Source: Thermoanaerobacterales bacterium
Lineage (GTDB): Bacteria > Bacillota > Thermosediminibacteria > Thermosediminibacterales > Tepidanaerobacteraceae
Reading direction: 5' to 3'
Length of the DNA stretch: 64,000 nt
NCBI GenBank assembly: GCA_012840135.1
Contig: DUMA01000022.1
Span: 1 to 64,000, forward strand
The first letter of the stretch is position 1; every line of letters begins with the position of its first letter. The notes under the pieces were generated by a model. That model had not been told where the DNA came from and ran no database searches. It was given only the letters and a program-made list of their open reading frames with translations. Position numbers and translations under genes: made by a program. Of the stretch, positions 1-64,000 are shown piece by piece.

Positions 1-56
1 CAAGAGGGCATTTAAGTAAACTTAAGTTTATAGATGATTTTCAATCAAATTCTTAA

Positions 57-160
57 GCTGGCTTTAGCCTGAACAGCGACTTTCAGTCGCAAATAATTCC
101 CTGCACTTCAGTGCAGGGTGGTTCAATATTCACAGGGCATAATATTTGCCCTGTGAACCC
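57..160. repeat. Array of consecutive stem-loops upstream of the prepilin peptidase gene
   Basis: GGCTTTAGCC (60-69); GCGAC-TTTCA-GTCGC (76-90); CCCTGCAC-TTCA-GTGCAGGG (99-118); TTCACAGGGC-N9-GCCCTGTGAA (129-157). Confidence 0.7.
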
Positions 161-194
161 ATTCTTTTATTCATGAAAGTGGCTGATATGCTAT

Positions 195-932
195 ATGCTT
201 TACTTAATTGTATTTATCCTCGGCCTCATAGTTGGCAGTTTTCTTAATGTATGCATATACAGGATACCCAGGGGACAGTCGATAGTTTTCCCGCCTTCCA
301 GCTGCCCTTCTTGCGGCAGGAGGTTAAAACCTCTGCATATGGTGCCGGTTTTAAGCTTTCTTTTACTGGGAGGCAAATGCGCGTATTGCAAAGAGAAGAT
401 TTCTGCGGTGTATCCCATAGTTGAATTGGGTACGGCCGCATTATATACATTTTTGCTATACAGGTTTAGCATAGGGATGTTATTTTTTAAATACAGTTTG
501 CTTTTTTCAATTTTAATTGTTGTTTGTTTTATTGATATGGAAAACCAGATTATCCCTGATGAGATAATCATAGTGGGTTTACTGGCAGGGATAATCTTTT
601 CAAGCGTAGATAAACAAAATCTTTTGAGGGATTATATCCCCGGAGCTATGATCGGGAGTGGCATCATATTGTTAATCGTCATTCTTTCAAGGGGAGGCAT
701 GGGGGGCGGAGATATAAAACTCATGGCGGTAATTGGCATATTTCTGGGATGGCGGAAAGCTCTTTTAACGTTGTTTATTTCCTTTATACTGGGGGGCATA
801 TTCGCATTTTTCTTGCTCATCACCCGTAAAAAGGGCATGAAGGATACGGTACCTTACGGGCCTTTCCTGGGGGCAGCTGTCATTGTAACGGTCTTTTACT
901 ATCCATATATTGTTCCCTATTATTTTAAGTAA
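195..932 (+). CDS. pilD: Prepilin peptidase (type IV leader peptidase, A24 family)
   Basis: CPSCGRRL...CAYCKEKIS cysteine pairs, DMENQIIPDE and GGGDIKLMA catalytic motifs; multiple TM segments. Confidence 0.93.
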   Translation: MLYLIVFILGLIVGSFLNVCIYRIPRGQSIVFPPSSCPSCGRRLKPLHMVPVLSFLLLGGKCAYCKEKISAVYPIVELGTAALYTFLLYRFSIGMLFFKYSLLFSILIVVCFIDMENQIIPDEIIIVGLLAGIIFSSVDKQNLLRDYIPGAMIGSGIILLIVILSRGGMGGGDIKLMAVIGIFLGWRKALLTLFISFILGGIFAFFLLITRKKGMKDTVPYGPFLGAAVIVTVFYYPYIVPYYFK

Positions 933-947
933 GTAGGAGAATAGCTT

Positions 948-1394
948 GTGTATAAACATAGAAAAGGTTTTTCCACTGTAGAATTGCTGGCTGTCCTTGT
1001 AATTTTCTCAATAATAGCTGCCATTGCCACCCAGAATTTTAATTATATCCTATCAAGAGTTAAAATAAACACTACCATAATGGAGCTTGTCGCCAATATA
1101 AGACACGCTCAGCAGATAGCGCTGGGAGAAAGGATCAACTGTTATGTCGTTTTTGACAATAAAAATAAGTTTTACAGCATACGGGTCGACGCCAATCCGA
1201 CTCCGAAAATATTAAAGTGGGTTAATTTTGATAAAAGAATCGATATCACCACCAGTTTTGCAGAAAACCGTTTTCATTTTACTTCACTGGGGGCACCTTC
1301 CGCAGGAGGGACTATTTATATCAAAGACAGTAGTGGCAGGACATACAGGATAACCATACAGGTGGCCACCGGCAGGGTAAAAGTATATTACTAA
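948..1394 (+). CDS. Type IV pilin-like / GspH-FimT-like protein
   Basis: GTG start; KGFSTVELLAVLVIFSIIAAIA prepilin signal. Confidence 0.85.
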   Translation: MYKHRKGFSTVELLAVLVIFSIIAAIATQNFNYILSRVKINTTIMELVANIRHAQQIALGERINCYVVFDNKNKFYSIRVDANPTPKILKWVNFDKRIDITTSFAENRFHFTSLGAPSAGGTIYIKDSSGRTYRITIQVATGRVKVYY

Positions 1395-1419
1395 AAGTAT
1401 ATTACTAAATTACTAAGGT

Positions 1420-2217
1420 GTGGTTATTGTGAAAAGAGATAAAAACTATAGCGGCGGTTTTACTTTGATTGAAATAATGGTAGCCCTTGCCATACTGGGG
1501 ATTGTAATAGTACCAGTTATTGGGCTGTTTTCATCTTCTGTGGAAAATAATTACAAGACAAACCGTGATATTATAGCACTCACGTTGGCAAGGGACATAA
1601 TGGATAAGATAAAAGCAGGCGACACAAACATTGAAGAAGATATTAATTATTATAAAGAAAGATACGAAGTGGAGATAGCCGTAACAGCTCCTGAAAGTAC
1701 TGAAAACAATCGCCTGGGTGTAGTAAAGGTTTATGTTGCTCCCAAAAAGGGTATGAATGCCATAAGTCAGGGCTTGATGCTGGCTTCCTACTCCACCAAT
1801 GTATTCATTGAATCGATAGATACGTCACCGCCAGGGAATGGGAATGGAAATGGAAATGGTAATGGTAATGGTAATGGTGGCGGCAATAATAACGGAGGAG
1901 GAAACGGAGGCGGAGACATCGAAGAGCCGCCGGTCGGAGGAAATGAAGATGATTATTGGGAATGGTTTTACAGTTTGCTGAAATTTTTACGTGCAGTGGG
2001 GGTTATAATTTTAGCCCTGACCATAATTCCTTTAATACTATGGTTAAAGGTTCCGCAACTACATAACCGCCCTTTTATTGAGGCAATCATTGCGTCTTAT
2101 GATGTACTTGTATATATTCATAACACTTACGGATTGATAAACTGGGGGCATTTTAAAAATGAAATAAGAAGGCGATATGGTATTAATTTGACAATAAGTG
2201 ACCTATTTGGTTTTTAA
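1420..2217 (+). CDS. Prepilin-like protein with (GN)n linker and additional C-terminal TM domain
   Basis: GGFTLIEIMVALAILGIVIVPVIGLF signal; GNGNGNGNGNGNGGGNNNGGGNGGG; C-terminal AVGVIILALTIIPLILWL. Confidence 0.8.
   Translation: MVIVKRDKNYSGGFTLIEIMVALAILGIVIVPVIGLFSSSVENNYKTNRDIIALTLARDIMDKIKAGDTNIEEDINYYKERYEVEIAVTAPESTENNRLGVVKVYVAPKKGMNAISQGLMLASYSTNVFIESIDTSPPGNGNGNGNGNGNGNGGGNNNGGGNGGGDIEEPPVGGNEDDYWEWFYSLLKFLRAVGVIILALTIIPLILWLKVPQLHNRPFIEAIIASYDVLVYIHNTYGLINWGHFKNEIRRRYGINLTISDLFGF
1835..1914 (+). repeat. GGNAAT-type hexanucleotide microsatellite encoding Gly-Asn repeat
   Basis: gggaatgggaatggaaatggaaatggtaatggtaatggtaatggt, followed by a GGN/AAY-rich stretch. Confidence 0.8.
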
Positions 2218-2232
2218 CAGGTGGTGGCTCGA

Positions 2233-2703
2233 ATGCCTTTTTTAGAAAAAAAGAAGGGGTTTTCCCTTGTGGAATTACTGGTGGCTTTGGGGCTTGCAAT
2301 GATAATTATGACCGCTGCAAGTCTAGTGTATTTTTCAGGTATCAAAGCCTGGGTGCGCGGTGAAAACCAGGTAGAAGTGCAGCAGAACCTCAGGATAGCC
2401 ATGAATACTCTAAGCAATGAGATACAAATGGCCGATATGATTGAGATATATAAAACGGAAAAAAAATTGGTCCTTTCTTACAATGATGGAAGCACGAGAT
2501 CATATTATTATGATCCTGAGTCAAAAGAAATCAGACTTGGAGAAAGTAACAGCACTGTAGCCATGTACATCAGCGACTTCGACATCAAATATTCGGATAA
2601 TCTGATTTCGATTTCTCTGACTACAGAAGAAAGACCAGGGATAAAGAGCAAAACCTATGAATTTGGAATTAATGCCAGGGGGAAGGAAATTAATGTTAAA
2701 TAA
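2233..2703 (+). CDS. Prepilin-type minor pilin (PilW/GspJ-like)
   Basis: KKGFSLVELLVALGLAMIIMTAASL; ORF track starts at 2221 (GTG); ATG 2233 preferred. Confidence 0.8.
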   Translation: MPFLEKKKGFSLVELLVALGLAMIIMTAASLVYFSGIKAWVRGENQVEVQQNLRIAMNTLSNEIQMADMIEIYKTEKKLVLSYNDGSTRSYYYDPESKEIRLGESNSTVAMYISDFDIKYSDNLISISLTTEERPGIKSKTYEFGINARGKEINVK

Positions 2704-3193
2704 TAATAAGGGGTCAGTATTGGTTATGGTAATGATGTTTACACTTATACTTACAGTCCTTGGTACTTCCGTTCTGGCTGTAACAATGAATGAGTATCGC
2801 ATGGAAAAGGCGTATAGGGATAGCGTGGCGGCCTATTTTCTGGCAGAGGCGGGCTTGGAAAAAGCTGTTTATGAGATAGCCGAAATGGAAAATATTGAAG
2901 GTCTCGAAGCAAAATCCTGGAATATGAATTCTAGCGAAAGAGAAAATCTATTAAAGCCAGGATCTAATGGTGATTATACGGTTACGGTAAAAAACGTACA
3001 GCTAGATGATATAATATATGTGGATCGCCAGCAAACAGTAGTATATAAAAGGATTTATAAAATTGTTTTACAATCCCAGGCATCTATAGATGGAATGACG
3101 AGAAAAATAGAGGCCGGTATAAGAGTGGAAGACTACGAAGCCGACGATATAGAAAATAAAGTAGAAGTCTTATACTGGCATCAATTAAGATAA
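2693..3193 (+). CDS. PilX-like pilus assembly protein
   Basis: MLNNNKGSVLVMVMMFTLILTVLGTSVLAVTMNEYRMEKAYRDSVAAYFLAEAGLEKA; ATG 2693 after GGAAGGAAAT. Confidence 0.75.
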   Translation: MLNNNKGSVLVMVMMFTLILTVLGTSVLAVTMNEYRMEKAYRDSVAAYFLAEAGLEKAVYEIAEMENIEGLEAKSWNMNSSERENLLKPGSNGDYTVTVKNVQLDDIIYVDRQQTVVYKRIYKIVLQSQASIDGMTRKIEAGIRVEDYEADDIENKVEVLYWHQLR

Positions 3194-3213
3194 CAGGGAG
3201 AGAGGAGAACATT

Positions 3214-3486
3214 ATGAAATTAAAAAATTACATGGAAGATGTGGTGCTTTATTTCCTGCCGATAGTTTTAAAAGATATGGACGGCGTATGTAAATGTGAA
3301 GATTGTATGAATGATATAGCGGCTCTAGCTCTAAATAAATTAAAACCTCACTATATCAGCTCAGAAAAAGGAGAGATTTATTCCAGGCTGGAAGAAATGT
3401 ATACTCAATTTCGGGTGGACGTAATTGCTGCGATCATGGAATCCGCCCAGCAAGTATCGAAAAGTCCGAGACATAAGAACGTGTAG
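3214..3486 (+). CDS. ComFB family protein (late competence development family)
   Basis: ED-VV---LP--L-DMDGVCKCEDCMNDIAALALNKLKPHYISSEKGE pattern. Confidence 0.85.
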   Translation: MKLKNYMEDVVLYFLPIVLKDMDGVCKCEDCMNDIAALALNKLKPHYISSEKGEIYSRLEEMYTQFRVDVIAAIMESAQQVSKSPRHKNV

Positions 3487-3498
3487 GCTGGTGTAGAA

Positions 3499-4557
3499 AT
3501 GTTTGGAGTAGGAAATAAAATACTGGGTTTAGACATAGGCAGCAGCATCATAAAATGGATTGTATACAGTGAAGATAAAAACATGCCATTAGTATATAAT
3601 TGGGGTTTTGAGAAAACACCGTATGGAGCTGTCAAAAACGGCAGGATCTTTGAAAGACAAATTCTTCTGACTAAACTTAAGGAAATTATTGTAAACAATG
3701 GCATAAAAGTGAATAAAGCATCAATAACATTGTCATGTCCAGAGATGATCATCAGGACAGTGACTATTCCAAAACTTAAACAGAGGGAAATCCAAAATGT
3801 GGTAAGATTTGAAGCTGAGCAGTTTATTCCAGGCAACAGCGATGAGTATATTATTGATTACAAAATATATGGAGAAACAAAAGAGAATCAGAACGATTTA
3901 TTAAAAACCCTTATAGTAGCTTTGCCTTCAGGCATTGTGCAAAATTACATAGAGCTGTTAGAAGATCTTTCCATCAAACCTCTAGCAGTGGATTTTAACG
4001 GTAACAGTGCTTGCCGGTTTTTAAACCTTTTTTTAAAAAATATTCGTGATAAGGATTATGTACTGATAGATATGGGAGCTTCTAATACTATAATCACCAT
4101 AGCTGAAAGGGGTGTTCCGGTTCTAACCCGTCTTGTACAAATCGGAAGTGAAGAAATGGTTCGGACCGTTGCAAATTCCTTTAATCTTAATCTGGAGGAT
4201 GGAGAAAAATACATTAAGACTCACGGCAGGGTTTTTTTAGATAATGAACAGCCGGAAGATAAAATATTGTGGGAAATGATGACAAGTATCATGCCTACTG
4301 TGGAATTGCTTTTAAAAGATATTTTTCAGTCCCTGGAGTTTTATAAATCCATGACTAAAAAATCTATAGATACAACTTTAATGATAGGGGGAGGCAGTTA
4401 TTTAAAAAACATAGATAAGTATGTTGCACAGCAGTTGAGCATGAACATTTTACCGCTGAAAGGAATTTTCCCTTTAAAAATGAAAAAAGAAATGCAAGCA
4501 GACATTGTAAGTTTATTTTGCAACGTTTTAGGCCTTGCTTTTCGGGAGGGAGAATAA
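3499..4557 (+). CDS. pilM: Type IV pilus assembly protein PilM
   Basis: ILGLDIGSSIIKW actin-like N-terminus, DKDYVLIDMGASNT; followed by pilN/pilO-like genes. Confidence 0.9.
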   Translation: MFGVGNKILGLDIGSSIIKWIVYSEDKNMPLVYNWGFEKTPYGAVKNGRIFERQILLTKLKEIIVNNGIKVNKASITLSCPEMIIRTVTIPKLKQREIQNVVRFEAEQFIPGNSDEYIIDYKIYGETKENQNDLLKTLIVALPSGIVQNYIELLEDLSIKPLAVDFNGNSACRFLNLFLKNIRDKDYVLIDMGASNTIITIAERGVPVLTRLVQIGSEEMVRTVANSFNLNLEDGEKYIKTHGRVFLDNEQPEDKILWEMMTSIMPTVELLLKDIFQSLEFYKSMTKKSIDTTLMIGGGSYLKNIDKYVAQQLSMNILPLKGIFPLKMKKEMQADIVSLFCNVLGLAFREGE

Positions 4558-4558
4558 A

Positions 4559-5116
4559 TTGAAAAATGAAATAAATCTTCTACCCGAAAAGTATAAAAAT
4601 TTGAGGCAGAAAAACCGGTGGAAAAGACTAAAAATAGCAGGAATAATTATCTTGGCAATTTTTGCTGCTGCTTTGATTTATGTACCTCTTTTTTTAATAA
4701 ATAAGATGTCGGCCGAAAGTATAATGCTAAAAAATCAATTAGTAAGCATGAAGGATGTCTCAGATTACAGGATGACAAAGCAGGAACTAGCACAGGATCT
4801 GACCAGGTGGCAAAATATTATAAAAAACCTGCAATCAAAAGGGAATGAATGGTCAAAAATTATTTCTGAAATAGGTCAAAATGTGCCTGAAGGAATGGAA
4901 CTCACATCGATAAACTTTACAAATGACGGAAGCTTAAAAGTATCCGGCCAGGCTCAAAACTATAATCTTGTAGCTCAATTCCTGGTTAATTTGCAGAACA
5001 TGACCATAATAACAGAGGCTGAACCGATCAGCATAATCCAGCAGGAAAGCGGTTTGTACGGTTTTGAAATCAATTGCATTATTGCAAACGGAAGTGATAA
5101 GAATGAAGCTAAGTAG
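4559..5116 (+). CDS. pilN: PilN-like fimbrial assembly protein
   Basis: TTG start after GGGAGGGA; KNEINLLPEKYKN motif and one TM. Confidence 0.82.
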   Translation: MKNEINLLPEKYKNLRQKNRWKRLKIAGIIILAIFAAALIYVPLFLINKMSAESIMLKNQLVSMKDVSDYRMTKQELAQDLTRWQNIIKNLQSKGNEWSKIISEIGQNVPEGMELTSINFTNDGSLKVSGQAQNYNLVAQFLVNLQNMTIITEAEPISIIQQESGLYGFEINCIIANGSDKNEAK

Positions 5117-5990
5117 GCGAGAGATTAACCTTTTGGCCATTGCACTGGTCGGATTAGCTTTTTTTATTTATTATAATTTTTTTCTCTCAAACTATATATA
5201 TAAATATCTTTTACTTAAAAAAGACATAAGCATAAGTCAAAAGCAACTTTTGAGTTTGCAAAAAGACAAAAACGACATCGATTCTTTAATCAAGGAAATA
5301 GAAAAAAGTAAAAAGCAAATTGCAGAGATGGAATTGTTGGTACCGCCCAGCAAGAAGATACCGGAGATCATCACACAGCTCGAAAGCCTTTCAAAAGACG
5401 CTGGAGTCAAATTGAAAGGTATTACTTTCGAAAATCCCCAGGATCAAAGCAAGGGAGAAAAGCAACAAGCGGGTACCAGCCAATCATCACCACAAGATAA
5501 GAATATCAATAACAACGATTATGTTGAGATACTCATGCAATTAAATTTGGAAGGACCTTACAGTAATATTATATCCTTCCTGAACTCTATGGAGAATTTT
5601 AAAAGGTTGTACAATGTTAGAAATATTACCCTGAATAAAAAGCAGGGAGATACTGGAGAAAATCTTGAGCTGCAGCTTGGAATAATTGCATATGCTATTA
5701 AATTTAACAATAAGCTCATGCAAGAACCTTCAACCTATGATTTTATGGGAAAAAATTATGGCCGGCAGAACCCGTTTAAGTCTCTGCAAACGGGGAATAA
5801 TTCATTGGCGATTACAAATCCATCCGTAGCGCCAGTGCCGACCCAAAATGCACCAAAACCAGATAGTGGTGTTTCCAATCAGAGCAAAGCACCTACAAAT
5901 CCTCAGAATAGCCAGGACGACAAGATGATTACGGATTTTATGGAAAGATTCCTTAAATTAATTTTGGAAGATGTACAAAAGAATCAATAA
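5103..5990 (+). CDS. pilO: PilO-like type IV pilus assembly protein
   Basis: Short N-terminus, TM, coiled coil, then PPSKKIPEIITQLESLSKDAGVKLKGI; downstream of pilMN. Confidence 0.8.
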   Translation: MKLSRREINLLAIALVGLAFFIYYNFFLSNYIYKYLLLKKDISISQKQLLSLQKDKNDIDSLIKEIEKSKKQIAEMELLVPPSKKIPEIITQLESLSKDAGVKLKGITFENPQDQSKGEKQQAGTSQSSPQDKNINNNDYVEILMQLNLEGPYSNIISFLNSMENFKRLYNVRNITLNKKQGDTGENLELQLGIIAYAIKFNNKLMQEPSTYDFMGKNYGRQNPFKSLQTGNNSLAITNPSVAPVPTQNAPKPDSGVSNQSKAPTNPQNSQDDKMITDFMERFLKLILEDVQKNQ

Positions 5991-6023
5991 AACAACTTTT
6001 TGTCATAATTAGGAGGACAGAGC

Positions 6024-6536
6024 GTGAAAAAAACGAACATAATATTGATAGGATTCATGGCAACAGGTAAGACTTCTGTTGGGAAAAAAATCGCTGACTT
6101 ATTAAAAATGGATTTTTTGGATACTGATTTACTCATAGAAAAATCTCTGGGCTTAACAGTGCCGGAGATTTTTGCAAGGTTTGGAGAAAAATATTTTAGA
6201 GAAAAAGAGAGTCAAATAGCTAAAGAAATGGCAAGCAAGAATAATGTAGTGGTAGCCACCGGCGGCGGAATTGTCCTAAATCCTGATAACATGAAATTTC
6301 TTTGTAGCAACGGAATAATAGCATGGCTTAAAGCTCCCGTAGAGCTGATTTATAAAAGGATTAGATTCGACAGTTACAGGCCCCTATCTTATAACAAAAG
6401 CATTGAGGAAATCGAGGAAATGTATAAAAAAAGGTATGATTTATATGAGAGATATGCTGATTTTTGCATAGATGTTTCGAAAAAATCTGTGGAGAGTATT
6501 GCTGGAGAAATAGTGACTTATTACAATAGGATCTGA
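6024..6536 (+). CDS. aroK: Shikimate kinase
   Basis: NIILIGFMATGKTSVGKKIA Walker A; DTDLLIE; GGGIV. Confidence 0.95.
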   Translation: MKKTNIILIGFMATGKTSVGKKIADLLKMDFLDTDLLIEKSLGLTVPEIFARFGEKYFREKESQIAKEMASKNNVVVATGGGIVLNPDNMKFLCSNGIIAWLKAPVELIYKRIRFDSYRPLSYNKSIEEIEEMYKKRYDLYERYADFCIDVSKKSVESIAGEIVTYYNRI

Positions 6537-6676
6537 GATTGTAATATCCGGGGCACCGTTCTTAAATGCAAAAAATGAAATTCAAATGCTGCTATATCAA
6601 AAAAACTTTTTTTGACCTGTTCAAAAAGTGGAAAATATGGTAATATAATTTGGGAGTTTTTTTGCGGAGGTCTGAT

Positions 6677-7123
6677 ATGAAGATAAAAATAATAAACGGG
6701 CCCAATTTAAACCTCCTGGGTATAAGGGATAAAAAAATATATGGCGAAACATCCCTTGACGAAATTAATGAAAACATCAGTAAAAAGGCTCTTGAAATGG
6801 GGGCCACGGTGGATTTTTTCCAGTCAAACAGTGAAGGCGCTATTATAGATGAAATTCAAAAATGCCTGGGCAACTACGACGGAATAATCATAAATCCCGG
6901 AGGATATACTCACTATAGTGTAGCCATAAGGGATGCGTTGGAAGCCGTAAGGATACCGACCGTAGAAGTTCATCTGAGCAATATATTTAGCAGGGAAGAT
7001 TTCAGGCGAACGACCATTACAGGACAAAGAGCTATGGGTATAATAGCGGGTCTGGGGGCGGAAGGATATATTCTTGCACTTATTGGTTTGAAGAATATCC
7101 TTTGTAAAAAGGAGGGGATTTAA
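6677..7123 (+). CDS. aroQ: 3-dehydroquinate dehydratase, type II
   Basis: IINGPNLNLLGIRDKKIYG; FFQSNSEG; INPGGYTHYSVAIRDAL; EVHLSN. Confidence 0.96.
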   Translation: MKIKIINGPNLNLLGIRDKKIYGETSLDEINENISKKALEMGATVDFFQSNSEGAIIDEIQKCLGNYDGIIINPGGYTHYSVAIRDALEAVRIPTVEVHLSNIFSREDFRRTTITGQRAMGIIAGLGAEGYILALIGLKNILCKKEGI

Positions 7124-7138
7124 ATATACTCTAAAAGG

Positions 7139-8197
7139 TTGGAAACACTTAGAAGTAAGCTTGTTGAAAAAAATTTGGACTGTTTTTTGATAAGCAAGCC
7201 CGAGAACCAGTTTTATATCAGCGGCTTTTCCGGTGGTGAAGGAGTGGTCGCCGTTACCTGCAGAGGTGCCGCTATCATTACAGATTCCAGATATACAGAA
7301 CAGGCAAAAACCGAAGCACCGGGTTTTGCGATTTTAGAGCAAAAAGCAGGTGTTTCGCCTTTTGAAGTCTGTGCAAATAATTTTAAATCAGAGATAAAGA
7401 ATGTGGGGTTTGAAAGCCACTATATTACATATGATCAGTTTGAGGATATAAAAAAATACTTTGAAGGCATTGATGTTAAACCTGCAGGAAGCTTGGTAGA
7501 AGAGCTCAGGACGATCAAAGAACCACATGAAATTGAAATGATAAAAAAAGCTCAGGAAATCACCGACAAAACTTTTGTTCATATTCTCAAATATATAAAA
7601 CCCGGGGTTGCAGAAAAGGATCTGGCATGTGAAATGGAATATTTTATGAAGAAAAACGGTGCCGATGGGATTGCTTTTGATACCATATTGGCATCTGGCC
7701 CTAGGAGTTCTCTACCCCACGGGAGAGCTTCAGGGCGGAAGATTCAGTACGGTGACTTTATAACTATGGATTTTGGCGCCCGTTACTCCTGGTACTGTTC
7801 GGATATGACAAGAACCGTATTTTTAGGCAGGCCCGATGACACACAGGTCAAAATCTACAATATAGTGCTGGAAGCTCAGAAAAGAGCCCTGGAATATATA
7901 AAATCGGGACTTTTGGGGAAAGATGTAGATAGATTGGCAAGGGAAGTAATAGATAAAAGCGGTTACGGAAATAACTTTGGCCACGGTTTGGGTCACGGTG
8001 TCGGTATTGAGATACATGAATCTCCCAGGCTGTCGCCGAAAGGAGATATGGAACTTTTGCCGGGCATGGTAGTGACGGTTGAACCGGGCATATACATAGA
8101 AAATTACGGTGGTGTGAGAATAGAGGACATGGTGGTGGTTACACAAAACGGGTGTGATAATTTAACCAAATCCGACAAGCATTTAATTTTATTATAG
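7139..8197 (+). CDS. Xaa-Pro peptidase (M24 family)
   Basis: [64 protein letters not shown]. Confidence 0.95.
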
Positions 8198-8228
8198 AAT
8201 AGTATATATTTTTGGGAGGTATTCATGC

Positions 8229-8786
8229 ATGATATCTACAAACGATTTAAGAACAGGCGTGACCGTTGAAATTGATGGAGATGTATTCATGGTAGTGGAT
8301 TTTCAGCATGTTAAACCCGGCAAAGGTGCTGCTTTTGTTAGAACTAAAATAAAAAATGTAAAAACCGGCCAGGTTTTTGAAAGGACCTTTAGAGCAGGTG
8401 AAAAACTAAATCGTGCAGTCATCGAAAGAAAAACCATGCAGTACCTGTATGAAAGCGGTGAAACCTATTATTTTATGGATACACAAACCTTTGAGCAAAT
8501 TCCTTTGAACAAAGATCAGCTGGGGGATTCTATAAAATATTTAAAAGAAAACATGGAAGTTATGGTTATGTTTTATGAAGGCGTTTCTATTGGAATTGAA
8601 CTCCCCACATTTGTGGAACTTCAGGTCATTGAAACAGAACCCGGTTTTAAGGGTGATACTGCCACTGGAGGTTCAAAACCCGCTACCCTGGAAACTGGGG
8701 CGGTAGTGCAGGTCCCCCTTTTTATAAATAAAGGCGATGTCATAAGAGTTGATACCAGAACAGGTGAATATCTGAGCAGGGTTTAA
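8229..8786 (+). CDS. efp: Translation elongation factor P
   Basis: [53 protein letters not shown]-terminus. Confidence 0.98.
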
Positions 8787-8806
8787 TTTGAAAGGAGGCA
8801 GTCAAA

Positions 8807-9238
8807 ATGAGTGATTTTAAGTCGAAAGTTTCCTATGTAAAAGGTCTTGCTGATGGTCTGGAATTACAGGATTCCAAAGAAAAGAAGTTGATGATGGAAA
8901 TTATAAGTGTGCTGACGGAGATGGGAGAAGCGCTGGATGAACTGGAAAATGCTGTTCAAGAGAATCAAGAATACCTGGAAAGTATCGACGAAGATTTAGG
9001 TGAATTGGAAGAGAATTACTACGGTTCCGATGACGATGATGATTATGATGAAGATGAAGATGATTTTGACGAGGATGAGCTGGATTTTGACGATGAAGAT
9101 TTTATCGAGGTTGAGTGTCCAAAATGTCATGAAACGGTTTATATCGATGAAGACCTTGTTGATGAAGATGGAAAAGCAGAATGCCCCAATTGTAAAGTTA
9201 TGATAGACGTAAAACAAATTGAAAATGACATGGAGTAA
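8807..9238 (+). CDS. Conserved protein with acidic linker and C-terminal zinc ribbon (CD1247-type N-terminal domain likely)
   Basis: SDFKSKVSYVKGLADGLELQDSKEKKLMMEIISVLTEMGEALDELE; poly-D/E; CPKCHETVYIDEDLVDEDGKAECPNC. Confidence 0.75.
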   Translation: MSDFKSKVSYVKGLADGLELQDSKEKKLMMEIISVLTEMGEALDELENAVQENQEYLESIDEDLGELEENYYGSDDDDDYDEDEDDFDEDELDFDDEDFIEVECPKCHETVYIDEDLVDEDGKAECPNCKVMIDVKQIENDME

Positions 9239-9250
9239 CCTGGAGCATAA

Positions 9251-9279
9251 GAGGGTTTTTAAAAACCCTCTTTTTTTTT
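9251..9279 (+). terminator. Intrinsic terminator
   Basis: GAGGGTTTTTAAAAACCCTC followed by T9. Confidence 0.9.
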
Positions 9280-9339
9280 GTACCAGTCATAATGAAGGTA
9301 AAAGTTAAATATAAATTTATAAAAAGGGAGGACAAGAAA

Positions 9340-10368
9340 ATGGAAAAAGTAACAAATAACAAGAAGATTGAAAAAGTATTAGAACTGGAGATATATCCAT
9401 TTCTGTATTTTCCTTTAAGGCAGGTGCTGCAAAAAGTACCGATGGATTCCTTGAATTTTCTTGAGGAAATAAGGATGAGGTTGCTAAAACCCCTAATGCT
9501 GGGCATCGGCAGTAAGGATTTTATAGTAGCTCAGGATGGAAGACTGACTAGCAGGTGTGAAGATGCTTATATTGTATCAAAAGAAGATATGGATAAAACC
9601 TTTCAACTGATATGTCAGGGGTCTGTATATGCGGTGGAGGATGAATTAAAAAATGGATTTATAACCCTTCCCGGTGGGCACAGGGTAGGCATAGCAGGAA
9701 AAGTTGTTCTGGAAAGCGCAACTGTTAAAACTATAAAATCCGTTTCGGCGTTTAATATAAGGATAGCCAGAGAAGTGATGGGTGCTGCGAATAAAGTGCT
9801 TCCCTACATTATAGACAAAAGATTTGGGATATACAATACACTTATATTATCGCCACCCAAAGCAGGCAAAACCACTTTGTTGAGAGATTTAATCAGACAA
9901 TTGAGTTCGGGTGTCGAAAGATTGAATATTAGGGGTTTCAAAGTTGGTCTTGTGGATGAGCGTTCTGAAATAGCATGCTGTCATAACGGCGTACCGCAAA
10001 ATGACGTGGGGCTTAGGACAGATGTTTTGGATGCATGTCCGAAGGCCCAGGGGATAATGATGCTATTAAGGTCAATGTCTCCAGAAATCATAGCTACCGA
10101 CGAAATCGGCAGAATAGAAGACGTAAAAGCCATCGAAGAAGCAGTTAACGCAGGGGTTTCGGTCATAACTACGGTTCATGGAACTGACCTGGAAGATATA
10201 AAGAAAAGACCCACTATACACAAATTGATAAATGGCGGTTTTTTTAAACGATATGTAATACTGGGCTTCAGTTCGGGAGTGGGGAGCTTGGAAATGGTAA
10301 TTGATGGAGAAAACTTTAGAACCATTTATGAAAATAGGATTGGAAGGGTGGTTTCAAATGCTGTTTAA
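9340..10368 (+). CDS. spoIIIAA: Stage III sporulation protein AA (ATPase)
   Basis: LSPPKAGKTTLLRDLIRQLS; VDERSEIA; first gene of canonical spoIIIA order. Confidence 0.95.
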   Translation: MEKVTNNKKIEKVLELEIYPFLYFPLRQVLQKVPMDSLNFLEEIRMRLLKPLMLGIGSKDFIVAQDGRLTSRCEDAYIVSKEDMDKTFQLICQGSVYAVEDELKNGFITLPGGHRVGIAGKVVLESATVKTIKSVSAFNIRIAREVMGAANKVLPYIIDKRFGIYNTLILSPPKAGKTTLLRDLIRQLSSGVERLNIRGFKVGLVDERSEIACCHNGVPQNDVGLRTDVLDACPKAQGIMMLLRSMSPEIIATDEIGRIEDVKAIEEAVNAGVSVITTVHGTDLEDIKKRPTIHKLINGGFFKRYVILGFSSGVGSLEMVIDGENFRTIYENRIGRVVSNAV

Positions 10369-10879
10369 ATTGTTGGGAGGTAGTCTGGTTATATTATCAT
10401 GCAGCATGATAGGTTTTCTCATAGCTGGACAATACCAGCTAAGACCGAAAATATTAAGAAATCTTCAGACAGCCATTTCAATGCTTGAAACAGAGATAAA
10501 CTACGGGCATTCCCCTCTGCCGGAAGCCCTTAAAAACATCGCGAAAAAGTGCGACAAAGTAATCTCAGAGCTTTTTTTAAATACCGTAAAATATATTTCA
10601 GAAAGGTCAGGACTTACAGCAGGCGAAGCATGGGAAAAAGCACTGGAAGATTTTTTTCCAAATTCAAATTTAAGCCGTGCCGATATGGAAATACTATCAG
10701 CCTTTGGCAAATATCTAGGAGCTACTGATATTCAAGACCAGATAAAAAATATAAAATTGACTCTGATCCATTTGAGGCAGCAGGAAGTTGCCGCTCTGGA
10801 GGAAAGACAGAAAAATGAAAAGTTATGGAGATATCTGGGGGTTTTATCGGGAATAATGGTATTCCTATTATTATACTAG
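10358..10879 (+). CDS. spoIIIAB: Stage III sporulation protein AB
   Basis: Operon position; MLFKLLGGSLVILSCSMIGFLIAGQYQLRPKILRNLQTAISMLETEINYGHSPLPEAL. Confidence 0.92.
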   Translation: MLFKLLGGSLVILSCSMIGFLIAGQYQLRPKILRNLQTAISMLETEINYGHSPLPEALKNIAKKCDKVISELFLNTVKYISERSGLTAGEAWEKALEDFFPNSNLSRADMEILSAFGKYLGATDIQDQIKNIKLTLIHLRQQEVAALEERQKNEKLWRYLGVLSGIMVFLLLY

Positions 10880-10896
10880 CTAAAGGGGTGTTTAAA

Positions 10897-11094
10897 TTGG
10901 ATGTTGATATACTGTTTAAAATTGCTGGAATAGGGATAGTAATATCAATATTGAGTAAAGTTCTTGATGAAGCTGGAAGAAAAGAACAGGCACAAATGAC
11001 TACACTGGTTGGAGTAGTAATTGTACTGATGATGGTCATTCAACTAATAAGCCAGTTGTTCTCCAATGTAAAGACTATGTTTCAGTTGTATTAG
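10897..11094 (+). CDS. spoIIIAC: Stage III sporulation protein AC
   Basis: TTG start; DVDILFKIAGIGIVISILSKVLDEAGRKEQAQMTTLVGVVIVLMMV. Confidence 0.92.
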   Translation: MDVDILFKIAGIGIVISILSKVLDEAGRKEQAQMTTLVGVVIVLMMVIQLISQLFSNVKTMFQLY

Positions 11095-11105
11095 GAGGAT
11101 TCTTC

Positions 11106-11492
11106 ATGGAAATTGTTCAGATAGTGGGTATGGGCATTGTGGCTACCATCCTTGTAGTCCTGCTCAAAGAGGACAAACCGGAGATTGCTCTTCAGATCAG
11201 TATAGTTATAGGGGCCATCATTTTTTTGCTTATGATCGAAAAGATCATATCAGTGGTGGATGTGTTGAAAAGCCTTTCTCAGAAGGCAAGTATAGACATG
11301 ATATATATGTCAACCGTGCTAAAAATCATAGGTATTGCTTATTTGGCAGAATTTGGAGCTCAAATATGCAGAGATGCGGGGGCCTCTTCTATAGCCTCCA
11401 AAATTGAATTTGCGGCAAAAATAATGATACTGGTATTGTCGCTCCCTATTTTGATGGCAGTTTTAGAGCTACTCATTAAACTCCTGCCCTGA
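11106..11492 (+). CDS. spoIIIAD: Stage III sporulation protein AD
   Basis: MEIVQIVGMGIVATILVVLLKEDKPEIALQISIVIGAIIFL; operon position. Confidence 0.93.
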   Translation: MEIVQIVGMGIVATILVVLLKEDKPEIALQISIVIGAIIFLLMIEKIISVVDVLKSLSQKASIDMIYMSTVLKIIGIAYLAEFGAQICRDAGASSIASKIEFAAKIMILVLSLPILMAVLELLIKLLP

Positions 11493-11506
11493 AAGGGGAT
11501 GGTATC

Positions 11507-12664
11507 TTGAAAAAAATCTTTTTTATAGTTTTAATATGTGTATTTGCATTGTTTTTCTTCACAAGACAGGTTTTAGCTCTGGATATTGTAGATGAACAAC
11601 TGCAGAATCTGGATTTAAATAATATTGATTCATTTTTAAAACAGATCAACTCAAAATATGGTGATTATATTCCCCAGTATGATCTGAACGATCTTATAAG
11701 TTCCATGAGAGGGCAGGGTGGTTACGATTTTGGGGGAGTTGTAAAAGGCATCATGAAATATGTTTTTAGAGAGGTTTTTGCAAATTATGCACTGCTTGGA
11801 CAGTTGATAGCACTTTCTGTGGTCTGTTCTGTTCTAAGAAATATAAATGCTGCTTTTGAAAGTGACAGTGTTGCAAAAGTTACATACAGCGTTGTTTATC
11901 TCATACTGATAGTTATAGCAATTCAAAGTTTTTCAGTGGCCATGATGGTGGGGAAAGAGGCTATAGAAAATATGGTGAATTTAATACAGGCTTTAATGCC
12001 TACCATATTTACATTGCTTGCATCCATAGGAGGCATAACGTCGGTGGCGGTGTTCAACCCTATTATTTTTGCAGGAGTTTCAGCCGCAAGTACCTGGATA
12101 AAAGACATACTCTTACCTGTAATGTTTTTTACGGCGGTCTTGGGATTGATCAACAATATTTCCGATAAGTTTCATGTTTCACTGCTGGCTTCGTTTTTAA
12201 AACAGGTCTGTGTTTTTTTGCTGGGGCTTTTTCTGTGCGTTTTCCTCGGAATACTGGTAGTCAAGGGAGCGGCATCGGCCACTATTGACGGTATCACTGT
12301 AAGGACAGCCAAATTTGCCTCAAAGAATTTTATTCCCATAGTTGGCGGTATATTTTCCGATACGGTGGATACTATTGTTGGTTGTTCCCTTATTTTGAAA
12401 AATAGTATAGGTTTTGTCGGCCTGCTGATGGTGTTGATGATCGCTATTTTTCCGGTCTTGAAAATACTATCCATTGTTTTTATATACAAGCTGGCAGGCG
12501 CCGTCATACAGCCTATAGGAGAGGAATCCATGGTTAAATGCTTGAACGATATGGCCAATTCGTTGATGATGATTTTTATATCGGTGGCTTCTGTAGCGAT
12601 GATGTTTTTTGTGGCCATAACGGTGGTACTGACAGTGGGAAATGTCACTGTTATGATGAGGTGA
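11507..12664 (+). CDS. spoIIIAE: Stage III sporulation protein AE
   Basis: Signal peptide, multi-TM, operon position. Confidence 0.93.
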   Translation: MKKIFFIVLICVFALFFFTRQVLALDIVDEQLQNLDLNNIDSFLKQINSKYGDYIPQYDLNDLISSMRGQGGYDFGGVVKGIMKYVFREVFANYALLGQLIALSVVCSVLRNINAAFESDSVAKVTYSVVYLILIVIAIQSFSVAMMVGKEAIENMVNLIQALMPTIFTLLASIGGITSVAVFNPIIFAGVSAASTWIKDILLPVMFFTAVLGLINNISDKFHVSLLASFLKQVCVFLLGLFLCVFLGILVVKGAASATIDGITVRTAKFASKNFIPIVGGIFSDTVDTIVGCSLILKNSIGFVGLLMVLMIAIFPVLKILSIVFIYKLAGAVIQPIGEESMVKCLNDMANSLMMIFISVASVAMMFFVAITVVLTVGNVTVMMR

Positions 12665-12669
12665 TTGTT

Positions 12670-13293
12670 ATGTTGGATAGTCTAGGATCCTGGATAAAGC
12701 AGATAATTCTTGTGGTTATGTTTACTACTTTTGTGGATTTTTTGGTGCCGAACAACAAGTTTTTACGGTATGCGAGAGTCCTGCTGGGCTTAATAGTAAT
12801 GATAACAATCATAAATCCTTTACTGATATTAATAAACAAAAAAGATTACTTTGGCGAGTTTCAATGGCAGTACAATTTGCAATTGATCGATCAGCAAGAT
12901 GTGATGAAACAGGCAGAAGTCTTTAATGAAAAAAATAACGAGTTGATTATAAAACATTATAAAGAAAACCTTATATCATTGATCACCGATCATATAAATG
13001 AAACAGGTGTTTTTGAAGTCATAGACATCGATTTAAAAATAGCCGAACAAAACGAAAGAAGCAATTTTGGAAAGGTAGATGGGGTGCACATACTGCTTAA
13101 ACCCAAAACTTCACCGATAAAAGATAAAAAAGACATTCAGAAAGTTTCGGTGAAAATCGGTGAGTTTGATAGTGAAGAAAAGAAAAAAAATTTTATAGAT
13201 TACAATCAGGAATTATCGGAGTTAAAAGGATATATTCAAAAACAACTTAATGTTTCTGAGAAAAAAATAATATTACAATTGGAGGGAAATTAA
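12670..13293 (+). CDS. spoIIIAF: Stage III sporulation protein AF
   Basis: MLDSLGSWIKQIILVVMFTTFVDFLVPNNKFLRYARVLLGLIVM; ORF-track start 12538 lies inside spoIIIAE and is too long. Confidence 0.9.
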   Translation: MLDSLGSWIKQIILVVMFTTFVDFLVPNNKFLRYARVLLGLIVMITIINPLLILINKKDYFGEFQWQYNLQLIDQQDVMKQAEVFNEKNNELIIKHYKENLISLITDHINETGVFEVIDIDLKIAEQNERSNFGKVDGVHILLKPKTSPIKDKKDIQKVSVKIGEFDSEEKKKNFIDYNQELSELKGYIQKQLNVSEKKIILQLEGN

Positions 13294-13886
13294 TGGAAGG
13301 ACAACAAAACATCAATGCTATATTTAACTGGCTGAAGAATCCGAAAAATAAAGCATTTTCCTATCTGATAGTGATTTTTACCGTGGGGTTTTTATTCCTT
13401 TCTGTGGCTAAAATCGTATCTCCTCCGGGGCCTTCTCAAGATATTGCTTCTTCTGGCGATACGAGTGTAGCTCAAATTTCTACCACCGCAGAGCAAACTT
13501 ATGAGGAAAGGCTTGAAAAACAACTGGCTGAGGTTTTAAAAAAGGTACAAGGCGTTGGAGACGTTAGCGTGATGATTACTTTGGAAAATGATATGATGGT
13601 GGAACCGGCCTTTAATACCATCGACAATCAAAAGACTTCGGAAGAAAAAGATAGTGAAGGAGGGGTTAGAACAATAACGGAGGTACAATCAAACAGACAG
13701 GTCGTAATACTTCGAAAGGGAGGAGAAGATGAACCGCTTGTCGTTAAAAAATCTACACCGGTGATAAAAGGTGTGCTTATTGTAGCTGACGGTGCTTCTT
13801 CTTCCAGGACAATCGAGCAGATTTCCAGGGCTGCTGCCACAGTGCTGGATATTCCGATTTACAGGATCAAAGTGCTGGCAAAATAA
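13293..13886 (+). CDS. spoIIIAG: Stage III sporulation protein AG
   Basis: YEERLEKQLAEVLKKVQGVGDVSVMITLE; operon position. Confidence 0.92.
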   Translation: MEGQQNINAIFNWLKNPKNKAFSYLIVIFTVGFLFLSVAKIVSPPGPSQDIASSGDTSVAQISTTAEQTYEERLEKQLAEVLKKVQGVGDVSVMITLENDMMVEPAFNTIDNQKTSEEKDSEGGVRTITEVQSNRQVVILRKGGEDEPLVVKKSTPVIKGVLIVADGASSSRTIEQISRAAATVLDIPIYRIKVLAK

Positions 13887-13905
13887 ATTTTTGGAGGGGA
13901 GAACA

Positions 13906-14463
13906 ATGACTTTTTTATTAAGAAAGAGAACGCTTTTAATAATAATTTTCGCTTCTATTTTCATTATTTCGGTTTATATGATGTTTTTGGGTAATTTTTC
14001 GAGGGTAGTCTTTGAGAAAAAACCCACTGCGCCTGATACCCAAAAAGTACTATCAAAATCACAAACATTGGAGCAGACTGCTCCGGGGACGGTGCTGAAC
14101 GAGAAAGAAAATAATAATGATTTCTTTATAGATTATAAGCTCGAGAGGGACCGCCTGAGAAGTCAGGAAGCGGATTATTTAAGAGAACTTATCAATAATC
14201 CAAATGCCACAAAAGAGTCCAGAGACCAGGCCCAGAAAGACCTGATCACCCTTTCACAGAGAGTGGAAAAAGAAATGGTAGTGGAAAACCTCATAAAGGC
14301 TAAAGGTTTTGAAGATGCGGTTATATTCATATCTAACGATTTTGCAAATGTGGTGGTCAAATCGTCAGGCCTTCAACAAAAGCAGGTATCTCAAATCACG
14401 GATATAGTCACGAAAACAACGGGTATTCCTATCGAAAAAATTACAATAATAGAGAGAAAGTAA
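13906..14463 (+). CDS. spoIIIAH: Stage III sporulation protein AH
   Basis: MTFLLRKRTLLIIIFASIFIISVYMMFL; YKLERDRLRSQEADYLRELINNPNATKESRDQAQKDL. Confidence 0.92.
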   Translation: MTFLLRKRTLLIIIFASIFIISVYMMFLGNFSRVVFEKKPTAPDTQKVLSKSQTLEQTAPGTVLNEKENNNDFFIDYKLERDRLRSQEADYLRELINNPNATKESRDQAQKDLITLSQRVEKEMVVENLIKAKGFEDAVIFISNDFANVVVKSSGLQQKQVSQITDIVTKTTGIPIEKITIIERK

Positions 14464-14575
14464 AATAAAATTATTATTGAAAAGTCTTCTTTTGAGCTTT
14501 TTGCAGGAATTAATTGTAATGTGTGGCTTTTTTTGTTATAATAATTACTGAGTGTATTGTTTGGAGGGGAAGATT

Positions 14576-14968
14576 ATGGAAAATCAAAAAATAGAAAATA
14601 CCAATGACAAAGGTTCAATAAAGATAGCCGATGAAGTAGTGGGCATTATAGCAGGTCTTGCCGCCACTGAGGTGGAAGGAGTGGCGGGCATGAGCGGAGG
14701 TATCGTTGGTGGCATTGCGGAGATTCTTGGCCGGAAAAATCTTTCAAAGGGTGTAAAGGTTGAGGTTGGGGAAAAAGAAGCTGCTGTCGACCTGTATATA
14801 ATAGTCAACTACGGAGTTCGCATACCCGAAGTGGCCTGGAAAGTCCAGGAGAATGTCAAGAAAGCCATAGAAAACATGACGGGTCTTTCCGTGGTTGAAG
14901 TCAATATTCATGTGCAGGGAGTAAACTTTGGCCAGCCGGCAAAAGAAGAAGAGAGCAGGGTGAAGTAA
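14576..14968 (+). CDS. Asp23/Gls24 family envelope stress protein
   Basis: GSIKIADEVVGIIAGLAATEVEGVAGMSGG; VAWKVQENVKKAIENMTGLSVVEVNIHVQGV. Confidence 0.95.
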   Translation: MENQKIENTNDKGSIKIADEVVGIIAGLAATEVEGVAGMSGGIVGGIAEILGRKNLSKGVKVEVGEKEAAVDLYIIVNYGVRIPEVAWKVQENVKKAIENMTGLSVVEVNIHVQGVNFGQPAKEEESRVK

Positions 14969-15020
14969 TGATACCCCCTGATATTTCAGGGGGTTAATTT
15001 CCTTTGAAAGGAGTTTGAAA

Positions 15021-15557
15021 ATGAACATTTTTGACAGAGTTATTTTAACGATATACTCCATGTTTTTAGCGCTGGCTTCAGTAATAGTTATAATCTTTTC
15101 TGCTCGATTAATATCTTTGGAGGATTTTGGGACAAGGCTTTCCATGCTTTACGGTCGATGGGAAGTTGGAGCAGTTGGTTTCATATTCTTAATCACAAGC
15201 ATAAAATTTCTCCTGTCAGGTTTAAAAACTCAGCATTACCCTGAAGCAGTCATTAAAAATGGAGAATTTGGCAATATAAGCATTTCACTGAATGCCATTG
15301 AAAATCTTATTTTAAAAATAATCCGGGATATAGAAAATGTAAAGGACGTAAAGGTGCACATCAAAAAGAGAGAGGATGCAATTTCGATTTTGTTGAAACT
15401 TGTTGTCAATTATGATGTAATTATTCCTGAAATGACCTCCGAGCTTCAAAAGTCTGTAAAAAACTATATAGAAACTACAGCAGGAATTACGGTAAAAGAT
15501 GTGAATATAAAAATAGATAATGTTTTTAACCCTTATAAACAGAGAACTGTAAAATAG
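15021..15557 (+). CDS. amaP: Alkaline shock response membrane anchor protein AmaP
   Basis: Two N-terminal TMs then Asp23-like C-terminus; between Asp23 and a DUF2273-like gene. Confidence 0.87.
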   Translation: MNIFDRVILTIYSMFLALASVIVIIFSARLISLEDFGTRLSMLYGRWEVGAVGFIFLITSIKFLLSGLKTQHYPEAVIKNGEFGNISISLNAIENLILKIIRDIENVKDVKVHIKKREDAISILLKLVVNYDVIIPEMTSELQKSVKNYIETTAGITVKDVNIKIDNVFNPYKQRTVK

Positions 15558-15559
15558 AG

Positions 15560-15787
15560 GTGATAAAAGTGGACTTTTTTCCTGATAATATTAAAGAACA
15601 TAAAGGAGAAATCATAGGAGCTATAGTGGGCCTAATTATAGGAATAATAATATTAATCTTCGGTTTTTTTAAGACTTTATTTGTTGTTTTAACTGGTATC
15701 ATAGGGTATGTTATTGGCAAATTCTTTGATAATAAAATGAGTTTAAGAGATTACCTGGATAAGATTTTACCTCCGGGAGTCAGGTAA
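15560..15787 (+). CDS. DUF2273-like small membrane protein
   Basis: GEIIGAIVGLIIGIIILIFGFFKTLFVVLTGIIGYVIGKFFD; position after amaP. Confidence 0.82.
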   Translation: MIKVDFFPDNIKEHKGEIIGAIVGLIIGIIILIFGFFKTLFVVLTGIIGYVIGKFFDNKMSLRDYLDKILPPGVR

Positions 15788-15791
15788 GGGA

Positions 15792-16220
15792 GTGCTTTTT
15801 TTGAGTAGGAGAAAGGCGAGAGAACTGGCATTTAAAATGTTGTTTGCCATTCATGAAGGCAAAAACACCATAGAAGAAGCGGCAGAAATTGTATTATCAA
15901 GCTCTATCAATGAACAGCAAAAAGATTTTATTTTTAAAGAGGTTAGGGGAACCCTCGAACATCTTGAAGTTATTGATAAAACCATTCAAAAGTATTTGTC
16001 TGCATGGGACCTGGAAAGACTTGCCGGCACCGATAGGAATATTCTCCGGCTGGCGATTTATGAGATGCTTTTTTGTGAAGATATTCCCGTCAGCGTATCT
16101 ATAAATGAAGCGGTGGATATGGCAAAAAAATATTGCGATGAGCAATCATACAAATATATCAATGGTTTACTCGGCGCTGTGGCAAAGGAAGAAATAAAAA
16201 GGGAGTCTTCCGGGGGGTAA
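15792..16220 (+). CDS. nusB: Transcription antitermination factor NusB
   Basis: SRRKARELAFKMLFAIHEG; WDLERLAGTDRNILRLAIYEMLF; NEAVDMAKKY. Confidence 0.96.
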   Translation: MLFLSRRKARELAFKMLFAIHEGKNTIEEAAEIVLSSSINEQQKDFIFKEVRGTLEHLEVIDKTIQKYLSAWDLERLAGTDRNILRLAIYEMLFCEDIPVSVSINEAVDMAKKYCDEQSYKYINGLLGAVAKEEIKRESSGG

Positions 16221-16225
16221 TTTTA

Positions 16226-17431
16226 TTGAAGCCGGTTTTTAGTGTGAGTGAAGTGACTCAGATAATCAAAAATCTGTTGGAAGGAAGTGCTTTTCTTCAG
16301 CAGGTATACATAAAAGGAGAAATCTCTAATTTTAAGCATCATATATCGGGTCACATGTATTTTACCCTGAAAGATGAAAAATCTCAAATTCGATGTATAA
16401 TGTTTCGAAGCAGCAATATTTTACTAAATTTTAATCCCGAAAACGGCATGAAAGTTACAGCCTTCGGCCATATAAGTGTTTTTGAAAAAACCGGGGAATA
16501 CCAGTTGTATGTTGAGGATCTGGAACCGGAAGGTGTAGGAGACTTACATATAGCTTTTGAAAGATTAAAGGCCAAGCTTGAAAAGGAAGGATTATTTAAT
16601 CCGGCGAGGAAAAGGCCAATACCTTTTCTTCCCCGCAGGATCGGTTTGGTCACTTCTATTACCGGGGCGGCTGTCAGGGATTTGCTAACCGTAATAAAAA
16701 GAAGATACCCAAATGCAAATATTGTTATAGCGCCAGTATTGGTCCAGGGCAAGGAAGCTGCCAGCCAAATATGTTCTGCCATAGGCGATCTCAATAATCT
16801 GGGCGAAGTTGAAGTGATAATAGTTGGCCGAGGTGGGGGTTCAATAGAAGAATTGTGGGCATTTAATGAAGAAACAGTTGCAAGAGCTATTTATAGCTCA
16901 AAAGTTCCGGTCATATCAGCTGTGGGCCATGAAACGGACATTACCATAGCCGACCTTGTAGCAGATAAAAGGGCACCTACACCTTCGGCTGCGGGAGAAA
17001 TGGTGGTGCCTGAAAAAAACGTACTTAAAAATGAAATAAGGCAGTTAAAAAACCGTTTGATTACTGCTGCGATGAGCAATATCAATCTCAAGCGACAGAG
17101 ATTGGAATATATCCGAAAGTCCGCAACCTTCATCAAAGCTAGAAACATGGTTTTGAATTACAGGTATGAACTGGACCGACATGTGCACAATCTTTTTAAA
17201 AACATGAAGATACAAATCGATGGTAAAAAACTAATTTTTAAAAGCCAGGTAAGCAAGCTTCAGGCATTGAGTCCACTGGCAGTGCTGCAGCGAGGTTATA
17301 GCATTTGTCAAAGCTTTCAAAGCCAAAAGATCATAAGAAAAGTTGAAGATGTTTGTATTGGAGAAATGGTTTTTGTGGTGCTTTCGGATGGTAAACTGCT
17401 GTGCAGGGTAAAGGACAGGGGAAAAAGGTGA
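16226..17431 (+). CDS. xseA: Exodeoxyribonuclease VII large subunit
   Basis: VYIKGEISNFKHHISGHMYFTLKDEKSQIRCIMFR; GRGGGSIEELWAFNEE; SAVGHETDITIADLVAD. Confidence 0.97.
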   Translation: MKPVFSVSEVTQIIKNLLEGSAFLQQVYIKGEISNFKHHISGHMYFTLKDEKSQIRCIMFRSSNILLNFNPENGMKVTAFGHISVFEKTGEYQLYVEDLEPEGVGDLHIAFERLKAKLEKEGLFNPARKRPIPFLPRRIGLVTSITGAAVRDLLTVIKRRYPNANIVIAPVLVQGKEAASQICSAIGDLNNLGEVEVIIVGRGGGSIEELWAFNEETVARAIYSSKVPVISAVGHETDITIADLVADKRAPTPSAAGEMVVPEKNVLKNEIRQLKNRLITAAMSNINLKRQRLEYIRKSATFIKARNMVLNYRYELDRHVHNLFKNMKIQIDGKKLIFKSQVSKLQALSPLAVLQRGYSICQSFQSQKIIRKVEDVCIGEMVFVVLSDGKLLCRVKDRGKR

Positions 17432-17437
17432 TCGAAG

Positions 17438-17683
17438 ATGAAGACTAATAAGTATAAATACGAAGAGGTATTGAGCAGATTGGAGGAAATCACCAACCAG
17501 CTTGAAAAAGGGAACCTGACGTTGGAAGAGGCTTTAACACTTTTTGAAGAAGGTATAAACTTGACAAAAGTATGTTCTAAAATACTTGATGAAGCCGAAG
17601 GAAAAATAGAAGTATTAGTAAAAGACCTGAATGGCAATATATCTTTAAAAGACTTTAATGGAGGTTCTGAAGAGATTGGATGA
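17438..17683 (+). CDS. xseB: Exodeoxyribonuclease VII small subunit
   Basis: YEEVLSRLEEITNQLEKGNLTLEEALTLFEEGINL. Confidence 0.96.
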   Translation: MKTNKYKYEEVLSRLEEITNQLEKGNLTLEEALTLFEEGINLTKVCSKILDEAEGKIEVLVKDLNGNISLKDFNGGSEEIG

Positions 17684-18566
17684 ATTTGAAAAATTATTGA
17701 ATCAAAGAGCAAAAATAGTCGATGCTGCTCTGGATTTTTATTTGCCCAGGGAAAGTGATTATCCGGAGAAGATACATAGAGCAATGCGATACAGCGCTCT
17801 TGCCGGAGGGAAAAGGTTAAGACCCGTAATGGTTATGGAAAGCGCGAAACTGTTCGGTTTACCCTTTGAAAAAGTCCTTCCTACTGCTTGCGGCATAGAA
17901 ATGATACATACTTATTCGCTCATACACGATGATTTGCCCGTGATGGACAATGACGATTACCGGCGCGGAAAGCCCACCTGTCATAAAGTTTTTGGAGATG
18001 CGGTAGCGTTGCTGGCCGGAGATGCTCTTCTAACACATGCTTTTTCAGTCATTTCAAAAAACTCCAGAATTGATGGTATTTCTCCTTTAGCGGTGATTGA
18101 AGTAATAGAGAGGGTGGCCTGTGAAGCCGGCAGCAAGGGAATGGTGGGGGGTCAAACTGTAGATATAGAAACAACCGGTATGAGTATAGATAAAGAAACT
18201 CTATTATATATTGACAGGCATAAGACAGGATGCTTGATCTGTGCTTCACTCTGGGCCGGCGCAAGACTTGCCGAAGCTTCAAAGCAGGATTTAAATGTGA
18301 TAAACAAATATGGTGAAAAGATCGGCTTAATATTTCAAATAGTTGATGATATCCTGGATATCAAGGGTGATGAAAAATTACTAGGCAAACCTATAGGTAG
18401 TGATGCAAAAAATAAAAAAAATACTTTTCCTTCCCTTTTAGGTTTTCAAGAATCTCTTGAAATGCTGGAATGTCTCTGCAAGGAAGCAAAAGGGCTTATA
18501 TCCGAGTTCGATGGCAGCGATTTTTTTATGAATCTGGTAGATTATTTAAAGTCAAGGCGTTATTGA
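17658..18566 (+). CDS. ispA: Polyprenyl (farnesyl) diphosphate synthase
   Basis: YSLIHDDLPVMDNDDYRRGKPTCH and QIVDDILD Asp-rich motifs. Confidence 0.96.
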   Translation: MEVLKRLDEFEKLLNQRAKIVDAALDFYLPRESDYPEKIHRAMRYSALAGGKRLRPVMVMESAKLFGLPFEKVLPTACGIEMIHTYSLIHDDLPVMDNDDYRRGKPTCHKVFGDAVALLAGDALLTHAFSVISKNSRIDGISPLAVIEVIERVACEAGSKGMVGGQTVDIETTGMSIDKETLLYIDRHKTGCLICASLWAGARLAEASKQDLNVINKYGEKIGLIFQIVDDILDIKGDEKLLGKPIGSDAKNKKNTFPSLLGFQESLEMLECLCKEAKGLISEFDGSDFFMNLVDYLKSRRY

Positions 18567-18671
18567 ATCCTGTGGTGTTTCGTTGTATGAATCATTGACC
18601 AGTGTTGATGCACTATATTTCAGTAAGTGGGTTTAGCCTGCTTTTTTGGTTGATAGCCGCTTTTTATCAAT

Positions 18672-18700
18672 TTGAAGGGCTATATCTTTTGTGATATAAT
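18672..18700 (+). promoter_or_regulatory. Sigma-A-type promoter for OLE RNA
   Basis: TTGAAG (18672-18677), 17-nt spacer, TATAAT (18695-18700). Confidence 0.75.
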
Positions 18701-18715
18701 AATTTTCGAATCGAA

Positions 18716-19320
18716 AAACAGGTGGTACAGTATTCTAGTCAAAATCGCTTCTCTGAAGGCGGGGCTAAAAATCCGTCAAGGGCACATCGATGAAGTTCCT
18801 AGTGCTGGCTGCCGACGCCCAGTCGGGGGCTGGTGCTGGGAGTAAGGGAGCTGGGGCGATCTACAATGGCATGTAGGCGTTGACCCTACTCCCGTGGAGA
18901 CCCAAGTTCGTGACTGAAAGGGATATCCTGAAGTTATGGCTTGGGGTGTGAACCTGCATTCGATTACATGTTGGGTGCAGTGTAGCCTGCCTTGAGTGAA
19001 AAGGGTGGAAAAAGGCATTTTGGTCCAAAATTTGAATTGGCCAATTCAAATTTTGGAGAATACCCTTTGAAACCTTTTTTGCAAAAGAGGCTAGGAGAAG
19101 ATGGATTTTGGTGGGGAAAACCCCTAGACTGTTCCATATGGAAGTGGATTGAGGATTACAGTGTGGACTAAGTGGTAATCTAGCATTGCCTATGGTGACA
19201 TGGCAAAGGCGGGCTTAAAGGGGAACCGTCTTATCGGCGACGATAGGATGCCTTCCTGGGAAATCCAGCTGGACCTAAGCCACAAAATTTACTCAATTCA
19301 CTGCCACCTGTTTCGGTAAA
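18716..19320 (+). ncRNA. OLE RNA (ornate, large, extremophilic)
   Basis: About 605-nt non-coding, structured interval between ispA and a multi-TM protein gene; closing helix AAACAGGTGG (18716-18725)/CCACCTGTTT (19304-19313); matches known OLE location and size. Confidence 0.9.
19025..19056. repeat. Perfect 32-nt palindrome inside OLE RNA
   Basis: CCAAAATTTGAATTGG|CCAATTCAAATTTTGG. Confidence 0.9.
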
Positions 19321-19337
19321 CTTATGGAGGTTAAAAG

Positions 19338-19970
19338 TTGAGTTCCGACTCAAAAAAATATATTTCCGGGAAAACATCAAAAAAGAATAGAAATAATGAA
19401 AACAACGGAGGTACAAAGGCTAAGTGGGTATATCGGGTTTTTATTTTAGCGTTTGGACTGTCCGTTTTTTTTAGTTTTATTTCTGAAACAGTTATGGACA
19501 GGGTAAACATCATTGTTTCAGTTTTTTTATTGCTGATAATAATAGCCATAGGCATCCTATTTGATATTATAGGTATCGCCGTAACTTCTGCCAGCGAAAC
19601 TCCTTTCCACGCCATGGCTGCAGACAAAGTGCCGGGTGGAAGGGAAGCAGTAAAATTAATACGCAATGCCGATATAGTATCGAATTTTTGCAATGATGTG
19701 GTTGGAGATATTTGCGGGATAGTCAGCGGTGCAGCAGGTGCAGCTATGGTGATTAAAATTCTTGTTCTTGCAAAAAGTATAAATGAAACAGTTTTAAGTA
19801 TATTTATGGCAGGGGTTATTTCGACTTTAACCATAGGCGGTAAGGCTATAGGAAAAGGTATAGCGATAAAGAATTCAAAAAAAGTGGTTCATGGGGTGGC
19901 ATTGTTCCTGAATCTTTTGAAAAAGCGCATGGGGATCGATTTGTTCCCAAGTGGCAATGGTAAAAAGTAA
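19338..19970 (+). CDS. oapA: OLE-associated protein OapA (multi-TM)
   Basis: Immediately 3' of OLE RNA; several TM segments; VTSASETPFHAMAADKVPGGREAVKLIRNADIVSNFCNDVVGDICGIVSGAAG. Confidence 0.87.
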   Translation: MSSDSKKYISGKTSKKNRNNENNGGTKAKWVYRVFILAFGLSVFFSFISETVMDRVNIIVSVFLLLIIIAIGILFDIIGIAVTSASETPFHAMAADKVPGGREAVKLIRNADIVSNFCNDVVGDICGIVSGAAGAAMVIKILVLAKSINETVLSIFMAGVISTLTIGGKAIGKGIAIKNSKKVVHGVALFLNLLKKRMGIDLFPSGNGKK

Positions 19971-19992
19971 TCGATACGATGGGATGATTTAA

Positions 19993-20796
19993 ATGAGCAA
20001 TATAAAGGAACGGCTGGATGTTTTGCTTGTGCAGAAAGGCTTTTTCCCGAGCAGAGAAAGAGCTAAAGCAGAAATTATGGCAGGCAATGTTTATGTGGAA
20101 GACAGGCTTCTTGATAAACCCGGAAGTTTGGTGAATATAGACAGCAGGATAGAGATAAAAGGAAAAGCCATTCCCTATGTCAGCCGCGGAGGATTGAAGT
20201 TGGAAAAAGCCTTATCTGTTTTTAACATACAATCCGAGGGTAAAGTTGCCATCGATGCAGGTGCATCTACTGGTGGCTTTACCGATTGTCTCCTGAAAAA
20301 TGGCGTCCGAAAAGTTTTTGCAGTCGATGTGGGTTATGGTCAGCTTGATTACGGTCTGAGAAATGATCCGAGAGTAGTTGTCTTAGAAAGAACTAATGTG
20401 CGCTATTTGAATATGGAAGATATAGGCGAAATGGTAGATATAATAACAGCTGATCTGTCATTTATATCACTCTCACTGGTTTTTAAACCTTTTAAAGAAT
20501 TGTTGAAAGATGATGGAGATCTGATAGTCCTAATTAAACCCCAATTCGAAGTGGAAAAACAGGAAGTCGGAAAAAATGGTGTAGTAAGAAGCATAAAATT
20601 GCATGAAAAAGCTATAAAAAGAGTCTTCGAAAGCGCCAATGAAAACAACTTTTTTGAATGGGGGCTTGATTTTTCTCCTATTACAGGTCCTAAAGGGAAC
20701 ATCGAATTTCTTGGATGGTTTAAGAAATGCCCGAAGCAGGAAGGGATCATAGATATAGAAAAAGTTGTTGAAAATGCTCATTTAAAATTGCTTTGA
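19993..20796 (+). CDS. tlyA: TlyA family RNA methyltransferase
   Basis: ERLDVLLVQKGFFPSRERAKAEIMAGNVYVEDRLLDKPG (S4); AIDAGASTGGFTDCLLKNG. Confidence 0.95.
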   Translation: MSNIKERLDVLLVQKGFFPSRERAKAEIMAGNVYVEDRLLDKPGSLVNIDSRIEIKGKAIPYVSRGGLKLEKALSVFNIQSEGKVAIDAGASTGGFTDCLLKNGVRKVFAVDVGYGQLDYGLRNDPRVVVLERTNVRYLNMEDIGEMVDIITADLSFISLSLVFKPFKELLKDDGDLIVLIKPQFEVEKQEVGKNGVVRSIKLHEKAIKRVFESANENNFFEWGLDFSPITGPKGNIEFLGWFKKCPKQEGIIDIEKVVENAHLKLL

Positions 20797-20845
20797 AAGG
20801 AAAATTAATTTTTTTGTAGAATTATTGCTTAGGGAAGGAAACTAG

Positions 20846-21367
20846 ATGAATAACCTTTTTTATATTTTTCTCTGGATATTTCTTGGGGCTGCAGCGGCAG
20901 TTACATTTTTAAAATATTTCAGGCGATGGAAAATCAAAAAAAGAATTTTCAAAGCAAGGAAACTGGAGCGCAAAGCGGTGGAATTATTGAAAAAAAACGG
21001 TTTTGAAGTAGTAGAACTTCAAAAAGAAAGTCATTATACACTTTTCATTGACGGGAAACCTTACAAGGCTGCCGTAAAAGCCGATATGATAGTAAAAAAA
21101 CACAATAAAATCTACGTTGCGGAAGTAAAATCCGGTGACCGTTCGCCCTCTCCAAGATTCATAGATACCCGGCGGCAACTTCTGGAATATTATCTCGTGT
21201 ACAGACCCAAAGGATTGCTTCTTGTGGATATGGAAAAAGAAAAAATACGAAAAGTAGAGTATTCCATGTTAAATTCTGGATATCCTTCGTGGCTGGATTA
21301 TGTTGGATGGCCTGCAATAATTCTCTTTGTCGGGTTTATCATAGGTTTTTTAACCAGAGGTGTTTGA
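20846..21367 (+). CDS. Membrane-anchored PD-(D/E)XK nuclease-like protein
   Basis: N- and C-terminal TM segments flank YKAAVKADMIVKKHNKIYVAEVKSG. Confidence 0.6.
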   Translation: MNNLFYIFLWIFLGAAAAVTFLKYFRRWKIKKRIFKARKLERKAVELLKKNGFEVVELQKESHYTLFIDGKPYKAAVKADMIVKKHNKIYVAEVKSGDRSPSPRFIDTRRQLLEYYLVYRPKGLLLVDMEKEKIRKVEYSMLNSGYPSWLDYVGWPAIILFVGFIIGFLTRGV

Positions 21368-21368
21368 C

Positions 21369-22232
21369 ATGAAGACGGTGGGTTTATTCCCAAACATGTT
21401 AAAAAAAAATTCTGTAAGAGTAACCAATGCAGTAATAAACTGGTTTCAAGAAAGAGACTGCAGGGTGCTGATACCGGATAATGTGGCGGAGTCTTTGGAT
21501 GCAACCGCTACCCGAATCGAAAGTGATAAAATTTTTGACAAAATAGATGTTGCAGTAACTCTCGGAGGGGATGGAACTCTCCTGAACATTGCAAGGCAGT
21601 TGGCTCCTTATGAAGTGCCCATACTGGGGATTAACATGGGTCATATGGGTTTTCTGACGGAGATAGAACTTCCCGACTTGTACAGAGATCTTGAATTATT
21701 TGATGAAAATAAGTACTTTATTGATACGCGCATGATGCTGGAAGCTCAGGTTATCCGTGAAAAACGTATTCTTGAAAAATTTATAACCCTGAATGATGCG
21801 GTGGTGACCAAAGGACCTTTTGCCAGATTAATAAGGCTGAAAGTTTTTTCTAACGGAGCATATATAGATACATATCCTTCAGATGGCTTAATTATATCTA
21901 CACCCACCGGTTCCACGGCTTATTCTCTATCAGCCGGTGGCCCCATAATTAATCCTGGTATAGAATTAATATTACTTACCCCAATATGCCCACATACTCT
22001 TAGAAGCAGGTCAATCGTGCTTTCGAAGGATGATATAATAAAAATACAGGTGATCGCAGAACATCCCGAGACTATGCTGACGGTAGATGGACAACAGGGT
22101 TACAGACTTTTGCCCGGGGATGAGGTGATTGTAAAAAAATCCGATTACCGTACCAGACTTATAAGAATTAAAAAAAGAAGTTTCTATGATGTTTTGAGAA
22201 AAAAGCTGACCGAGGTAAATTATAAAGAATAG
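21369..22232 (+). CDS. nadK: NAD kinase
   Basis: [52 protein letters not shown]. Confidence 0.97.
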
Positions 22233-22243
22233 GAGGTAACCTC

Positions 22244-22690
22244 TTGAAAGCCAAACGGCACATGAAAATAAGGGAAATAATCAAAGAAAAACCAATAGAA
22301 ACTCAGGAGGAACTGGCAGAAGAACTTAGAAACCAGGGTTTTAATGTCACCCAGGCTACGGTATCCCGGGATATCAAGGAGTTAAGGCTTATTAAGGTTT
22401 TGAGGGATAATAAACATTACTGCTATGCAGAGCCTGAGAGGAGTGCTTTCATTTCAGATAAGCTGCTTAGGATGTTAAGGGAATCCATCATAAGCATTGC
22501 ATATTCGGAAAATCTGATAGTAATTAAAACCCTGTCAGGTACCGCTCCGGCTGCTGCCGAGGCCATTGATGGCCTGAACTGGAGTGAAATCATAGGAACA
22601 ATAGCGGGAGACAACACTATACTGGTCATAGCCAGTTCAAAATCGGTAGTTAAAGATGTGGTGGAAAAGTTTGAAAATATTATAAAATAA
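22244..22690 (+). CDS. argR: Arginine repressor
   Basis: [56 protein letters not shown]. Confidence 0.97.
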
Positions 22691-22699
22691 GGAGGCAGT

Positions 22700-24427
22700 T
22701 TGATGCTCCTTAAACTCCATATAAAAGATTTTGCCTTAATAGATGATATTGAAATAACTTTCAGGGATGGTTTGAATATCCTTACAGGAGAGACTGGAGC
22801 TGGAAAATCTATTATTATTGACGCTATAAGTGTAATCATTGGAGAAAGGGCTTCCGTTGAATACATCAGGACAGGCAAGCAAAGCTCGATAATTGAGGCT
22901 GTTTTTGATTGTAAAAACATTGATGTTGTAAAAATACTTGAAGAATACGGTATAGAAAATGAAGACAACCTTCTATTTATTGACAGGGAAATAACCGTTC
23001 AGGGGAGAAGCTTTTGCCATATAAACGGTAAAATTGTGCCGGCTTCCGTTTTAAAAAGAATTGGTAGACATTTGATAGATATTCACGGCCAGCATCAACA
23101 TCAATCCCTTTTAGACAGTCAGAATCACTTACAATTACTGGATTTATTTGGTGCAGAAGATATTGTGGAGGCCAAAAAAAAAGTTCAGGAGTATTACAGA
23201 GAGTACCGGCATCTAATTAAAACAATACAAGACCTGGATAAAAATCGGACGGAATTTAACAGGCAAAAAGATAGACTGAAATATGAGGTTGATGAGATAG
23301 AAAAAGCCGCATTAAAGATTGATGAAGACGTATTGCTGGAAGAAGAAAAACAGATTCTGCAAAATGCAGAAAAAATTTATCAGGTTTTGGAAAAAAGTTA
23401 TAATATTATCTATCGTGGAGAGGATACTCCATCCATTATAGATAGTATAAATACGATAATCGGTGGATTTGAAGAAATAAAAGATTTTTACAGACCGGTC
23501 TGCCCTCATCTTGATTTTTTAAAAAATGTTCTATTTGAATTTGAAGACATATCTTATAATCTGAGGATGTTAAAAGATTCAATTGAATTTGATCCACAGA
23601 GGCTCGATGAAGTCCAGACCAGACTGGATCTTATTGATAGGCTCAGATCTAAATACAACATGAGTATAGCTGAGCTTCTGGATTACAAAAAACAGGCTGC
23701 AGCCAAACTGGATGAAGTGTACAACATTGACGAAGAAATTGACAATTTAAAAGCGAAATTGCAGAACATAACATTAAAACTTGCTGAAAAAGCCAATGAA
23801 CTTCATTTCTTGAGGGAAAAAGTTGCATTGAAGCTGGAAGGGGATATTTCAAAGGAATTAAAAGACCTGGGAATGAAAAACATAAAATTTTCCGTTAATT
23901 TTACCCGGCAGCATGATGAACATGGTATAGAAATAGACAATGCAAAAGTAAAAATCTCAGAAGAAGGTTTTGACCAGGTTGAGTTTATGATTTCCACAAA
24001 TCCCGGAGAACCTCTAAAACCACTGGCTAAAATAATTTCCGGTGGAGAAACATCGCGCATAATGCTGGCTATGAAAAACATAATGGCAAAAGTAGACAAC
24101 ATACCATGCCTTATTTTTGACGAAATTGATACTGGGATTGGAGGGAGGACGGCTCAAATAGTGGGAGAAAAGCTTGCAATGGTGGCCAGAAGCCATCAAG
24201 TTCTGTGCGTGACACATTCACCGCAAATAGCAAGTCTTGGTGATGCTCATTTTTTAATAAAAAAGCAAACCACAGACGGGATAACTTCTACAAAGGTTTC
24301 AGAATTGACAGGTGATGAAAGAATTAATGAATTGGCACGGATGCTTGGAGGGGCCAAAATAACCGATAATACTCTCGCCCATGCCGGAGAAATGCTGGAA
24401 TTGGCAAAAAAAATAAAAAAACCTTAA
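22700..24427 (+). CDS. recN: DNA repair protein RecN
   Basis: LTGETGAGKSIIIDAISVIIGERAS; DIHGQHQHQSLL; ISGGETSRIMLAMKNI. Confidence 0.97.
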   Translation: MMLLKLHIKDFALIDDIEITFRDGLNILTGETGAGKSIIIDAISVIIGERASVEYIRTGKQSSIIEAVFDCKNIDVVKILEEYGIENEDNLLFIDREITVQGRSFCHINGKIVPASVLKRIGRHLIDIHGQHQHQSLLDSQNHLQLLDLFGAEDIVEAKKKVQEYYREYRHLIKTIQDLDKNRTEFNRQKDRLKYEVDEIEKAALKIDEDVLLEEEKQILQNAEKIYQVLEKSYNIIYRGEDTPSIIDSINTIIGGFEEIKDFYRPVCPHLDFLKNVLFEFEDISYNLRMLKDSIEFDPQRLDEVQTRLDLIDRLRSKYNMSIAELLDYKKQAAAKLDEVYNIDEEIDNLKAKLQNITLKLAEKANELHFLREKVALKLEGDISKELKDLGMKNIKFSVNFTRQHDEHGIEIDNAKVKISEEGFDQVEFMISTNPGEPLKPLAKIISGGETSRIMLAMKNIMAKVDNIPCLIFDEIDTGIGGRTAQIVGEKLAMVARSHQVLCVTHSPQIASLGDAHFLIKKQTTDGITSTKVSELTGDERINELARMLGGAKITDNTLAHAGEMLELAKKIKKP

Positions 24428-24440
24428 AAAGCCTAAAAAG

Positions 24441-24463
24441 AGCCCGAAAAGGGCTTTTTTTTT
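24441..24463 (+). terminator. Intrinsic terminator after recN
   Basis: AGCCC-GAAAA-GGGCT followed by a T tract. Confidence 0.85.
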
Positions 24464-24483
24464 GCAAAAATTTACTTTTTTTA

Positions 24484-24546
24484 TTACGGTATAAAAAGAT
24501 TTTTTAAGGGTTATCTTATTCTTCAGACCACTTTTTTATACCGTAA
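24484..24546 (+). repeat. Inverted repeat in spoIVB leader
   Basis: TTACGGTATAAAAAG ... CTTTTTTATACCGTAA; right arm overlaps the start of the AAGGAG SD. Confidence 0.8.
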
Positions 24547-24558
24547 GGAGTGAAAATT

Positions 24559-25875
24559 TTGCAAAATAACAAAGCAAAAAAAATTATTGGTATTTTTTTG
24601 GCATTTTTCATATTAGTAACTGCTGTTGTCCTTGATTATTATAGTTTTTACGATTTTCCGAATGAAATCAGAATAATAGAAGGCAAACAGCAAGAAATAA
24701 AATTTAAAGTTCCATTGACCTTTCAGTTATTTTGCGATCAAAGTGATTTTTTAACTATAAACGGAAACCGAGTAAAAGATAAATTGAATTTAAATTTGAA
24801 GGATCCGGTTATTATCCAATCTTCAAAGCTCGGAACATACAACCTTGAATTCAGATTGCTAGGAATTATTCCCGTCAAAAAGATGACAGTCCATGTTTTA
24901 CCCGAAATCAGAGTTATTCCAGGCGGACATTCCATAGGGGTAAAGTTAAGGCCCAATGGAGTTATAGTGGTTGGATTCGCTTCGGTAGTAGATGAAAACG
25001 GTCAGAGGCATTATCCGGCCCAGGAAGCTGGTATAGAAATCGGGGATACAATTTATATGGTAAACCACCATAAAATATATCAGGCTGATGAATTATCAAG
25101 AATAGTAAATAATGATGAAGACAAGACCGTGGTGCTTTCCATAAAGAGAAACGATAGAATTATAGAAACCAGCTTAAAAGCAGTAAAAAATGATCTGGGA
25201 ATGTATCAAATTGGATTATGGGTGAGGGATATTACGGCAGGTGTTGGAACATTAACGTTTTATGATCCTGAAACCGGGTTTTACGGCGCTCTAGGGCATA
25301 TAATATCTGATGCAGATACAGGCAAAACCATCGAGATAGGTGAAGGTGAAATAATAAGAGCCAGAGTTACATCCATAGCACCGGGGCGAAAGAGCCAGCC
25401 TGGTGAAAAAAGAGGGATTTTTATCCATGAAGATAGGATAATAGGAAATATCCTGGCGAATACATCGTTTGGAATTTTTGGGAAGGCGTACTATCCTTTT
25501 CAAAATCCATACTACGGTTCTTTACCGATAGCCCCTGTAACACAGGTTCATGAAGGTAAAGCCAATATTTTGACTGTGATCAATGGCGAGAAAATAGAAA
25601 AATATGATATAGAAATCCAAAAAATCTTCAGACAAGCTTATCCAAATGGAAAAGGCATGATTATAAAAGTATGCGACCCAGAACTAATAGCCAGGACAGG
25701 CGGGATCATTCAGGGTATGAGCGGAAGTCCAATTATACAGGATGGATATCTGGTGGGAGCTGTAACACATGTCTTTGTAAATGATCCCACAAAAGGTTAC
25801 GGAGTTTTTGCAGAATGGATGATAGAGGAGGTTTCAAAATTACAATCGGGAGCACCTGTTATGAAAAAATATTAG
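24559..25875 (+). CDS. spoIVB: SpoIVB peptidase
   Basis: TTG start after AAGGAG; PDZ region; GALGHIISDADTG; GGIIQGMSGSPIIQDGYLVGAVTHVFVNDPTKGYGV. Confidence 0.95.
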   Translation: MQNNKAKKIIGIFLAFFILVTAVVLDYYSFYDFPNEIRIIEGKQQEIKFKVPLTFQLFCDQSDFLTINGNRVKDKLNLNLKDPVIIQSSKLGTYNLEFRLLGIIPVKKMTVHVLPEIRVIPGGHSIGVKLRPNGVIVVGFASVVDENGQRHYPAQEAGIEIGDTIYMVNHHKIYQADELSRIVNNDEDKTVVLSIKRNDRIIETSLKAVKNDLGMYQIGLWVRDITAGVGTLTFYDPETGFYGALGHIISDADTGKTIEIGEGEIIRARVTSIAPGRKSQPGEKRGIFIHEDRIIGNILANTSFGIFGKAYYPFQNPYYGSLPIAPVTQVHEGKANILTVINGEKIEKYDIEIQKIFRQAYPNGKGMIIKVCDPELIARTGGIIQGMSGSPIIQDGYLVGAVTHVFVNDPTKGYGVFAEWMIEEVSKLQSGAPVMKKY

Positions 25876-25895
25876 AAACAAATTTTGGAATTCTA

Positions 25896-25922
25896 GGAGG
25901 AATATTCCATAATTTGTCGAAT
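25896..25922 (+). promoter_or_regulatory. Sigma-H-type spo0A promoter with overlapping 0A box
   Basis: GGAGGAATA (25896-25904), 11 nt, GTCGAAT (25916-25922); TGTCGAA (25915-25921). Confidence 0.75.
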
Positions 25923-25962
25923 ATAAAAAATATAATATTATTACAAAATAGGGGGGTTTTTT

Positions 25963-26748
25963 TTGAAGGATTTAAAAAAGATAAGACTATTAATCGCTGA
26001 TGACAACAGAGAGTTTTGCAACATGCTTCAGGAATTTTTTCAGGGCGAAAGTGACATGGAAGTGCTGGGCATTGCCCATGATGGTCTGGAAGCCCTGGAA
26101 AAAGTTGAAGAACTTTCTCCTGATGTCTTAATCCTGGATCTTATAATGCCAAATCTTGACGGTTTAGGAGTGATAGAAAAACTGACAGATAAGCTTAAGA
26201 AACCCAAAATCATTGTTCTTTCAGCGGTGGGGCAGGATAAAATTACACAAAAAGCCATAAACCTCGGGGCGGCTTATTATATTGTAAAACCGTTTGACTT
26301 GAATATACTTATTGAGCGCGTCCGGGAAATTACTGAAAACAGCAATTTTGCTATAAAAAAGCAAAAAAGTATAGCAGGGTCAAGTGAAAGAAAAGACAAT
26401 CTCGAAATGGAAATCACCAATATTATTCATGAAATTGGAGTTCCAGCCCATATAAAAGGCTATTTTTACCTCAGAGAAGCCATATATATGGTTATCAATA
26501 ATGTGGAGCTTCTATCTGCAGTAACGAAAGTTCTTTATCCCACGATCGCAAATAAATTCAATACCACACCCAGCAGAGTTGAAAGGGCTATAAGGCATGC
26601 TATAGAAGTTGCATGGAACAGGGGCTGTATCGAAACCATCAATAACCTGTTCGGTTATACAATACCGAAGGAAAAGGGTAAGCCAACAAATTCTGAATTT
26701 ATAGCCATGATTTCGGATAAGTTAAGGATGGAAAGAAAGGCTGGTTAA
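25963..26748 (+). CDS. spo0A: Sporulation transcription factor Spo0A
   Basis: TTG start; receiver [15 protein letters not shown]...[15 protein letters not shown]-terminal [20 protein letters not shown]. Confidence 0.98.
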
Positions 26749-26750
26749 AA

Positions 26751-26773
26751 AAGCGCGTAACAACGCGCTTTTT
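26751..26773 (+). terminator. Intrinsic terminator after spo0A
   Basis: AAGCGCGT-AACA-ACGCGCTT-TTT. Confidence 0.88.
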
Positions 26774-26829
26774 GAATTTTTAAGGGGTATATTGGAATAA
26801 TAAATTTAGAAATCGTACGAGGTGTCATT

Positions 26830-27951
26830 ATGGTATACTCTGGAACAGTTGTCGTAGATAAAAGGACTAAAAATTTGCTCAGAAGAATAAAACCAGGACA
26901 GATAGCAGTTATCCAGCATAAAGACCTGGATTTTCTGGCGGCTCAAGAACTGGTGAGACATAAAGTAAAAGCAGTTATTAATTTTGATAAATCTCTAAGC
27001 GGCAATTTTTATACAGAGGGGCCCGAAATATTAATGAAAGCTGGAATTCCGCTGATGGACGCCGAGGCTGATTTCGATGGCATCAAAGAGGGAGATTTTA
27101 TCGAAATAAAAAAAGATGGTTATATATATGTGAACAATATGTTTTTTTGTAAAGCATTTCCAGTGAACGAACAGTTAATCAAGATAAAAGAAAACGAATC
27201 AAAACAGAATTTCTGCAAAGAACTGGAAAAATTTGCTTTAAACACGGTGGATTTTATTCAAAAGGAAAAATACATCCTTTCGGAAAACTTCTGTTTTCCT
27301 GACCTTGATGTAAAACTTGAAGGAAAACATGTGCTGGTAGTGATAAGAGGGAAAGATTATAAAGAAGATCTTTATACTCTTTCATCTTATATTGATGAAA
27401 TGAAACCGGTTTTAATCGGTGTTGATGGTGGAGCCGATGTGCTTCTCGACTATGGTCTGAGGCCCGATATAATTATCGGCGATATGGACAGCATAAGTGA
27501 CCGGGGGTTAATGTGCGGCGCAGAAATAATTGTTCATGCATATACCGATGGAAGGGCACCTGGCCTTGAAAGAATCAAGAAAAAAGGATTAAAATACCAT
27601 ATTCTGTCTGTCCCGGGTACCAGCGAGGATGCCGCTCTTTTGCTGGCCTATGAAAAAAAAGCCAGCCTCATTGTTGCCGTAGGGACCCATACTAATCTTA
27701 TCGACTTCCTGGAAAAAGGCCGGAATGGAATGGCATCAACATTTCTTGTAAGACTGAAGGTGGGACACATACTCATCGACGCAAAAGGGGTTAATAAACT
27801 TTATAGAAGCAATATAAAGATGAAATATGTGGCGGCTGTTTTTTTTGCGGCTTTTTTCCCATTAATGGTAATTGGCACCACATCTCCAGCTTTCCAGCAT
27901 TTGATCAGATTAATGGTATTACAGGTAAAACTTATGTTCGGATTGTTATGA
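26830..27951 (+). CDS. steA: SteA-like protein (thiamin pyrophosphokinase-like fold, C-terminal TM)
   Basis: PVLIGVDGGADVLLDYGLRPDIIIGDMDSISDRGL; paired with a SteB/MctB-like gene. Confidence 0.75.
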   Translation: MVYSGTVVVDKRTKNLLRRIKPGQIAVIQHKDLDFLAAQELVRHKVKAVINFDKSLSGNFYTEGPEILMKAGIPLMDAEADFDGIKEGDFIEIKKDGYIYVNNMFFCKAFPVNEQLIKIKENESKQNFCKELEKFALNTVDFIQKEKYILSENFCFPDLDVKLEGKHVLVVIRGKDYKEDLYTLSSYIDEMKPVLIGVDGGADVLLDYGLRPDIIIGDMDSISDRGLMCGAEIIVHAYTDGRAPGLERIKKKGLKYHILSVPGTSEDAALLLAYEKKASLIVAVGTHTNLIDFLEKGRNGMASTFLVRLKVGHILIDAKGVNKLYRSNIKMKYVAAVFFAAFFPLMVIGTTSPAFQHLIRLMVLQVKLMFGLL

Positions 27952-28703
27952 TGAGGTGGTTTGAATTGTACAGTTTAAAACATTTTACTATTTTATTGAT
28001 TGCGGTTTTCCTGGCGCTGGGCATAGGCATCGCTGTTGGATTTACTGCAAACAGCGATGAAGTCCTGGTAGAACAGCAAAAAAAGACTATAGACAGGCTG
28101 GAAAAGGATTTTAATCGGATAAAAGAAGAAAGCAGGTTAAAAGAACAGCAGCTTCAAGAGGTAAAGTTAAGACAAGCTGAAGAACAGAAATTTCTCGAAC
28201 AGTTATATGACCAATTGTTCAAAGAAAGACTGAAAGGTAAAAAGTTAGCGATTATTGAAACGTCAAAATCAAAAATAACGGAAAACATTACACACTATCT
28301 GGAAAGGACAGGTGCAAAAATCGTTTATACCGTTTCTCTAAAACAAAATTCTTTGAATGATGAACTTGACAGCATTGTTCAGGTACTGGCAGAAGAGAAC
28401 CAGGAGGGTTTTAATTCTATAAAAGAGACAGGCATATTGGAATTTAGCGGAATGTATGATGTGCCTGTAGATCTTTTTATTATTATAAGCAATGATAAGA
28501 ATTCAGATGCAGTTTCCATGGCAAACAAGTTTGCCGAATTCAAAAAAACGATAGCATTGGTTCAGAGTTCTGATGTAAAACACCTGGATTACAAATATAT
28601 TGATAATGTGATTTATATTGACGATGTTGATAGTATCCTGGGGAAGTACCGCTTGATTTCTTCTATACTGGATATATTGAACATGAACGATTTTTCCCAG
28701 TAG
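27948..28703 (+). CDS. Copper transporter MctB/SteB-like membrane protein
   Basis: HFTILLIAVFLALGIGIAVGFTANSDEVLVEQQKKTIDRLEKDF; adjacent to steA. Confidence 0.72.
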   Translation: MMRWFELYSLKHFTILLIAVFLALGIGIAVGFTANSDEVLVEQQKKTIDRLEKDFNRIKEESRLKEQQLQEVKLRQAEEQKFLEQLYDQLFKERLKGKKLAIIETSKSKITENITHYLERTGAKIVYTVSLKQNSLNDELDSIVQVLAEENQEGFNSIKETGILEFSGMYDVPVDLFIIISNDKNSDAVSMANKFAEFKKTIALVQSSDVKHLDYKYIDNVIYIDDVDSILGKYRLISSILDILNMNDFSQ

Positions 28704-28719
28704 ATATGGTGAAAAAACT

Positions 28720-29535
28720 ATGAAAATATTTTACTACTTTTTTTTACCTGCTTTTTTTAGCTATGTTTTAATGAATAATTTTTTACGGTGGGATGGTGCA
28801 ATAGAGAAAGAAAATTATAAAAACCGCAGGATTAAGACAGCCGGCGGAATAGTGATCGTATTATCAGTTTTATTGATATCTTTAACAAGCCTCCTCTGGA
28901 GTTATCAGGATGAAACTCTGATCATCATCATATCGGTAGCATGTATGGGATTTGTAGGGTTTCTGGATGACATATTCGGAAACAGCAGAGCGAAGGGTTT
29001 TAAGGGGCATTTTAAATTGTTGCTAAAAGGGGATATTTCCACAGGGGTTTTGAAAGCTTTTACCGGACTTGCAACATCTGCTGCCATAGCTTTTACGAAT
29101 AAAAATACTAGTTTTTTTCAATTAGCAACAGATACGTTTTTGATAGCCTTTGCCATAAACTCTTTAAACATCCTCGATTTGAGACCCGGCAGAGCTTGCA
29201 AGTTTTTCCTGTTTTCCATGATAATGATCGCAATATACGATATTTTAAAAGGACATGAAAATCTTTACTATCATTTTATACCCATCATTACATCAACCAT
29301 TGTTTTCTTTTATTATGATCTGAAGGAATATGTGATGATGGGCGATACAGGTTCAAATGTTCTGGGAATATGCTTTGGCTTGAGCATGGTATGGATACTG
29401 CCCATGGAGTATAAGATGATTATAGCCGTTTTTCTTTTTTGTTTAAATTTAGCGGCTGAAAAGTCGTCTCTATCGAAAATAATACAAAGATTCAAGTTGT
29501 TGAGATTAATAGATAATATAGGCAGACGGCCGTAA
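28720..29535 (+). CDS. MraY/WecA-like glycosyl-1-phosphate transferase family protein
   Basis: NYKNRRIKTAGGIVIVLSV; GFLDDIFGNSRAKGFKGHFK; NSLNILDLRPGRA; GDTGSNVLG. Confidence 0.8.
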   Translation: MKIFYYFFLPAFFSYVLMNNFLRWDGAIEKENYKNRRIKTAGGIVIVLSVLLISLTSLLWSYQDETLIIIISVACMGFVGFLDDIFGNSRAKGFKGHFKLLLKGDISTGVLKAFTGLATSAAIAFTNKNTSFFQLATDTFLIAFAINSLNILDLRPGRACKFFLFSMIMIAIYDILKGHENLYYHFIPIITSTIVFFYYDLKEYVMMGDTGSNVLGICFGLSMVWILPMEYKMIIAVFLFCLNLAAEKSSLSKIIQRFKLLRLIDNIGRRP

Positions 29536-29553
29536 TCAGAAAGGGGAGATAAA

Positions 29554-30627
29554 ATGATTCGGTTGAGAGTAGGAAATGTAAAGGAAGTATTAAATAGAAA
29601 CGGTGATATTGAAGAACTGATGGTGGAAGTTGATGGCATGATACAAAAAGCTATTAATTATCCGGCTATGACAGGTCCGGCGAAAAAAAACGACAGGGTA
29701 GCTTTAAATACAACTGCCCTTACTTTAAATCTGGGGACTGGAGGATACCATTTTGTAATGTTTAATTATTCAAATACTATTATCAACGAGTACTCACTGG
29801 GCCATATAATGAAATTAAGATACACGCCCTTTCAAATAAAATGCATGAGCTCAGAGGAGCATGAAAGTCATCTCAGAGAAAAGATAGAGCGAATAGACTC
29901 CCTCGATAATATGCCTGTGGTGATAGCTCCTTTACATAGTATGATTCCGCCGGTTTGCGCTGCCATAAAACTCAATAAACCAGAGAGCAAGGTGGCGTAT
30001 GTAATGACCGACGGCGGAGCACTCCCCATATTCTTCAGCAGACTTGTATACATACTGAAGCAAAAAAAAATGATTGATATTACCGTTACGGAAGGTCACG
30101 CCTTCGGAGGAGACCTGGAAGCCGTAAATGTTTACTCGGCTTTACTGGCTGCCAAAGCATGGGGAGCCGATATAGCGGTGGTATCTATGGGGCCGGGGAT
30201 TACCGGGACTGGTACAAAATTCGGTAATACCGGTCTAGAGCAGGGCGAAATAATAAATGCGGTAAACATACTCAAAGGATTTGCCATAGCGGTTCCACGT
30301 ATAAGTTTTGCAGATAATAGAAGTCGGCACTTTGGTGTAAGCCACCATACTTTAACAGCCCTTTCACTTATTGCCATTACTCCGGCGACATTGGTGCTTC
30401 CCGAAGAAATGGATAAAGAAAAATTAAGCTTTATTTATCAACAGCTCCAGCAGTATGGAATAATTGAAAAACATATCATTGAAGTGAGAAAAGGTTTTTC
30501 AGCAATAAAGCACTTGAAAGACATGGGTATTCATGTGACTACCATGGGAAGAAGTTATGATGAGGACCCAGAGTTTTTCTTAACCGCCGGTGCTGCGGGC
30601 CTTTTTTCGATTGAAAAATTATTTTAG
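29554..30627 (+). CDS. DUF3866 family protein
   Basis: VVIAPLHSMIPPVCAAIKLNKPESKVAYVMTDGGALPIFFS; GPGITGTGTKFGNTGLEQGE. Confidence 0.75.
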   Translation: MIRLRVGNVKEVLNRNGDIEELMVEVDGMIQKAINYPAMTGPAKKNDRVALNTTALTLNLGTGGYHFVMFNYSNTIINEYSLGHIMKLRYTPFQIKCMSSEEHESHLREKIERIDSLDNMPVVIAPLHSMIPPVCAAIKLNKPESKVAYVMTDGGALPIFFSRLVYILKQKKMIDITVTEGHAFGGDLEAVNVYSALLAAKAWGADIAVVSMGPGITGTGTKFGNTGLEQGEIINAVNILKGFAIAVPRISFADNRSRHFGVSHHTLTALSLIAITPATLVLPEEMDKEKLSFIYQQLQQYGIIEKHIIEVRKGFSAIKHLKDMGIHVTTMGRSYDEDPEFFLTAGAAGLFSIEKLF

Positions 30628-30747
30628 CTCCATGGCAAGCATTTCGGATACGGTCTTATACAATTTTGCTTTTTGTTTTAAAAATCGCAGTATATCTCTG
30701 GGTTTACCCATGAGATAAAAACCGTTTTTAAATATCATGTATTCCAT
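30619..30747 (-). CDS. Small conserved-looking protein, 42 aa (not in ORF track)
   Basis: Reverse strand ATG 30747 preceded by AAGGGAGTGG; MEYMIFKNGFYLMGKPRDILRFLKQKAKLYKTVSEMLAMELK*. Confidence 0.65.
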   Translation of the reverse strand: MEYMIFKNGFYLMGKPRDILRFLKQKAKLYKTVSEMLAMELK

Positions 30748-30824
30748 CTTTACCACTCCCTTAACTTGTCTTAAAATATTATATGTGCGATAAAAAAAAT
30801 TATGATTTATCAGGAGATGGTAAA

Positions 30825-31367
30825 GTGGATTTTTATGAAACTACTCTAAGTTCAAAGGTGATTTATTCGGGTAAAATCTTAAGCCTTCGCCTGGATGAAG
30901 TAAGGCTTCCTAACGGCAAAACTTCCACCAGAGAAATAGTCGACCATCCTGGAGCCGTGGCCATAGTGGCATTAAATGACAAAAATGAGGTTTTAATGGT
31001 AAAGCAGTACAGAAAGCCGGTGGAGGAGGTACTGCTGGAGATTCCTGCAGGAAAAGTAGAAAGGGGAGAAGTGCACGAAGCATGCGCTCAGAGGGAACTT
31101 ATGGAAGAGACGGGCTTTTTTGCACGAAATTTGCAGCACATAACGGATTTTTATACATCTCCAGGATTTTGCAGTGAAAGGATGCACCTGTATCTAGCAC
31201 GGGATCTAGTGAAAAAACAAGGACAGGCTGATGATGATGAATATATTCAACTGGAAGCAGTTCCTATGGAAGAAGCCGTAAAAAAAGTGTATGACGGTGA
31301 AATAAAGGATGCCAAAACTATCTCCGGCTTGCTACTGGTTTACAGTACATTAAAAGGAGCCCTATAA
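30825..31367 (+). CDS. NUDIX hydrolase (ADP-ribose pyrophosphatase-like)
   Basis: GKVERGEVHEACAQRELMEETGFFA Nudix box; GTG 30825 with CAGGAG SD favoured over ATG 30783. Confidence 0.92.
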   Translation: MDFYETTLSSKVIYSGKILSLRLDEVRLPNGKTSTREIVDHPGAVAIVALNDKNEVLMVKQYRKPVEEVLLEIPAGKVERGEVHEACAQRELMEETGFFARNLQHITDFYTSPGFCSERMHLYLARDLVKKQGQADDDEYIQLEAVPMEEAVKKVYDGEIKDAKTISGLLLVYSTLKGAL

Positions 31368-32542
31368 TGGAATACTTTGCGGACCTGCATGTCCACATAG
31401 GAACTGCAAAAAATAGACCCGTCAAAATTACAGCTTCCCGTCAACTGACAATTAAGAATATATTTAATGCCTGCCTTACCATGAAAGGAATAGACATAAT
31501 AGGTATTGTTGATTGCGCTTCTCCTCCCGTGATCGATGAAATAAAAGAGCTTATTAAAAAGGGAGAATTGAAAGAGCTCAAAGGCGGAGGATTATCCTAC
31601 AGAGAAAAAATTACGGTGATACTGGGAGCGGAAATCGAGACTTCCGAAGATGCAGGGGCTGCTCATGTTGTGGCTTTTTTCCCGTATTTCCAGCAAATGT
31701 GCGAATTCTCAATGGCCATGGCTTCGCATATAACCAACATCTATTTAAGCTCTCAGAGAGCACACCTAAATGCCTACCAACTGTTGGATATAGTAAACGG
31801 TCTTGGGGGAAAGCTTATACCAGCCCATATATTTACGCCCTTTAAGAGTTTTTACGGCAATTGTTACGATAGATTGTATCATGCTTTTAAAGAAAAATAC
31901 GACCAAATATCAGCGGTGGAGTTGGGATTAAGCTCGGATACGGATTTTGCCGATACCATCGGGGAGTTATCGAGCAAAACTTTCCTCAGTAATTCCGATG
32001 CTCATTCTATTGAAAAGATAGCCAGGGAATATAACAGACTAAGCTTGAAGGCGCCAGATTTTGAAAACCTGTTCGATGCTTTAATTGCAAATGGCAACAA
32101 TGATAATTATGTTGTGGCAAATTACGGCATTGATCCGCGCCTGGGGAAATATCACAGGACCCGGTGCCTCAAATGCGGTTACATTGCCGAGGAAAAGCCT
32201 CCTGTTTTGGAGTGCCCTTGCTGTCACAGTAAAGATATAGTTCCTGGGGTTCTCGATAGGATAACAATTATTTCTGATTATAAACACCCAGTACACCCGG
32301 CAGGAAGGCCGCCCTATATATACCAGATTCCCCTAGAATTTATTCCAGGCTTAGGTAAAAAGAGTTTAAAAAAACTCATCGATGTTTTTGGCAGTGAAAT
32401 GAATGTGTTACAATTTGCAGAAGAGCAAGAACTGGCCAATGTTGTGGGTGAAACTATAGCCAGAAAAATTATTTTAAGCCGACAGGGATTGCTACATCTT
32501 AAAGCAGGTGGCGGCGGGCATTATGGCAAAATAATTATGTGA
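31367..32542 (+). CDS. Endonuclease Q-like PHP-domain protein with zinc ribbon and HhH
   Basis: YFADLHVHIGTAKNRPVKITASRQLTIKNI; FLSNSDAHS; CLKCGYIAEEKPPVLECPCC; FIPGLGKKSLKKLIDVFG. Confidence 0.82.
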   Translation: MEYFADLHVHIGTAKNRPVKITASRQLTIKNIFNACLTMKGIDIIGIVDCASPPVIDEIKELIKKGELKELKGGGLSYREKITVILGAEIETSEDAGAAHVVAFFPYFQQMCEFSMAMASHITNIYLSSQRAHLNAYQLLDIVNGLGGKLIPAHIFTPFKSFYGNCYDRLYHAFKEKYDQISAVELGLSSDTDFADTIGELSSKTFLSNSDAHSIEKIAREYNRLSLKAPDFENLFDALIANGNNDNYVVANYGIDPRLGKYHRTRCLKCGYIAEEKPPVLECPCCHSKDIVPGVLDRITIISDYKHPVHPAGRPPYIYQIPLEFIPGLGKKSLKKLIDVFGSEMNVLQFAEEQELANVVGETIARKIILSRQGLLHLKAGGGGHYGKIIM

Positions 32543-32586
32543 TCAAAATCATATTCTCCCCCCATACGGCATAATATTTTTATGAA

Positions 32587-33234
32587 ATGGACGTGGGAGG
32601 GATATCTTTGAACTATTTCCCCCGGATTATATTCGATTATTTTAAAAAAAATATGGGCCTTTACGTTTTTGTTTTTTTGATTTTTGTCGGAGGAACCATT
32701 TGTGGAAGTATTGCTGTCAATATGATGTCCGATAACCAGCTGAAAGCCACACTGGATTTTATAAACGGTTTTTTTGCTAATATTAAGAACATAGAAATGG
32801 ACTTTTCGACCGTTTTTTATGAATCCATTTCAAATAATTTAAAAACAGCTCTTATTCTATGTATCCTGGGATTAACAATCATCGGTTTGCCCCTCATTCC
32901 TGCTATGATTTTTTTTCGGGGATTCGTTCTGGGGTTTACGGTGGGCTTTTTTATAGGAAACCTGGGGATAAAAGGTATCCTGTTTTCAATTCTATCCATT
33001 CTACCGCAAAATATTATCATAATACCTTCCATTATATCCATCGGTGTGGCCGGAATGACTCTTTCTTTAACGGTCATGAAAAACCGATTCAGGCATTATA
33101 CTGAGGATTATCCACAGCTTTTGATGGGATATTTTTTATTAAACTTTACTTTTTGCGTGATGTTGATACTGGCAGGCCTGATAGAAGGTTATATTTCGCC
33201 CGTTTTCATAAAATTGCTGACGAATTATATTTGA
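32587..33234 (+). CDS. spoIIM: Stage II sporulation protein M
   Basis: Multi-TM; FVFLIFVGGTICGSIAVN; located upstream of xerD. Confidence 0.87.
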   Translation: MDVGGISLNYFPRIIFDYFKKNMGLYVFVFLIFVGGTICGSIAVNMMSDNQLKATLDFINGFFANIKNIEMDFSTVFYESISNNLKTALILCILGLTIIGLPLIPAMIFFRGFVLGFTVGFFIGNLGIKGILFSILSILPQNIIIIPSIISIGVAGMTLSLTVMKNRFRHYTEDYPQLLMGYFLLNFTFCVMLILAGLIEGYISPVFIKLLTNYI

Positions 33235-33240
33235 TCTAAA

Positions 33241-33270
33241 ATCTCCAAATAGCTTTGGAGATTTTTTTAT
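33241..33270 (+). terminator. Intrinsic terminator after spoIIM
   Basis: ATCTCCAAA-TAGC-TTTGGAGAT-TTTTTT. Confidence 0.85.
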
Positions 33271-33330
33271 TTAAGAAGGAATTAGACAGTTTTTATGGAA
33301 TATTTTATAAAGATTATGAGGGGGAATCTT

Positions 33331-34218
33331 ATGGATGAGCTTTTAAAAAACTATTTAGAGTTTTTAACAGTAGAAAGAGGGTTGTCAAAAAACACCGTAA
33401 ACTCATACAAGAGAGATTTGAAAAGCTACATAAGTTTTTTAAAGATGCAAAAAATAAATGACATAAATAGTACCACAAGGACCATTATTGTATCATACCT
33501 GCTGACGATGCAGAAAAAAGGAAAAGCAAGCAGCAGCATATCGAGAGCTTGTGCCGCTATAAAGTCTTTCTATCACTTTTTGATGATGGAGCGCCTTATC
33601 GAAAAAGATCCCACAATCAATCTCGATACTCCCAAACTGGAACATCGTCTTCCTAGGGTTTTGACATTAAGTGAAGTGGAATTGTTGTTAAATCAACCCG
33701 ATACATCGGTGATATGGGGATTCAGGGATAAAACCATGCTGGAGCTTCTTTACGCTACCGGCATAAGAGTATCTGAATTGATTATGATAAAAGTCGAGGA
33801 TATTAATATTGAAATGGGATTTTTACGCTGTTTCGGAAAGGGTTCGAAGGAAAGAATTGTGCCCGTAGGATCGGTGGCTTTAAAATATCTCGACAAATAT
33901 ATAAATTTAATAAGGCCAAAGTTCTTGAGAGGACAGGACAATGGCATATTGTTCCTGAACCACCAGGGAAAAGGGCTAACCAGACAGGGATTCTGGAAAA
34001 TAATTAGAAAGTACGCGCAAAAAGCCGGTATTGAAAAACAGATAACGCCTCATACCCTGCGCCATTCCTTTGCTACACATCTTCTGGAAAATGGTGCCGA
34101 TTTAAGGTCAGTTCAGGAAATGCTTGGACATGCCGATATATCCACTACTCAGATTTATACTCACATCACAAGGAGCAAAATAAAGGAAGTATATGATAGA
34201 ACCCATCCCAGAGCTTAA
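33331..34218 (+). CDS. xerD: Site-specific tyrosine recombinase XerD
   Basis: [48 protein letters not shown]. Confidence 0.95.
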
Positions 34219-34232
34219 AGGAGGTTGAAAAT

Positions 34233-35438
34233 TTGATTAAAAGGATTGTGCTGATAGTCCTGGATAGCGTGGGTGTTGGGGAGCTACCCGATGCCCGGGA
34301 TTTTGGAGATGAAGGAAGCAACACTCTGGCAAATACTGCAAAAGCTGTCGGTGGACTTTATTTGCCAAATCTTAAGAAATTGGGTTTGGGTAACATTATT
34401 CCCATTGACGGGGTTGCGCCAGAAAAAGAGCCGACAGGTTGTTATGGAAAATCCGCAGAGATTTCGAGAGGCAAGGATACTACTACAGGCCACTGGGAAA
34501 TGATGGGTATAATTTCGAAAGATCCTTTTCCCACATATCCCAATGGATTTCCTTCCCAAGTAATAGATGCCTTTGAAAAGGCTATAGGCAGGAGAGTGCT
34601 TGGGAATACGGTAGCCTCAGGAACTGAAATAATAAAAAAATACGGACTAGAACATATGAAAACCGGAATGCCTATTGTGTATACTTCTGCTGACAGTGTA
34701 TTTCAAATTGCTGCCCATGAAGATGTAATTCCTGTAGAAGAATTGTACCGCATTTGCCAAATAGCCCGGAACCTCCTAACGGGCAAGCATGCGGTGGGAC
34801 GAGTTATTGCAAGACCTTTTATAGGAACGTCTCCGGAAAACTTTAAAAGGACCGATAGGAGAAAGGATTTTTCCCTTTCGCCCCCGCACAAGACGGTGCT
34901 GGACATGGCTAAAGAAAAGGGCCTGGAAGTATTGGGTATCGGAAAGATTAAAGATATTTTCAATGCTCAGGGCCTCACCGATTCGATTCATACAGCCAAT
35001 AATGAGGAAGGCATGAGAGAAATAGTCTATCACGCCAGAAGAAATTTTGAAGGCATATTGTTTGCAAACCTGGGAGATTTCGATACTCTTTACGGTCACC
35101 GCAACAATGCCATTGGGTACAAAAACGCACTGGAAGCTTTTGACAGAAGTGTTCCCGAAATAATTGAAAGTATTAATCCTGACGATTTGTTGATTATCAC
35201 GGCAGATCACGGTTGCGATCCTACTACGGAGAGCACTGATCACTCAAGGGAATATACACCTATTCTTGCATACAGCAAAGACAATAGTTTTACCGGAGGA
35301 AAAAATCTCGGAATAAGAAAAACCTTTGCGGATATCGGCGCTACTATATCGGAACTGCTTCGACTTGGAAGATTGCCGGTTGGTGAAAGTTTTGCAGGAG
35401 AAATCTTTATGCGGGGGGATAATTCAAATGAGAAATAA
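34233..35438 (+). CDS. deoB: Phosphopentomutase
   Basis: [62 protein letters not shown]. Confidence 0.97.
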
Positions 35439-36240
35439 GGTTGAAGAAGCGGCAAAAGCAATTGAAAACCGTTTGATGGCGATGCGACCTGCAGTAGGTC
35501 TAATTCTGGGCTCCGGCCTTGGAGGTATTGTGGAATCCATAAAAAATCCTGTCGTAATAGGCTTTGACAGTATACCCCATTTTCCCGTATCTACTGTAAA
35601 AGGTCATGCAGGGAGAATGATCTTCGGTAAGATGGAAGAAGTACCGGTTGCGGCTATGCAGGGTCGAATTCATTATTACGAAGGGTATGATTTGAAGCAA
35701 GTAGTATTTCCGGTATATGTATTGAAAAGGCTGGGTATAAAAAAACTCATAGTAACCAATGCTGCTGGAGGAATAAACAATGAATTTGAACCCGGCGACC
35801 TTATGTTGATAAACGATCACATAAACCTCCTGGGTGACAATCCTTTAATAGGTCAAGAAGAAATGGGCCCCAGGTTCATCGACATGAGCCGGGCATATAG
35901 TCCCGAGTTGATAGAAATTGCAAAAAGAAAAGGCAATATGTTGGGGATAAAACTTCGTGAGGGAGTATATGCGTGCATGACCGGTCCAAGTTATGAGACC
36001 CCTGCGGAAATAAGGATGCTCAAGGCGATCGGAGCGGATGCGGTAGGCATGTCTACCGTCCCGGAAGTTATAGCTGCAAGGCAGTGCGAGATAAAGGTGC
36101 TGGCCGTATCATGCATAACAAATATGGCAGCAGGGATAAGTCCTCATGTACTGAGCCATGAAGAGGTATTAGAAGGGGCCAGAAAGTCTGAAAAAAATCT
36201 GGAAAGACTTTTAAAGGAAGTCGTAAAGGAGATGATATAG
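35428..36240 (+). CDS. punA: Purine-nucleoside phosphorylase
   Basis: [64 protein letters not shown]. Confidence 0.96.
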
Positions 36241-37565
36241 TGAGGGCATATGATATTATATTAAAAAAGAGGGATGGAAAGGAACTTGATGTTGAAGAGA
36301 TAAATTTCATGATATCAGGCCTTGTAAAAGGGGATATACCCGATTATCAGATCTCTGCATTTTTGATGGCTATTTTTTTTAAAGGTATGACACCTGAAGA
36401 AATGTCAGCCCTGACTATGGCAATGGTACATTCGGGAGAGACGGTGGATCTTTCTGAAATTCCCGGAATAAAGGTGGACAAGCACAGCAGCGGCGGCGTA
36501 GGGGACAAAACTTCACTCATATTGGGGCCTATGGTAGCTGCGGCCGGGGTAACCGTAGCCAAAATGTCCGGCAGGGGCTTGGGACATACCGGCGGGACTC
36601 TTGATAAACTCGAATCAATTCCCGGCTTTAAGACAGATTTAACCCGACGGGAATTTATAGAACAGGTAAAAAATATTCAAATAGCTATTGTTGGTCAGAC
36701 AGGGAATCTGGTACCTGCCGATAAAAAACTTTATGCTTTAAGGGATGTTACAGCTACCGTTAACAGTGTTCCTCTTATTGCCAGCAGCATAATGAGCAAG
36801 AAGATCGCCGGGGGAGCTGATGCCATCGTTCTTGATGTCAAGACCGGCAGCGGAGCATTTATGAAAAATCTTGAAGATTCTGTTGAACTTGCACGTGTTA
36901 TGGTGGATATAGGTAGTATAGTAGGAAAAAAGACAATTGCCATTATATCCAACATGGACCAGCCGTTGGGACGGTGCGTGGGAAATGCACTGGAGGTAAG
37001 GGAAGTAATAGAATCGTTGAAAGGCGAGGGCCCCGATGACCTCATGGAATTATGCTTAACACTGGGCTCGCATATGATGATTCTTGCAAATAAAGCAGAA
37101 ACATTAGATGAAGCCAGGAGGAAACTAATACAAGTGTTAAAAACCGGAGAAGCTCTGAGCAAATTCAAACAGATGATTGAGCTTCAGGGTGGAAATCCCG
37201 AAGTCATATCGAATTTGAAACTTTTGCCTGAAGCACCATTCATAAGCAATTTTAATTCATATAAAAAAGGATACATACATTTTATTGATGCTCAAAAAAT
37301 AGGTATATGTGCTATGAAACTCGGAGCCGGCAGATTAAAAGTAGGAGATAAAATAGACCATTCGGTGGGGTTAGAACTATTAAAGAAAGTTGGAGATCCG
37401 GTCGATATAAACGAACCTTTAGTTAGAATTCATGCAAGGTGTCCCGAAGATGCAAAACAAACAGAAATAGATCTAGCTGAGGCTTTTGTCGTAAAAGAGG
37501 AGCCCGCTGACAGGCCCGTTTTATTGTACGGTGCTGTAACCGAGAAAGGCTACAAAGCTTTCTAG
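36240..37565 (+). CDS. pdp: Pyrimidine-nucleoside phosphorylase
   Basis: [51 protein letters not shown]. Confidence 0.96.
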
Positions 37566-37576
37566 CGGATTGAATA

Positions 37577-37621
37577 ACATTCCTCCTGCTTGGAAAATCT
37601 ATATTATGAAGGGAGGAATGT
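37577..37621 (+). promoter_or_regulatory. SD-sequestering inverted repeat upstream of dac gene
   Basis: ACATTCCTCC (37577-37586) / GGAGGAATGT (37612-37621); SD lies in the right arm; ATG 37627. Confidence 0.7.
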
Positions 37622-37626
37622 GCTAA

Positions 37627-38796
37627 ATGTTTTTAAAGGATAAAAAAAATTATATCATATGTTTTTTAATAATTAATCTGCTTATTTTAACTGTAAATTG
37701 TAAAGCCTTCGCTCAAACTCAGCTCGATATAAAATCGCCTTCAGCTATCCTTATAGATGCTGGTACAGGAACCGTACTCTTCGAAAAGAATTCCCATCAA
37801 AGGATGGAACCCGCCAGTATTACGAAGATTATGACATTACTGCTGACATTTGAAGCTCTTGATGCTGGCAAGGTTAAGCTGACAGACAAAATAAAAGTCA
37901 GCGAGAGAGCATGGAAAACGGGCGGAAGTCAGGTTTTTTTGGGCCCGGGCGAAGAACAGACACTGGAAACATTATTAAAATGCATAACCGTGGCTTCTGC
38001 CAATGATGCTTCGGTAGCTGTGGCCGAATACATTGGAGGAAGCGTGGACGGTTTTGTAAAAATGATGAACGAAAAGGCTAAAGCCCTTGGCCTGAAGGAT
38101 ACCAATTTCATGAATCCCCATGGACTGTCCGAACCGAATCATTATACCAGCGCCTATGATATAGCGATGATGTCCAGGGAACTGGTAAAGCATCCAAAAT
38201 TTTTTACATGGTCTACGGTCTGGATGGATTATTTAGAACATACGGATAAAAAGCGCGATGCAACTATGCTGGCCAATACCAACAAGTTACTGGGCAAATA
38301 TGAGGGTCTTGATGGGCTTAAAACGGGTTTTCACCAGAAAGCCGGCTACTGTTTTGCAGGCACTGCCCGAAGGGGAGATTTCAGGCTTATCTCAGTGGTG
38401 CTGAATGCTGAAAACTCAAACCAGCGCTTTGAGGATTCGGTTAAATTATTGGATTATGGATTTGGACATTTTAATTCTATTATCATAGTAAAAAAGGGTT
38501 CGATTCAAAAGAATATACCTGTGGAAAAAGGTCTTGTAAAAGAGGTAAGTATTATTGCAGATGGCGATTTGAGCATTTTGACCGAAAAAGGTAAAGAGAA
38601 TGGAATAAATACAAGGATGGTTTTACCAGAGAAGTTGTATGCTCCTCTCAAGAAAGGGCAGGTGGTTGGAAAATTAATAGCCGAACAAAACGGTAATAAA
38701 ATAGGTGAGGTAAATCTTGTGGTTTCCCAGGATGTCAAAAAGGCTGGTATGCTGGAACTGGTAAAAAGGGTTCTGGAGAGATGGCTTGGTTTTTAA
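37627..38796 (+). CDS. dacF: D-alanyl-D-alanine carboxypeptidase (DacF-like)
   Basis: SxxK MEPASITKIMT, SAN, KTGF; immediately upstream of the spoIIA operon. Confidence 0.93.
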   Translation: MFLKDKKNYIICFLIINLLILTVNCKAFAQTQLDIKSPSAILIDAGTGTVLFEKNSHQRMEPASITKIMTLLLTFEALDAGKVKLTDKIKVSERAWKTGGSQVFLGPGEEQTLETLLKCITVASANDASVAVAEYIGGSVDGFVKMMNEKAKALGLKDTNFMNPHGLSEPNHYTSAYDIAMMSRELVKHPKFFTWSTVWMDYLEHTDKKRDATMLANTNKLLGKYEGLDGLKTGFHQKAGYCFAGTARRGDFRLISVVLNAENSNQRFEDSVKLLDYGFGHFNSIIIVKKGSIQKNIPVEKGLVKEVSIIADGDLSILTEKGKENGINTRMVLPEKLYAPLKKGQVVGKLIAEQNGNKIGEVNLVVSQDVKKAGMLELVKRVLERWLGF

Positions 38797-38818
38797 TTCA
38801 AAACCGCCTCTCATTTTA

Positions 38819-38864
38819 AAGCACAGAGTCGTCTTTGGCGGTACGCTGTGCTGATTTTTTTCTT
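38819..38864 (+). terminator. Intrinsic terminator after dacF
   Basis: AGCACAG...CTGTGCT stem followed by GATTTTTTTC. Confidence 0.7.
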
Positions 38865-38867
38865 TTA

Positions 38868-38894
38868 GCAGGAATTTCCTTTTAACTGTAGAAT
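38868..38894 (+). promoter_or_regulatory. Sigma-H-type spoIIA operon promoter
   Basis: GCAGGAATT (38868-38876), 11 nt, GTAGAAT (38888-38894). Confidence 0.78.
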
Positions 38895-38927
38895 AATATT
38901 AGGTATGATGAGGGGGGTGAAACTCAG

Positions 38928-39263
38928 GTGGCCTCGACAATCAAAATAGCGGGAGATCTGATGATTGTAAACTTGAACGGTGAACTTGATCATCATACAT
39001 CCCATATTGTAAAAACCCAGATAGAAAACATTTTTCAAAATAGCTCGATAAAAAAGATATTATTTAATTTTAAAAATGTTACTTTTATGGATAGCTCCGG
39101 AGTTGGTATGATAATAGGTCGCTACAAAGCCCTACAAAAGGCAGGTGGACGGGTGGGAGTTTCAAACTTGAATAATCATACAAGAAGAATATTCGAAATG
39201 TCCGGTCTTTTTAGTATAATACCGTGTTTCGATAATGAAAAAGACGCCATTGAAAAATTGTAG
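38928..39263 (+). CDS. spoIIAA: Anti-sigma F factor antagonist
   Basis: [23 protein letters not shown] motif; operon order. Confidence 0.96.
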
Positions 39264-39274
39264 GGGGTGATTCT

Positions 39275-39715
39275 GTGGAATTATTAAATGAAATGCAACT
39301 TGATTTTTTGAGCAAATCTGAGAATGAAGCATTTTCAAGGGTGGTTGTGGCAGCCTTTGCTTCTCAATTGGATCCTACTCTCGATGAACTGGCAGATATA
39401 AAAACTGCCGTATCGGAGGCTGTAACAAACTCCATAATTCACGGTTACGAGGACAAGCCCGGCATAATCAGGATCAAGTCTAAGCTTTACGAACATAGGA
39501 TCGAAATTGTTGTCCAGGACTGGGGGAAAGGGATAGAAGATATAGAAAAAGCGAGGCAACCTCTATGGACCTCAAAACCAGAACAAGACAGATCGGGAAT
39601 GGGTTTTACCATTATGGAAAGCTTCATGGATGAGCTGGAAGTAGAATCATCGCCCGGATCAGGGACTCTGGTAAAGATGGCTAAGAATTTTAAGAATGGC
39701 AAATATTTGAGGTAA
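39275..39715 (+). CDS. spoIIAB: Anti-sigma F factor
   Basis: [40 protein letters not shown]. Confidence 0.97.
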
Positions 39716-39720
39716 TGCCT

Positions 39721-40443
39721 ATGAATCCAAATGATACTATAGAATTGTTAAAAAAAGCCAAACAGGGGGACAGCAAAGCCAAGGATGATTTGGTTTCACT
39801 TAATCTTGGGCTTGTATGGAGTATAGTAAAGAGGTTTAACAATAGAGGTTATGAACCGGAGGATTTGTTTCAAATTGGCAGTATAGGCCTTTTAAAAGCA
39901 ATAGAAAAATTTGATTTTTCCTATAACGTAAAGTTTTCTACATATGCCGTTCCTATGATAATGGGAGAGATCCGGAGATTTTTGAGAGATGACAGACCTG
40001 TTAAAGTGGCAAGGTCTCTGAAAGAACTATCAATCAAGGCTCAGAACGCCAAAGAAACTCTGACTAAAGCTCTTGATAGGGAACCGACCATCAATGAACT
40101 GGCCGAAGAAATCAATACTTCGCCCGAGGAATTGGTAATGGCCTTAGAGTCTTCACAGGCACCAGTTTCATTAAATGATGTGGCTTTTCAGGATGATGGT
40201 TCTCCTATATATTATATCGACCAGATCGATACCGATGAAATCCATCAAAATCAATGGCTGGATAGGATTGCATTAAAAGAAGCTTTGTCTAAATTGAGCA
40301 GGCAGGAAAGGCAGATTATTGTTTTAAGGTATTTCAAAGATAAAACTCAGATGGAAGTTGCCAGGTTGTTAAAAATAACTCAGGTACAGGTTTCCAGAAT
40401 GGAAAAAAAGATTCTAAATAAAATTAAGGAATTAATTTCTTAA
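39721..40443 (+). CDS. sigF: RNA polymerase sigma-F factor
   Basis: LVWSIVKRFNNRGYEPEDLFQIGSIGLLKAIEKFD; operon order. Confidence 0.96.
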   Translation: MNPNDTIELLKKAKQGDSKAKDDLVSLNLGLVWSIVKRFNNRGYEPEDLFQIGSIGLLKAIEKFDFSYNVKFSTYAVPMIMGEIRRFLRDDRPVKVARSLKELSIKAQNAKETLTKALDREPTINELAEEINTSPEELVMALESSQAPVSLNDVAFQDDGSPIYYIDQIDTDEIHQNQWLDRIALKEALSKLSRQERQIIVLRYFKDKTQMEVARLLKITQVQVSRMEKKILNKIKELIS

Positions 40444-40466
40444 AGCCAGAGAAAGGCTTTTTTTTG
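40442..40466 (+). terminator. Intrinsic terminator after sigF
   Basis: AAAGCC-AGAGAAA-GGCTTT-TTTTT. Confidence 0.82.
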
Positions 40467-40494
40467 TATAAAAAATTCCATATTACGCAATAAT
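40465..40494 (+). promoter_or_regulatory. Candidate forespore (sigma-G/F-like) promoter
   Basis: TGTATA (40465-40470), 17 nt, CAATAAT (40488-40494); upstream of the spoVA-containing unit. Confidence 0.35.
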
Positions 40495-40515
40495 AAACAT
40501 GAGGTGAATTATTAA

Positions 40516-40713
40516 ATGAGATTGATTCAAAAGCGAATAACTATAATGATACTTGTTATATTATTTATGGTTTCGGGATTTATAATCGCAAAAAATATTT
40601 ATTATAACAAAGTGCCAAAAAGCGCCAAACTTGTATTGCATTTAGAGAATAACGATCATATAACGGGAAAAAATAAAATTGTAGATTCAGATAGAGGAGG
40701 GTGTATTACATGA
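40516..40713 (+). CDS. Small single-TM hypothetical protein (65 aa)
   Basis: MRLIQKRITIMILVILFMVSGFIIAKNIYYNK; overlaps the start of the dodecin gene. Confidence 0.55.
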   Translation: MRLIQKRITIMILVILFMVSGFIIAKNIYYNKVPKSAKLVLHLENNDHITGKNKIVDSDRGGCIT

Positions 40714-40922
40714 CTGTAAAAGTAGTAGAAGTAGTGGGTGAATCAAAAAATAGCTGGCAGGAAGCTGTAGAAAATGCGGTGAAAGACGCCAGCAAGACAA
40801 TAAGAAATATTTCCGGGGTGGAAGTTTTAAATAATACTGCCAACGTTCAGAATGGAAAAATTGTCGAATATAAAGCCGATGTAGCAATTGCCTTTAAAGT
40901 AGATGGTTCAACTGAAGCTTAG
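40710..40922 (+). CDS. Dodecin family protein
   Basis: TVKVVEVVGESKNSWQEAVENAVKDASKTIRNISGVEVLNNTANVQNGKIVEYKADVAIAFKV. Confidence 0.9.
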   Translation: MTVKVVEVVGESKNSWQEAVENAVKDASKTIRNISGVEVLNNTANVQNGKIVEYKADVAIAFKVDGSTEA

Positions 40923-40951
40923 AAAAACGGGCACGCAAGTGCTCGTTTTTA
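40923..40951 (+). terminator. Intrinsic terminator with GCAA loop
   Basis: AAAACGGGCAC-GCAA-GTGCTCGTTTTT. Confidence 0.7.
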
Positions 40952-40975
40952 AAACAAAAAAAGGGAAGATTTTAA

Positions 40976-41425
40976 ATGCAAAAACTAACAAAAGAACAAC
41001 AGGATTATCAAAACTTTGTCAAACAAAAAAGACCAAAACCGCCTCTTTTAAAAAACATCCTTATGGCTTTTATAGTAGGCGGATTAATTTGTGTTGTTGG
41101 ACAGGTAATAATGAATTTTTATATTTCTAGAGGCATGAGTCCCAAAGAAGCGGGAGCTCCCACCTCCGCCACTATGGTATTTTTAGGAGCTTTTCTTACC
41201 GGCCTTGGAGTATACGATAAAATAGGTAAAAGAGCAGGTGCTGGTTCTATCGTGCCAATTACGGGTTTTGCCAATTCTATCGTATCACCTGCCATGGAAT
41301 TCAAAAGAGAAGGTTATGTGTTTGGAGTTGCGGCTAAAATGTTTGTGGTGGCAGGGCCTGTCATAGTATATGGTATGTGCTCTGCTGTAGTTATAGGATT
41401 AATCTATTATATTTTAAAACTATAG
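40976..41425 (+). CDS. spoVAC: Stage V sporulation protein AC
   Basis: KPPLLKNILMAFIVGGLICVVGQ; GRAGAGSIVPITGFANSIVSPAMEFKREG pattern. Confidence 0.96.
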   Translation: MQKLTKEQQDYQNFVKQKRPKPPLLKNILMAFIVGGLICVVGQVIMNFYISRGMSPKEAGAPTSATMVFLGAFLTGLGVYDKIGKRAGAGSIVPITGFANSIVSPAMEFKREGYVFGVAAKMFVVAGPVIVYGMCSAVVIGLIYYILKL

Positions 41426-41436
41426 GAGGAACCATC

Positions 41437-42447
41437 TTGGCAGGTAAAAAAATGGGTTTACAAACAATCAGATTTCAAAATCCTCCATCAATCATTGCAA
41501 CTTCTTCTATCGTTGGACCTAAAGAAGGTCAGGGCCCATTAAAAGATTATTTCGACCTTATTTTAAATGATAATATGTACAAAGAAAAAAGCTGGGAAAA
41601 GGCTGAAAGAAAAATATTAAAAGAAGCCGTAGAAATGGCTATTAAGAACAGCAATCTCCCTTATTCCAAAATAGAATATTTTATTGCTGGGGATCTTTTA
41701 AATCAAATTATATCTGCAGGATTTGCCGCCAGAGAATTAGGCTTTCCGTTTTTTGGAATATACGGGGCTTGCTCTACTGCAGCTGAAGGACTGGGCCTCG
41801 GGGCAATAATTATAGATGGAGGATTTGCAGACAACCTGGTGGTGGCCACTTCAAGTCATTACTGTACAGCCGAAAGACAGTACAGATTTCCGCTGGAACT
41901 GGGAAATCAAAGCCCCCCCACAGCACAATGGACCGTCACCGGTGCAGGAGCCGCTGTAATATCGTCCAGACCGCAAAATCCCAGAATAACATATGTCACT
42001 ACCGGTAAAGTCATAGATATGGGCGAAACAAACCCCAACGATATGGGTACTGCCATGGCGCCGGCTGCCGTGGATACCATAGTGCGCCACTTCAATGATA
42101 CAAACAGGACGCCCGATGATTACGACCTTATTGTCACCGGAGATTTAGCCAGCATTGGAAAGGATATTGCGGAAGAGCTTATAAAACAAAAAGGTTTCGA
42201 TGTATCAAATAAGTACACCGACTGTGGGTTAATGATTTTCGACCCACAGCAGGATGTCCATGCTGGCGGTAGCGGATGTGCTTGCGCAGCAGTAGTGACA
42301 TTCGGGTATCTTTATAAAGAAATGATGAAAGGTAAATACAACAGAATTTTACTGGTAGCAACTGGCGCACTTTTAAGCACCACGAGCACCCAACAGGGTG
42401 AAACCATTCCTTGTATTGCTCATGCGGTTGCTATAGAAAACCTTTAG
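41437..42447 (+). CDS. spoVAD: Stage V sporulation protein AD
   Basis: TTG start; thiolase-like fold; IIATSSIVGPKEGQGPL; YGACSTAAEGLGL. Confidence 0.96.
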   Translation: MAGKKMGLQTIRFQNPPSIIATSSIVGPKEGQGPLKDYFDLILNDNMYKEKSWEKAERKILKEAVEMAIKNSNLPYSKIEYFIAGDLLNQIISAGFAARELGFPFFGIYGACSTAAEGLGLGAIIIDGGFADNLVVATSSHYCTAERQYRFPLELGNQSPPTAQWTVTGAGAAVISSRPQNPRITYVTTGKVIDMGETNPNDMGTAMAPAAVDTIVRHFNDTNRTPDDYDLIVTGDLASIGKDIAEELIKQKGFDVSNKYTDCGLMIFDPQQDVHAGGSGCACAAVVTFGYLYKEMMKGKYNRILLVATGALLSTTSTQQGETIPCIAHAVAIENL

Positions 42448-42469
42448 GTTTTAGAGGAGACTATGTGAA

Positions 42470-42823
42470 ATGGATTATATTATGGCATTTGTAATAGGCG
42501 GATTAATTTGTGTAATAGGCCAGATTCTTATGGATACGACCAAATTGACTCCTGCCCATGTTCTGGTTTTGTTTGTTACTCTGGGAGCTGTATTAAGTGG
42601 ATTGGGACTTTATCAACCTCTTGTTGAAATAGGAAAGGCAGGAGCTACTATACCGCTGACCGGTTTTGGTCATACTTTGGTGACCGGTGTAATAGAAGAA
42701 GTAAATAAGAGGGGTTTGCTGGGAATCTTTACAGGTGGTCTAACATCGGCTGCTGCCGGGATAACAGCTGCGGTGGTATTCGGATATTTAATGGCGGTTC
42801 TGTTCAATCCTAAATCCAAGTAA
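42470..42823 (+). CDS. spoVAE: Stage V sporulation protein AE
   Basis: AFVIGGLICVIGQILMDTTKLTPAHVLVLFVTLGAVLSGLGLY. Confidence 0.95.
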   Translation: MDYIMAFVIGGLICVIGQILMDTTKLTPAHVLVLFVTLGAVLSGLGLYQPLVEIGKAGATIPLTGFGHTLVTGVIEEVNKRGLLGIFTGGLTSAAAGITAAVVFGYLMAVLFNPKSK

Positions 42824-42903
42824 AAAGGTTCAAAGTAATTTAACAGAAGCGGATGTTATTTAGAAATATTTCTGCTTTTCTATGCATTATAAAGGAGAAA
42901 AAG

Positions 42904-43284
42904 ATGTTTTTAGACATAACAGGAATAATCTTTACAGTTTTAATTGTAAGTCCCCGCTACTGGTTTTTAGTTCTTAGCATATCTTTAATAGAACTGATTT
43001 TTTCTATTTTTATTACCATTGTGTTTCACTTTGGAGTTACCGAAGTAATTGCTGGAGGCATTTTTTCATCAATCGTTTGGACACCTGGAAAAAAGGAATT
43101 TTTGCAATTGGTAGGTCCCCTTTTTTTGTTAATCACCGGTTTGGGTTCATTGAATCGCAATGAAATACTTTGGTTCGATCTAATCAACCCTCTGGCTAGC
43201 TATAAAAAACCATGGCCGGTTATGATGATAAAAACAGCTATTTTCAGGTTGATTGTTTTCTTCTTTTTCTTTACAGGCAATTAG
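42904..43284 (+). CDS. Hypothetical multi-TM protein
   Basis: ATG 42904 after AAAGGAGAAAAAG; at least three TM segments. Confidence 0.6.
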   Translation: MFLDITGIIFTVLIVSPRYWFLVLSISLIELIFSIFITIVFHFGVTEVIAGGIFSSIVWTPGKKEFLQLVGPLFLLITGLGSLNRNEILWFDLINPLASYKKPWPVMMIKTAIFRLIVFFFFFTGN

Positions 43285-43322
43285 AATGATGGATAGGATT
43301 ACTGAGAGGTGTATTTGACATC

Positions 43323-44303
43323 ATGAAAATTGGGATTCCCAGAGCGCTGTTTTTTTATCATTATTATCCATTGTGGGAGAGTTTTTTTAAGGATTTAGGG
43401 CAGGAGGTTGTTTTATCAAATCCCACAAACAAACAAATACTAAAAAATGGTATAGAAGTAGCTGTGGATGATGCATGCCTCCCTGTGAAGCTTTTTCACG
43501 GCCATGTGAGAGATATCGCCGGCAGAGCGGATGTCATATTCATTCCAAGGATAATAAGCATTGAACCGAAAAAGTATATTTGTCCTAAATTTCTTGGTTT
43601 ACCAGATATGATAAAACACAATCTGCCTGATTTACCACCTGTCATGGACATGACACTCAATTTGTACAATACAAAATTAAATATATTGGAACATTTTTTT
43701 GAAATAGGTAAGTACCTAAATAAAACACGTTTGGAAGTGATGAAAGCCTATTATGTTTCACATAAAAAGTTTTCATCATATAAAAAACACTTGAGAAAAT
43801 ACAGTGTTACACCTTATGAAATCTTAACTCAAAAAAATATCAAAACAATAAAACCCGATTTTACAGTTTTACTGCTGGGACATCCATACAATCTTTATGA
43901 TGACTTTATCAGTATGAATCTGATTAAAAAACTGCAGAAAAGAAATGTGAAAATAATAACATATGAAATGTTGAATGAAAAAAAAATAGTCCGGGGAACA
44001 AAAAAACTCACCAAAGATATGTTCTGGACGTTGGGTAATAATATTCTTGGATGTGCCTATTATCTTTTAGAAAATAGAAAAATCGATGGCATCATTCATG
44101 TGGCATCTTTTGGATGCGGTCCCGATTCTCTGGTCGGTGAACTTTTAGAGCATAAAGTTATTAGAGATTATAAAATACCTTTTTTGTACCTGACACTAGA
44201 TGAGCACTCCGGAGAAGCTGGATTTAATACCAGACTTGAAGCGTTTATAGATATTCTTGAAGGGAGAAAATTCAGTGAAAATAACATTTCCTCACATGGG
44301 TAA
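43323..44303 (+). CDS. Acyl-CoA dehydratase activase-related protein (DUF2229/HgdB-like)
   Basis: KIGIPRALFFYHYYPLWESFFKDLGQEVVLSNPTNK; DDACLPVKLFHGHV; FGCGPDSL; TLDEHSGEAGFNTRLEAFIDIL. Confidence 0.82.
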   Translation: MKIGIPRALFFYHYYPLWESFFKDLGQEVVLSNPTNKQILKNGIEVAVDDACLPVKLFHGHVRDIAGRADVIFIPRIISIEPKKYICPKFLGLPDMIKHNLPDLPPVMDMTLNLYNTKLNILEHFFEIGKYLNKTRLEVMKAYYVSHKKFSSYKKHLRKYSVTPYEILTQKNIKTIKPDFTVLLLGHPYNLYDDFISMNLIKKLQKRNVKIITYEMLNEKKIVRGTKKLTKDMFWTLGNNILGCAYYLLENRKIDGIIHVASFGCGPDSLVGELLEHKVIRDYKIPFLYLTLDEHSGEAGFNTRLEAFIDILEGRKFSENNISSHG

Positions 44304-45390
44304 TATCTATATCCCCTTAAAAAGTTTTTTTGAAAGCCTGGAAGTAGAAGTAGTGGTACCGCCCCCTTGCAGTAAAAAAACCATTGAGCTGGGTTTAAAA
44401 TACTCACCTGAATTTGCATGTCTTCCGTTGAAAATAAATGTGGGGAATTTTATCGAAGCTCTGGAAAATGGTGCAGATACCATAATAATGGCGGGCGGGG
44501 TTGGACCTTGCAGGTTTGGGTATTATGCAGAAGTTCAAAGGGAAATACTGAAAGATCTTGGTTATGAGTTTAATATGGTGGTACTGGAACCCCCAAGAGG
44601 TCACTTTTTAGAATTGTTTCACAAACTTTTAACGATAACCAACAAAAGGAAACATACTTACATGGATATAATAAAAGCAGGAAAACTTGCCTGGGAAAAG
44701 GCAATGTTGTTGGATGAACTCGATGTATTGGCTTGCAAGGCAAGACCACGAGAAGCATTGACAGGGCAAACAGATAAATGTTACAGAATAGCCATTGAAA
44801 TGATAGACCGGACAAAAGAAATAAGTGGGATAAAACAATTAAGGCAAGAAATAAAAATTATGTTTGATGATATAAAAACCAGAGTTGAATCAAATCCACC
44901 AAGAATTGGTATAATAGGAGAGATTTACACTGTTCTTGAACCATACGCGAACCTCAACATAGAAAAACAACTCGGTGAAATGGGGGCAGAGGTTTATAGA
45001 AGTATATATATTACGGATTGGCTTCGCCATAATCTGCTTCCATCTTCCTTAAAACCCAGGGAGTACAAGATGCTTCTTGAAATGTCAAAACCGTATATTA
45101 ATTGTTTTATCGGGGGTCATGGCCAGGAAACGGTAGCCCAAGTGGCCAGACTGGCCAGAGAGGGATTTAATGGAGTTATTCAACTTCTGCCTTTTACTTG
45201 CATGCCTGAAATAGTGGCTAAGAGTGTGCTCCCCAGTGCAAGTAAAAAATATTCTATTCCAGTCATGACACTGGTGCTGGATGAACATGCGGCGGAAGCG
45301 GGCTTCAGAACCCGTCTGGAGGCTTTTGTGGACATGATTAATCATAAATCGGAGGTAGAAAGTTTAGATGAGGTGTTCACTCGGAATTGA
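44275..45390 (+). CDS. HgdB/DUF2229-like protein, second copy
   Basis: KITFPHMGNIYIPLKSFFESLEVEVVVPPPCSKKTIELGLKYSPEFACLPLK; LDEHAAEAGFRTRLEAFVDMI; GTG start. Confidence 0.8.
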   Translation: MKITFPHMGNIYIPLKSFFESLEVEVVVPPPCSKKTIELGLKYSPEFACLPLKINVGNFIEALENGADTIIMAGGVGPCRFGYYAEVQREILKDLGYEFNMVVLEPPRGHFLELFHKLLTITNKRKHTYMDIIKAGKLAWEKAMLLDELDVLACKARPREALTGQTDKCYRIAIEMIDRTKEISGIKQLRQEIKIMFDDIKTRVESNPPRIGIIGEIYTVLEPYANLNIEKQLGEMGAEVYRSIYITDWLRHNLLPSSLKPREYKMLLEMSKPYINCFIGGHGQETVAQVARLAREGFNGVIQLLPFTCMPEIVAKSVLPSASKKYSIPVMTLVLDEHAAEAGFRTRLEAFVDMINHKSEVESLDEVFTRN

Positions 45391-46336
45391 CGTGGGTTCG
45401 GTAAGTACAAACCTTGTTTTATTGGATGAAAAAAATAATGTTATCAGAACGCTATATTTAAGCACAGCAGGAAGGCCGATAGAAGTGCTCATGGAAGGTC
45501 TTAAAATGCTGCAGGATGAGTTTAACGATTCTCTTGAAATTATTGCTGTAGGTACAACTGGAAGCGGAAGACAATTGGCGTCGGTGCTGGTAGGGGCCGA
45601 TATAATAAAAAATGAAATTACAGCCCATGCGGTAGCCGCACTGGAGGAGTATCCCGAAACTCAAACCATACTTGAAATAGGAGGCCAGGATTCAAAGATT
45701 ATAATTTTAAAAAATAAAATAGTGGTGGATTTCGCCATGAATACTGTATGTGCTGCCGGGACTGGTTCGTTTCTTGATAGGCAAGCCCAGAGGCTGGGCA
45801 TACCTATTGAGGAATTCGGTAAAATGGCGCTTAAATCTAGTATACCTACAAGAATTGCAGGTCGGTGTGCGGTGTTTGCAGAATCAGACATGATACACAA
45901 ACAACAGATGGGACATAAAGTTGAGGATATAATCTGGGGACTTTGCCAGGCGCTGGTAAGAAACTATTTGGCCAATGTGGCCAAAGGGAAGGAAATCAGG
46001 CCGTTAGTCCTTTTTCAAGGCGGTGTGGCAGCTAATTCAGGTATAAAAAAGGCGTTTGAAGAAGAACTCGGTCTGAATGTAATAGTGCCCAAACATTATA
46101 ATGTCATGGGAGCCATCGGAGCAGCAATACTGGCTAAAAAACACATAATGCAATCGGGAAGAAAAAGAACTAATTTCCTCGGATTTAACACCACTTTAAG
46201 AAATTATGAAGTAAAGGCTTTTGAGTGTAAAGGATGTCCCAATTCTTGCGAGATAATTCAAATATACGGTAATGAAAGACTGATGGCTCGCTGGGGAGAC
46301 AAATGCGGCAAATGGTCTTCTTCGCTGGCGGTTTAA
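45368..46336 (+). CDS. Acyl-CoA dehydratase activase (HgdC/BadF family ASKHA ATPase)
   Basis: SLGIDVGSVSTNLVLLDE; EIGGQDSKIIILK; NTVCAAGTGSFLDRQAQRLGI; GGVAANSGIKKAFEEELG. Confidence 0.93.
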   Translation: MRCSLGIDVGSVSTNLVLLDEKNNVIRTLYLSTAGRPIEVLMEGLKMLQDEFNDSLEIIAVGTTGSGRQLASVLVGADIIKNEITAHAVAALEEYPETQTILEIGGQDSKIIILKNKIVVDFAMNTVCAAGTGSFLDRQAQRLGIPIEEFGKMALKSSIPTRIAGRCAVFAESDMIHKQQMGHKVEDIIWGLCQALVRNYLANVAKGKEIRPLVLFQGGVAANSGIKKAFEEELGLNVIVPKHYNVMGAIGAAILAKKHIMQSGRKRTNFLGFNTTLRNYEVKAFECKGCPNSCEIIQIYGNERLMARWGDKCGKWSSSLAV

Positions 46337-46410
46337 ATTAATAAAAATTTAATAAAAATATACTTGACAACCCAGACTACGGTATGTTATATTTTAAAAA
46401 ATTAAATAAG

Positions 46411-46576
46411 GAACCTCATCTCGACAAGAGTTGAGGTAGAGGCGCGGTGAATCAAGAGTATCCTTGCGGAGGCTGGAAACCGATAATGTAAGGAAAAAGG
46501 GATCACCGCCGAAGTACGGTTTTTATCCGGAGAACCGTGCTGGGACCATAGCCGAACAGGTATGGTACTGTCACCA
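46411..46576 (+). promoter_or_regulatory. Lysine riboswitch (L box) upstream of lysA
   Basis: AGAGGCGCGG...AAGAGTAT...GATCACCGCCGAAG...CTGGGACCATAGCCGAACAGGTATGGTACTGTCA; located upstream of diaminopimelate decarboxylase. Confidence 0.93.
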
Positions 46577-46653
46577 AAAAAATCCCGATTTTTTTGGTGG
46601 AGCGCTACTTCAGTTTAGGGAAAGAGAGGAGGTATTTGCCTTTAGACCATTGG

Positions 46654-46720
46654 ACAACCGGCAAATATCTTTGGTTGTCTTTTTTTTATACAACCGGCAA
46701 ATATCTACGGTTGTTTTTTT
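46654..46720 (+). terminator. Tandem duplicated intrinsic terminators after the lysine riboswitch
   Basis: ACAACCGGCAAATATCTTTGGTTGT + T tract (46654-46687) and ACAACCGGCAAATATCTACGGTTGT + T tract (46690-46720). Confidence 0.85.
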
Positions 46721-46849
46721 ATTTTAAAATGCGCAGAAAAACAAATATAAATACACAATTTTTAAAATCCATGCATCATTAATACAGGATTTCCCTTAGT
46801 ACAGTTCAAAAAAGCTGCAGCTCTTTAAATTTTTGAAAGGAGAATATTA

Positions 46850-48175
46850 ATGCTATTTGGTACTGCTAGAATTAATAAATTGAATCATTTAGAGATTGGT
46901 GGCTGTGACACCGTAGACCTGGTAAAAGAATTCGGGACTCCGCTTTATTTAATGGATGAAGAATATATCAGGAATAACTGCCGTTTATATAAAAATACTC
47001 TGGCGAAGCTTCATGAAAACAGTGAAGTTATTTATGCCGGGAAAGCCTTTTTAACAATGGGCATGTGTAAAATTATTGAAGAAGAAGATTTGGGGCTGGA
47101 TGTGGTATCCGGCGGCGAGCTATATACAGCCATAAGTGCGGATTTTCCGGCCCAAAGGATTTACTTTCACGGAAATAACAAATCCTATGAAGAACTTAAG
47201 ATGGCTGTAGAATACGGTGTAGGGAGAATCATCGTAGATAACTTCTACGAATTGGAAATGCTCAAAGACCTTGCTAAAAAGCGGCGTGGCAAGATAAAAA
47301 TTTTGCTAAGGATTACGCCAGGTATAGAAGCTCATACACATGATTACATTAAAACTGGTCAACTTGATTCAAAGTTTGGATTCGGCCTTGAGAACAGCCA
47401 TGCTGTAATGGCGGTGGAGCATGCGCTAAGTTCACCGGGCATAAAACTTATGGGATTTCACTGTCACATTGGGTCCCAAATATTTGAAAAGGAGCCTTTT
47501 AATATGGCGGCGGAGGTCATGCTTAAATTTGCCCGGGACGTCCATAAAAGGTTCGGCATCGAAATGAATGAAATAGATTTTGGAGGGGGATTTGGCATAA
47601 AGTATGTCGATAGCGACAGACCCCTTTCTGTTGAAACCTATCTGGAAACATTGGTAGATTCAGTAAAATTGTGGTCCGCAAGACTAGATATAAAAACTCC
47701 TAAAATTTTAATAGAGCCTGGAAGAGCTATAGTGGGTGCTGCCGGAACAACACTTTACACCATAGGCTCGATTAAAAATATTCCTAACGTGAGAAAGTAT
47801 GTAAGCGTAGACGGAGGTATGAGTGATAATATCAGGCCTGCATTATACGGGGCCAAATACAGCGCCATGGTGGCAAACAAGGCAGGAAATCCGCCTGAAG
47901 AAAAGGTTTCCATAGCAGGGAAGTGCTGCGAGTCCGGAGATATGCTAATATGGGATATAGACCTTCCAAGAGTTGTTCCGGGCGATATTCTGGCCATTTT
48001 TTGCACAGGAGCGTATCATTATACCATGTCCAGCAATTATAATATGATTCCAAGACCTGCAGTGGTATTTGTAAAAGACGGTAGCGCCCGTTTGATGATT
48101 CAAAGAGAAACTTATGAAGACCTGCTGAGAAATGAAATTTTTATGACCAATAAAAAATCTGTTTTCTTTGCTTAG
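46850..48175 (+). CDS. lysA: Diaminopimelate decarboxylase
   Basis: YAGKAFLTMGMCKIIEEEDLGLDVVSGGELYTA; FGGGFGIKY; KCCESGDMLIWD. Confidence 0.97.
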   Translation: MLFGTARINKLNHLEIGGCDTVDLVKEFGTPLYLMDEEYIRNNCRLYKNTLAKLHENSEVIYAGKAFLTMGMCKIIEEEDLGLDVVSGGELYTAISADFPAQRIYFHGNNKSYEELKMAVEYGVGRIIVDNFYELEMLKDLAKKRRGKIKILLRITPGIEAHTHDYIKTGQLDSKFGFGLENSHAVMAVEHALSSPGIKLMGFHCHIGSQIFEKEPFNMAAEVMLKFARDVHKRFGIEMNEIDFGGGFGIKYVDSDRPLSVETYLETLVDSVKLWSARLDIKTPKILIEPGRAIVGAAGTTLYTIGSIKNIPNVRKYVSVDGGMSDNIRPALYGAKYSAMVANKAGNPPEEKVSIAGKCCESGDMLIWDIDLPRVVPGDILAIFCTGAYHYTMSSNYNMIPRPAVVFVKDGSARLMIQRETYEDLLRNEIFMTNKKSVFFA

Positions 48176-48183
48176 GATTTTTA

Positions 48184-48208
48184 AAGTGCGCAAAAGCGCA
48201 CTTTTTTC
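48184..48208 (+). terminator. Intrinsic terminator after lysA
   Basis: AAGTGCGC-AAAA-GCGCACTT-TTTT. Confidence 0.9.
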
Positions 48209-48270
48209 ATTTAAATATAAATGATATAATAATAACGATATATTAAAAGGTAAAGAAAGGAAGTAGATTC

Positions 48271-48894
48271 ATGGCCAATTTTTTCGGACCCGAGATGCTG
48301 TTAAGGATACCTGCTTTATTAATAGCCATTACCTTCCACGAATATGCTCATGCCAGAGTATCATACGCATTAGGGGACCCCACGCCACGATGGACCGGAA
48401 GGCTATCTTTGAACCCCATTGCTCATCTTGATCCGGTAGGATTGCTGATGCTATGGATTTTTCGGTTCGGATGGGCCAAACCTGTCCAGATAAATCCTTC
48501 ATATTACAGAGACCCCAAAAGCGGCATATTGCTGGTATCGGTAGCCGGTCCTCTTTCTAACTTGTTTCTGGCGTTTATTACCTTGGTTTTAATTAAACTG
48601 AATTTATTCTACGGCGGGATTTTATCAACATTTATTCATATACTTTTTGTCTATAATCTTGTGCTGGCAGTTTTTAATCTAATACCAATTCCTCCACTTG
48701 ACGGATCTAAAATTTTGATGAGTTTGCTGCCGGGAAGACAGGATCATCTATTCTCTCAAATGGAATCATACGGGCCACTGATTCTTATACTATTGGTTTA
48801 TTTCGGACTTTTAAATGTTGTTCTGGATCCTCTTATTACTTTTGTCCAGATAGGACTTGATGCATTGTCTGATCTAATTTTACTCAGGTTTTAG
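48271..48894 (+). CDS. Site-2 protease family (M50) membrane metalloprotease
   Basis: TFHEYAHARVSYALGD HExxH; NPIAHLDPVG; NLIPIPPLDGSKIL. Confidence 0.93.
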   Translation: MANFFGPEMLLRIPALLIAITFHEYAHARVSYALGDPTPRWTGRLSLNPIAHLDPVGLLMLWIFRFGWAKPVQINPSYYRDPKSGILLVSVAGPLSNLFLAFITLVLIKLNLFYGGILSTFIHILFVYNLVLAVFNLIPIPPLDGSKILMSLLPGRQDHLFSQMESYGPLILILLVYFGLLNVVLDPLITFVQIGLDALSDLILLRF

Positions 48895-48915
48895 GTGCAG
48901 TTAAGGGTGAATTTT

Positions 48916-49656
48916 ATGGCGCTCAATGTAAAACTCGAAGCCTTCGAAGGGCCCTTTGACCTTCTTTTTCATCTTATAGAAAAAAATCAGATAGATATTT
49001 ACGATATACCCATTGCCCAATTGACGGATCAGTATTTGGAATATCTAAAAGACATTGAAGAAGACAAAATAGATCTCGCCAGCGAATTTTTGGTAATGGC
49101 TGCCACTCTTTTGAGCATTAAATCCAGAATGTTACTACCAGTCCCAAAAGATGATCAGGTTCAACTGGAACTGGCAGTGGGGGATGATGAAATCGATCCA
49201 AGGGCAGAACTTGTAAATAAATTGGTCGAGTATAAAAAGTATAAAGAGATGGCAGAAGTTTTAAAAAAACGCGAAGAAGAACAACGAAAATTATTAAAGA
49301 GAACTCCTGAAGACCTGTCATATATGTGGAATGAAGAATTTACAATACCCAATATTGATCTTGAAAATATGAAGTCTATTTTTAGAAATTTAATTATGAA
49401 AAAAAAGCAGGAGGAAAAAGTACGTACGATTTCAAAGGATACATATCCCCTGGTAAAAAGAATAAAAGAGGTATATAAAATCATTGCCGAAAGATCCAGT
49501 GTGTTTTTCAGCAAATTATTAAACAAAAAATGTTCTAAACTTGAACTAATTGTAACATTTCTGGCCATTCTTGAATTGATTAAGATGAACAAAATAATAG
49601 CTGTTCAGAAACGCCTTTTTGATGAGATTCTGGTGACGCGCAGGGAGGTTCGGTAA
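48916..49656 (+). CDS. scpA: Segregation and condensation protein A
   Basis: LEAFEGPFDLLFHLIEKNQIDIYDIPIAQLTDQYLEYL. Confidence 0.96.
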   Translation: MALNVKLEAFEGPFDLLFHLIEKNQIDIYDIPIAQLTDQYLEYLKDIEEDKIDLASEFLVMAATLLSIKSRMLLPVPKDDQVQLELAVGDDEIDPRAELVNKLVEYKKYKEMAEVLKKREEEQRKLLKRTPEDLSYMWNEEFTIPNIDLENMKSIFRNLIMKKKQEEKVRTISKDTYPLVKRIKEVYKIIAERSSVFFSKLLNKKCSKLELIVTFLAILELIKMNKIIAVQKRLFDEILVTRREVR

Positions 49657-50162
49657 TGGAAATAGAAAAGTTAATGGCAATAGTTGAAGGCATCTTATTT
49701 GTATCGGGCGACCCTGTCAATATCGATGATTTATCTAAAACTTTGGAAATTCCGGAGGACGAGCTATTGTATTGTGTTCAAAAGCTGCAGGAAGAATTAT
49801 CTTCTCCCTCAAGAGGTATTATGATTTCACAAGTGGGAAGATGTTTGAGGCTTACGACAAAGCCGGATGTTTTTTCTTATGTGGAAAAAATGTTCAAACC
49901 TAAAATAAACTCACAGCTTTCAAGAGCTGCTCTGGAAACCCTGGCCATAATCCTTTTCAAACAACCTGTTACAAAAACTGAAATAGAAGCAATTAGAGGG
50001 GTGAATGTGGAGAAAGCCCTAAATAGCCTTCAAGAAAAAAAACTGATCCATGAGATTGGCCGCATGGATGCACCAGGGCGACCAATCCTCTACGGTACTA
50101 CCGATTACTGCATGGAATACTTTGGTATATCATCATTAGAAGATATTAATAATATATCATGA
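49656..50162 (+). CDS. scpB: Segregation and condensation protein B
   Basis: AIVEGILFVSGDPV; LSRAALETLAIILFKQPVTKTEIEAIRGVN; GRPILYGTTDYCMEYFGI. Confidence 0.96.
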   Translation: MEIEKLMAIVEGILFVSGDPVNIDDLSKTLEIPEDELLYCVQKLQEELSSPSRGIMISQVGRCLRLTTKPDVFSYVEKMFKPKINSQLSRAALETLAIILFKQPVTKTEIEAIRGVNVEKALNSLQEKKLIHEIGRMDAPGRPILYGTTDYCMEYFGISSLEDINNIS

Positions 50163-50214
50163 ATTTTTTGTATCATTTTCCATAAACTAAGAAAAAAAGT
50201 TAAAGGGGATTGCC

Positions 50215-50904
50215 TTGATTTACATAATACTTGCCTTGACTTTTCTTCTTTTAGTTTTATCTCAAATAAAGTTTAATTTATTTTTTCATAAAAAGGGGCC
50301 TGAGGAAAAAATAGAAATATCTATGGTCTTTTTAAGAGTGATTAAAGTAGAAATCAAAGTTCCCGAAATGAGCTTTGACATTAAGAATTTGATCCCCTTT
50401 ATGACCTTCAGGGTTAGTTTATCAAATCGCAGAATAAAAAAAGTTAGTAAAACCAAAAAGTATGTTATTTCTCCTCTGAGAAATCGCATAGACATACTTT
50501 TGTACTTTTTAAAAAGGTTTTTCATGCAAATTAAAAAATACAAAATTGCCATCAAGGTATTTTTAAAAACCATAAAAATTGACAAGTTAAGTATTAGCAT
50601 CAAATTTGGGTCTATGGACCCCGCCGCTGCTGGTATTATAGCAGGTGGAATATGGGGTTTTATATATTTTATTCTGAGTGCTGCATCATATTATTTCGAT
50701 TTTGAAGGAACATCGAGCGAAATAACGGTGTCCCCATCATTTTTAACCACAGAATCCGCTCAAATATTCGTCAAAGGAATAATTCAAGTAAGGGTTGGTC
50801 ATATTATTATTGCAGGCCTATTTTTTCTGGTAATATGGCTTCTTACACGAAAAAGTTATATTAACGCAAGGAGAGCGAAAGAATATGGATGGGCATCCAA
50901 TTGA
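50215..50904 (+). CDS. DUF2953-like membrane protein
   Basis: N-terminal TM; located between scpB and ytfJ as in other Firmicutes. Confidence 0.7.
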   Translation: MIYIILALTFLLLVLSQIKFNLFFHKKGPEEKIEISMVFLRVIKVEIKVPEMSFDIKNLIPFMTFRVSLSNRRIKKVSKTKKYVISPLRNRIDILLYFLKRFFMQIKKYKIAIKVFLKTIKIDKLSISIKFGSMDPAAAGIIAGGIWGFIYFILSAASYYFDFEGTSSEITVSPSFLTTESAQIFVKGIIQVRVGHIIIAGLFFLVIWLLTRKSYINARRAKEYGWASN

Positions 50905-51301
50905 AAGTTTAATAAAAACTTCCATGGAAAGTATTAAAGAAATGGTAGATGTAAATACAATAGTCGGTGATGCAGTGGAAACACCGGATGGCAGTGTCAT
51001 AATACCCGTATCCAGAGTGACCTTTGGTTTTGCAGCAGGTGGAGGGGAATTTGATTCGAAAGGCTCCCGAGAAACTGATAAAGGTGGGCAGCAAAAGCTT
51101 CCTTTCGGAGGCGGCAGTGGTGCCGGTGTATCGGTTCAACCCGTCGCTTTTATGGTAGTAGGTCAAGGCCAGATAAGGCTTTTGCCAGTGACACAAAGTG
51201 CTATGATTGAGAGAATTATCGATGTAGCCCCCCAGATTCTGGACCAGTTAAGAAGTGTTTTAAAGAAAAATAACGAGCCATTTACGGTTCAGGCAAGATA
51301 G
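50885..51301 (+). CDS. ytfJ: GerW/YtfJ family sporulation protein
   Basis: HPIESLIKTSMESIKEMVDVNTIVGDAVETPDGSVIIPVSRVTFGFAAGGGEF. Confidence 0.95.
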   Translation: MDGHPIESLIKTSMESIKEMVDVNTIVGDAVETPDGSVIIPVSRVTFGFAAGGGEFDSKGSRETDKGGQQKLPFGGGSGAGVSVQPVAFMVVGQGQIRLLPVTQSAMIERIIDVAPQILDQLRSVLKKNNEPFTVQAR

Positions 51302-51382
51302 CCTGACCTTTTTTTATTGAAAAAAATGTTTTTTAAGTTTAAGATATATTTTATCAGGAATAAAACGGGAGAGGTGTGTTTA

Positions 51383-51781
51383 ATGGAACTGGAAAAAGCT
51401 ATGGAGTTAATATGGGATAATCGTAAATATACAACGACCGATCCCAAAGAGGCCATAAGTCATTTAAATGAGGAAGTAGCGGAATCTTTAAAGGCTCTAT
51501 TGCGAAATGAACAGGATAAAGCAAAAAGGGAACTGGAAGATGCTTTATCATGTCTTTTTATTGCCCTGAAGGTACTTGATATAAACCCCGACGAAGCTGT
51601 AATGCGCCAGGTTACTCAAATGAAACAAAGACATGAGAAATTAATGATATTTAAGAAAGATAAGGTTGAGATATATGTAAATGGGGTATTAAAAGGGGGC
51701 TGGTCCATCTGGAGCGATGAGGATGTAAAAGAAGCAGAAAAAATAGCTAAAGAATTCGGCTGCAATATTTGTTATGAATAA
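51383..51781 (+). CDS. MazG-like nucleotide pyrophosphohydrolase-fold protein
   Basis: ISHLNEEVAESLKALLRNEQDKAKRELEDALSCLFIALKVLDINPDEAV. Confidence 0.65.
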   Translation: MELEKAMELIWDNRKYTTTDPKEAISHLNEEVAESLKALLRNEQDKAKRELEDALSCLFIALKVLDINPDEAVMRQVTQMKQRHEKLMIFKKDKVEIYVNGVLKGGWSIWSDEDVKEAEKIAKEFGCNICYE

Positions 51782-51791
51782 ATAATATTGG

Positions 51792-51861
51792 TAATCCCTC
51801 CAGCTATTATTCGAATGAATTTATATTATTAACCAAAAAATAACCTTAGCTGGAGGGATTA
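51792..51861 (+). promoter_or_regulatory. SD-sequestering inverted repeat upstream of second dac gene
   Basis: TAATCCCTCCAGCTA (51792-51806) / TAGCTGGAGGGATTA (51847-51861), perfect 15 bp; GGAGGG SD inside; ATG 51867. Confidence 0.8.
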
Positions 51862-51866
51862 AATAT

Positions 51867-53006
51867 ATGTTAAGGAAAACTTTAATATTATTATTTATTT
51901 TTATTATAGCGTGTTCAAGTTCTGTCAAGGCGGATACGCTTTATGTCAATGCCCGGGCATATATATTAATGGAACCAATTACCTGCCGAATTTTAATCGA
52001 GAAAAATTCTGAAGTAAAAATGCCTATGGCAAGTACCACTAAAATAATGACTGCAATAATTGCGCTGGAAAAGGGTAATCTGGAGTCGAAGGTTAAAGTG
52101 AGTGCAAAAGCTGCTTCTATAGGAGGTTCATCCTTTTACCTAAAAGCAGGAGAAACCATGTCTCTGGAAAACATGCTGTACGGTCTTCTTCTGCCATCCG
52201 GAAATGATGCCGCTGTGGCAATAGCAGAACACATTAGCGGCAATGAAAAAAATTTTGTAGATTTGATGAATTTAAAAGCATTGGAAATAGGGGCACTGAA
52301 CACACATTTCATGAATCCTCACGGTCTTGATGAGCCCGGGCATTACACTACAGCTCGTGATTTGGCAATGATTGCCCGGTATGCATGGAGTATCCCAAAA
52401 TTCAGGGAAATAGTTCAAACCAGGGAAAAAGTCATAAATGATGGCATTCATGAAAGACATATCTATAATACAAACAGGCTTTTGGGGAGTAAAATCGGAG
52501 TCAATGGTATCAAGACAGGCTATACAGGTGGAGCCGGAAAATGCCTTGTGGCTTCGGCAGCAATGAACAGATTTCAATTGATATCTGTGGTCCTGGGAAG
52601 CGGGGACCATTTCGGAAATTCATACAATCTACTAGATTATGGATTTTCTCATTACAAATATAAACAGGTAGTCGTAAAAGACAGACCTTACACGAATGTG
52701 CTGGTAGAAAACGGGATCCTCGACAGAGCACTGCTGGTAGCAGGTGGAGATATTTTTCTTCCTGTCGGAGAAAATGAAACTGTGGACTTGAAGATGATTG
52801 TCCCGGACAGTATAAAGGCACCGGTAATGAAAAATCAGCCGATAGGTGAAATCTTAGTTTTTATTAACGGAAAGCAGGTATGTAAAACTATATTGGTATC
52901 CACTCAAGATATACGCGAAAAAACGTATTTTGATATGTTATATAGAATCCTAAGAGAATGGTTGAATTTGAATATAGATACAGGATATTTAAAAAATGGT
53001 ATTTGA
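51867..53006 (+). CDS. D-alanyl-D-alanine carboxypeptidase
   Basis: MPMASTTKIMTA SxxK, SGN, KTGYTGGAGKCLV. Confidence 0.94.
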   Translation: MLRKTLILLFIFIIACSSSVKADTLYVNARAYILMEPITCRILIEKNSEVKMPMASTTKIMTAIIALEKGNLESKVKVSAKAASIGGSSFYLKAGETMSLENMLYGLLLPSGNDAAVAIAEHISGNEKNFVDLMNLKALEIGALNTHFMNPHGLDEPGHYTTARDLAMIARYAWSIPKFREIVQTREKVINDGIHERHIYNTNRLLGSKIGVNGIKTGYTGGAGKCLVASAAMNRFQLISVVLGSGDHFGNSYNLLDYGFSHYKYKQVVVKDRPYTNVLVENGILDRALLVAGGDIFLPVGENETVDLKMIVPDSIKAPVMKNQPIGEILVFINGKQVCKTILVSTQDIREKTYFDMLYRILREWLNLNIDTGYLKNGI

Positions 53007-53037
53007 GGGAAAAAAACAAAAAAATTTTTGTTCATTA

Positions 53038-53064
53038 GAAGGATTTTCAATAAAAATGTAGAAT
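53038..53064 (+). promoter_or_regulatory. Sigma-H-like promoter for the mutase-associated locus
   Basis: GAAGGATTT (53038-53046), 11 nt, GTAGAAT (53058-53064). Confidence 0.55.
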
Positions 53065-53082
53065 ACTTATTATATAGAATAG

Positions 53083-53097
53083 CTCATCATTGATGAG
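53083..53097. repeat. Palindrome CTCATC-ATT-GATGAG in leader
   Basis: Perfect 6-bp arms adjacent to the SD; same arms occur at 59449-59463. Confidence 0.8.
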
Positions 53098-53107
53098 GAG
53101 GTATATA

Positions 53108-53530
53108 ATGCCGGATCCATACAAAACGGGAATGTTTAAGACAAATCCTTATGCCAAAAAGAAACCTTTAAAAGGTAATCTGGTAGTGGTTCTGGATGGA
53201 AAATATGAAGAACGCGGATTGAAGCTTATTGTTCAGCCTTCCCGGTGTCTTTTAAAAAATGAAGTCCATGAAATGATAATAACCGACGAAATAAAAAGCC
53301 CTGGGGATGTAGTAAACAGAATTGCCTATCTTGGCTTTTTTGTTGTGAAGGAAAGCACCGTCATTGTCATCGGGGACGAGGTAAAAGTTGCCGGGAAAGT
53401 AGTTGGAAAGATAGCAGGTTTTGATGAAACTCATATGCCTAATCATTACAATATAGTGATATACAGCGATGAGCGCATATCAGGAAATGAAAGAAACCTG
53501 GAACTGGATGATGAGGTAGAAATCGGATAA
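53108..53530 (+). CDS. Conserved hypothetical protein, locus-associated
   Basis: GAGGAGG SD, ATG 53108; MPDPYKTGMFKTNPYAKKKPLKGNLVVVLDGKYEERGLKLIVQPSRC. Confidence 0.7.
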   Translation: MPDPYKTGMFKTNPYAKKKPLKGNLVVVLDGKYEERGLKLIVQPSRCLLKNEVHEMIITDEIKSPGDVVNRIAYLGFFVVKESTVIVIGDEVKVAGKVVGKIAGFDETHMPNHYNIVIYSDERISGNERNLELDDEVEIG

Positions 53531-53597
53531 AAAGAATAAAAAAGTTTATTATGAAAAAAATAGATTTAGAAATACCCTTTGAAGGGAGGTGTATATA

Positions 53598-54056
53598 ATG
53601 TCATTCGAAAAAAAGCTTCAGGAGTTAGGCATCACATTGCCTGAGCCACCAAAACCCGTTGCAGCATATGTTCCCGGAGTAAAGGTGGACAAGTATATCT
53701 ATACTGCAGGCCAGATTCCCTTCGTAAATGGTGAATTGAAGTATAAAGGGAAAGCTGGTAAAGATGTTACGGTTGAAGACGCTTATGAAGCAGCCAGAAT
53801 TTGTGCATTAAACTGTCTGAGCATCGTTAAATCTCTGGCCGGAAGTCTTGACAACGTTGAAAAAATTGTCAAAGTTGTAGGATTTGTAAACAGTGCCGAT
53901 GGTTTCAATCAACAACCAAAAGTCATTAATGGTGCTTCAGAACTATTAGGTCAGATTTTTGGCGATGCGGGTGCCCATGCACGTTCTGCAGTAGGTGTAA
54001 GCGAGCTGCCTATGGATGCTACGTGCGAGGTTGAGCTAATAGTAAAACTAAAATAG
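53598..54056 (+). CDS. RidA/YjgF family enamine/imine deaminase
   Basis: VDKYIYTAGQIPFVNGELKYKGKAGKDVTVEDAYEAARICALNCLSIVKSLAGSLDNVEKIVKVVGFVNS. Confidence 0.93.
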   Translation: MSFEKKLQELGITLPEPPKPVAAYVPGVKVDKYIYTAGQIPFVNGELKYKGKAGKDVTVEDAYEAARICALNCLSIVKSLAGSLDNVEKIVKVVGFVNSADGFNQQPKVINGASELLGQIFGDAGAHARSAVGVSELPMDATCEVELIVKLK

Positions 54057-54075
54057 TAGGGAGGAGTTTTGTAAA

Positions 54076-55542
54076 ATGGCCAAGTTCACAAAGAAATTTG
54101 AAATGTACAGGTTTTTACAGGCCAACATACCTAATATTTATGCTGAAGCCAGGAAGGCTGCCGATGAAATAGGAATTCCGGCTGAGCTTAGAGGAAAGTT
54201 TGGTTTAACCGGAGCTATATCCGGATGTCCTTCTCCTCTTACAAAAAAAGTAAGAGAAGCACTGGACAAGGGAAGCACTGAGGTTATTCCTCTGGCAAAA
54301 CTGGTAGATGAGATTCGGACAATTGTAAAAGATGTTTACGGCGATGAATATGATGTAGCTCCTGTAAACACCTGTGAAGCAGGATTATGGGTGACTTTTG
54401 ACGCTCTGTTTACACCGCCCATGCAGGGCAGAGGTGACAGCTATCAAGCCCGCTATATTATACCTTATGAAAAACATCTGCATCATCATGGAGGGTACGG
54501 CAGACCCTTCCCGGGACGGTTCAAAGACATACTTGCCGACAGAGGTTCAACACCTGGAGAATTAGGTTTCTACGGCAAGAGACAGAATAATACCAGTGTT
54601 TATATTGTTCCTCTTGTGGGAGCGGATTACTCGGTCCATGGAATCAAATACCATCCTGTAATTCAATTGACTAAAGTTGATCCCGAAGCTTCTTCTAAAA
54701 AAATAAAGACTGTAGCCGAGAGACATGCATCCATGTTGACCGGTATCACTTCACTTGGATATGATACACCGGGCTATGGCTATGGTGTAAAGGATACTGA
54801 CGGAACACCGGTGTTACAGAAGAGACTGGCTGAAATTGCCCATGATTTTGATATACCCTATGTGATTGATAATGCCTGGGGCGTTCCTTTTATAGGTCAT
54901 GACATCAGAAAGAGCGGCGCTGATGTAATTATTTACAGTCTGGATAAAGCCAGCGAGTCGACAACTGCCGGTTTGATTATAGGTAAAGAAGAATTCATGG
55001 TACCCATAAGAAGAGCTCTGGGTATGCATGGTGACAGGTACGGAACTACAGCTTCATATGGAAAAGCAGCTTATGTTACCAACGATCCAGGTAAAGAAGC
55101 TCTCCTTGGTGTAATTGCAGCCCTTAAGGAATTGAGGGACAATCCCGAGGAATTGACAAAACCCGTTGATGACATGTATACCATCGTAAAAGAAGAGTTT
55201 GACCAGATCCATCCAAAGATTAAGAAAGGTTTAATCATCACAAAATCCTATAATTCCAGAGCCATTGAGGTTAATTATGAAAACACATGGAACGGCAATG
55301 AACTGGGTCTGCCAATATTCTCCATTGAAGATATGTATGCTGGAACCAACCTCTTCCAGAATGGCATGAATCCGATGGGTGTAATTCCTACTGTTGCTTA
55401 TGACGGAAACATAATGATATCACCTGGCCTTGGAACAACCGATGAAAATGGTCAAATAATAGAAAAGAATTTCAGATATGCTGTTAAAGCTCTGGTCAAA
55501 TTAATGGAAATTGTTGCCAAGTACAGTGGTTTCATAGATTAA
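54076..55542 (+). CDS. Fold-type-I PLP-dependent enzyme of unknown specificity
   Basis: IPYVIDNAWGVPFIGHDIRKSGADVIIYSLDKASESTTAGLIIG (Asp and Schiff-base Lys pattern). Confidence 0.7.
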   Translation: MAKFTKKFEMYRFLQANIPNIYAEARKAADEIGIPAELRGKFGLTGAISGCPSPLTKKVREALDKGSTEVIPLAKLVDEIRTIVKDVYGDEYDVAPVNTCEAGLWVTFDALFTPPMQGRGDSYQARYIIPYEKHLHHHGGYGRPFPGRFKDILADRGSTPGELGFYGKRQNNTSVYIVPLVGADYSVHGIKYHPVIQLTKVDPEASSKKIKTVAERHASMLTGITSLGYDTPGYGYGVKDTDGTPVLQKRLAEIAHDFDIPYVIDNAWGVPFIGHDIRKSGADVIIYSLDKASESTTAGLIIGKEEFMVPIRRALGMHGDRYGTTASYGKAAYVTNDPGKEALLGVIAALKELRDNPEELTKPVDDMYTIVKEEFDQIHPKIKKGLIITKSYNSRAIEVNYENTWNGNELGLPIFSIEDMYAGTNLFQNGMNPMGVIPTVAYDGNIMISPGLGTTDENGQIIEKNFRYAVKALVKLMEIVAKYSGFID

Positions 55543-55552
55543 ACAGCTTAAC

Positions 55553-55578
55553 GCCAAAGGGTTTTCCCTTTGGCATTT
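55553..55578 (+). terminator. Stem-loop/attenuator between PLP enzyme and FAD oxidoreductase genes
   Basis: GCCAAAGGG-TTTT-CCCTTTGGC-ATTTT. Confidence 0.6.
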
Positions 55579-55602
55579 TCCAAAAAAAGGAGGACAGAAA
55601 AG

Positions 55603-56886
55603 ATGCCCAAGGTAGTTGTAATTGGTGGTGGATGGTCGGGTTGCGCTGCGGCACTTTCTGCAAAGAAAGCTGGCGCCGATGTAGTTTTGCTTGAAAGAGC
55701 GGATATGCTGCTGGGAACCGGCCTGGTAGGCGGTATCATGAGAAATAATGGAAGATTTACCGCTACTGAAGAAATGATTGCTATGGGTGGCGGAGAATTA
55801 TTCCAGGTAACGGATAATGTTGCACGCCATAAAAACATCGAATTTCCGGGCCATAAGCATGCAACATTATACGATGTGGCAAGGGTTGAACCGGCTGTAA
55901 AAAAGGTTTTACTGGATGCAGGTATAGAAATTCATACCGAAAGCAGAGTAAAAGATGTTGAAGCCGAGGGTAAAAAGATTAAAGCGGTTATTACCGATAA
56001 CGATGAAAGATTTGAAGGCGACGTCTTTGTAGAATGTACAGGGACAGCAGGTCCTCAGGGCAATTGCACTAAATACGGAAACGGATGTGCCATGTGCATC
56101 ATAAGATGCCCAAGTTACGGTCCGAGAATAAGTGTTGCCGGTAAAATGGGAGTAAAAGAAATGATGGCAAAGAAGGCCGATGGCACTTACGGAGCCATGA
56201 GTGGATCCTGCAAGCTTCACAAGGATTCTCTTTCCAAGGATATAGTTGATAAATTAAATTCTACCGGTGTGGCTGTAATTCCCGTCCCTGAAGAGGTAAG
56301 GGAGGGAGCCGATATTTTAAATAAAAAAGCATGCCAACAATATGCCTTGAAGGAATTTATCGAAAATGTGGTACTTTTGGATACAGGCCATGCTAAATTG
56401 ATGACGCCATTTTTCCCTCTAGAAAACCTAAGGAGAATTCCAGGGTTTGAAAATGCCAGATATGAAGATCCATATGCCGGAAATCGAGGTAATTCTATGA
56501 GGTATCTGGCCATTTCTCCAAGAGACAATTTCTTAAAGACCGAAGGTGTAGATAATCTCTTCTGCGGCGGTGAAAAAGCCGGCCCGCTAGTAGGCCATAC
56601 CGAAGCAATATGTACCGGGACATTGGCAGGCGCCAATGCTGTCAGATTTGCAGCCGGCAAAGAACTGGTACAAATACCAACCGAACTTGCCGTAGGAGAT
56701 GCTATCGCTTATGTAAAAGAACAGATGAAGACAGAGGAAGGCATTTCAAAGAAATACACCTTTTCAGGTTCGGTATACTTTGAGAGAATGAAACAACTTG
56801 GTCTTTACACAACGGATGTAGATGCCATAAAACAACGGGTAGAAAAAGCTGGTATGACAAACTTCTTTAACCAGAAAATAGTATAA
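55603..56886 (+). CDS. FAD-dependent oxidoreductase
   Basis: KVVVIGGGWSGCAAALSAKKAGADVVLLERADMLLGTG; C-terminal NLFCGGEKAGPLVGHTEAICTGTLAGANAVR; CTKYGNGCAMCIIRCP. Confidence 0.85.
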   Translation: MPKVVVIGGGWSGCAAALSAKKAGADVVLLERADMLLGTGLVGGIMRNNGRFTATEEMIAMGGGELFQVTDNVARHKNIEFPGHKHATLYDVARVEPAVKKVLLDAGIEIHTESRVKDVEAEGKKIKAVITDNDERFEGDVFVECTGTAGPQGNCTKYGNGCAMCIIRCPSYGPRISVAGKMGVKEMMAKKADGTYGAMSGSCKLHKDSLSKDIVDKLNSTGVAVIPVPEEVREGADILNKKACQQYALKEFIENVVLLDTGHAKLMTPFFPLENLRRIPGFENARYEDPYAGNRGNSMRYLAISPRDNFLKTEGVDNLFCGGEKAGPLVGHTEAICTGTLAGANAVRFAAGKELVQIPTELAVGDAIAYVKEQMKTEEGISKKYTFSGSVYFERMKQLGLYTTDVDAIKQRVEKAGMTNFFNQKIV

Positions 56887-56913
56887 AACTTATAGCGAAA
56901 GAACAAAATAAAA

Positions 56914-56945
56914 ATAAGGGGTCATTATATGGCCCCTTATTTTTA
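56914..56945 (+). terminator. Stem-loop/terminator between FAD oxidoreductase and permease genes
   Basis: ATAAGGGGTCATTATATGGCCCCTTAT + TTTT. Confidence 0.75.
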
Positions 56946-56975
56946 TTAATATTTATTTTTGGGGGGAATAAAACA

Positions 56976-58361
56976 ATGGTTCATCTTACTACTATACACT
57001 GGGTATATTTTGGAATGGTCATCGTAATTATTACGACTATGGCTATGAGAAGAGATACAGTCCTACCATGCACAATTGGAATATTGCTCGTAGGTTTTGT
57101 ATCAACAGGAAATGTATGGAAATCAGTGCAGGTGCTTTTTAATGCTTTGATTGCCGCCGGCACCGAGTTCCTCGGTTTGATAACTGTAATAGGCCTGGTT
57201 GTAGCCATGTCAAAAGCCATGGGCGATGTGGGCAGCGATTATCTAATAATGAGGCCTGCGGCCAGGATCATGGTCAACGCAGATATTGCGTTCTGGGTGC
57301 TCGGTTTTGTAATGCTGATTGTGACTCTTTTTATCTGGCCATCTCCGGCTGTAGCTTTGATTGGCGCAATTATGCTCCCTATTGCAGTCAGGGCAGGACT
57401 TTCGGTGATGGGAGCTGCCGTAGCTATGAACATATTCGGTCATGGCGTTGGATTATCAGGTGATTATGTAATTCAAGGAGCTCCTGCCATTACTGCAAAA
57501 GCCGCTGGATTTGCAACTGCTACACCTGTAATGAGCGCAAGTTTTCCATTATGGCTTACAATGGGTATAGTGACAACCGTGTTATCTTATATATTTGTAA
57601 AAAAAGATATAAATCGAAATAAGAGTGAAAATGATGTCCAAAGACTTGCATATGAAAAAGCCGATGAGAAGCGAAAAAATATTAAATTTTCATCTGTATC
57701 ATATTTAGGAGCCGCTTTATTTATAATTCTATTTTTGTTTGACATCTTTTTGCTCATAAAATTTAAATTAAGAGGCGGGGATGCGACAGCCCTTATAGGT
57801 GGAACAGCCCTCGTTATAACTTCAATTATTTCTTTGCTGGGATTTGGGGCGGATTCCCTGGAAAAAATTACCGATTATGTCCGGGAAGGTTTCTTGTTCG
57901 GAATGAAAGTTTTTGCACCGGTAATAGTGATAGGAGGATTTTTCTTCCTCGGGTCCGAATCCACTGCAAAAGCAATATTAGGCCCACAAGCAACAGGCCT
58001 TTTATCGGATCTTGGTATTGCGTTATCCCAGGCTGTTCCTTTAAGTAAAGTTCCTGTAGCTTTTATCCAGATGATAATAGGTGGTATTACAGGATTAGAC
58101 GGTTCGGGGTTTTCAGGTCTTCCGCTGGTAGGATCCCTGGCTCAGACCTTCAGCACCGCTATTAATGTAGATAAAGCTACACTTGGAGCTCTGGGGCAAA
58201 TTGCAGCTGTATGGGTCGGAGGCGGCACCATTATCCCGTGGGGCATTATCCCGGTGGCTGCTATAGCCGGGGTTGATCCCAATGATCTCGCAAGAAAAAA
58301 TTTTATCCCCGTCATAGTTGGATTGATCGTAACTACTATTGTGGCAATCTTTATCCTTTAA
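56976..58361 (+). CDS. Multi-TM permease (ion-transporter superfamily-like)
   Basis: About 11-12 hydrophobic segments; AMLPIAVRAGLSVMGAAVAMNIFGHGVGLSGDYVIQGAP. Confidence 0.72.
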   Translation: MVHLTTIHWVYFGMVIVIITTMAMRRDTVLPCTIGILLVGFVSTGNVWKSVQVLFNALIAAGTEFLGLITVIGLVVAMSKAMGDVGSDYLIMRPAARIMVNADIAFWVLGFVMLIVTLFIWPSPAVALIGAIMLPIAVRAGLSVMGAAVAMNIFGHGVGLSGDYVIQGAPAITAKAAGFATATPVMSASFPLWLTMGIVTTVLSYIFVKKDINRNKSENDVQRLAYEKADEKRKNIKFSSVSYLGAALFIILFLFDIFLLIKFKLRGGDATALIGGTALVITSIISLLGFGADSLEKITDYVREGFLFGMKVFAPVIVIGGFFFLGSESTAKAILGPQATGLLSDLGIALSQAVPLSKVPVAFIQMIIGGITGLDGSGFSGLPLVGSLAQTFSTAINVDKATLGALGQIAAVWVGGGTIIPWGIIPVAAIAGVDPNDLARKNFIPVIVGLIVTTIVAIFIL

Positions 58362-58385
58362 AAAAGAATAAATATAATTAAAAGG

Positions 58386-58466
58386 AAATAGTCACGCAAC
58401 TTTTCCGCAAAGAATATTTTTAGATGTTCTCTTTACATGAAAAGTTTGCTGTGACTATTTTTTGTT
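58386..58466 (+). terminator. Long-stem terminator after permease gene
   Basis: AAATAGTCACgCAACTTTTC ... GAAAAGTTTGcTGTGACTATTT + TTTT. Confidence 0.75.
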
Positions 58467-58618
58467 GTTGAAATAAAGAGCTTATAAATCAGTGATAGGC
58501 TTACTGGACAGTAAAAATTAAAATGAAGCTCTTGTAAAAAAAATATTTTTTTTATATTAAAAGTAATGTATAATAAAATATATAGTTCAGTAAAAATATA
58601 GGCAATCGGGGGGAGAAA

Positions 58619-59371
58619 ATGTTACTGGAAAAGCAGCATTTATTCTACATGATTTTAAAAACAATTGCAAACTCACATGTACCTGTAGGATCTGGCTATA
58701 TACGCGATAGTTTAAAGATGCAGGGACTTGATATAAGCGAAGCAACGGCAGGCCGTATTCTCAGGGAACTTGATATTAAGGGCTATACAGAAAAAGTCGG
58801 ATTTAAGGGAAGATATTTGACGGCTTCAGGTTATAAAAAAATGAAGGAGCTGGAACAGGAACATCGAATAAACCATTATGGAAATGAACTGGTGAATGCT
58901 ATAAAAGTTACAGGAAAACAGGAATTGCTGGATATTTTAACGGCCCGAAAAGCAATAGAGAGCCAGCTGGCAAAACTTGCAGCACAGTTTATTACCCCGG
59001 AAGAGATCCATAAAATGGAAGAAATTATTCAGAATCAACAGGAACATGTAGATAAGGGTATATCGATAGCAGACGATGATATAAAATTTCACAAAGCCAT
59101 AGCTCAGGCAGCAAAAAACAGAGTACTGGATGCTGCCATGGATTTGATAAGACAGCACGGACAAATTTCTCCAATTCTGGAATATATAAGAAAAGAGGTA
59201 AAAAGCACTGTACTTCTTGACCATAAAAACATTTTTCAGGCCATTGTATCAAAAGATACAGAAATGGCAGAAAAAGCCATGATACGTCATATAGAAAATC
59301 TGGCAAATGATGTTAAAAAATACTGGGAAATAGTATACAATAATGAAGAAAACTTTAATGGGGACAATTGA
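58619..59371 (+). CDS. Transcriptional regulator: atypical winged HTH + FCD ligand-binding domain
   Basis: ILKTIANSHVPVGSGYIRDSLKMQGLDISEATAGRILRELDIKGYTEKVGFKGRYLTASG; FCD-like LTARKAIESQLAKLAAQ...FHKAIAQAAKNRVL. Confidence 0.75.
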   Translation: MLLEKQHLFYMILKTIANSHVPVGSGYIRDSLKMQGLDISEATAGRILRELDIKGYTEKVGFKGRYLTASGYKKMKELEQEHRINHYGNELVNAIKVTGKQELLDILTARKAIESQLAKLAAQFITPEEIHKMEEIIQNQQEHVDKGISIADDDIKFHKAIAQAAKNRVLDAAMDLIRQHGQISPILEYIRKEVKSTVLLDHKNIFQAIVSKDTEMAEKAMIRHIENLANDVKKYWEIVYNNEENFNGDN

Positions 59372-59448
59372 ATATTTGCTTTTATTTTGTTAAAATAAGA
59401 ATCGAAGGTTTCGGCTTGGTTAAGCTAATTTTATTTTACCTATTTCTC

Positions 59449-59463
59449 CTCATCTATGATGAG
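59449..59463. repeat. Palindrome CTCATC-TAT-GATGAG in leader
   Basis: Same arms as 53083-53097; upstream of SD AAAGGAGG. Confidence 0.8.
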
Positions 59464-59479
59464 CAAAGGAGGCAGTAAA

Positions 59480-64000: not shown

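Follow-up and report, generated by a model that had tools for sequence, protein, structure and literature searches.

A complete OLE RNA, with OapA, OapB and OapC homologues, in a bacterial family without dxs

The window, meaning the whole 64,000-nucleotide stretch of DNA analysed here, is confirmed to contain a complete and typical copy of OLE RNA, a new representative of an established RNA class. Here the RNA persists without a dxs neighbour in a lineage that has lost dxs. With a probability of roughly 0.88, the locus is that of a standard OLE ribonucleoprotein, comprising an RNA with its own promoter and a P1-closed fold, the partner proteins OapA, OapB and OapC, and no working part for Dxs. 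Gene neighbourhood has been among the main clues in the long search for what OLE RNA does, and the locus amounts to a natural experiment on the proposed link between OLE and Dxs. That dxs was lost repeatedly while OLE and oapA were kept takes Dxs off the list of required partners and sets it apart from the neighbours that stayed, ispA and tlyA. The features of the window are as follows:

17658-18566, + strand: gene for farnesyl diphosphate synthase (ispA), which precedes OLE (NF045485 FPPsyn, 354.5 bits, over cut-off; PF00348)
18672-18700, + strand: predicted OLE promoter, with a -35 element TTGAAG at 18672-18677, a 17-nt spacer and an extended -10 element TGATATAAT at 18692-18700 (scan, conservation)
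18706-19323, + strand: gene of OLE RNA within its Rfam bounds (RF01071, full-length match at 545.7 bits)
18716-18725, + strand: P1 closing helix, 5' strand AAACAGGTGG (compensatory changes, pairing probability)
19039-19042, + strand: GGCC palindrome, loop of the long P9 arm (sequence; self-kissing dimer contact described for OLE)
19304-19313, + strand: P1 closing helix, 3' strand CCACCTGTTT (compensatory changes, pairing probability)
19326-19330, + strand: GGAGG, Shine-Dalgarno sequence of oapA, 12 nt past P1 (sequence; position kept in the family)
19338-19970, + strand: oapA, for the 210-aa membrane protein that partners OLE RNA, TTG start (OapA homology, OLE context, predicted fold)
19993-20796, + strand: tlyA, encoding an rRNA methyltransferase, the next gene after oapA (TIGR00478, 264 bits, over cut-off)
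46429-46615, + strand: lysine riboswitch (Rfam cmscan, 134.5 bits)

An Rfam cmscan of the whole window returned two RNAs, OLE and the distant lysine riboswitch. A sequence-only reading of the window had placed OLE RNA at this locus and staked that claim on a covariance hit across 18716-19320; the match to RF01071 (gathering threshold 50 bits) runs over 18706-19323 on the + strand with E=3e-157 and fills model positions 1-616 of 616. It is the only copy in the 3.18 Mb genome, and its bit score is the top OLE score within the family. The RNA is of the full-length type, 618 nt with all model positions filled and the P7-P9 region aligned, as opposed to shortened OLE variants 1 and 2. Standard pairs are formed at 150 of the 159 mapped model pairs in the window sequence, the other nine being non-standard. 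Among 78 aligned OLE sequences, two-sided changes were observed at 129 of 160 pairs, a number reached in 0 of 500 shuffles, and 88.0% of cells across the whole structure were paired, versus 73.8% in shuffles and 41-48% when the partners were slid.

The helix formed by AAACAGGTGG and CCACCTGTTT is unpaired in the Rfam structure line and corresponds to P1 of published OLE models (PMC12265935). In the same 78 sequences, nine of its ten pairs carry two-sided compensatory changes, the types seen being AU, GC, UA and CG, and pairing holds in 83% of cells, while the inner seven pairs have a pairing probability of ~1.0 in the window. The closing helix named from the sequence alone was thereby borne out as P1; the structured region stood as well, its stated length of about 605 nt being close to the outer span of 598 nt from helix to helix. 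Together, the covariance model and the covariation show that the RNA folds into the P1-closed OLE structure. The P9-arm loop of OLE carries GGCC, GAUC or AGCU palindromes (PMC12286853), the first of which is present here, and as a member of the family the RNA would dimerise partly via this loop, following the published model.

The promoter TTGAAG-N17-TATAAT, likewise proposed from the sequence alone, is convincing only because it is conserved among relatives. A single-sequence scan of the region gave 9 sites versus 8.3 expected, which is chance level, whereas TTGAAn-N17-TGnTATAAT was found in all 11 of the family members aligned (the window and ten relatives), among which the rest of the ispA-OLE spacer could not be aligned. 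In the window, TATAAT lies at 18695-18700 with TG ahead of the -10. Upstream of OLE at 67 other loci, a perfect TGnTATAAT occurred in 44 versus 0.6% of shuffles, and at least five of six -10 positions plus the TG in 54 versus 6.9% of shuffles, with these counts inflated by relatedness and the control shuffles being of single bases only. The element is predicted to be OLE's own promoter, of the sigma-A extended -10 type, from which the RNA would be transcribed independently between ispA and OLE. No description of a conserved OLE promoter was found in a literature search whose reach did not extend to the original subscription papers. A separate promoter for OLE may not be general among hosts, because the Halalkalibacterium halodurans gene cluster is reported to be co-transcribed as one polycistronic RNA (PMC12265935). 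Ahead of the promoter, after ispA, there is a terminator-like hairpin at 18625-18643 (+), and a similar hairpin with base changes was seen in the same-genus relative L010; it was rejected as a terminator between ispA and the OLE promoter, its frequency being within chance expectation.

On the other side of the RNA, oapA starts 15 nt past the Rfam end of OLE. The absence of an intrinsic terminator between OLE and oapA in the window, where the sole hit was inside oapA, together with the position of the Shine-Dalgarno sequence 12 nt past P1, points to one shared transcript for both. Within the window's family, a single transcript would most likely supply OLE and oapA, with OLE either staying as a leader or being cut out. 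This arrangement favours a reading in which OLE is mainly a cis-regulatory leader, with P1 folding controlling oapA translation or transcription and a trans-acting particle secondary. A further point in its favour comes from relatives of Thermosediminibacter. Hairpins such as TTCACCTCGTTCGAGGTGAA-T7 lie just 3' of OLE in L095, L097, L098 and L101, and in the first three of these loci the hairpin includes the oapA Shine-Dalgarno sequence and part of the P1 3' strand, so that it and the long P1 are mutually exclusive, with shuffle fractions of 0.02-0.07 for the hairpin switch. However, exposure of the Shine-Dalgarno sequence in the isolated 3' tail was no lower than in shuffles in the window's family, for which a P1/Shine-Dalgarno switch was therefore rejected, and the full OLE fold exposes that sequence inconsistently (window 0.01 vs 0.07). 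If such a switch exists, it would be in the three Thermosediminibacter relatives. Moreover, a hairpin with a T-run parts OLE from oapA in approximately 30 loci of other clades, and H. halodurans knock-outs reportedly reveal functions of OLE in trans. A role mainly as leader is consequently improbable, and the standard ribonucleoprotein remains the preferred reading.

Where the T-run hairpin is present after OLE in other clades, its combination with the conserved extended -10 suggests that in many Clostridia OLE forms a transcription unit of its own, a point that matters for expressing or deleting the RNA. Within the OLE-oapA gap of Alkaliphilus, Tissierella and related loci, a near-constant hairpin of the form GCTGATAGC-loop-GCTATCAGC with a T-run after it was observed (for example L149 near 2320, L124 near 5890 and L107 near 5925), and this is likely the OLE terminator, one unusual in its sequence conservation.

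The identification of the multi-transmembrane gene downstream of OLE as oapA, already made in the sequence-only reading, is supported by 36-89% identity to the products of OLE-following oapA genes (36 other members aligned). When species genomes were searched with an OapA protein alignment as the sole query, 80 oapA loci were recovered, with OLE directly upstream in 79 and the 80th locus starting inside oapA. The AlphaFold model of OapA (mean pLDDT 82.8) places residues 56-194 on the CNNM protein MtCorB (7m1t) with 2.1 A over 129 residues and Z 13.1, which for a helical bundle is near the level where chance arrangements of helical proteins can occur. The four best structural matches are all CNNM/CorC, with the next, unrelated row at Z 8.1 and 11.5 A, and the same CNNM/CorC structures rank first in Foldseek with modest E-values. 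The Pfam CNNM model gave 22.8 bits for the window protein, below its gathering cut-off of 28.4, and matched 23 of 37 OapA proteins, mostly weakly. The membrane fold predicted for OapA is that of CNNM/CorC magnesium transporters, in agreement with its published likeness to the Mg2+ transporter MpfA (PMC11332333). As in MpfA and CNNM/CorC proteins, a core of membrane helices is modelled in the CNNM fold, and as in known OapA the termini are positively charged and the gene follows OLE. Unlike MpfA and CNNM/CorC, OapA is a membrane domain only, 210 aa being too short for CBS or CorC-C. Its Pfam match falls below cut-off.

Homologues of the two further partner proteins were both found in the genome. 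A 98-aa protein encoded between map and infA resembles the solved OapB, a KOW protein (7k9b, E=1.4e-13); the PF00467 (KOW) search did not pick it up, and it was located by position and confirmed by this similarity. The candidate OapC is an 82-aa YbxF homologue of the L7Ae family encoded between rpoC and rpsL. By family membership, OapA would hold OLE at the membrane with OapB and OapC bound to the RNA. In H. halodurans, OLE has been described as serving the response to Mg2+, to cold, to alcohol and to energy stress, and the complex most likely serves the same responses here.

Like OLE of H. halodurans and Clostridium acetobutylicum (RF01071), the locus has a full-length match, P1 as well as the other Rfam helices, a long P9 arm with its GGCC loop, and the flanking genes ispA before OLE and oapA immediately after it; OapB and OapC homologues are likewise encoded in the genome. 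It differs in having its own extended -10 promoter and no OLE-oapA terminator, and in having no dxs after oapA or anywhere in the genome, an adjacency that is frequent and not defining.

The departure from the usual gene order, noticed in the sequence-only reading, held: the gap between oapA and tlyA is 22 nt, with no dxs between them. Across 76 resolved cases (75 loci plus the window), dxs lies between oapA and tlyA in 48 and tlyA directly follows oapA in 28. No dxs match above the curated-model cut-off was found in the window's own genome or in any of the 13 family genomes, and dxs was also absent genome-wide from all 20 further genomes with the oapA-tlyA order; the six control genomes with the usual order all contain it, at 821-861 bits. 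These results rule out relocation of dxs to elsewhere in these genomes. Assembly gaps are not the cause, because a number of the 20 genomes come from isolates (Thermosediminibacter litoriperuensis, Fervidicola ferrireducens, Thermovorax subterraneus, Tissierella pigra and Anaerosalibacter). In a tree of IspA, OapA and TlyA, three arrangement changes are needed, and well-supported branches force three. The changed groups are the window's group with Thermosediminibacteraceae, a Tissierella group and one further long-branch genome of unsure placement. The OLE-oapA pair was kept through each of at least three changes. As the dxs arrangement is widely spread, the direction of change would be loss of dxs rather than gain. 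The results support a genome-wide loss common to the whole family and at least two other lineages, and an oapA-tlyA order that is a recurrent second arrangement of the OLE locus and not something particular to this genome.

Because dxs was lost while OLE, oapA, ispA and tlyA stayed in order, Dxs is not counted among the working parts of the OLE complex. The opposing possibility, that OLE works with the isoprenoid pathway via its neighbour Dxs and that dxs is merely elsewhere or replaced here, draws on the 48 of 76 cases in which dxs adjoins oapA, on ispA still lying upstream of OLE and on a suggested GapA/Dxs connection (PMC10898510). It is mostly refuted by the absence of dxs from the 13 family genomes and the 20 further genomes, and by the survival of OLE, oapA and their order through at least three arrangement changes. 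The best matches to the dxs model in these genomes were split transketolase pairs; transaldolase-like and rpiB-like genes adjoin one such pair. The pairs were rejected as a hidden dxs and judged to be probable ordinary transketolases, because the dxs-bearing controls have similar half-length matches in addition to a full dxs. A Dxs-dependent OLE is accordingly very improbable, and a ribonucleoprotein without Dxs is retained.

The isoprenoid pathway of these genomes is altered beyond dxs. There was no dxr in any of the 13 family genomes. In the window's own genome, the interval between cdsA and rseP, presumably the expected position of dxr, holds an AI-2E family membrane protein (PF01594; L059:18702-19772 (-), G000:C18 near 168700-169770), and a similar ORF occupies it in the relatives tested. 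ispG is present in 12 of the 13 genomes. A mevalonate pathway was considered as a replacement and rejected; no mevalonate kinase was above cut-off in the 13 genomes, and two weak GHMP matches in the window's own genome resemble, in sequence and gene context, homoserine kinase and a cobalamin-cluster kinase. DXR-II (DRL_cat) was found in 12 of the 13, at up to 237.8 bits, in several cases sharing an operon with glucitol-type PTS genes; both DXR-II operons read through contain E1 alpha, E1 beta, E2 and E3 dehydrogenase genes:

L172:3767-13507 (G001), also L173, L174 and L175: DXR-II operon, with sugar-binding regulator, GutM, glucitol-type PTS, DRL, E1 alpha, E1 beta, E2 and E3

This operon may make or break down DXP or methylerythritol phosphate in genomes that have neither dxs nor dxr. 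That Tepidanaerobacter Re1 has DXR-II, and that there are many species without Dxs, was already known (PMC3847144, PMC10663253). A possible extension, which we regard as rather unlikely, is that loss of dxs marks a rebuilt start of the pathway, with MEP coming from DXR-II fed by a non-Dxs TPP enzyme or directly from 2-C-methylerythritol that is imported and phosphorylated by the PTS, and with the OLE particle independent of Dxs. If true, a repeated natural deletion would prove that independence.

It is barely credible that this copy of OLE is degenerating and functionless, since nothing beyond the nine non-standard pairs of 159 was found in its favour, and its score at the top of the family, the intact oapA, oapB and oapC homologues and the conservation of promoter and P1 across the family speak against it.

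Further downstream in the window, an ORF of 173 aa, with a membrane segment at its N-terminus, lies between tlyA and nadK at 20846-21367 (+). ORFs of similar size (171-183 aa) are present in most relatives of the window's group, and the window's copy has a weak, sub-threshold match to Cas4 (TIGR00372, 25.5 bits).
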